33,695 nt of DNA from an uncultured Clostridia bacterium. Its GTDB lineage: Bacteria > Bacillota > Clostridia > UBA1381. Made by a program: the position numbers and the translations under genes. Below are positions 1 through 33,695 of this stretch, piece after piece (positions within the stretch are counted from its first letter, which is position 1; each line of letters opens with the position of its first letter). The stretch covers positions 1 to 33,695 of the forward strand of contig CATJNN010000096.1 of the NCBI GenBank assembly GCA_949742185.1. The letters run 5' to 3'. The notes beneath the pieces are model-generated. The model was given only the letters and a program-made list of their open reading frames with translations. It was not told the DNA's origin and did no database searches.

Positions 1-29
1 ATAAAAAAATAAAATTACAGGGAAATATA

Positions 30-449
30 ATGATTAATATCAGACACGTGCAGAACAAAGACAAGGATTTTTGGTTTAGTTTAGACAGACATCTGCCCGA
101 ATCGGAATTCTGCAAAAAAGTAAGAGATAAAACAGGATATGTGCTGTTGGAAAACAATATACCCGTCGGTCTGCTTCGATACAACCTTTTTTGGGACAAC
201 ACCCCCTTTTGCGCCATGCTTTTTGTCGAATGCAATATGCGCGGCAAGGGGTATGGAAAAAAGCTCATGCTGCATTGGGAAAAAGAAATGAAATCTATGG
301 GATATAAAATGGTTATGACCTCCACACAATCAGACGAAAACGCCCAGAACTTTTATCGCCGGCACGGTTATCAGGACGCGGGGGTTCTGCTTTTGAATAT
401 ACCTGAATACGAGCAGCCTGCGGAAATCTTTTTTATTAAGGCGATATAA
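30..449 (+). CDS. GNAT-family N-acetyltransferase
   Basis: A 139-residue protein of the usual length for a single-domain GCN5-related N-acetyltransferase, which moves an acetyl group from acetyl-CoA to an amine. The acetyl-CoA pyrophosphate-binding signature is visible as RGKGYGKKLM around residues 71-80, preceded by the beta-4 strand AMLFVECNM. It is followed by the typical C-terminal part with NAQNFYRRHGY, where the Tyr of the family often acts as general acid. The substrate cannot be told from sequence. The start ATG has an AGGGA ribosome site about 6 bases upstream. The gene is 59 bases ahead of the decarboxylase gene on the same strand and may share its transcript, but no clear promoter was seen for either. 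The family call is secure; a specific role is not. Confidence 0.9.
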   Translation: MINIRHVQNKDKDFWFSLDRHLPESEFCKKVRDKTGYVLLENNIPVGLLRYNLFWDNTPFCAMLFVECNMRGKGYGKKLMLHWEKEMKSMGYKMVMTSTQSDENAQNFYRRHGYQDAGVLLLNIPEYEQPAEIFFIKAI

Positions 450-508
450 ATTCCTATAACAGACAATAAAAAAATCAGACAAAAAACTTAAGAAAGAAGT
501 GATTTAAA

Positions 509-1933
509 ATGTCAAACACACCGCTTTTTGATAAGATAGACGAATATGCTCGCCGTCGGCGCGTATCTTTCGCCATGCCTGGACACAAAGGCGGCAAGGG
601 ACTTGACCGCACTATTCAGCACAATCCGTTCCGTCTTGATGTGACCGAGCTTTCAGACACAGAAGATTTATATGCTCCCTCCCATGCGCTCAGCAGCTCC
701 AGGCAAGCTGCGGCTGAATTTTTTGGCGCGCAGGACACATTTTTTCTCGTTAACGGCTCAACGGCAGGAATATATGCCATGCTCGCCGCTTCATGCTCTC
801 CCGGCGATACTGTGCTTGTAAACCGCGCATGTCACGCGTCGGTTATTAATGCGTGCGTGATGCTCGGCTTGTCTCCTGTTTTCATAAAGCAGGATATTAT
901 AGACTCTTTTGCAATTCCGGCAGCGATAAATCAAAAAAACGTTGCTGATATGCTCGATAAGTATCCGAATACAAAGGCTGTGCTTGTCACTTCACCGTCG
1001 TATTACGGACTTGCTTCCGATTTGTCTGTGCTTGCAAAAATAACTCACACGCGTGGCATACCTCTGCTTGTCGACGAAGCGCACGGAGCGCATTTTGCCG
1101 TTGATGAAAGCATCTTCCCCAAAACGGCTATGAGTCAAGGCGCAGACCTGTCAGTTCAGAGCGCGCATAAAACGCTTAACGCTCTTAATCAGGCGTCATA
1201 TCTGCACTACAACAGTGACATCATAGACAAAGACCGCGTGCGCGACGCGTTGAGAATGCTCCAGACCTCCAGTCCGTCATATTTAATTGCATCGTCGGCG
1301 GATTTAGCGCGCGGCGAGCTTGTCTCCTCGGGGAAACGCATGTGGAACGCTTTATTTGAACGGTGCGAAAATCTTCGGGAAAAGGTTGCGGCACGAACAA
1401 AGGTGAAATTCATGTCTATGCTTATGAACTCTCAGTATAATATAGAAAAAGTTGATGAAACGCGCATTGTCATGAATTTTTCAGCATATAAAACGACAGG
1501 ATTCGAGGTTTCGGACATGCTTCGCGAGGACTACGGTATTGATGTAGAAATGGCGGATTTGCTGAATATTGTGTGCATCGCCACCCCCGCCAACACACAA
1601 AGCGATTTTGCAAAACTTGAGCGCGGGGTGACCGCTATATGCGATTCGCTTGCTCCCGCTGAAACAGAGCCTGCTTTTCCGCCGCCGCCTATTCCGGATA
1701 TGGCGATGACTCCGCAGAAAGCATTTTATTCTAAAGGCTCATATGTAAGACTAGACGAAGCGGTGGGCTGCGTGTCACGTTCAACGGTTATCGCATATCC
1801 TCCCGCCGTGCCGATTATATGCGCGGGCGAACTTGTGACCGGCGAGTGCGCAGGGTATATCAGCGCGCTTATGGAGGTTGGCGCCAAGCTCATAGGACTT
1901 AACGAAAACGGATTTATATCTATTGTGGAGTAG
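509..1933 (+). CDS. Orn/Lys/Arg decarboxylase family protein (PLP enzyme, short form)
   Basis: A 474-residue fold-type I PLP enzyme of the Orn/Lys/Arg decarboxylase major-domain family, in the short form typical of Firmicutes (YaaO/SpeA-like) rather than the long inducible E. coli form. Visible landmarks are the N-terminal SFAMPGHKGGKG, the cofactor-binding aspartate in DEAHGAHF (Asp189), and SAHKT, in which Lys221 should form the Schiff base with PLP. The C-terminal domain (residues about 390-474) carries the conserved YPPAVPI and PGE-like elements (here AGELVTGE). Such enzymes make polyamines or their precursors from basic amino acids; whether the substrate is arginine, lysine or ornithine cannot be read here. 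The stop is 3 bases before the recD2 start, and the recD2 ribosome site lies inside this gene, so the two are probably one transcript. Confidence 0.9.
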   Translation: MSNTPLFDKIDEYARRRRVSFAMPGHKGGKGLDRTIQHNPFRLDVTELSDTEDLYAPSHALSSSRQAAAEFFGAQDTFFLVNGSTAGIYAMLAASCSPGDTVLVNRACHASVINACVMLGLSPVFIKQDIIDSFAIPAAINQKNVADMLDKYPNTKAVLVTSPSYYGLASDLSVLAKITHTRGIPLLVDEAHGAHFAVDESIFPKTAMSQGADLSVQSAHKTLNALNQASYLHYNSDIIDKDRVRDALRMLQTSSPSYLIASSADLARGELVSSGKRMWNALFERCENLREKVAARTKVKFMSMLMNSQYNIEKVDETRIVMNFSAYKTTGFEVSDMLREDYGIDVEMADLLNIVCIATPANTQSDFAKLERGVTAICDSLAPAETEPAFPPPPIPDMAMTPQKAFYSKGSYVRLDEAVGCVSRSTVIAYPPAVPIICAGELVTGECAGYISALMEVGAKLIGLNENGFISIVE

Positions 1934-1936
1934 AAC

Positions 1937-4201
1937 ATGGACGAAGAATTAAAAATCACCGGTCTTGTTACCGACATTATTTACGCCAACAGCGATAACG
2001 GATACACCGTATGCGAAATTGAGTCGTCAGAAGACGGCTCTTTAACCGCAACCGGATATATGCCGTATCTGACCGAGGGGGAAAACGTGTGTCTCACGGG
2101 CGTCTGGACAACGCACCCCGAATACGGCGACCAATTTAAAGTCAGCATATATGAGAGTGTTTTACCGTCTGACGAACAGTCTGTTCTGCAATACCTTTCA
2201 TCCGGCATTGTTGCAGGAGTCGGCGCGGCAACAGCGAAGCGGCTTGTCGAACGTTTCGGAGCCGACACTCTAAACATAATGCTTACTGAGCCTAAAAGAC
2301 TCAGCGAGCTAAAAGGCATAAGCGAGAAAAAAGCTCTGAAAATCGGAGAATCATATGCAGAAGTGCAGTCAATGCAAAGTATTATTCTGTTTCTTCAAAA
2401 ATATCGTATATCTCCGAACTTTGCCATGCGTATCCATCGCATATTGGGTTCAAACGCAGTTGAGCGCATAATGCAAAATCCATATATACTTGCAGAAAAC
2501 GTGGAAGGCGTAAGCTTTAAAACCTCAGACCATATTGCATTTACACAGGGACTTCCCAAAAACAGCTCCGAACGTCTGCGCTCAGGCATTAAATATATTC
2601 TCAGCGACGCCGCATATGCGAACGGACATGTATATATGCCGAAAACCCTTTTAATTCAACATACGGCGTATAAGCTTGGCGTTGACGAGATTGAGATTGA
2701 AAACGCGCTCTCGGCTCTTGCTCTTGACAAGGATGTGTTTTTCGACGAAGTTGAAAATACACCCGTATGCTATCTGTCATATTTTTATGAGGCGGAACTG
2801 TACGTTGCCCGCCGCATAATTTCACTGTCCGAATATGAGCAGAAATATAAAATGAGCGAAAAAGAAATTGAGACCGCAATTTCCGAAGCCGAAAAACAAA
2901 ACGGCATAACCCTTGCTCATGAACAGCGCGACGCGGCGTTTACCTCAGTACAGTCGGGATTCATGGTTCTCACAGGAGGACCCGGAACAGGAAAAACGAC
3001 CGTTATTAAAACCATACTGTCATTAATGAAATCACTGTCGCTAAAAATTGCACTTGCCGCGCCCACAGGCAGAGCGGCAAAACGTCTTACCGAAGTGACC
3101 GGAGTTGAAGCAAAAACCATACACCGCCTTTTAGGTACAAAATCCGATTCAGACGGAACGGCAAACCATTTCACTCATAATGAGACCAACCCGCTCAGCG
3201 CGGACGTTATCATAATAGACGAAGCCAGCATGATTGACCTACAGCTTATGCACTCGCTTCTGCGCGCGGCGAAAACCGGCGCAAAGGTTATACTTGCAGG
3301 AGACGCCGACCAGCTTCCGTCCGTCGGCCCCGGAAATGTGCTGCGCGATATAATATCCTGCGGCGGCGTTCCTGTCATCCGTCTTGACCATATTTTTCGT
3401 CAGGCGGAAAAAAGCCTTATAGTAGTGAACGCGCACAAAATCAACCGCGGAGAAATGCCAGACTTAGACGTTAAAGACAACGACTTCTTCTTTTTAAAAA
3501 GAAAAACGCAGGACGAAAGCGCATATACTGTAGTAGACTTGTGCAAAAACCGTTTGCCAAAATCATATCATATAAATCCAATATCCCAGATACAGGTGCT
3601 TGCGCCGGCAAAAAAAGGCGCCGCCGGAGTTATCGCGCTTAACAGCGCGCTTCAGGAGGCTCTGAATCCGCCGAATATTTTGAAACCTGAATATATACAT
3701 GGAAAAATCACATTCCGCAAAGGCGACAAGGTTATGCAGACAAAAAACAACTACGACATACCCTGGACGCGTTACATCAGCGAGGATGAAACCGAGGAAG
3801 GGCAGGGCGTTTATAACGGCGATATGGGAATTGTACAGAACGTCGCAGTAAAGGACAAACAACTCACTGTAATATTTGATGACGACCGCGTGGTTACATA
3901 TCAATTCTCTGAAATAGACCAGCTTGATTTATCATATGCAATAACTGTGCACAAAAGCCAGGGCAGCGAATTTGCTTACGTTGTTCTTCCCGTGTGCATG
4001 TCAATTCCCGCGCTTACATTCCGCAATTTGTTCTATACCGCTATAACCCGCGCAAAAATAATGGTTATTCTTGTCGGAAGCGAGCGCGTGGTGAACGCTA
4101 TGGTTCAGAACAACACACAGCGCGAACGTTATTCGGGACTTTGTGAAAAAATGACTATGATAAAAAACGCATTATCGGAAAAAGCGCCGTGGGAGGAATA
4201 A
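1937..4201 (+). CDS. recD2: ATP-dependent RecD2-type DNA helicase
   Basis: A 754-residue SF1B 5'-3' DNA helicase of the RecD2 type, found in bacteria that lack RecBCD or use it separately. Order of parts: N-terminal OB-like domain (about 1-85); helix-hairpin-helix segment (about 90-140, with GVGAATAKR and ELKGISEKKA); Walker A GGPGTGKTT at 347-355; APTGRAAKR (motif Ia); Walker B IIIDEAS with Asp428-Glu429; GDADQLPSVGPG (motif III); and C-terminal HKSQGSEF near residue 672 followed by the AITRAK motif VI. All helicase motifs are intact and the length is normal for the family. The start ATG is preceded by GTGGAG, 6 bases upstream, which overlaps the end of the decarboxylase gene. The known role of the family is in DNA repair and replication-fork maintenance. 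A terminator-like hairpin overlaps the stop codon. Confidence 0.96.
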   Translation: MDEELKITGLVTDIIYANSDNGYTVCEIESSEDGSLTATGYMPYLTEGENVCLTGVWTTHPEYGDQFKVSIYESVLPSDEQSVLQYLSSGIVAGVGAATAKRLVERFGADTLNIMLTEPKRLSELKGISEKKALKIGESYAEVQSMQSIILFLQKYRISPNFAMRIHRILGSNAVERIMQNPYILAENVEGVSFKTSDHIAFTQGLPKNSSERLRSGIKYILSDAAYANGHVYMPKTLLIQHTAYKLGVDEIEIENALSALALDKDVFFDEVENTPVCYLSYFYEAELYVARRIISLSEYEQKYKMSEKEIETAISEAEKQNGITLAHEQRDAAFTSVQSGFMVLTGGPGTGKTTVIKTILSLMKSLSLKIALAAPTGRAAKRLTEVTGVEAKTIHRLLGTKSDSDGTANHFTHNETNPLSADVIIIDEASMIDLQLMHSLLRAAKTGAKVILAGDADQLPSVGPGNVLRDIISCGGVPVIRLDHIFRQAEKSLIVVNAHKINRGEMPDLDVKDNDFFFLKRKTQDESAYTVVDLCKNRLPKSYHINPISQIQVLAPAKKGAAGVIALNSALQEALNPPNILKPEYIHGKITFRKGDKVMQTKNNYDIPWTRYISEDETEEGQGVYNGDMGIVQNVAVKDKQLTVIFDDDRVVTYQFSEIDQLDLSYAITVHKSQGSEFAYVVLPVCMSIPALTFRNLFYTAITRAKIMVILVGSERVVNAMVQNNTQRERYSGLCEKMTMIKNALSEKAPWEE

Positions 4202-4218
4202 CCCTTCGCGGCGTTTTT
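4185..4218 (+). terminator. Probable intrinsic terminator of the recD2 transcript
   Basis: CGCCG (4185-4189) pairs with CGGCG (4209-4213), with an inner GGG/CCC pairing, and TTTTT follows directly. The hairpin starts in the last codons of recD2 and is interrupted by a bulge, so it is weaker than the other terminators in the window. Confidence 0.5.
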
Positions 4219-4233
4219 AAGTTTTATTATTTT

Positions 4234-4312
4234 CCGAATTGTTCACAACATAGATTAATGAAGACAACTCTGGATGTTAACTTTGCTGTCTCTTCACAAC
4301 GCAATTAATAAA
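4234..4312 (-). repeat. Degenerate copies of an intergenic hairpin repeat
   Basis: Positions 4282-4312 match 25 of 31 bases of the reverse complement of the repeat unit at 25204-25265 (shared cores TTTGCTGT and CACAACGCA). Just left of it, 4234-4262 holds CCGAATT, then CACAACA, then ATTAATGAA, which fits a second copy that has lost its middle part. The hairpin itself is missing in both, so these are decayed relics. The gap from 4219 to 4365 holds nothing else recognisable. Confidence 0.55.
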
Positions 4313-4365
4313 GGTGTCTTTGGGCATCCCATTCCTCATCATTTTTACTGTTGCTTTGCAATAAA

Positions 4366-4407
4366 ATAAAAATACCATGAGGGATTTACTCCCGCATGGT
4401 ATTTTCA
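4366..4407 (-). terminator. Intrinsic terminator of the M60-SLH operon
   Basis: A 14-bp stem with one mismatch: AATACCATGAGGGA (4371-4384) against TCCCGCATGGTATT (4390-4403), with a 5-base loop. Read on the minus strand it is followed by TTTTTATTTTATT, a good U-tract, directly after the stop of the SLH gene. It may also stop leftover transcription from recD2 on the plus strand. Confidence 0.9.
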
Positions 4408-4415
4408 TATCTCGA

Positions 4416-5540
4416 TTAATTCACCTTTTGCAAAAATCTGCTTAATATCGCCGCAACCTCCGCACGCGTTGCCGTATCCTGCGGCGCAAACTTACCGTCT
4501 TCACGCCCCTGAATAAGTCCCATGCGCTGCGCAAGCGATACAGACTCTTTAGCCCATTCGCTTATAGCGTCGCTGTCTGTAAAAGTAATTTCCGCGTTGT
4601 CCGCTGCCGGAATCTTATTACACAAACGCGCAAAATTAACCGTCATAACAGCAATCTGCTCCCTTGTTATAGAAACATCCGGACCAAATTTACCTTCACC
4701 TATTCCGTTAACAAGTCCCGTTCCTCCGGCCCATGCTACGGCATTCGTATACCATTGACCGTCTGCAACATCGACAAAAGTCATCGGATTGTCACAAGGA
4801 ATATTCCATTCGTTTCCAAGCTTTTCTCCGAACCGACTGAGAACCGTAACATACATAGCTCTCGTCATCTGCGCATGGGGCTCGAATTTATTATTTTCTA
4901 CTCCATTAAAAACACCTTTTTCCGCAACATACTTTATTGAGTCGCTTGCCCAGAAATCAGACGGTACATCTACAAAGCCGCCGACTGGTTGCGTTGGCGT
5001 TACGGGCTGCGGATTATAAATTACAGGTCCCCCGTTCCATCCGGTGGTGCCCGAAGACGATCCGGAACTTGAACCGGAATTTGAGTTTGAACCAGAGCTC
5101 TTCACGCTGACCGTAATATTCTTATACTCTGTCGGACGCATAGAACGATTAAGCAGTATCAAATCCGCTCTACTTCCTATGCTAATCTCCTTGTTTGCTT
5201 TCAGCGTCGCAAGCTTTACCGTCTTGCTGCCGTCCGCAATATCATTAAAATCTACATATAAAACTATATCGCCGTCTTCACGGTTCACAACAGAATATTT
5301 TCCTTTATCACTGTTGGAAAGAGTGTAATTAACCCCCGAACCTTTCGCGTCAAGCGTTAACTGCGCCGAATAAAAATATCCGCCCGCGTTTTTAATTGAG
5401 ATATCCGCGCTTCGTTTATCATTAGAAAGCTCTACGCTTATACTTGGCTTTCCGTCTGCCGCGAAAACCGCGGCAGACGAAGTTATTACCATACAAGCAA
5501 CACAAAACGCCGATATGACTTTAGAGATAAAACTTTTCAT
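4416..5540 (-). CDS. SLH-anchored surface protein with a possible cohesin-like N-terminal domain
   Basis: A 374-residue exported protein. Residues 1-28 are a signal peptide (cleavage likely after VFAA). Residues about 31-147 form one all-beta domain with SADISIKNAGG, a FYSAQLTLDAKG strand and DIVLYVDFND followed by VKLATLKA; this strand order resembles cohesins, but it is short and the match is only by eye. A Ser/Gly linker (149-172) leads to three SLH repeats (about 188-236, 252-302, 317-370), each with the Phe-x-Asp-Val or TFTDS start and the TRA/TRE element. SLH triplets bind pyruvylated secondary cell-wall polymer. The gene starts on the TAATG overlap with the stop of the upstream M60 gene, with GGAG just before it, so its translation is coupled to that gene. 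Inference: it is the wall anchor for the dockerin protein. Confidence 0.9.
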   Translation of the reverse strand: MKSFISKVISAFCVACMVITSSAAVFAADGKPSISVELSNDKRSADISIKNAGGYFYSAQLTLDAKGSGVNYTLSNSDKGKYSVVNREDGDIVLYVDFNDIADGSKTVKLATLKANKEISIGSRADLILLNRSMRPTEYKNITVSVKSSGSNSNSGSSSGSSSGTTGWNGGPVIYNPQPVTPTQPVGGFVDVPSDFWASDSIKYVAEKGVFNGVENNKFEPHAQMTRAMYVTVLSRFGEKLGNEWNIPCDNPMTFVDVADGQWYTNAVAWAGGTGLVNGIGEGKFGPDVSITREQIAVMTVNFARLCNKIPAADNAEITFTDSDAISEWAKESVSLAQRMGLIQGREDGKFAPQDTATRAEVAAILSRFLQKVN

Positions 5541-8500
5541 TAAATTTCATCTCCTTCCAGAATTATATCCGGCATTGAAGCGTATGACGGCGAATCAATC
5601 CATATTGTATCGCTTGTCTTGCGCTTGCTCTCCGTGCTGTCTATTGTGTCGGTGCGATAAAGCTCCGCATTAATCTGCGCAGGCAGCAGACTGTCCGCCG
5701 AACAGTCGTGCGCGTCGCCCACTCCTTGAAGCTCCGCTTCTTTCTGTACATCCGGAACAAATATGAATATACCGTCGCTTATATCGCTCACCTCGCCGTC
5801 CGCCGGAATCTCAGCGAACAACAATGCATAACCGTCAATAGCTCTCTCTGTAACCGTCTCCTCGTTTGTTTCGGGATTAACAGAAATAAATTTACCGTTA
5901 ACCTGAATTGTATTATACATCGGGTCGCCGCGGTATGTGCCCGTCACAACGATAGTTCCCGCTTTTATAGTTGAGGTTCCGCCCTCTCCGTCGTCATAAA
6001 CATAATCGCTCTTAAGCACTCCCACTGCCGCGTCTGAAGTAAACTCAATATTATCTCCCGCATAACTGATAAGCTCAATCGACGCGTCTGCCGGAACTCC
6101 GCTTATTGTTATTTCTTTCGCGTCATATGTCCATATGCGCGTATCTGTTGTTCCGGGTTTATTAAAGTAGGATACATAATATCCCGCGTCCGGCGTTTCA
6201 TTATTTGCAAAATCACCGTTCTTCGCGATTACCTCCGCTTCGCCGTCGCGCGCTATAGATACAGTATATACTCCTGTTGACGGAGCGTTTGTAATCTTAA
6301 CTCCTGAAACTGCCGTCTGTTTGTTCATTACAAGCTTAATCGAACCATCCGAATTCTTTGTTTCAGTGTACGCGCTCTTATCAATAGTCTTTACATATGA
6401 AATACGAATTTGACCCGCGTCAACCGCTTCTTCTATTTTATTTCCAAGCAGATCAACCGCCTGAACGCTGTATGAAAACGCTAAATTATTTGCAGAACCG
6501 ATTACATCCGCATAGCTTCCTGAAGCAGACGCTCCTGACGCCTTTCTGTCGTTTGCAACAAACGCCACCGTCTTTCCATTGCGTTTTATTTCCCATCCAA
6601 GCACAGACGCATTATCAGCGGCTGTACTGAACGTAACGTTAACCTGTTTTTCATTCTGAGCGTCAATCGCCGCCGAAGCCGTAGTAGCCCCGCTTGCAGC
6701 AGCACCGCCGTTTAAGCGGTAACGTCTTGAATCATCGCATAAATACTGCAGCTTTCTAGTCTCCTCAGGGTATGCTTTAAGCGTCTGCTTTGTTTCGTCG
6801 CTTAATCTCATGCCCCAGCTTTCAAAGAATTCTGTAAGATTTTTATTTGCAATCTTACTTGCGATAAGTGCAAAACGTTCGTCGCTGGTCGGCGCGCTTG
6901 TTCCTCCGCTCTTCCATTCCTTAAACAGTTTATTATAGAAATCCATCGGAGCGTCGCCTTCATCATATGCCAAATGAAGCTGCCAATACATTCCAAGCTG
7001 CACAAATACGTCGTTTGACATACCAGGGCGTCCCGCCGAAACCTTTTCATAAATACCTGCGTATTTATTGCTGTTTTCCAAACGCGATTTTAATGTGTTC
7101 TGTTTTCCGTCGTATGTTTGCGCCATCAACGAATAAATATTATTTGTTATCTCAGCCTTGCCGAGCTTATCCATGTTATGACCAATCTCGTGAGCTATTC
7201 CCCATCCGAATATACTGTTTGCCGAAGCGCCGTCAGCAAGCTCAGATACCGGTCTTCCGCATGCCATACCGCTTACAGAACCATACCCGATACCTATATG
7301 ACTGCCCGCTGCATACATAAACGCTTTCGCAAACATTCTCATATAACGTATATTTTGTCTGGACTGCATATCGCTGTTCTCAAGCGTATTGTCAATTCCC
7401 TGTGTGGTATTTACAACATGCATTATATCTTCCCACGCAAGAACATTATTATAAAGCGCGTTCACAGCGTCTTCATCGGTTTTGCCCGTTGGTTTAACAG
7501 CATTCATTACAGGCTGTGCCGCAACAGATAAAAGAACATTAGGCATGGAAATTTCTGTTGAATTAGCTATTCTTAATCCTATGTCTTTATTATTAAGCGA
7601 GCTTGTATGCTTAGTTAATTCCTCAACATAAGCCGTTATACGTTCTCTTCTTGTCGCCTCGTCTATTCCATACCAATCTGAAAGCTCAAGCGTAGGAACA
7701 GCTATGGCGCCCTTTCTTATATGGAGAGACACCTCATCAGGCTTACTGCCTGAATATTTCAAATACAACGCTCCTCCGCGCTCTGATGTCTGCGTTCCGA
7801 TTTTCGGAATATTTATGAGATTACGTCCGTTTTGAAGCGGTATTGCTCCGCCCTGCCAAGCGTTTGCTTCAGCATAATACTGCGTGGGTATTACTGAAAC
7901 TGACTCGCCTTCCGGAATATGAGCATAAATCGTAACCTGAGTATCGCTTAATTTATTTCTTTCAGCATACTCAGTAGCATATGCAACAACTCCGAGCGGC
8001 TGTAAATCGCTTCCCGCCTGACCGTACTTTTTACCATCCACGCTCGTGCTTCTTGACTGAACTCCGTTCTTAGTAATACCCAAAGCACCGCTGTCGCCGT
8101 TTAACAACTTTTCCGCAAGCTCCAGTTCGTCAAGAAGTATATCCTTATCCACATAATAACCCTCCGCGTCGTTCGCCTGAGCGCGAAGATCGGCAATTTT
8201 AGTCTGTGCCGCCGCTTTATCTGCAAGCGTTTCCGCTGAAAGCTCTGTGTATATATCGTTTGCAAACAAAGCTCGCACATCGGACGCAAGATTATCAGAC
8301 TCATAGAACACCGCTTCCGAAAGGCTGACGCCTGTCGGCGAACCGTCCCACTGGGCGATAGACACAGCTAATTTCTTTACAGTTGTCTTATCAAACGGCA
8401 AAATCATATAACCCGTCACATTAGAATTGATAGCTATATTTTTTCCCGAAACAAGATTTTTCTGATTTCCCTCTTCATCCCATACCGTGATTGAATATCT

Positions 8501-10444
8501 TGCAAGACTCTGTCTGTATTTACCGTCCTGACGCGGCGCGTATACCATATAGTTCATTTCTTTCGCTTCTTTAAATGTGAAAGTAAACTGACTGCTCTCC
8601 CAGAATACCCGCGCCGTCCAGTGTGTGCCGTAATCTCCGTCGGCAACGTTCCATACGTCGAAGCCGTTAGGATATTCGTTACGATCATAATTATTTTTGT
8701 TTGCCATTTCTATGCTTTCAATATTGTCTTTCGGAATCTGATGCAGAGTCGGAATCTTCGGCGGCTCAACAACCACTTTATCCGGAATACCCTCCGTCAA
8801 ATCAGACCGTGGTCCCTCTCCAATATTATTGCCGGCAATAACGTATAAATGATACACAGTTTTATTCTCAAGCCCGCCTATTACAGTCTTTGGTTCTGTT
8901 ATTCTGCCCGCCGGAATTTCAACAAAATCAGCATCGGCTTCTTTTTTATAGAACACTCTGTAATATGTTGCATTCTCCGTTTCTTTCCAAGATAAAGATA
9001 ACGCGCTGTCCATAGGAGTAACCGTTATCATATCAGGCTTTAACGGGGCTGAATTCGGCTGCGGTATCGCGCTTATAATATCGCTGCGGCCTCCCTCCCA
9101 GCCGTCGCTGGTTGGTATAACTGTGAAATAATATGTTTTTAAATTTTTAAGTCCCTTGATTGTCGCTGAATTGACATTGACAGACATCTCTTCTGTCATT
9201 TTGCCGCTGTCCATACCATATAAAATCTTATAGCCGGAAATATTCGGAAATTCATCCCAGCTAAGCTTAACGCTCTCGTTCATTGGTTCAGCGGTAACGT
9301 TCTTAACTGTAAGCACCTGCGGAGCAGGGTTTTCCGGAACAATATCCTTGAGGAACTTAACTTCCTGCACAACCGCATATGTCGGGTTTCCGTCAACTCC
9401 CTCTACCTTGGTTACATTAATTACAACTTTCTTAACAGCCACTCTCTTTCCTAGCGATATTACAACAGTTTTTCTGTTATCACTCTCGCTCAAAAGTGAA
9501 ACGCCGTCTGGAATAGTAGCGTCAAAATGAACTTCCTCTTCCTTTTCCCTGCCGTTCTCAACATATGTGATAACCGCGTTGCCCGCTGTGAGCGCGCCTA
9601 TAACGTCAGGAGAAATAACCTCAATCTGGTCCATCTCCGAGGGTCTGTTAAGCTCAATCGGAATTGAAAGCTGCGCATTCTGCTCTTTTGAACTTAATGT
9701 TACAGCCTCAGTATTATTTTCCGAGAAAATATTACCTACGTCGCCCTTTAAAACATTAACGCCCTTTTCCGTTTCAGCCGCATTTACGGCTTTTTTCGCA
9801 ATAAGCGCCGTATCAAGAAGCTGTTCCTTTCCTCTGCTGCCTATTTGATGATTTACATATGCAAGGTCAACGATATTAACTTTTCCATCGCCGTTTAAAT
9901 CATATTCAGTATTATTTGTTCCAAGCGCTTTTGTCACCAAATCGCGGTCTGCAGCGTCTACCTTACCGTCGTTATTCGCATCGCCTATAGAAAATGTTTT
10001 ATCACCTGTTCCTAATATTACCTGACGCGAATAATCGTCCAGCTTAATGTCGCCGGTTTTGTAGTCGTTATAGCCGTCGCCCGTAAGCTTAAAGCTGTAG
10101 TTCCCAAGCGCAAGGTCTGAAACCTCAACGTCAAAATAACCGATTTCGGTTTCATTTCCCAAAACCCCGCCCTCGGTATTCTTCTTTACAATATTCGTAT
10201 GACCGTTTATCTCTCCGGTCACCTCGCCGTTCATAGGGATTTCGCCTATTTCCTCGCTGTCCCTGTACATTTTGATTTTAATATCGCTGCTATCCACTTT
10301 CTCTGCTGTCTGCGGGTAATCAAATCGCAGAGTGGCTTTAATTCCTGCAGTAATGCCCGCGTCTGTGTCCGCAAGCGCAGGAGCAGGTATAGCTGAAGCA
10401 GCCATGGCCAAGGTTAAAAGCATCGCTGATATCTTTTTCCTCAT
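5540..10444 (-). CDS. Secreted dockerin-containing M60-family metallopeptidase
   Basis: A 1634-residue secreted protein. Parts in order: signal peptide 1-26 (ends APALA); beta domain about 27-150; type I dockerin 154-203 with two Ca-binding loops, DANNDGKVDAAD and DLNGDGKVNIVD; discoidin-like domain about 207-370; two fibronectin III domains (about 374-462 and 466-553); F5/8C carbohydrate-binding-like domain about 570-717; helical linker with a FIVAR look; M60 (enhancin/mucinase) domain about 800-1150; C-terminal beta modules. The catalytic zinc site is HEIGH at 1085-1089, with Glu1098 as likely third ligand (HExxH-x8-E). M60 enzymes cleave O-glycosylated mucin-type proteins. An upstream in-frame ATG at 10486 is rejected: GGAGG lies 9 bases before the ATG at 10444, and the promoter below would start RNA near 10486. 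It is the first gene of a two-gene operon. Confidence 0.92.
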   Translation of the reverse strand: MRKKISAMLLTLAMAASAIPAPALADTDAGITAGIKATLRFDYPQTAEKVDSSDIKIKMYRDSEEIGEIPMNGEVTGEINGHTNIVKKNTEGGVLGNETEIGYFDVEVSDLALGNYSFKLTGDGYNDYKTGDIKLDDYSRQVILGTGDKTFSIGDANNDGKVDAADRDLVTKALGTNNTEYDLNGDGKVNIVDLAYVNHQIGSRGKEQLLDTALIAKKAVNAAETEKGVNVLKGDVGNIFSENNTEAVTLSSKEQNAQLSIPIELNRPSEMDQIEVISPDVIGALTAGNAVITYVENGREKEEEVHFDATIPDGVSLLSESDNRKTVVISLGKRVAVKKVVINVTKVEGVDGNPTYAVVQEVKFLKDIVPENPAPQVLTVKNVTAEPMNESVKLSWDEFPNISGYKILYGMDSGKMTEEMSVNVNSATIKGLKNLKTYYFTVIPTSDGWEGGRSDIISAIPQPNSAPLKPDMITVTPMDSALSLSWKETENATYYRVFYKKEADADFVEIPAGRITEPKTVIGGLENKTVYHLYVIAGNNIGEGPRSDLTEGIPDKVVVEPPKIPTLHQIPKDNIESIEMANKNNYDRNEYPNGFDVWNVADGDYGTHWTARVFWESSQFTFTFKEAKEMNYMVYAPRQDGKYRQSLARYSITVWDEEGNQKNLVSGKNIAINSNVTGYMILPFDKTTVKKLAVSIAQWDGSPTGVSLSEAVFYESDNLASDVRALFANDIYTELSAETLADKAAAQTKIADLRAQANDAEGYYVDKDILLDELELAEKLLNGDSGALGITKNGVQSRSTSVDGKKYGQAGSDLQPLGVVAYATEYAERNKLSDTQVTIYAHIPEGESVSVIPTQYYAEANAWQGGAIPLQNGRNLINIPKIGTQTSERGGALYLKYSGSKPDEVSLHIRKGAIAVPTLELSDWYGIDEATRRERITAYVEELTKHTSSLNNKDIGLRIANSTEISMPNVLLSVAAQPVMNAVKPTGKTDEDAVNALYNNVLAWEDIMHVVNTTQGIDNTLENSDMQSRQNIRYMRMFAKAFMYAAGSHIGIGYGSVSGMACGRPVSELADGASANSIFGWGIAHEIGHNMDKLGKAEITNNIYSLMAQTYDGKQNTLKSRLENSNKYAGIYEKVSAGRPGMSNDVFVQLGMYWQLHLAYDEGDAPMDFYNKLFKEWKSGGTSAPTSDERFALIASKIANKNLTEFFESWGMRLSDETKQTLKAYPEETRKLQYLCDDSRRYRLNGGAAASGATTASAAIDAQNEKQVNVTFSTAADNASVLGWEIKRNGKTVAFVANDRKASGASASGSYADVIGSANNLAFSYSVQAVDLLGNKIEEAVDAGQIRISYVKTIDKSAYTETKNSDGSIKLVMNKQTAVSGVKITNAPSTGVYTVSIARDGEAEVIAKNGDFANNETPDAGYYVSYFNKPGTTDTRIWTYDAKEITISGVPADASIELISYAGDNIEFTSDAAVGVLKSDYVYDDGEGGTSTIKAGTIVVTGTYRGDPMYNTIQVNGKFISVNPETNEETVTERAIDGYALLFAEIPADGEVSDISDGIFIFVPDVQKEAELQGVGDAHDCSADSLLPAQINAELYRTDTIDSTESKRKTSDTIWIDSPSYASMPDIILEGDEI

Positions 10445-10492
10445 AATGATTATCCTCCTTCTTAATTTTTGTCTATATTTTTCCATGCTATT

Positions 10493-10521
10493 ATTTTATT
10501 TAATTTAATACTGTGTGTCAA
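10493..10521 (-). promoter_or_regulatory. SigA-type promoter for the M60-SLH operon
   Basis: On the minus strand, a perfect TTGACA (10521-10516) is followed after 17 bases by TAAAAT (10498-10493). Transcription would begin near 10486, about 40 bases before the ATG at 10444. Confidence 0.8.
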
Positions 10522-10665
10522 TAAAATATACTTATTTGTAATAATATTGTAGTAAAATGAAAATATCAGTTTAGTTTTATATACACCCCCGCTCAATTAT
10601 ATAACATAATATAAACATTATGATACAGCATGGTTATTTTAGGCAATACTCATTTTTTCATTTTA

Positions 10666-10694
10666 TAGACAAAACCGATAATATATGATAAAAT
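10666..10694 (+). promoter_or_regulatory. SigA-type promoter for the esterase and secreted-protein operon
   Basis: TAGACA (10666-10671), 17 bases, then TAAAAT (10689-10694), about 30 bases before the ATG at 10726. It is divergent from the M60 promoter. The about 145 bases between the two promoters are AT-rich, with no further element recognised. Confidence 0.7.
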
Positions 10695-10725
10695 AATTCA
10701 TACTGAATTAAATGGAGGTTACTAT

Positions 10726-11484
10726 ATGAACGTCTCTTTGAAACGCGACGGACTTACTCTTCGCGGCGATCTTTTGCGAGCAGGGGGCGAACAAAGCGAT
10801 ATAGCCGTAATATTTCATGGACTTATGAGCAGCCGCGGCAATAACCCCGAGCACATGTTCTGCAAAATTGCCGACGCCCTTCTGGAGAAAGAACTTTCCG
10901 TTGTAAAATTTGATTTTAATGGTCACGGCGAAAGCGACGGATGTTTTTCGGACATGAATGTATACAATGAAATTCTCGACGCGGCAAAAATAATCGACTA
11001 TGTCCGCTCGCTCGACTTTGTTAAAAATATCTATATTGTGGGACATTCGCAGGGCGCGCTTGTAGGCGGTATGATTGCAGGTCTTTATAAAGAATACATA
11101 AAAAAACTCGTTATGCTCGCTCCCGCCGCAACAATTAAAGACGACGCGCTCGCCGGCTCCTGTTTCGGTATAAAATACGACGCGCAGAACACTCCGGAAC
11201 AAATAACAATGCGAAACGAAGAAAAACAGGAATTTAGTCTCGGCGGATTATATTTCAGACTCGCGCGCACACTGCCAATTTATGAAACCACTTCAATGTT
11301 TGAAGGCGACACTCTTATTATACATGGCAGCGAAGACGAAGCGGTTGGCATAATTGGTTCAAAACGTTATACTGAATGCATGAAAAACGCCTCACTTGAG
11401 ATTATTGATGGAGAAAATCACGGTTTGTGCGCTTTTTCACTTGATAAAACCATTTGTAAAATCGCAGATTTTTTAGCGGGCTAA
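10726..11484 (+). CDS. Alpha/beta hydrolase, esterase-like
   Basis: A 252-residue cytoplasmic alpha/beta hydrolase with no signal peptide. The nucleophile elbow is GHSQG with Ser108; the likely acid is Asp204 in HGSEDEAVG and the base His232 in ENHGL. The oxyanion region is FHGLMSS near residue 35, and FNGHGESDG follows. The overall pattern and length resemble small feruloyl/cinnamoyl esterases of gut bacteria (Est1E type), which release phenolic acids from plant xylan, but acyl esterases and lipases of the same fold are equally possible. The ATG has a GGAGG site 8 bases upstream. It is the first gene after its own promoter, 33 bases before the secreted-protein gene, and probably co-transcribed with it. 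Confidence 0.88.
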   Translation: MNVSLKRDGLTLRGDLLRAGGEQSDIAVIFHGLMSSRGNNPEHMFCKIADALLEKELSVVKFDFNGHGESDGCFSDMNVYNEILDAAKIIDYVRSLDFVKNIYIVGHSQGALVGGMIAGLYKEYIKKLVMLAPAATIKDDALAGSCFGIKYDAQNTPEQITMRNEEKQEFSLGGLYFRLARTLPIYETTSMFEGDTLIIHGSEDEAVGIIGSKRYTECMKNASLEIIDGENHGLCAFSLDKTICKIADFLAG

Positions 11485-11517
11485 TACAAAAAAAATAATA
11501 AAAATTAGAGGTTCATA

Positions 11518-14016
11518 ATGAAAAAAAATTTTTTTGCAATACTACTTTGTTTATTTATCATAATCCCTATTATACATATTCCGGCGAGTGCGGAAAGAAG
11601 CATTGTATACACGTCTTTTACGCGAACAAGCGCGCCAAAAGGAGACGGCACCGCCGCCTCGCCTTATAATCTATTTAAGGACGCTATTGACGCGGTAGCC
11701 GACGGCGGTATCATTTACATATCCAACGGTTCTGGATTTATAAATATAGATAATGACTTTGACTCAAACCCGTATATAATTGAAAAAAATGTCACTGTAG
11801 CTCCTGCTCCCGGCAGCCAAAGCGCCTCTCTAAACGTGCGCAAAAGCGGCATGGTACTCGACGCTGACATTACGTTTCAAAATATTGAGCTCTGTTTTGC
11901 AAACAAATGCCACGCCGCCATTTTTGCTAACGGGCACACGCTAACTCTGGAAAACTCATATTCCAGTAAATCCACACGTATGATTCATATTTTTGCAGGC
12001 GGTCTTTACTCAAAAAACGGTTATTCACTAAGCCCTGCATCCGGAGAACACAGCGTGATAAATATAACAGGCAACGCGGCTTTTGGAAATATATACGGCG
12101 GCAGTATGAACGGCTCTTCAAACACGCCTGCAAATATAAATATAAACGGCGTTTCAAGTTCACAACTTGGAAACATATATGCCTGCGGCGCATCAGAGGG
12201 TCTTTATAATCCCGATAATATATTAGACTACACAGAAGAACCCACTGCTCCCGCTCCAGACCCTATTGCATATCCGGCATTATCTCAGGCATTTGTTAAT
12301 CTTAACGACAGCCATATAATGAATATTGACGGTAATTCAGGGGGCGGAAAAAATATGTCGGTTGAGTGTTCTTCAACATATGTTTATGAATGTAATCTTA
12401 AAAATATCAATTCTGTCACTGTGAACCGCGGCACACTTTCTCCTAAAGAAATCAACGAAGATGTTAATATTATTGTTATGGAAAACGGAGATTTTAATAT
12501 TTCTCTTATTGAAAACTGCTATATAAATAATTTTACTTCCTCTGGAGGAACGCTCACCATGGGCTACGATAATTATCTCACAATAAACGGCGCCTTTTCA
12601 GGCAGCGCAGAATTCCGCATAAGCGGCGCCCGAGATACCTCGTGGATTGCTAAATACGACTGCCTCTATGTAAATGTAAAAAATTCGGATAATGGCGTTT
12701 TTACATTTACCCCCCACCCAAATCAAAAACATATGACTTTCAATAAAACCGCCGACGGCTGGAAAACAAGCGAATGGGTCAGTTCGGGAACTCCGCTTCT
12801 AACAAAATTTGAGCTTTGCGAAAATGCAATAGCCATAAAAAAATCCACAATAAACGGAAAAGACGGAAACGTTATACCCACAATAAAAGTCAATTCTGAA
12901 TTTACCGACCCGTCCGATCCCGATAATTCGGAAGTTTTCTGGGATATTGGTTTGATTCCCATGATATATTCTGTAACGCACAACGGCAAAACAATCGGAC
13001 CTGTTCAATCTGAAGAAGACCCCGACGGATACCAAGAGGGTAACTTCAGCCCGCTTCATATGTACATTCAGCCGATAGATAACGAAATACTTGTCTGTAA
13101 CCTTTCATGGATACATATAAGCGACAATCCGCCCGAAATTGAAACGGGGATCTATGATATATCCATAACCGCCCCCATAGGAGAATCCGACAGCGTTACA
13201 CAAAACTTCCGTCTCACGGTTTTAAACGACGACGGCACACCTCCGCTTCCCAAGCTGACGCCGCCTCAACCGATTACATACGGCACGCCTCTGTCCGCTG
13301 TTGACCTCGGCGGCTGGAACTGGGAATCGCCAGACACAATAGCCGAAGTAAAAAACAACGGATATACAGCATACTGTGATATTGACGACGTAAACTGCGA
13401 CTACAGCCAGACAGACGGATATAATTCTGAAAAGCATCGCGTCGAGCGCGATATAGCCGTTACGGTGAACAAAGCAAACGCTAATATACGCCTTGCCGAA
13501 CCTCATATGCAGTCAGACGGAAACGGCGGCGCGCTCGCATTGTCCGCCGCTGTAAGCAGAGTTGAACACGCCGCTGTTCCCACCGGCACAATAACATTTT
13601 ATTTAGACGATAATCTGCTTGCCAACGCACCAATAAACGATAACACCGCCCAGTTCTTATACGATAGTCCCCGGGAAGGCGAATATTCTCTGACCGCGCA
13701 CTATAGCGGCGATGATAACTATGCAAGCTGCTCGTCAGTTGCCTTATGTACATTAACCGCGCTTAATGTATCTGAAAACGGCGGTATTACTATTACCTTT
13801 GATAATTTAAGCGGCAAAAATCTCGATAATGCGTCATTAATAGCAGCGGCGTATAAGAACGGCGTTCTCACAGGGATTCACTCAGAACGCTTCAGCGCGT
13901 TAAAATGCGCGCGCAAAACTTTTCAAGCAGACATGGCGGATTTTGAATATGACAAACTGCATGTATTTATATGGAACGGAACCGACGCTCTTATTCCTGT
14001 CTGCAAAAATTATTAA
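11518..14016 (+). CDS. Large secreted protein with beta-helix-like and Ig-like regions
   Basis: An 832-residue exported protein; residues 1-25 are a signal peptide (ends PASA). The N-terminal half begins with the pattern GDGTAASPYNLFKDAIDAV followed by GGIIYIS, typical of the start of pectate-lyase-like right-handed beta-helices. It continues with short strand-rich, Asn-rich turns to about residue 400, such as NITGNAAFGNIYGGS. No catalytic residues of a polysaccharide lyase can be assigned. A mainly beta middle follows. Around 680-745 lies an Ig-like repeat of the Big_3 kind (PTGTITFYLDD, then YSLTAHYSGDDNY). The C-terminal 80 residues look like another small beta domain. There is no wall anchor or SLH domain. 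GAGG lies 7 bases before the start. Function unknown; carbohydrate binding or adhesion is a guess from architecture. Confidence 0.85.
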   Translation: MKKNFFAILLCLFIIIPIIHIPASAERSIVYTSFTRTSAPKGDGTAASPYNLFKDAIDAVADGGIIYISNGSGFINIDNDFDSNPYIIEKNVTVAPAPGSQSASLNVRKSGMVLDADITFQNIELCFANKCHAAIFANGHTLTLENSYSSKSTRMIHIFAGGLYSKNGYSLSPASGEHSVINITGNAAFGNIYGGSMNGSSNTPANININGVSSSQLGNIYACGASEGLYNPDNILDYTEEPTAPAPDPIAYPALSQAFVNLNDSHIMNIDGNSGGGKNMSVECSSTYVYECNLKNINSVTVNRGTLSPKEINEDVNIIVMENGDFNISLIENCYINNFTSSGGTLTMGYDNYLTINGAFSGSAEFRISGARDTSWIAKYDCLYVNVKNSDNGVFTFTPHPNQKHMTFNKTADGWKTSEWVSSGTPLLTKFELCENAIAIKKSTINGKDGNVIPTIKVNSEFTDPSDPDNSEVFWDIGLIPMIYSVTHNGKTIGPVQSEEDPDGYQEGNFSPLHMYIQPIDNEILVCNLSWIHISDNPPEIETGIYDISITAPIGESDSVTQNFRLTVLNDDGTPPLPKLTPPQPITYGTPLSAVDLGGWNWESPDTIAEVKNNGYTAYCDIDDVNCDYSQTDGYNSEKHRVERDIAVTVNKANANIRLAEPHMQSDGNGGALALSAAVSRVEHAAVPTGTITFYLDDNLLANAPINDNTAQFLYDSPREGEYSLTAHYSGDDNYASCSSVALCTLTALNVSENGGITITFDNLSGKNLDNASLIAAAYKNGVLTGIHSERFSALKCARKTFQADMADFEYDKLHVFIWNGTDALIPVCKNY

Positions 14017-14033
14017 AAACAGAGGAGAAGGAT

Positions 14034-16646
14034 ATGAAAAAAATATTTAAAGTTATTCTATGCTTTTTATTGCTTATACTAAGCGCAGCGACAGCAGTAT
14101 ACGCAGAGCAAGAGCCTATCCCCGTCGGCTTCTGGAAATCAGGCGGCGGACAGTACATATACTGCAACAACCCGGAATACATTCATTCATGGCAGGTTTC
14201 TACCGATGAAAATCCGTACGCTTCATATATGATGAAATGCGGAAAACTGTCGCCGGACCGATACGCCGTATTCTTCTGCTTCTACAACAGCTGCTCATTT
14301 GATATTGAGCCGGATATGGAATTTGTTTCGGACAACGCGATTATTACAATAAACTCCATAGGCTACTATCTTCCGCAGAACAAGGAATACTGGGACTGTC
14401 TCGGCGCATGGTCAGACCTTATGGACATAAAAATCCGCACGCTTGACGAATACCGCCAATATGTGCCGTATGCTCCGCTTGCCAATGAGTTTCCGAAAAC
14501 TCTGCGCTTATCTGAATGCAATGAATGGATAAGCAATTACATATATAACTATGATGTAGTCCGTCCAAACACCACGTTCAACATGCTTGTTGATTTCACG
14601 ATAGACGAAGGCGAAGCAGAAGTTAATTTCATGGCGCTCAAGCATTACGGAACTCTTCGCGACAGAACGCACCACGACCCGAATGCGCAGTCCGGCTCGT
14701 ATTTTCGCGACACCTCGGTAAAAGGTATAGAACCAGACACGCTTGCTATGGTTGAAACAACTCTCGACGTTGTGGTGGATTCATCCACAAAAGACGGCGA
14801 ACCGGTGAACGTTAAAGTTTTTAACCAGTTTTATCCTGACGGACATATTATGCCGCACTGGATGACAAATATTAATCCCGCAAAAGACTTATATAAATTC
14901 AGCAAAACGGTTGCGGCAGGCTCCGACATGCTGTCGCTCCATTATCGCGACGATTCAAAGCTTTCATATTACGGCAGCGACATTCCCGAAAGCGAACGAA
15001 ATAACGAATGGATTTTTGACATATACCATCACGATACACAAGAATATGAAGAGGGTATGCCGTGGGATGAAAACGCGCATCAGCCCAACGCATTTACCGG
15101 CAAAACGCTTGACAAAAACAATCTTCCAAATGTCGAATGGGAGCTTAATCTCGGTAATTTCGGCGTTGTAACGCGCTATCATTTGTCAGTAACAAATAAC
15201 GACAGCCGGCTCAGATATTTAAACTATATGCTCGACACAACACAGGCAAGCAATATTGTAATCGTGCGCGATAACAGAGGCAATATGCTAAATCCGTACA
15301 CATTAAAATCCGAAAACGCCTATGCGCTTTCTAAAGGGATTGTTCGCGCAAAAAAGGAGGACTGCATGCTTAGCGTACCAGCGCCTGCGGGTGAACGCGT
15401 CGATTATATAATAGACGTAATACTCCCCACAAACTGCTTCGGCGGCATGCTTCACTCCCTGGTTATTGACCGTTATGGATATATGGGCGCTGAAGCCCAA
15501 AGCGAGTTCCCTGAATATACGCGTCTTAGTTCCGTTAAAAATACTGTGTTTTTCAACGGACAGGAAAACATGAAATGGGAAAACGGCAGACTTTACGAAG
15601 AAAGCGGCGGGGTATACCATGAGATTCCGCTCCCTCTGTCGGCTCAGACTATATTCGGCTCCCGCTGCAACGACTACAGGCTTATTAAAACTAACGACGG
15701 CTACGCGGCGCGCTATTCTGGCTGGGACGAATATCATCCGGATTATATTGGCGACGGAGCGGAAAAGAATATGCTTTATGTGTTTGATAAACAAATGAAT
15801 TTTGTTATGCAATCTGAAATGATTGGTTATATAAGCGACTTCAGCTTCTGGAATGGAATTTTATACATAGACTGCGGCAAACGCTACAGTGCGGTTTACT
15901 ATTCAACCGACGGAGGCAGAACAACCGCGCCCATTCAGGGAAACAAAACGCTTCCAAGAACCAACGGCTCGTCCGCGCTGACCACAAGCGGCTCAAACGT
16001 CTATGCAAGAGACGCGGCGGGTATCGACAGAAAAATTAGCTATGAAAACGACGCGCCGACTAAAATTATTCAGGCAGGAGATATATTTTACTGCGTAAAA
16101 TCATGGCGCACATACTATGACGAATCTGTTCCAAATAAAATTTCTGTTTCGCGCGACGGTCTGCGCTGGTATGATATTGTCCTCCCCGAGCTTTTCCTTG
16201 AGCTTAAATCGGTATCTCATATAGGAAACAGAATATGTGTGGACTGCAAATACCAGACGTTTGAATACGACGACGCTTGCCTTGCAGAAGATGAGATTAA
16301 AGTGATTCTAAACGGCGAATATCTCGCCTTTGACTCGGGCGCAGAAATTTCCGGAAGCCGAACAATGGTGCCTATGCGCTATTTCTTTGAAAAGCTCGGC
16401 GCAGCGGTTGACTGGAACGGCGAACTTGGAGAAATAACCGTTAAAAAAGACGATTATGTAATCGTTATGCGTTTGGGAGAAAATACTGCCTCGGTCGACG
16501 GCAAAAACGTTATGCTGGACGCGCCGCCGTATGTGAAAAACGACAAAACCATGATACCGCTGCGTTTTCTTTCCGAGACATTAGGATATTCAGTGAAATG
16601 GGACGAAAAAACCTCTACCGCAGAGATTAACACTGACAACGCATAA
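14034..16646 (+). CDS. Large secreted protein with C-terminal copper-amine-oxidase-N-like domain
   Basis: An 870-residue exported protein. The start is taken at 14034 because AGGAGAAGG sits just before it and a signal peptide (MKKIFKVILCF to VYAE) begins there; an in-frame ATG at 13971 lies inside the previous gene and would spoil the signal. Residues about 30-500 are not recognised. Residues about 500-745 contain repeated short WNG/STDGG-type turns (YYSTDGGRTT, SVSRDGLRWYD) that suggest a BNR-like beta-propeller. Residues about 755-868 match the Cu-amine-oxidase N-terminal domain (VILNGEYLAFD, MVPMRYFFEKLGAAVDW, MIPLRFLSETLGYSVKW), a stalk module common on secreted clostridial proteins and not itself an oxidase. 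It begins 17 bases after the previous stop and is probably in the same operon. Confidence 0.85.
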   Translation: MKKIFKVILCFLLLILSAATAVYAEQEPIPVGFWKSGGGQYIYCNNPEYIHSWQVSTDENPYASYMMKCGKLSPDRYAVFFCFYNSCSFDIEPDMEFVSDNAIITINSIGYYLPQNKEYWDCLGAWSDLMDIKIRTLDEYRQYVPYAPLANEFPKTLRLSECNEWISNYIYNYDVVRPNTTFNMLVDFTIDEGEAEVNFMALKHYGTLRDRTHHDPNAQSGSYFRDTSVKGIEPDTLAMVETTLDVVVDSSTKDGEPVNVKVFNQFYPDGHIMPHWMTNINPAKDLYKFSKTVAAGSDMLSLHYRDDSKLSYYGSDIPESERNNEWIFDIYHHDTQEYEEGMPWDENAHQPNAFTGKTLDKNNLPNVEWELNLGNFGVVTRYHLSVTNNDSRLRYLNYMLDTTQASNIVIVRDNRGNMLNPYTLKSENAYALSKGIVRAKKEDCMLSVPAPAGERVDYIIDVILPTNCFGGMLHSLVIDRYGYMGAEAQSEFPEYTRLSSVKNTVFFNGQENMKWENGRLYEESGGVYHEIPLPLSAQTIFGSRCNDYRLIKTNDGYAARYSGWDEYHPDYIGDGAEKNMLYVFDKQMNFVMQSEMIGYISDFSFWNGILYIDCGKRYSAVYYSTDGGRTTAPIQGNKTLPRTNGSSALTTSGSNVYARDAAGIDRKISYENDAPTKIIQAGDIFYCVKSWRTYYDESVPNKISVSRDGLRWYDIVLPELFLELKSVSHIGNRICVDCKYQTFEYDDACLAEDEIKVILNGEYLAFDSGAEISGSRTMVPMRYFFEKLGAAVDWNGELGEITVKKDDYVIVMRLGENTASVDGKNVMLDAPPYVKNDKTMIPLRFLSETLGYSVKWDEKTSTAEINTDNA

Positions 16647-16662
16647 ATAATATCTTAACATA

Positions 16663-16697
16663 AAATAATGCAGGATTAAACTCCTGCATTATTTTAT
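16663..16697. terminator. Bidirectional intrinsic terminator between convergent operons
   Basis: A perfect 13-bp stem: AAATAATGCAGGA (16663-16675) against TCCTGCATTATTT (16682-16694), with a 6-base loop and U-rich flanks on both strands. It serves the plus-strand secreted-protein operon and the minus-strand glucuronide operon, whose last stop is at 16706. Confidence 0.9.
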
Positions 16698-16705
16698 TAA
16701 TTTGA

Positions 16706-18403
16706 TTATCTACGCGTATCCCATCTGCCGCAGAACACATTATCGTTATATCTTCCGTGAAACGCCGATTTGCCCGTCAGCTTTTCAACAGCCGCGTCAA
16801 TAACCTCGGCTGTATTAAGATATGCGTTTATATATGTTTTCGCCATCGGAACATCTATTAAATGATTTGTAAAACCGAATGAAATAAACACTGTTGGCAG
16901 TTCCGACACGTACCACGGCTGATCTGTAGGATTTGTCCACTTTACGCGCATGGTGTTATACTGGGCAAATCCCTCAACATTTAAAGCAACCATGCACGCG
17001 TCGTATTTCTGCTTTACTTCTTTCATTTTCCCTTTTTGCTCCGGCACATCGGCGTCAACCGAAAAGCCTCTCTTCTCCAGCGAACGGATTAAATCCTCTT
17101 TAACCCGCCCGCTGTTCCCCTTAACGAGCTTACCTGCAACAACCATGCCTTCTCCGCCTATAAACACCAACTTGATTTTTTTATGTTTTTCAGGCGAGAG
17201 CGGCAGTGTGTCCGCCGTATCCTTAACGAGAGTTATAAATCTGTCCGCCGCGCGGCGTGCAATCGCCTTATGCTCCTCTCCTCCCACCACGGAAATACCG
17301 TTCCTCGGCGGAACTATAGAACCGTCAGCTTTTTGAGAATGCAGCCCCAGCGCAGCTTTAATACCCAAAATTCTACGCAGCGCATCTGAAAGCCGCTCTT
17401 CACTTATTATTCCTTTTTTATATCCGTCCATCATATACCCAAAATCCTCGTCGCGGTCGTTAAAAAACAGAAACATGTCGCAGCCCGCCGCAATCGCTCG
17501 CGGCACCTGTTCGCTTCTCGGCATAGCCGCAAACATTCCAATCATATGCGACGCATCGGTCACCACAAGACCGTTAAAGCCCAGCTTTTTTTTCAGCAAA
17601 TCCGTAATTATCTCAGGCGCAAGAGTAGCGGGCAGAATCTCGTCGTCGCGTATGTCAGGACGAAAGCGCCGGCTATATGCCGGCAAAGCGATGTGTCCCG
17701 CCATTATGGTCATAACGCCGCTCTCAATAAGCTCGCTGTACACTTTTCCGAAAGTTTTGTCCCATTCCTCGCAGTCCATATCATTTACGCCCATCATCAA
17801 ATGCTGGTCGTTTTCCTCTGTGCCGTCGCCCGGAAAATGCTTCGCGCATGTCGCAAGACCAATATCCCGCGTTGCGCGGTGAAATGCGCGGGCATAGCGC
17901 ACCGTGTCCTCCGGACTATCGTTAAACGAGCGCGTCTGCACAATCGTATTCCGCCAGTTGTACAGCAAGTCCACAACAGGCGCAAAATTCCAGTTGCATC
18001 CTATAGCTTTAGCTTCGCGCGCGCCCACAAGAGCGGCGTCATAGGCTATCTGTTCGTCGTCCGCCGCCGCAATCGCCGCCCCGTTTGCAACCGCGGTACC
18101 CTCCGCGCTCGACATATATCCGCCCGCCTCGCAGTTTGCGGCAATCAGAAGCGGTATTTTTGAATTTTCCTGCAAAACTTTGTTTTGCTCATAAATCGCT
18201 TCTTTCGTGTCTGTGTGAAATCTTATTCCGCCAACATGGTATTTTTCAAGCGTTTCCTTTAAAGCCTGCGGACTGCGGTCAGTTACCATATTAACAAAAA
18301 GCTGTCCGATTTTCTCCTCATCCGTCATCGCCGTAATTGTGTCTTCAACCCATTTAACGTCCTCATCCGATAAATAATACGGTTTATCCTTTAAATCAAC
18401 CAT
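16706..18403 (-). CDS. GH3 beta-N-acetylhexosaminidase (NagZ-like)
   Basis: A 565-residue cytoplasmic glycoside hydrolase family 3 enzyme. The signature KHFPGDG (188-194) is followed by NDQH, giving the Asp199-His201 dyad that acts as acid/base in NagZ-type enzymes. The nucleophile is Asp283 in VVTDAS. Residues about 375-565 form the second alpha/beta domain seen in the longer Firmicutes members. The family removes terminal beta-N-acetylglucosamine. The start at 18403 is chosen because CAGGAGGAG lies 7 bases upstream; a longer reading from 18493 would add 30 residues with no ribosome site. Being last in the operon with beta-glucuronidase, it may trim HexNAc exposed after glucuronic acid is removed, or act in cell-wall recycling; the first is inferred from context. 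Confidence 0.92.
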   Translation of the reverse strand: MVDLKDKPYYLSDEDVKWVEDTITAMTDEEKIGQLFVNMVTDRSPQALKETLEKYHVGGIRFHTDTKEAIYEQNKVLQENSKIPLLIAANCEAGGYMSSAEGTAVANGAAIAAADDEQIAYDAALVGAREAKAIGCNWNFAPVVDLLYNWRNTIVQTRSFNDSPEDTVRYARAFHRATRDIGLATCAKHFPGDGTEENDQHLMMGVNDMDCEEWDKTFGKVYSELIESGVMTIMAGHIALPAYSRRFRPDIRDDEILPATLAPEIITDLLKKKLGFNGLVVTDASHMIGMFAAMPRSEQVPRAIAAGCDMFLFFNDRDEDFGYMMDGYKKGIISEERLSDALRRILGIKAALGLHSQKADGSIVPPRNGISVVGGEEHKAIARRAADRFITLVKDTADTLPLSPEKHKKIKLVFIGGEGMVVAGKLVKGNSGRVKEDLIRSLEKRGFSVDADVPEQKGKMKEVKQKYDACMVALNVEGFAQYNTMRVKWTNPTDQPWYVSELPTVFISFGFTNHLIDVPMAKTYINAYLNTAEVIDAAVEKLTGKSAFHGRYNDNVFCGRWDTRR

Positions 18404-18506
18404 TTTATCTCCTCCTGTCCGACAAATTATAACAAGTTGCCAAAAAGCGTTTCCAGCCTTGCGGCAACGGATATACCCTCCATACGAACCCACCCGCTTA
18501 AAGTGG
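18404..18506 (-). promoter_or_regulatory. 103-base spacer with hairpin, cre-like half palindrome and possible internal promoter
   Basis: This is the only long gap inside the glucuronide operon. On the minus strand GTTGCC pairs with GGCAAC around a loop holding TGGAAACGCTTTTT, which matches part of the CcpA cre consensus. A TATAAT follows, with a weak TGGAAA 18 bases before it. GH3 may therefore be separately controlled. All of these are weak matches. Confidence 0.35.
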
Positions 18507-19331
18507 CTATGAACAGGCGAGATTATATTTAAACTCGTCTATAAGCTTTCTCTGATATTGTCCGCTGTACGCGCCGCAGATAAATTTTGCGCATGCCTCA
18601 TCCTTAAAACGTTTCCAACTCCCCTCTTCGTTCTCCGCCAAAATCGGATAAAACAGCACGCCGTTTTCCTCCGCCGCGGTCAAATCTCCTGGAGCGTCTC
18701 CAACCATGAGCACGCGTTCAGGCAAATATCCTTTTCCCAGAAGCTTTTCAAGCGCTGCAGACTTTGAACCGTCCTCCTGAGAAAACACTAAATCTACACA
18801 TGCGATAAGCCCGTTTTTACTCCATTCGCTATCGACTGCGCTTCGGTTTGCCGACGACACAATCGCCGTATCCGCACAATTATGAGCCGTCTCCAACGCC
18901 TCCCTTGCGCCGCAAAACGGTTTCTTTTCATTATCCGACAGCATATCCGCATACCTGTTAACCCACTCCGACCAGCTAAGCGCTTTTTCAAGACAAATTC
19001 CGCCGCCCTCGTCCACAGCTTTTTTCAGCGCGGCGTTTGAAAGTTCGTCCGTCTTATCAACCCATCTGCGAAACTCATCCAACCCCTCAATCGTCTCATA
19101 ATCTCTGTTTATCTCCTCAAGCATCATCGCAAGCCCGCGGAAACGATTAACGCCGCGCGTCATGCTAAACAGATTTATCTCATTCCATCTCTTTAATATC
19201 TTCTCCCGACGGCTTTCCAGTCCCCACTCCTCAATAATGCACGGACCAAAACATTTTTTATGTTTGATATTCATAGTATCCATAACACAGCCGTCGGAAT
19301 CTACGCAAATAAGAAAATCACGCCTTGCCAC
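18507..19331 (-). CDS. HAD-superfamily hydrolase
   Basis: A 274-residue HAD phosphohydrolase. Motif I is VDSDG, with nucleophile Asp11 and acid Asp13; motif II is the Ser pair in IVSSANR; motif III is the Lys in SQEDGSKS; motif IV is GDAPGD. A large helical cap lies between motifs I and II (about residues 17-145). The start is GTG at 19331, with GGAGG 7 bases upstream, and it overlaps the end of the transporter gene by 14 bases, so the two are translationally linked. HAD enzymes of this kind dephosphorylate sugars or other small metabolites. In this operon a sugar-phosphate or a toxic phosphorylated by-product is a plausible substrate, but nothing in the sequence names it. Confidence 0.85.
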   Translation of the reverse strand: MARRDFLICVDSDGCVMDTMNIKHKKCFGPCIIEEWGLESRREKILKRWNEINLFSMTRGVNRFRGLAMMLEEINRDYETIEGLDEFRRWVDKTDELSNAALKKAVDEGGGICLEKALSWSEWVNRYADMLSDNEKKPFCGAREALETAHNCADTAIVSSANRSAVDSEWSKNGLIACVDLVFSQEDGSKSAALEKLLGKGYLPERVLMVGDAPGDLTAAEENGVLFYPILAENEEGSWKRFKDEACAKFICGAYSGQYQRKLIDEFKYNLACS

Positions 19332-20718
19332 TTTCGCGCCTCCGTTCCTTTAACACACGGCTGTTTTCCAGCACGCGCGAACGCGTCAGCGGATACCATA
19401 AAGCCAAAATAAGCCCCACTATAAGATAGCACACTGCCGGCACAAGCGTTGTCACCGTATAAATCTTCTCTACAACCTCCTGCGTTTGAACAACCGTCTC
19501 ACCCGCAACCGACGAAACATAGCCTATAAGAGCGAGCGCCCATCCGCCGACGCCGCCCGCAAGCGCCTGACCAAGCTTTCGCGCAAACGAATACGCAGCG
19601 TAAATCGTACCATCGTCGCGTTCTCCTGTTTTAACCTCCTGATGGTCTATAATATCCGTTATAAACGCCCAAACCATCAGGTTGAAAAGTCCCGTACCAA
19701 TGTTTCCAAGCCCGATAAGCACGCAGAACACCCATGGATTTTTTACTCTCATAAAATAAAGGATGAAATAAATTGCCGACGCAAACAGCACCGCCACTGT
19801 CGAAGCTTCTTTTTTGCCGAACCTTTCTATTATTTTCGTCGCAAACGGAGCTAAAACAAGCGTCGCCGCGGTGCCTAAAAATCCTGCTACGGACATAGCT
19901 TCCTTACTCTTGAAGTAGTCCATAAACAAATAAATATTCATGCTCTGTGTTAAAAGCATGGACAACAGCAATACGACAGCAGACACTATAATCGAGATAA
20001 GACTCCTGTTCTGAGCCATGTTGGAAAGCGTTTTCCAAACACCGTTATGCTTTTTCTCACGCTTCACAAGCTCCACACGCTCGGTTGTCATTCTGTAGCA
20101 GAGCAGATAACAAATCACCGCGGCAACAGCAAACACGCACGCAATGGCAAAAAATCTATTTGAAAGCACCACCTGATTTCCGTTGTCATCATACATATAC
20201 ACAATAAGCGGCACGCCGACATTAATTAAAATTCCGGCAATAGCCGGTCCTATGCTTCGCGCAGTCGAAAGAGAACCGCGTTCAATAGGGTCGGAGGTAA
20301 TTACCGACGCCATTGAGCCGTATGGAATATTAACCGCCGTGTAGCAAAAGCTTCCCCATAAAATATAGGTCACAAAAATATAAACAATTCTCGCCGTCAT
20401 CGGAAGCTTCGCAACCCACGGAACAAACAGCAGAAGCCCGGCAAACGCAACCGGCACACTCATCCATTTAATCCACGGACGAAAACGTCCGTCCTTTCTT
20501 GGGCGCATTGTATCAACAATACGACCCATTGTTATATCGGTAAACGCATCCACAAGCCTTGCCGTCAGAAAAAGCGTTCCGACTATAGCCGTGTCAATTC
20601 CCAAAACCTTAGTATAAAACACCATCAAAAACGAACTGGCAAATATGAAAAAAAAGTCGTTTGCTAAATCTCCGAGCATATATCCGACTTTATCACGAAA
20701 TCCAAACTTATTATCCAT
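19318..20718 (-). CDS. GPH-family sugar:cation symporter (MelB/GusB-like)
   Basis: A 466-residue, 12-helix membrane protein of the glycoside-pentoside-hexuronide:cation symporter family. The N-terminus has the family pattern FRDKVGYMLGDLAND, then DAFTDITMGRIVD, which holds the conserved Asp residues of the cation site in MelB-like carriers, and RPWIKW. The central cytoplasmic loop is basic (TTERVELVKREKKH), and helix X-XI is preceded by DIIDHQEVKTGERDDGTIYA, another strong family hallmark. It sits 14 bases after beta-glucuronidase with AAAGGAGG before its ATG, so beta-glucuronides (as for E. coli GusB) are the best guess for the cargo. Protons or sodium could drive transport; this cannot be told apart here. 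Confidence 0.93.
   Translation of the reverse strand: MDNKFGFRDKVGYMLGDLANDFFFIFASSFLMVFYTKVLGIDTAIVGTLFLTARLVDAFTDITMGRIVDTMRPRKDGRFRPWIKWMSVPVAFAGLLLFVPWVAKLPMTARIVYIFVTYILWGSFCYTAVNIPYGSMASVITSDPIERGSLSTARSIGPAIAGILINVGVPLIVYMYDDNGNQVVLSNRFFAIACVFAVAAVICYLLCYRMTTERVELVKREKKHNGVWKTLSNMAQNRSLISIIVSAVVLLLSMLLTQSMNIYLFMDYFKSKEAMSVAGFLGTAATLVLAPFATKIIERFGKKEASTVAVLFASAIYFILYFMRVKNPWVFCVLIGLGNIGTGLFNLMVWAFITDIIDHQEVKTGERDDGTIYAAYSFARKLGQALAGGVGGWALALIGYVSSVAGETVVQTQEVVEKIYTVTTLVPAVCYLIVGLILALWYPLTRSRVLENSRVLKERRRESGKA
20021..20038. promoter_or_regulatory. Cre-like palindrome inside the symporter gene
   Basis: TTGGAAAGCGTTTTCCAA is a near-perfect palindrome with the cre-type core AAGCGTTT. It lies within coding sequence (Trp-Lys-Thr-Leu region), so it may be coincidental. 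CcpA sites inside genes are known to act as roadblocks. Confidence 0.3.
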
Positions 20719-20732
20719 TATCCATCCTCCTT

Positions 20733-22550
20733 TTAACTTTTATAATCTGTCTTTAAATTTTCCCATCTGCGCCTCAGCATATACGCCGCCGCTTTCGGCT
20801 GCCGGTCGCGCGTGAACACGCCCTTTTTATTACCGTCGACGCGCATAATGCCCTCAACCGTCTGAAAATCCGCAAAATTCCATATCTGCTCGCCCTTCAC
20901 AAAATCATAGGAGTCAAATACTTCAAACTGCATCTTTAAATATTCCTCCTGATATTCCTCGCTCCACATAACGCTCGGAAGCTTGTGCATCCCCGCCGCA
21001 GTATCAGCGCCGAACTCTGTAAAAATAAACGGTTTATCAAGCTTCAAATCTCTCCATGCGTTCATCTCAGCAATGAATTTCTCTTTTGCGTCCCGTATTT
21101 CATATCCACCGCTCATATACCATCCGTAATAACGATTAAGCGATATAAAATCACAAAAACTATAGCATTTGCAGGTGTCCGGCATGGAATTCATAATCAG
21201 CGCAAAGGTGCGCGGACGTTTCTGCACGTCCAGCTCATGCGCAAGAGAAAATATCTCGTGAAAATACGGAACAGCCGCCTCGTTTGTCGTTTCCGGCTCG
21301 TTTAAAAGGCTCCACGCAATAACGCACGCATGATTTTTATCGCGCTGTATCAACTCGCGCAAAGCCGCTTTATGATTCTCCTTCGTTTTCGTCTGCACAG
21401 CCTCGTCGTCAAAAAACGCGCTCGTCTTTCCCGTGGACGCCTCCATAAAATTAAGAATGCTCGCAAAAAAGCCAACCGCGGCAATCTCGTCTATAACAAG
21501 AAAACCCTCTCTGTCCGCCATTTGCAATATTTCTTCGCTATACGGATAGTGCGACGTTCTGAAAGAATTGGCTCCAATCCATTTCATCAGCTCAAAATCT
21601 CGCTTAGCCACCGCCAAGTCAAGTCCCCGCCCGCGCACAAAAAAGTCTTCGTGCTTTCCGAAGCCCTTTAAATACACGCTTTTGCCGTTTACAAGAATGT
21701 CCGTTCCGCGCACCTCCACAGTGCGTATACCAATTTGCTCAATGTATTCGTCAATTATCTCGCCGCCGTCGTGAATGGTTATGCAGAACGTGTATAAATA
21801 AGCGTCGAGCACGTTCCAGAGCCGCGCGTTATCAATCTTCAGCGCGCCTCTTTTCCCGTCGCACTCAGCCGCTAAATTGCCGTCCTCGTCAAAAACGCTC
21901 ACGTGCACATCGTGATTTCCGGAAGTCTCAACCTCATAGTCCGTCTGCGCTCCCGCACCGCTGATTTTGTGATTTACGGTAAAATCCAGTATTTCCTCCT
22001 GCGGCGTAACAACAAGCCGCACAGGTCTCTGCAGCCCGGCATAGTTGAAAAAGTCAAAATACGGCTTTGATATTTTAGTTCCGTCCGAGAAAGTCCTCGT
22101 CGTGCCCGCCGGCAGCGTTTGATGACTCAGCTCGTTATTCAGACGCACCGACACAATATTCTCCTCGTTCCACTTAACCGCGTCGTCTATGCGAACAGTA
22201 AACGGAAGAAATCCGCCCTCGTGAAAAGCAAGCTTCCGCCCGTTCACAAACACGTCCGCGCGGTGCGTCGCCGCGTCGAAACGCAAATCAACATGACCTC
22301 CCTTCCATTCTGCCGGAACTATAAATTTTGTGCTGTACCAAAAATCGCCCGTATATTCCCGTGATTGTTTGTCTGTAAAAAAGTCGTTGAAGCTTGCCGG
22401 CACCACCATTTTCAAAGCGTCCGGAATTCCGTTCTGCCAGCCTTCGCTCTCTCCGCATCCCTGCGGGTCGAACCGAAAATCCCACATCCCGCAAAGGTCA
22501 GCCACACGCCTTGTCCGCGTGGTTCTCGGATATAACATCGATTGTTTCAT
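20733..22550 (-). CDS. uidA: GH2 beta-glucuronidase
   Basis: A 605-residue GH2 enzyme, nearly the length of E. coli GusA/UidA, which it resembles along the whole chain. Sugar-binding domain about 1-180, Ig-like domain about 180-275, TIM barrel about 275-600. Acid/base is Glu418 in NEPET; nucleophile is Glu512 in FTEFGADT. The N-x-K motif that reads the glucuronate carboxylate is present at Asn574-Lys576 in DGNKKGVFTR, which separates it from beta-galactosidases. Between VIDEIAAVGF and the EEAV-like DDEAV is an insert (about 361-384) as long as the E. coli Loop 1, suggesting a Loop-1 type that can process small-molecule glucuronides. No signal peptide, so it acts in the cytoplasm. AAAGGAG lies 8 bases before the ATG. 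It is first in the operon. Confidence 0.95.
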   Translation of the reverse strand: MKQSMLYPRTTRTRRVADLCGMWDFRFDPQGCGESEGWQNGIPDALKMVVPASFNDFFTDKQSREYTGDFWYSTKFIVPAEWKGGHVDLRFDAATHRADVFVNGRKLAFHEGGFLPFTVRIDDAVKWNEENIVSVRLNNELSHQTLPAGTTRTFSDGTKISKPYFDFFNYAGLQRPVRLVVTPQEEILDFTVNHKISGAGAQTDYEVETSGNHDVHVSVFDEDGNLAAECDGKRGALKIDNARLWNVLDAYLYTFCITIHDGGEIIDEYIEQIGIRTVEVRGTDILVNGKSVYLKGFGKHEDFFVRGRGLDLAVAKRDFELMKWIGANSFRTSHYPYSEEILQMADREGFLVIDEIAAVGFFASILNFMEASTGKTSAFFDDEAVQTKTKENHKAALRELIQRDKNHACVIAWSLLNEPETTNEAAVPYFHEIFSLAHELDVQKRPRTFALIMNSMPDTCKCYSFCDFISLNRYYGWYMSGGYEIRDAKEKFIAEMNAWRDLKLDKPFIFTEFGADTAAGMHKLPSVMWSEEYQEEYLKMQFEVFDSYDFVKGEQIWNFADFQTVEGIMRVDGNKKGVFTRDRQPKAAAYMLRRRWENLKTDYKS

Positions 22551-22619
22551 GCTGCTTTCTCCTTTATTTTTCTTCTTTATTTATCTTTTCAACAAATTTC
22601 ATAAATATGCAAAACCACA

Positions 22620-22683
22620 ATAAAAATAATTCAGGGCGGCGAACCCTAAATTATTTTTGCTGTCTGCTTCGCAATCGCAATAA
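22620..22683 (-). repeat. Intergenic hairpin repeat, copy upstream of beta-glucuronidase
   Basis: Contains a 15-bp stem with one mismatch, AAAAATAATTCAGGG (22622-22636) against CCCTAAATTATTTTT (22644-22658), then GCTGTC and a tail like the copies near 25.2 kb. The reverse complement aligns over its whole length with 25204-25265. Changes in the stem relative to that copy keep pairing or give G-T pairs. It lies 70-130 bases upstream of the beta-glucuronidase start, so it could also be part of that leader. Confidence 0.7.
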
Positions 22684-22712
22684 AAAAAGACGCCTGAAAA
22701 GCGTCTTTTAAG
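22683..22712 (-). terminator. Intrinsic terminator of the SLOG-protein gene
   Basis: AAAAGACGC (22685-22693) pairs with GCGTCTTTT (22701-22709) around a 7-base loop. On the minus strand it is followed by a T-run, 32 bases after the stop at 22744. Confidence 0.85.
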
Positions 22713-22743
22713 CAAATATGCCGCATATTAAACAAGCTTTAAT

Positions 22744-23205
22744 TCATTCGTAAAATTCTTTAATCTCGCTGAAATTGATTATTTTCTTGTTCAGCTTTTC
22801 AGCGTAATTCATCATTCTTTTCGCGCCGCCGTCTCTGTTTACATTGCATAAAATTACGTCGCATTCTTCAGCCAGCCACTCGTTCCGTTTGGTTATCGCC
22901 TGTTTGAAATAAATATCGCCCAAATCGGGAATTATAATATGGTCATAATTCTCACGGTAATACTCCGGATCGCCGTTCATTCTCGTCGTAAGATACGGCG
23001 AAACCAAATACAGCTTAATGTTGGGATAATACCATTTCAGTCCCCGCACGCAAGACTCGCACATATAATCAAAGTCTCCCATTCCGCCGGTGTAAAACTC
23101 GTCCACTCCGTCATGGATAAGACTTTCCAGTTCCCCGTAAATTACTGGGCGAAGCATCCGATCGCTGTCTCGGTGCCCTGCAAACGTGCATCTTTTCATT
23201 TTCAT
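22744..23205 (-). CDS. SLOG-superfamily protein (DUF1273/YpsA-like)
   Basis: A 153-residue protein resembling the SLOG (SMF/DprA-LOG) Rossmann-like group, DUF1273/YpsA type, which are predicted to bind nucleotides or nucleotide-derived ligands. Landmarks are CTFAGHRDSD near the N-terminus (family form: C-F-x-GHR), then VDEFYTGGMGDFD, the glycine-rich loop after strand 2, and CDVILCNVNRDGGAKRMMNYA near the end. The start at 23205 follows GGGAGG by 8 bases; an upstream ATG at 23247 has no ribosome site and would add a hydrophobic stretch unlike the family. It is monocistronic with its own terminator and faces a small ribbon-helix-helix gene. Members occur in stress, phage-linked and defence-linked settings, but no function is shown here. 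Confidence 0.8.
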   Translation of the reverse strand: MKMKRCTFAGHRDSDRMLRPVIYGELESLIHDGVDEFYTGGMGDFDYMCESCVRGLKWYYPNIKLYLVSPYLTTRMNGDPEYYRENYDHIIIPDLGDIYFKQAITKRNEWLAEECDVILCNVNRDGGAKRMMNYAEKLNKKIINFSEIKEFYE

Positions 23206-23225
23206 ATTATTATCCTCCCAAAAAA

Positions 23226-23259
23226 AATAGATATACAATAGATACACAACATGTCTATT
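23226..23259. promoter_or_regulatory. Tandem 11-bp repeat, candidate operator
   Basis: AATAGATATAC (23226-23236) and AATAGATACAC (23237-23247) are adjacent and differ at one base; GTCTATT (23253-23259) is an inverted half copy. They lie in the promoter region of the SLOG gene, between it and a ribbon-helix-helix gene. Proteins of that class often bind tandem short sites. Confidence 0.4.
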
Positions 23260-23347
23260 TCTAACATATTATCATATTTTTGTTGTAAAATGCGGATAAG
23301 GATATGTTTCAAATCCAATATATAGCTATTTTTTATGTGGTGAATTT

Positions 23348-23521
23348 ATGAAAAACAAAACTGACGATATAAAAAGTATATCCATACGAATGCCTGAAAA
23401 ATTACTTGAAGACCTTCACTATGTTGCTGAATACGACGGCAGAAGCGTAAACAGTCAGGTGGTGTATTTAATTCGCCGGTGCGTTGCAGACTTTAAAGCT
23501 CTGCATAACGATATAGAGTAA
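23348..23521 (+). CDS. Small ribbon-helix-helix (Arc-like) DNA-binding protein
   Basis: A 57-residue ORF that reads MKNKTDDIKSISIRMPEKL, then LLEDLHYVAEYDGRSVNSQV and a helix ending IRRCVADFKALHNDIE. This is the Arc/MetJ fold: a beta-strand (SISIRMP) that would lie in the DNA major groove as a dimer, helix A (EKLLEDLHYVAEYDG), then the Gly-Arg-Ser-Val-Asn turn and helix B. The ribosome site is weak (GGTGA, 5 bases upstream), suggesting low expression, as usual for a regulator. It is divergent from the SLOG gene, with a 142-base shared control region containing the tandem 11-bp repeat. It has its own terminator. No toxin partner is adjacent on the same strand, so an antitoxin role is not supported. 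Confidence 0.75.
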   Translation: MKNKTDDIKSISIRMPEKLLEDLHYVAEYDGRSVNSQVVYLIRRCVADFKALHNDIE

Positions 23522-23524
23522 CAA

Positions 23525-23551
23525 AGCCGATTTAAAACCGGCTCTTTTTTA
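23525..23551 (+). terminator. Intrinsic terminator of the ribbon-helix-helix gene
   Basis: AGCCG (23525-23529) pairs with CGGCT (23539-23543), followed by a run of six T, four bases after the stop codon. Confidence 0.7.
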
Positions 23552-23598
23552 TAACGATAGAACTCTCTGTCCGTTGAGCTTATCTCTGCGACGCGCTG

Positions 23599-23628
23599 TA
23601 ATGTAACATGTTTATTAATTTTACATTA
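23599..23628. promoter_or_regulatory. Inverted repeat TAATGTAA/TTACATTA upstream of GLUG gene
   Basis: TAATGTAA (23599-23606) and TTACATTA (23621-23628) are exact inverse copies; a third TTACATT occurs at 23651-23657, overlapping the -35 box. Possible regulator site; the regulator is unknown. Confidence 0.35.
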
Positions 23629-23655
23629 AAAACCTGCCTTTTTACTTATATTACA

Positions 23656-23684
23656 TTGACATTATCAGCTTATGGATATATAAT
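23656..23684 (+). promoter_or_regulatory. Perfect consensus SigA promoter of the GLUG-repeat gene
   Basis: TTGACA (23656-23661), exactly 17 bases, TATAAT (23679-23684). RNA would start near 23691, which excludes the upstream in-frame ATG at 23608. Confidence 0.88.
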
Positions 23685-23721
23685 GTACATATATAATTTC
23701 ATGCATTCGGAGGAGATAAAA

Positions 23722-25089
23722 ATGAAAAGAAAAATCATTTCATTAATTTCAGCAGCAGCGCTGATATTTTCTGCAATGCCTGTATTTATGGCTTCAGCAG
23801 AAAATCATGTTACCATTTCTAGCGTTGACGATCTTATAGCTCTGCGCGATGCGGTAAACAGCGGAAATACATATGAGGACTATATCGTAATACTCGCAAA
23901 GGACCTCAATTTAAACGGAAGCGCCGACAATCAGTGGGTACCTATCGGCAAGCCGCTGGGAAACGGCGAACAGCACTATTCATTTGACGGAACTTTCGAC
24001 GGACAAAACCATAAAATAAGCGGACTTTATATAAATACGTCCGACGATTATGCAGGTTTATTCGGAAATGTCGGCATAGGCGAAATTAAAAATCTTGAAG
24101 TCAGCGGAACTGTGTCCGGCGGACAATTCTCCGCCGGAATAGCAGGTTCGGCACACTCTCTCATAACCAACTGCCAGAACAACTGCACAGTATCAGGAAG
24201 CACAAATGTCGGCGGAGTTGCAGGCTATAATCCCGGCACCACTATAAAAAACTGCCGCAATACAGGCAATATCACAGGAACAACAAACGTCGGCGGCGTT
24301 GTAGGCGGGTCTGTATGGAAAATAGAAAACTGCTATAATACCGGTAACGTAACAGGCGGCACAAATGCCGGCGGTATTGTAGGCGGCACGCATGTACAGT
24401 CATATGTAGACGTATGGGTAAAAAACTGTTACAATACCGGCGCTGTTAAAGGCACAAGCCAGACAGGCGGAATTGTGGGAGAAAACGGCAGAGGCTTAGT
24501 TGAAAACTGCTATAATACAGGAATAGTTACAGGCAAAACAAACGTTGGCGGAGTTATTGGAAAGAATCTTAAAAGAACTTATGAACCTCCCGCATCCGAC
24601 GGAGCCGCAAAAGCTGTAGACTGTTATTATTTAACCGGAACGGCGTCAACGGGCGTCAACGCCGAAAGCGGAGCGTACAGCTCGGGCACAGCAGCCATTG
24701 CACAGGGCGCACTGGCTAATTCAGCCACATTCGCAAACTGGTCCTTCACCGATACATGGTCCATGAATAAAGCTCTCGGAAGACCAACTCTTAAAGAAAA
24801 TCCCGAGGGAGTAAACGGAATTGCACCTCCGAACAAAATGTACAGTATCAATGAAGCGACGGAAACGACAACTTTCCATATACCATATAATCAGGCGCAG
24901 GGCGCAAGTATGTCGGGCACAGTGAAGGTTACCGTATTCAACTCTAAGGGCGAAAACAAAGCGTCCAATTCGGTATCATTTTCAGATTTACCGGTTGTCA
25001 GCGGAGCTGTAACCATGGATGCGGACGTAAACTGCGTATTAAATATCGGAGACCGTATCCACGTTGTTATTACACCAGAATCAAATTAA
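23722..25089 (+). CDS. Secreted GLUG-repeat surface protein
   Basis: A 455-residue exported protein with signal peptide 1-29 (ends FMASA). After a start resembling the fold that precedes GLUG repeats (SSVDDLIALRDAVNSG, then FDGTFDGQNHKISGLYI), residues about 135-280 hold four to five GLUG repeats of the form GGIVG, then ENCYNTG and VTG. GLUG repeats form beta-solenoid-like stalks and occur in adhesins and in IgA1 peptidase (M26) precursors; no peptidase domain is present here. The last 80 residues are a beta domain not recognised, and there is no SLH, sortase or lipobox anchor, so the protein may be released or held by that domain. CGGAGGAG lies about 7 bases before the ATG. It is monocistronic, with consensus promoter and strong terminator, so probably well expressed. 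Confidence 0.88.
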   Translation: MKRKIISLISAAALIFSAMPVFMASAENHVTISSVDDLIALRDAVNSGNTYEDYIVILAKDLNLNGSADNQWVPIGKPLGNGEQHYSFDGTFDGQNHKISGLYINTSDDYAGLFGNVGIGEIKNLEVSGTVSGGQFSAGIAGSAHSLITNCQNNCTVSGSTNVGGVAGYNPGTTIKNCRNTGNITGTTNVGGVVGGSVWKIENCYNTGNVTGGTNAGGIVGGTHVQSYVDVWVKNCYNTGAVKGTSQTGGIVGENGRGLVENCYNTGIVTGKTNVGGVIGKNLKRTYEPPASDGAAKAVDCYYLTGTASTGVNAESGAYSSGTAAIAQGALANSATFANWSFTDTWSMNKALGRPTLKENPEGVNGIAPPNKMYSINEATETTTFHIPYNQAQGASMSGTVKVTVFNSKGENKASNSVSFSDLPVVSGAVTMDADVNCVLNIGDRIHVVITPESN

Positions 25090-25098
25090 TTATAGAAT

Positions 25099-25140
25099 AA
25101 AAACAGGCAATACATTAATATAATGTATTGCCTGTTTTTT
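25099..25140 (+). terminator. Strong intrinsic terminator after GLUG gene
   Basis: ACAGGCAATACATTA (25103-25117) and TAATGTATTGCCTGT (25121-25135) form a perfect 15-bp stem with a 3-base loop and a T-tail. Confidence 0.95.
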
Positions 25141-25141
25141 G

Positions 25142-25203
25142 TCAACTGCGTTATGAAACAACGACAAAAATAATTTGGGGCTTGACGACGCGATTATTTT
25201 CAT
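25142..25203 (+). repeat. Intergenic hairpin repeat, tandem unit 1
   Basis: First of two adjacent 62-base units; 51 of 62 aligned positions match unit 2. Its right stem arm has decayed (GACGCGATTATTTT), so the hairpin is imperfect. Confidence 0.75.
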
Positions 25204-25265
25204 TAACTGCGTTGTGTAACAACAGCAAAAATAATTCGGGGTTCGACGCCCCGAATTATTTTCAT
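25204..25265 (+). repeat. Intergenic hairpin repeat, tandem unit 2 (best copy)
   Basis: Begins TAACTGCGTTGTG and contains a perfect 14-bp stem, AAAATAATTCGGGG (25228-25241) with CCCCGAATTATTTT (25249-25262), and a 7-base loop. It lies just after the stop of the convergent TetR gene and could also act as its terminator. Confidence 0.8.
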
Positions 25266-25303
25266 TTTTTTATATCTAATAAATAGAATAACTCTCTGCA
25301 ATA

Positions 25304-25861
25304 TCAAACCGCATGCGCTCCCCTATTTAGAAGAGTTTTCAAATACTCCACAATCTCATTTGCCGTATAATTCATATTATCTTTAATCCACGCGCTCACC
25401 ACGCTCACGCAAGCGTTTGAATAATACTCTGCGTAAATCTCTCTCGGCACAGGCACATGCTCGCGCGAGCTTATAATATTAACAAGCACGCTCGCCAGAT
25501 ATTTTCTTATAAAATACTCCACATATTCGTTGCGCCGCAAAATATATGCAAAGCTGCTGCGCCTGCTGTCTATAATATGAATAACCTCCTCGCATATCGA
25601 AAGCATTTCATCAATGTTTTCAATTTCATGTTTTTCGGTTCTGTATTTCTCCAGAGGCTCAAACAATATCGTTCGTATACCATCCTCCAAAAGGTCGTAT
25701 TTGTCTTTATAGTGCGTATAGAACGTAGCTCTTGTCACCATAGACTCCCGGCATATGTCTATAACGCTGATTTTATCAAATTCATGCTTCTGAAGCAGCT
25801 CAAAAAGCCCCTGTCTCAGTGTTTTCCGTGTTCTCCGCACACGCAGATCGGTGCTGTTCAT
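25304..25861 (-). CDS. TetR/AcrR-family transcriptional regulator
   Basis: A 185-residue TetR-family regulator. The N-terminal helix-turn-helix is clear at residues about 9-55: RRTRKTLRQGLFELLQ, then FDKISVIDICRES and TRATFYTHYKDKYDLL, where the TFYxHY(F)xxK element is the family hallmark. Residues 60-185 form the variable helical ligand-binding and dimer domain; the ligand is unknown. The ATG has only a modest AAGGA, 13 bases upstream. It is divergent from the export operon, and its promoter shares the same 10-bp palindrome as the operon -10 box, so it very probably represses both itself and the exporter and is released by a substrate of the pump. That logic is standard for the family and inferred here. 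Confidence 0.93.
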   Translation of the reverse strand: MNSTDLRVRRTRKTLRQGLFELLQKHEFDKISVIDICRESMVTRATFYTHYKDKYDLLEDGIRTILFEPLEKYRTEKHEIENIDEMLSICEEVIHIIDSRRSSFAYILRRNEYVEYFIRKYLASVLVNIISSREHVPVPREIYAEYYSNACVSVVSAWIKDNMNYTANEIVEYLKTLLNRGAHAV

Positions 25862-25955
25862 ATTAATACACTAGTCCTTTCTTTGTCCCCGTATTCGTTT
25901 TTTATAACTTTTTTGTACAAATGTAAGATAATTGACACTTTGAAGATAATGTATA

Positions 25956-25984
25956 TTGAATTTCTTACCAATACATTATATAAT
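25956..25984 (+). promoter_or_regulatory. SigA-type promoter of the export operon
   Basis: TTGAAT (25956-25961), 17 bases, TATAAT (25979-25984); RNA start near 25991, 35 bases before the first ATG. Confidence 0.8.
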
Positions 25985-26003
25985 ATAACGCAACAAATGT
26001 CAA
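25975..26003 (-). promoter_or_regulatory. SigA-type promoter of the TetR gene
   Basis: On the minus strand a perfect TTGACA (26003-25998), 17 bases, perfect TATAAT (25980-25975). It overlaps the exporter promoter on the other strand, both -10 boxes lying in ATTATATAAT (25975-25984), so the two promoters should compete. Confidence 0.8.
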
Positions 26004-26025
26004 TTATTTTTTAAGGAGGCATCGT

Positions 26026-28122
26026 ATGGAGCGTATCATTGAAAAATTACTTCATTACCGCGTGGCTGTTATTATTTTTTTTGCGGCAGCGGCTGTACTG
26101 TGCGCCCTGCAGTCGCCTTTGGTCGGTGTTAATTATAATCTTATGGATTATCTTCCCGACGAGGCTCCGTCAACTATCGCGCTTGACGTTATGAACGAAG
26201 AATACTCCAAAGGCGCGCCTAACGCGCGCGTTATGCTGAGAGACGTCAGTATTCCCGAGGCTCTGGACTGCAAAAATAAAATTGCCGAGATAGACGGCGT
26301 TAACGAAATAACATGGCTTGACGACGCGGCAAACATATATGAACCGATTGAGTTCATGGACGCGGATACTGTAGCGGACTATTATGCGGACAACAACGCC
26401 CTTTTCACCGTCACGCTCGACGAAGATAAACAAACCGCCGCAATGGACGCAATAAAAGAAATTGCAGGCGACAAAGGCGCGTATTCGGGAACGGCTGTGG
26501 AAAGCGTTGCGGCTCAGCAGCTTACCGAGATTGAAATAAGCAAAATTATAAAAATCGTAGTTGTGCTGATTTTTGTTGTTTTGCTTTTAACAACCACATC
26601 ATGGTTTGAGCCTGTTCTGTTTTTGCTTGCAATAGGGCTTGCAATACTTTTAAACAAGGGCACCAATATAATTTTCGGAGAAATTTCATTTGTGACAAAC
26701 GCCGCGGGCGCGGTTTTGCAGATGGCTGTGTCTATGGATTATTCAATATTTCTTGTGCACCGCTTCGCAGACTGCCGCAAACGTTATCCTGACAATATTA
26801 TGCACGCGATGGCAGTTGCGGTTAAGGAGTCTGCGGGCTCGGTGCTGTCGTCGGGGCTTACTACCGTGCTGGGCTTTGCCGCGCTGATACTTATGCGCTT
26901 TAAAATAGGACCCGATATGGGACTGGTTATGGCAAAGTCGATTGTGCTGTCGCTTGTAAGTGTGCTGGCGTTCCTGCCGTGCATCACGCTTTGTACATAT
27001 AAATTAATAGATAAAACTCAGCATAAAATGCTGATACCGTCGTTTAAGTGGCTTGCGGATATTGTTATGAAAGTGCGTGTGCCCGCGCTGATAATATTTG
27101 TGGCGGTTACGATACCGTGCATTTTTGCACAGAAAGCAAATTCCTTTACTTACGGCAACACCGGAATATACGGCGCAGGCACGGCTGTCGGCGCGGATAT
27201 TGACGAGATAGAGGGTATTTTCGGTCAGTCCAATCTTATGGTTCTGATGGTTCCGAAAAACAGCGTGTCGCAGGAGAGAGAGCTTGCGGAGGAGCTGAAA
27301 TCTAAAAAGGAAATAACCTCGGTTGTAACTTATTCGGAAACTGTCGGCGTATCAATACCGCAGGAATTTGTGCCGAAAGACCAAATCTCAGATTTAATTT
27401 CAGCCGACTATTCCCGTTATGTTATAACGGTTGACACGCCTACGGAAAGCGAGGACGCGTTCCGCGTTGTGGATGAAATACGCACCCTTGCCGACGGCTA
27501 CTATCCGAACGAATACCATCTTGTCGGAGCGACGGTTAACGCGTATGACTTAAAGGACGTGGTTACTGCCGATAACACAAAGGTTAATCTCTTAGCGGTA
27601 TTTTCAATTTTTGCTATACTTCTCATAAACTTCAAATCGCTGTCGATACCTGTGGTGCTGCTTGCGGTTATTGAATCATCTATATGGATTAACCTATCGT
27701 TTCCGTATTTTGCAGACGATAATCTGTTTTATATAGGCTATTTGATTATAAGCTCAATACAGCTCGGAGCGACGGTTGATTATGCGATACTGTTCGCCGA
27801 CCACTATACCGAGTCTCGTCGGGAAATGACGTGCGCAAAGTCGCTCAGACACACGATAACGTCGACGGCGCTGTCAGTCTTAACCTCCGGCACGATACTC
27901 ACCGTCGCGGGACTGCTTCTCGGTGCAATGTCGTCCAACGGCGTTATATCGCAGCTTGGCACGCTTGTCGGAAGAGGGGCAATTTTATCGGTGATTATGG
28001 TTATATTCGTGCTTCCGGCGCTTATATCGCTGTTAGACCCGATTATTGCAAAAACCACATATCATTCTAATTTTAAAAGGGGAGAAAAAGATGAAACAAA
28101 CAAAACGCAAATTTCTGGTTAG
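26026..28122 (+). CDS. RND-superfamily (MMPL/HAE2-type) export permease
   Basis: A 698-residue RND-superfamily permease of the MMPL/YdfJ type: two similar halves, each with one helix, an extracytoplasmic domain and a block of five helices. First helix about 11-30; first outer domain about 31-178; helices 2-6 about 179-330; the second half starts near 345 with outer domain about 370-525. Proton-relay regions are visible as MAVSMDYSIFLVHRF in the first half and GATVDYAILFADHY in the second, both with the Asp-Tyr pair typical of MMPL proteins. The family exports lipids, lipopeptides or drugs using the proton gradient; cargo here is unknown. AAGGAGG lies 7 bases before the ATG. The end overlaps the next gene by 32 bases. 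Confidence 0.93.
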   Translation: MERIIEKLLHYRVAVIIFFAAAAVLCALQSPLVGVNYNLMDYLPDEAPSTIALDVMNEEYSKGAPNARVMLRDVSIPEALDCKNKIAEIDGVNEITWLDDAANIYEPIEFMDADTVADYYADNNALFTVTLDEDKQTAAMDAIKEIAGDKGAYSGTAVESVAAQQLTEIEISKIIKIVVVLIFVVLLLTTTSWFEPVLFLLAIGLAILLNKGTNIIFGEISFVTNAAGAVLQMAVSMDYSIFLVHRFADCRKRYPDNIMHAMAVAVKESAGSVLSSGLTTVLGFAALILMRFKIGPDMGLVMAKSIVLSLVSVLAFLPCITLCTYKLIDKTQHKMLIPSFKWLADIVMKVRVPALIIFVAVTIPCIFAQKANSFTYGNTGIYGAGTAVGADIDEIEGIFGQSNLMVLMVPKNSVSQERELAEELKSKKEITSVVTYSETVGVSIPQEFVPKDQISDLISADYSRYVITVDTPTESEDAFRVVDEIRTLADGYYPNEYHLVGATVNAYDLKDVVTADNTKVNLLAVFSIFAILLINFKSLSIPVVLLAVIESSIWINLSFPYFADDNLFYIGYLIISSIQLGATVDYAILFADHYTESRREMTCAKSLRHTITSTALSVLTSGTILTVAGLLLGAMSSNGVISQLGTLVGRGAILSVIMVIFVLPALISLLDPIIAKTTYHSNFKRGEKDETNKTQISG

Positions 28123-30232
28123 CCTGCTTGCCGCGTCGCTTCTGGGACAGACGGCTTTCGCCGCGGCTCCCTCAAAGGAGGAGGTTGTGTATGTTACTCT
28201 GAACTCCTCCGGCGCAAAAGAGACAATGGTGGTTGTTAATTCTTTTGAAACAAACGGCAGTAAAAAAATAACCGACTACGGAAACTATAAAAATATAAAA
28301 AACCTTTCCTCAACCGCCAAGCCGCATATATCGGGAAATCAGATTATATGGGATACCGACGAGATTGATAAGTTTTATTATCAAGGCGAGGTTGACGCGG
28401 GCGAGCTGCCGTGGGACTATTCTCTTTCATATCAGCTCGACGGCGTTCCGCTGAGCGGTGAGGAGCTTATAGGAAAAAGCGGTCATGTTATTATTTCGCT
28501 GGAAGCGAAATCTAATGAAAAGGCCGCGGATTATTATAAGGATAATTATATGGCGCAGATTACAATGACGCTTGACAGTGAAATCTGCAAGAATATTACC
28601 TGTCCCGACGCCGTGGGCGCAACTGTAGGCAGTACTCGTCAGCTCACATTTATGGTTTTGCCGACGCGGACAAAAAAATATACCATTTCATTCGACGCTA
28701 AGGATTTTGAAATGGACGGGCTGACAATCGCTATGATTAAGCTTTCGGACGGTGTGCTTGGAAATACGGCCGACAATGCCGCATCCGCCATGTCATCGGT
28801 CACCTCCGGAATTTCCCAGCTTTTAGACGGCTCGGGTCAGCTAAAAAACGGCTCGGAGGATTTGGTGAGCGGTATAGCTCTTTTGAATTCGGGCAGTCAG
28901 GGCATAAGAAGCTCGTTTTCCGTGGTTAACGCGGGAATGAGCGAATTTGGAGCCGGAACGGCGGCGCTTTCAAACGGTCTTTCCGATTTGACGGCGGGGT
29001 CAGCGCAAATAAGAAGCGGTCTTTCCGAGCTGGACTCAAAATCCGCCGACGTTGCAAACGGCATAAGCTCTATTGAAGGCGGGCTTGAAACAATGCTGAA
29101 AAACAAGCAAAAGCTCAGAAACGGAATTACTCAGCTTAAAAACAGCCGTTCCTCTTTGGACACGCTTGAGTCCTCGGGACAAACGCTTAAAAACGGCTAT
29201 AAATCGGTATTTGACGGACTGGGACAGATAAGCTCGCGGCAGGCCGAGGTGCAGGCGGGACTTAATACGCTTCATAGCTCCAACACAGATATTTCCGCTC
29301 TTTCGTCCGGACTGGACAGTCTCAGCGAAGGCGTGAGCGGCATAAGCAGCGCAATGGGACAGCAGGAGCAGCTTTTGGACGCGCTTATAGGAATGTCGAA
29401 AGACCCGGTGATGACGCAGTATCTTCAGAACGCAAAGGCTATCGCAAGCGGTGTGCGTTCGGGCGCGTCGACGGCAAGCGGCGGCATATCGGATTTGAAA
29501 ACAGGAGCGGCGGCCGCTCAGAACGGGATAAACACGCTATACAGCACCGCCGAAACCTTTGGAAACGCCGCGCTTGAGATGACTAACGGCGCGGCGACAA
29601 TGCGGGGCGGTATGCAAAGCTTAAACGACGGACTTGCGCAGTATACGGACGGGGTCGGTCAGGCGGGTACTTTGTATTTGTCCGCCGAGACCTTTGCAAA
29701 TTCAGCGTGGTCCATGATGGAGGGCGCGCAAAAATTATACGACGGAACGAAAACGCTCCGAAACGGCTTTGACGATTATGCGGCGGGAGTCGGCGAGCTT
29801 TCGTCGGGATATATGGCGATAGACAACGGTATCGCGGAGGCTTCAGGCGGCGCGAATAATCTTCGTTCGGGCAGCGACGCTCTTGTGAGCGGCGCGGACA
29901 CGCTTTTCGGCGCGGTTGACGAGCTGACGGACAGCATAAATAAGCTCGACAATGCGGCGGGTGCGCTGCCGTCCGGTATTGACACGCTCCAAAGCGGCAC
30001 GCAGACGCTCTACGACGGCATTTCCGCCGTGGATTTAGCGGCTATGCTCTCCCGCGGAGACGGTCAGCTTCCGCTGTCGTTCGCCGCGCCGCGAAGCGCA
30101 ATGCCTGAAAAGGTGCAGTTCCTTGCCAAAACGCCTAATCTTCATATTCCCGATGATAAATCAGAAAAAGAAGAGGCGGGCAAAAAAAGCGTATGGCAAA
30201 AGATTAAAGAGCTGTTTGTGAGAGAGAAATAA
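28091..30232 (+). CDS. Secreted rod protein with Leu/Gly heptad repeats (YhgE/Pip-associated type)
   Basis: A 713-residue exported protein with signal peptide 1-24 (ends TAFAA). Residues about 25-230 form an N-terminal beta domain. From about 235 to 645 the chain is made of xxxLxxG heptads (for example LLDGSGQLKNGSEDLVSG, then LNSGSQGI and LSNGLSDLTAGS), the repeat found in YhgE/Pip-type proteins and beside MMPL transporters of Firmicutes and Actinobacteria. Unlike YhgE there are no further membrane segments; the end is a basic amphipathic tail (SVWQKIKELFVREK). The start at 28091 is set by GGGGAGAAAAAG before it and by the signal peptide; an ATG at 28046 lies deep in the permease gene. Inference: a long helical rod outside the membrane that bridges or gates the pump. 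Confidence 0.88.
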   Translation: MKQTKRKFLVSLLAASLLGQTAFAAAPSKEEVVYVTLNSSGAKETMVVVNSFETNGSKKITDYGNYKNIKNLSSTAKPHISGNQIIWDTDEIDKFYYQGEVDAGELPWDYSLSYQLDGVPLSGEELIGKSGHVIISLEAKSNEKAADYYKDNYMAQITMTLDSEICKNITCPDAVGATVGSTRQLTFMVLPTRTKKYTISFDAKDFEMDGLTIAMIKLSDGVLGNTADNAASAMSSVTSGISQLLDGSGQLKNGSEDLVSGIALLNSGSQGIRSSFSVVNAGMSEFGAGTAALSNGLSDLTAGSAQIRSGLSELDSKSADVANGISSIEGGLETMLKNKQKLRNGITQLKNSRSSLDTLESSGQTLKNGYKSVFDGLGQISSRQAEVQAGLNTLHSSNTDISALSSGLDSLSEGVSGISSAMGQQEQLLDALIGMSKDPVMTQYLQNAKAIASGVRSGASTASGGISDLKTGAAAAQNGINTLYSTAETFGNAALEMTNGAATMRGGMQSLNDGLAQYTDGVGQAGTLYLSAETFANSAWSMMEGAQKLYDGTKTLRNGFDDYAAGVGELSSGYMAIDNGIAEASGGANNLRSGSDALVSGADTLFGAVDELTDSINKLDNAAGALPSGIDTLQSGTQTLYDGISAVDLAAMLSRGDGQLPLSFAAPRSAMPEKVQFLAKTPNLHIPDDKSEKEEAGKKSVWQKIKELFVREK

Positions 30233-30246
30233 GGAGGTTTACATAT

Positions 30247-31479
30247 ATGAAGTATACAAAAGTTATTTCTGTAATATTAGCCGGAGCAATGTGCTTAACG
30301 CTTGCGTCCTGCAAGGATAAAGCCGAGGAAACGGCGGCAACGCCCGCGCCCGAGGAGGCAAAAGCTTCGTCATATTCGGGGACGCTGCGCGCTGCGCGGG
30401 AGGCTAAGGTGTATTCGGGCGCGACGGGCGAAATTGTGGAGTGCAATGCCGAAGAGGGCGATTTTGTGCAGGCGGGCGCGCTTTTATACCGCATAGACGA
30501 CAACGGAATTTACAACAGCATAAAAACAGCCGAAAACGCGCTTGAAAAAGCGCAGATTTCGCTGTCCACCGCTCAGAAAAATCAAAACGACCTTATAATA
30601 TACGCTCCCGCCAGCGGGATATTAAAGGACTTTAATATTAAAGCCGGCGAAAGAGTGAACACGCAGACAATCGGACAGATTGTAGACGAGTCTCGGCTTG
30701 TAGCGAGAGTTCCGTTTTCTCAGCAGCAGATTGCGTCAATGTCCGTGGGCGACAGAGGTACTGTTGTCAGCGCGGATTTGATGTCTGAAACGCCCGTTAA
30801 AGTTACGCGCATATACGCCGAGCGTAACACATCGGTGCCCGGAGCGGTGCTTTACGATGTTGAGCTTACAGGCGCGAACGGCGGCGGCTTATACAACGGA
30901 ATGAGCGTGACGGCGACTGTGGGCGGAATGCGCTCGCCTGCGTCCGGCTCTATTACGGACGCGGAAGCCTCCGCGCTTGTGAGCAGGTCGAGCGGGAACG
31001 CGCGGGCAGTTTATGCAAAAGAAGGCGACTACGTTAAGAAAGGCGCGCTTATAGTAGAGGTTGAAAACGCGAACATTTCCTCCACCCTACGCCGCGCACA
31101 GCTTGATAAGGACGATTATCAGATAAAGCTGGACGCGCTTCGCTCAGACGCGGCTGATTTATCGGTTTATGCTCCGATTTCGGGACAGGTTGTTGAAAAG
31201 ATTAAGAACGTGCGCGACAGCGTAGGCTCAAAAAGCGACTCTATAATGACGATTGCCGACACAAGCTCGCTTGTTTTCAGCGTCACACTGACGGGCGAGG
31301 ACTTCGGAAAACTGTCTCTCGGTCAGACGGTAGACGTGGACTGCGCGGGCTATGGCTTTGTCAGCGGCACGGTTACGACGCTTGATGAAAATATATACGG
31401 CGCGGAAATAGAAATTGTAAACACTATGGGTATTCCCGTAAATACAAACGCGCAGATTACAATAGCGAAAGGGGTATGA
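30247..31479 (+). CDS. Lipoprotein membrane-fusion (HlyD/RND adaptor) protein with duplicated adaptor unit
   Basis: A 410-residue lipoprotein (lipobox LASC, Cys22) of the RND/HlyD membrane-fusion family. Two complete adaptor units follow one another. Unit 1 (about 42-228): lipoyl half GATGEIVECNAEEGDFVQAGALL, short helical hairpin 84-115, second lipoyl half YAPASGIL, then beta-barrel. Unit 2 (about 231-410) repeats the order with YAKEGDYVKKGALIVEVE, hairpin about 275-300, YAPISGQVVEK and barrel. Normal adaptors have one such unit. AAGGAGG lies 9 bases before the ATG, 14 bases after the rod gene. In Firmicutes such adaptors usually partner ABC exporters of the MacB kind; partnering an MMPL permease is less usual. 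Role inferred: links the permease to the outer envelope layers. Confidence 0.9.
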   Translation: MKYTKVISVILAGAMCLTLASCKDKAEETAATPAPEEAKASSYSGTLRAAREAKVYSGATGEIVECNAEEGDFVQAGALLYRIDDNGIYNSIKTAENALEKAQISLSTAQKNQNDLIIYAPASGILKDFNIKAGERVNTQTIGQIVDESRLVARVPFSQQQIASMSVGDRGTVVSADLMSETPVKVTRIYAERNTSVPGAVLYDVELTGANGGGLYNGMSVTATVGGMRSPASGSITDAEASALVSRSSGNARAVYAKEGDYVKKGALIVEVENANISSTLRRAQLDKDDYQIKLDALRSDAADLSVYAPISGQVVEKIKNVRDSVGSKSDSIMTIADTSSLVFSVTLTGEDFGKLSLGQTVDVDCAGYGFVSGTVTTLDENIYGAEIEIVNTMGIPVNTNAQITIAKGV

Positions 31480-31481
31480 AA

Positions 31482-33695
31482 ATGAAGCTTAAAATTATTG
31501 CGTCCGCGCTTGCCGCGTCTCTGATTATTGCGGGAGCTATACCCGCGGGCGCGCGGTTTAACGATGTGGACGAAAATTCTGAATATAAAAATTCAATAGA
31601 GCTTTTAGCCGACTGCGGCGTTTTGTCCGGCACGGGCGGCGGAGATTTTAATCCTTATGGACTTGTCACGCGCGCGGAAATGGCAAAAATAGCGGCTATG
31701 CTTGCTGATGCGCCTGAAATTCCGGGCAACAGTCTGTTTTCGGATGTGTCCGCTTCATACTGGGCGAACGGATATATAAACGCCGCCGCTCAGGAGGGCA
31801 TTTTAACGGGCTACATAGGCGGCTATTTTGCGCCGTATAATAATTTGACCTACGCCGAAGCGATAACGATTGCGCTGAGACTTTTGGGTTACAACAGCTC
31901 AAACCTCTCGGGCGCGTACCCAGACGCGTACATCCGCAAGGCGGCGGAGCTGAAGCTCACTCAGGGAATGTATTTCGACCCGAACGCGGCGATTGACCGT
32001 CAGAGCGCGGCGTATATCCTTGCCAACGCCTACACAGCCGATTGCGCGGACGGCGGAAAATTGCTCGAAAAATCCAATCTCTCGCTTTCTGACGAGTGTG
32101 TGGTTTTATTTGATTACCAAAACTCTGCGGACGAGATTTTAACCTCGGCGGGGGCGTATTCCTACAACGGCGACAAAACGGCGTATATAGGGAAAAAAGT
32201 TAAGCTTATCACTGATACCGACAACAGTGTTGTCGGGCTAAAGGTGGTTTCGGGAGACGTTAAGAGCGCGGTTATAGCGGGTATTGCGGGAAACGAGGTT
32301 ACCGTTGCGGACGGCGGAGTGGTTTCAACGATTAATATTCCAAACGCATCTCTCATATACTACGAGGGCGCGGCGTCCTCGTTCAGCACGGTTAAAGGAC
32401 AGCTTTCAGCGGGAGATCGGCTTTACTACACGCTCTCTACGAGCGGCGCGTTCACATACGGCGCGTCGGGCGGCGCGGAACAGCCTGTTATGGCGGGCAG
32501 TGTGGATTTAACAGGCTATACGCTCATCAAAAATTCTGCCGTTTGCGCTTCGGCGGACAGTATGGACGCAGCGTATATATATCCCGACGAAATGACGGCA
32601 ATTTTATATGATACCAAAACCTCCGGTATGCTTCAAAGCGCGTTTCCGTCAAAAAATAACGCCGAGAGCATTACCGTTTCCGGTATATCGTATGATTTAA
32701 GCGCGGCGGCAAGCGCGCAGGTGAAAAATCTTGCCATGAACGATACGGTGACGGTCGTTATCGGCAGAAACAACGAGGCGGCGGCTGTATACCGCGCTTC
32801 GGCGGCGGGCAGTAACTACGGCATTGAAAGCGTGACCGGAAATGAAATCTCCTGCTATTCTTCGTCGGGCGGGACTGTGTTAAAGCTCGACAATACCTCG
32901 CGCGTAATCTATGGAGGAAAGGACACTACATTTGGCGCAATAAAATCGTCGCTCGGCTCTGATTTGCAGATTACAGTATATAAGGATGCAAACGGCGCAT
33001 ACGACTACGCTATAATTGAAGAATGCGAGCTGTCAGTTCCGGTTGTAGCTTCCGCCGACGGCGACAATCCTTACAGCGGCGCGAAACACTTTATCCGCGG
33101 CGGCAAACGCTCGTCCGCCTCTGCAATACGCAGGAACGATGTTTTGTACTACTCCGAAGCTCTCGAAACAGTATACGCCTACTGCGACACCGCGCTCGGC
33201 GTTTATGAAGAGGCATATCCAAATCAGCAGAACCCGACAAGTATTAAGCTTTCGGGGAAATTATATGAAGTGGAGACAAGCGCGGCGGCAAAAGCTCTTG
33301 CAAATATAGACTACAATCAGCATATAACGCTCCTTTTGGGCAGAGACGGTGGAATTGCCGCTCTTGCGTCGGCTAAGAGCGGAGCGGAGGATGTGTCAGC
33401 CTACGGAGTTGTGCTCTCATGCGGACGCAAGACCGTGGACGGCGTTACGGATTATTATTTAACCTGTCTTAACGCCGACGGCACAACGACGGATTTTAAA
33501 ACAAATTCGGATCGTTCGCATTTAGTGGGGAGCGCGGTGCATTACGATTTTAAGGACGCGTATTTCGCGCCTGCCGCGCTCAAAAACACCGCGATAGGCG
33601 GCGCGGTTGATATGACGCGCCGCAAAATAGGAGACAGATATATCTCGGATAACTGTAAAATTATTGATATAACATACGTTCCCGACAGCAAAAAC
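31482..33695 (+). CDS. SLH-domain surface protein, 3' end outside window
   Basis: An open frame runs without a stop from 31482 to the window edge (738 codons seen). Residues 1-24 are a signal peptide (MKLKIIASALAASL, ending IPAGA). SLH repeats follow at about 25-72 (RFNDVDENSEY, then TRAEMAKIA), 77-130 (LFSDVSASYWANGYIN, then TYAEAITIALRLLGY) and a weaker third at about 140-185. The remaining 550 residues are repeated small beta modules with DxxxVTVVIGRN and ITLLLGRDGG elements; these are not recognised. The ATG at 31482 is preferred over 31476 because AAAGGGG is 7 bases upstream of it. It starts 2 bases after the adaptor stop, so it belongs to the export operon and ties that pump to the cell wall. 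Confidence 0.85.
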   Translation, partial: MKLKIIASALAASLIIAGAIPAGARFNDVDENSEYKNSIELLADCGVLSGTGGGDFNPYGLVTRAEMAKIAAMLADAPEIPGNSLFSDVSASYWANGYINAAAQEGILTGYIGGYFAPYNNLTYAEAITIALRLLGYNSSNLSGAYPDAYIRKAAELKLTQGMYFDPNAAIDRQSAAYILANAYTADCADGGKLLEKSNLSLSDECVVLFDYQNSADEILTSAGAYSYNGDKTAYIGKKVKLITDTDNSVVGLKVVSGDVKSAVIAGIAGNEVTVADGGVVSTINIPNASLIYYEGAASSFSTVKGQLSAGDRLYYTLSTSGAFTYGASGGAEQPVMAGSVDLTGYTLIKNSAVCASADSMDAAYIYPDEMTAILYDTKTSGMLQSAFPSKNNAESITVSGISYDLSAAASAQVKNLAMNDTVTVVIGRNNEAAAVYRASAAGSNYGIESVTGNEISCYSSSGGTVLKLDNTSRVIYGGKDTTFGAIKSSLGSDLQITVYKDANGAYDYAIIEECELSVPVVASADGDNPYSGAKHFIRGGKRSSASAIRRNDVLYYSEALETVYAYCDTALGVYEEAYPNQQNPTSIKLSGKLYEVETSAAAKALANIDYNQHITLLLGRDGGIAALASAKSGAEDVSAYGVVLSCGRKTVDGVTDYYLTCLNADGTTTDFKTNSDRSHLVGSAVHYDFKDAYFAPAALKNTAIGGAVDMTRRKIGDRYISDNCKIIDITYVPDSKN

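Follow-up and report, generated by a model that had tools for sequence, protein, structure and literature searches.

Spr0693-0695 is a Gram-positive system whose adaptor forms a nanotube that has been proposed as the path of cargo across the inner wall zone (PMC5768738); both in this system and in YknWXYZ, a MacA-type lipoyl/beta-barrel adaptor is encoded in the operon of the engine in the absence of an outer membrane, and a channel crossing the inner wall space has been proposed (PMC5768738, PMC5985334). In MacA systems, the transmembrane (TM) helix and the membrane-proximal part of the adaptor touch the pump, and it is still asked why Gram-positive bacteria, lacking an outer membrane, possess MacA-like adaptors (PMC5985334). 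The mycobacterial MmpS5-MmpL5 and MmpS4-MmpL4 systems combine an MMPL permease with a helical extracytoplasmic structure thought to move cargo across the envelope; in MmpL5, a coiled-coil forms a tube, and further partners are needed to cross the envelope (PMC12501195). In Staphylococcus aureus, the RND/MMPL pump FarE is accompanied by a divergently transcribed gene of the TetR family, farR, which is required for FarE expression (PMC10019231).

The window, that is, the whole stretch of 33695 nt that was analyzed, is an entire contig of a metagenome-derived, fragmented assembly (321 contigs; genome 81% complete), and the last gene is open at 33695, so that the 3' end of the SLH protein gene is missing. 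All five genes recognized in the initial annotation, namely those for a TetR regulator, an MMPL permease, a rod protein with a signal peptide and Leu/Gly heptads, a lipoprotein adaptor and an SLH protein, were confirmed with Pfam and TIGR profiles (Table 1), and the reported spacings proved exact on recalculation: a 32-base overlap between the permease and rod genes, a 14-base gap between the rod and adaptor genes, and a 2-base gap between the adaptor and SLH genes. The last value holds for an SLH gene start at 31482, where a ribosome site (AAAGGGG) lies 7 bases ahead, at a better spacing than for position 31476; the latter start would give a 4-base overlap. The whole operon may be under one promoter. 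The predicted promoters of the operon and the TetR gene share the region of their -10 boxes, and nested inverted repeats span both, which would be a usual layout for TetR control; nevertheless, given that FarE needs FarR for its expression, simple repression by TetR cannot be assumed for this operon. In the interval between a GLUG protein gene and the TetR gene (25140-25264), a stem-loop sequence is present in two imperfect copies, the second of which is terminator-like on both strands. Elsewhere in the window (4419-10486, minus strand), another SLH protein adjoins a protein of 1648 aa that contains M60-like peptidase, fn3 and dockerin domains.

Table 1. Features of the exporter locus and its control region
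Feature	Position	Strand	Evidence
TetR-family regulator, divergent from operon	25304..25861	-	PF00440 (TetR_N) 1.6e-6; PF14278 (TetR_C_8) 4.3e-12
Nested inverted repeats spanning both promoters, candidate TetR operator	25925..26010		16-nt arms 88%, 9-nt arms 100% complementary
Putative operon promoter, TTGAAT-17-TATAAT	25956..25984	+	10/12, consensus match only
Putative TetR promoter, TTGACA-17-TATAAT	25975..26003	-	12/12, consensus match only, sigma-70-like
MMPL (RND-superfamily) permease, 698 aa	26026..28122	+	PF03176 2.3e-43, two halves
Secreted rod protein, 713 aa	28091..30232	+	signal peptide; TIGR03057 xxxLxxG heptads 2.2e-24
Lipoprotein adaptor, 410 aa	30247..31479	+	lipobox LASC22; HlyD_3 1e-22, HlyD_D23 and TIGR01730 7e-31, all above cut-off
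SLH protein, 3' end missing	31482 (or 31476)..33695	+	signal peptide; PF00395 1.5e-23, two stretches

Compared with Spr0693-0695 and YknWXYZ, the operon has an MMPL permease and a rod in place of the ABC ATPase and MacB, with the addition of the SLH protein, and its adaptor is a lipid-anchored tandem double whose hairpins measure 30 and 29 residues and which lacks a membrane-proximal domain. The differences from the MmpS-MmpL systems are that the helical part is encoded by a gene of its own and secreted, the permease lacks an inserted coiled-coil, an HlyD-type adaptor takes the place of MmpS (no MmpS-like ORF was seen in the operon), an SLH wall protein is present, and the host has no mycomembrane. 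Relative to FarE/FarR, the locus adds the rod, the adaptor and the SLH protein, none of which is described for FarE in the available part of the source (PMC10019231).

The permease contains one Asp-Tyr pair in each half (Asp238-Tyr239 and Asp585-Tyr586), and both pairs are retained in all 39 aligned MMPL relatives; the role of these pairs in proton relay is known from work on MmpL proteins. The closest solved structures in the PDB are those of MmpL4 and MmpL5. This is the sole MMPL pump found in the 81% complete genome, the genes behind a second PF03176 match being SecD/SecF-like on inspection. The rod comprises, in the AlphaFold single-chain model, a beta domain (residues 28-217), a helical xxxLxxG region (about 223-656), a strand (674-680) and a short C-terminal helix (701-708). 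Confidence is high for the beta domain and the C-terminal strand and low for the helical part (pLDDT about 40-75), which accordingly could be a tube, a hairpin or a bundle; given the confidently modeled strand, the C-terminus may fold back onto the beta domain, making the helical part an out-and-return insertion. Weak profile matches of the rod to WXG100 and SMC proteins were dismissed as coiled-coil noise, and a relationship of the beta domain to the mu-homology domain was rejected because the target TM is at most 0.46, too weak for assigning homology.

A feature not noted in the initial annotation is that the adaptor is duplicated in tandem within itself (the two halves align at 5e-14): it consists of two lipoyl/hairpin/beta-barrel modules, with MacA among its PDB matches. 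The hairpin lengths are common to most of its relatives, and there is no long alpha-hairpin of the kind used to build a tube or to dock TolC. The protein ends right after the second barrel, whereas relatives linked to MacB extend 26-234 residues beyond it and nearly all have a longer, TM-type N-terminus; the membrane-proximal domain is lost only in the MMPL-linked adaptors, which carry a lipobox instead of the TM helix. If the TM helix and the membrane-proximal part contact the pump as they do in MacA, this change of anchor and domain is what an exchange of the engine would be expected to cause.

The three SLH modules of the SLH protein match, over the whole trimer, the SLH folds of SpaA and Sap (target TM 0.74-0.83). 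The C-terminal region is modeled as beta barrels, for which matches to the OB-fold were too weak to be more than suggestive. PF04230, the pyruvyl-transferase family involved in SLH anchoring, is present in 92 of the 95 genomes of the order, where SLH anchoring would thus be available; this genome, which is 81% complete, gave no hit. Nor did it give a hit for Omp85, by which we judged the presence of the outer membrane that a tripartite TolC-type pump requires; hence the periplasm-like space of the initial annotation is acceptable as the inner wall zone of a Gram-positive cell, not as a true periplasm.

The operon was also found in two other genomes, so the set is not unique to the window. All five genes recur in G029 (locus L009), which represents a different genus of the same family, and the four operon genes recur in the same order in G250 (locus L041), a genome assigned to a different taxonomic order, although this placement is not secure given 6% contamination. 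Divergent TetR genes are seen in the window and in L009, where the regulator is 28% identical to that of the window; the contig of L041 starts within the MMPL gene, leaving the TetR end outside. Identity to the window is 57% for MMPL (G029), 45 and 41% for the rod, 45 and 46% for the adaptor, and about 35% for the SLH protein, whose complete relative in L041 has 752 aa. In L041, successive operon genes overlap by 4 bases, lie 2 bases apart and overlap by 1 base; in L009 they are separated by gaps of 0, 212 and 53 bases, so tight packing is not universal. Neither an ABC ATPase nor a MacB permease is encoded in any of the three operons, and no further case was found in the order of G250 or among 399 genomes of the phylum, for a total of three. 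A fragmented, metagenome-derived assembly in 321 contigs, with the last gene cut at the contig end, might raise the suspicion of a chance neighborhood or an assembly artefact; given that the gene order is repeated in two other genomes whose proteins are 31-57% identical, such an origin is extremely improbable. Both contigs from the family of the window end inside the SLH gene (the window at 33695 and L009 at 1), perhaps because repeated barrels or SLH modules disrupt assembly.

Inspection of related loci resolves the operon into two modules. The N-terminal domain of the rod is present in 89 of the 341 genomes of the class and in only 2 of the 95 genomes of the order to which the window belongs. 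An MMPL gene precedes the rod gene wherever the contig allows in the 43 inspected loci, the two being a common pair in the class, and a TetR gene adjoins the pair in about 30 of 39 loci by our count. Such Clostridia-type pairs, e.g., in Clostridium punense (L008), have the gene order of the window for the permease, the rod and, in most cases, TetR, but the adaptor and SLH genes do not follow; both are found in only 3 of the 43 loci. As most MMPL-rod pairs lack them, the adaptor and the SLH protein are not needed for the core pump.

The nearest relatives of the adaptor, by contrast with its place in the window, mostly belong to operons of the form adaptor-ABC ATPase-MacB-SLH, in which the permeases are identified as MacB by MacB_PCD and FtsX (Pfam). 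An SLH gene adjoins the adaptor in 16 of the 17 best adaptor loci with sufficient contig, 15 of these 16 with the ABC ATPase and MacB and the remaining one (L133) with a different ABC engine; among 20 weaker adaptor matches, the SLH gene is downstream in 9 and upstream in 3. Starting from the SLH protein, the MacB gene is directly upstream in 21 of 22 loci (the exception being L184), although these loci were picked by similarity within the same order, and in some cases one genome contributes several of the adaptor and SLH loci, which means that the counts should not be read as independent samples. Operons of this type, such as L131 and L132, share with the window a homologous double adaptor and a homologous SLH protein, but have an ATP-driven engine and a TM-anchored adaptor with a membrane-proximal domain. 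Thus, the expectation that homologues of the rod, adaptor and SLH protein would usually be found together is partly contradicted: the rod mostly stands apart from the other two, and the adaptor and SLH protein mostly stay together with MacB. The window joins two modules that are each common but rarely occur in combination, and the four-part system that had been proposed stands as a conserved unit in three genomes, not as a stand-alone invention.

L131 (G000:C99:3214-10013), in the same genome as the window, encodes an adaptor, an ABC ATPase, MacB and an SLH protein of 1003 aa; almost every genome of the order that was inspected contains operons of this type, which apparently have not been described before. 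L133 (G000:C303:1-6000), also in this genome, encodes two ABC exporter halves (ABC_membrane and ABC_tran by Pfam, which dismisses an RND engine), a short and a long adaptor, and an SLH protein truncated where the contig stops; it is possibly a third engine on the same outlet. In L184 (G001:C21), adaptor and SLH genes lie directly 3' of what look like mutL and miaA genes, and no engine adjoins them.

The adaptor, SLH and joint adaptor-SLH trees agree in placing the MMPL-linked genes beside the MacB-linked L132, L136 and L137, which indicates that the adaptor and the SLH protein moved as a pair. In the joint tree, a single clade (100/100) unites the three MMPL-linked pairs as the sister group of the MacB-linked L132 (99/96) within a clade of six rows (98/97); an MMPL-linked clade is not recovered on the tree of the SLH protein alone. 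The rods of the three loci also form one clade. The MacB-linked pair from the same genome, L131, groups with its family elsewhere on the joint tree, so the pair in the window is not a local duplicate of this MacB locus. Given that the MMPL-linked pairs form a single clade nested among MacB-linked pairs, the phylogenies indicate that an MMPL-rod pair acquired, on one occasion, the adaptor and SLH genes of a MacB operon and took the place of the MacB engine; the resulting operon probably spread later by transfer.

We consider it fairly probable that the operon encodes a TetR-regulated hybrid exporter of a monoderm member of Bacillota, in which an MMPL-rod pump took over a MacAB-type double adaptor and an SLH protein in one event; the earlier reading of the locus as an export system with a dedicated wall-anchored part agrees with the comparative evidence. 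In such an exporter, MMPL would draw a lipophilic or membrane-disturbing compound out of the membrane, driven by protons via the two Asp-Tyr pairs. The beta domain of the rod would sit at the membrane, with the helical Leu/Gly stem extending into the wall zone, and the lipid-anchored double adaptor would be stacked as rings around or beside this stem. The SLH protein, attached to the wall polymer, would hold or cap the outlet, so that cargo exits beyond the membrane and the machine is anchored, and TetR would free the promoter upon binding the compound. The physical assembly, the stacking of rings, the class of substrate and the action of TetR are all suggested by analogy, and the whole may amount to a trans-envelope conduit; by comparison with FarE/FarR, an amphiphile or a fatty acid is a plausible substrate.

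The occurrence of MMPL-rod pairs without adaptor and SLH genes in most genomes could also mean that two separate machines share one transcript, the MMPL-rod pump acting alone and the adaptor-SLH pair serving another transporter in trans, e.g., the MacB-type system of the same genome, or simply bridging membrane and wall; an adaptor-SLH pair without an adjoining engine does exist in L184. However, the MMPL-linked adaptors lost the membrane-proximal domain, which contacts the pump in MacA-type systems, and changed their anchor, which fits a new partner better than MacB, and the linkage was kept through strong divergence in three genomes, so we regard separate machines as rather unlikely. Still less likely is a role in building the envelope, whereby MMPL would export a lipid, glycolipid or wall-polymer precursor that the adaptor and SLH protein deliver to the wall, instead of removing a toxic compound. 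The mycobacterial relatives MmpL3 and MmpL10 do export cell-envelope lipids, and the SLH part is located in the wall, but no lipid or glycan biosynthesis genes are present in the operon or adjoining it, and sporadic occurrence in the order together with a dedicated TetR fits an optional, induced role better than housekeeping. A broader version of the hybrid exporter, which we put forward tentatively as possible but short of probable, is that the double-ring adaptor and SLH protein are a standard wall-anchored outlet of monoderms, a counterpart of TolC, that is fitted with the MacB ABC engine, with MMPL and the rod, or possibly with a heterodimeric ABC exporter (L133), the window holding a proton-driven version that arose by an engine swap.

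Every part of the hybrid exporter comes from a known family; what appears to be new is how they are combined and that this arose once, through replacement of the engine, and neither SLH-linked MacAB operons nor the MMPL-rod-adaptor-SLH set was found described in a literature search that covered few subscription journals. The retention of the SLH partner by the adaptor through a change of engine points to the wall or the S-layer as the outer docking site of the adaptor, for which the hybrid provides a testable gene set. MMPL-rod pumps can recruit adaptors in monoderms, which suggests that export engines are swappable behind a shared wall-anchored outlet.
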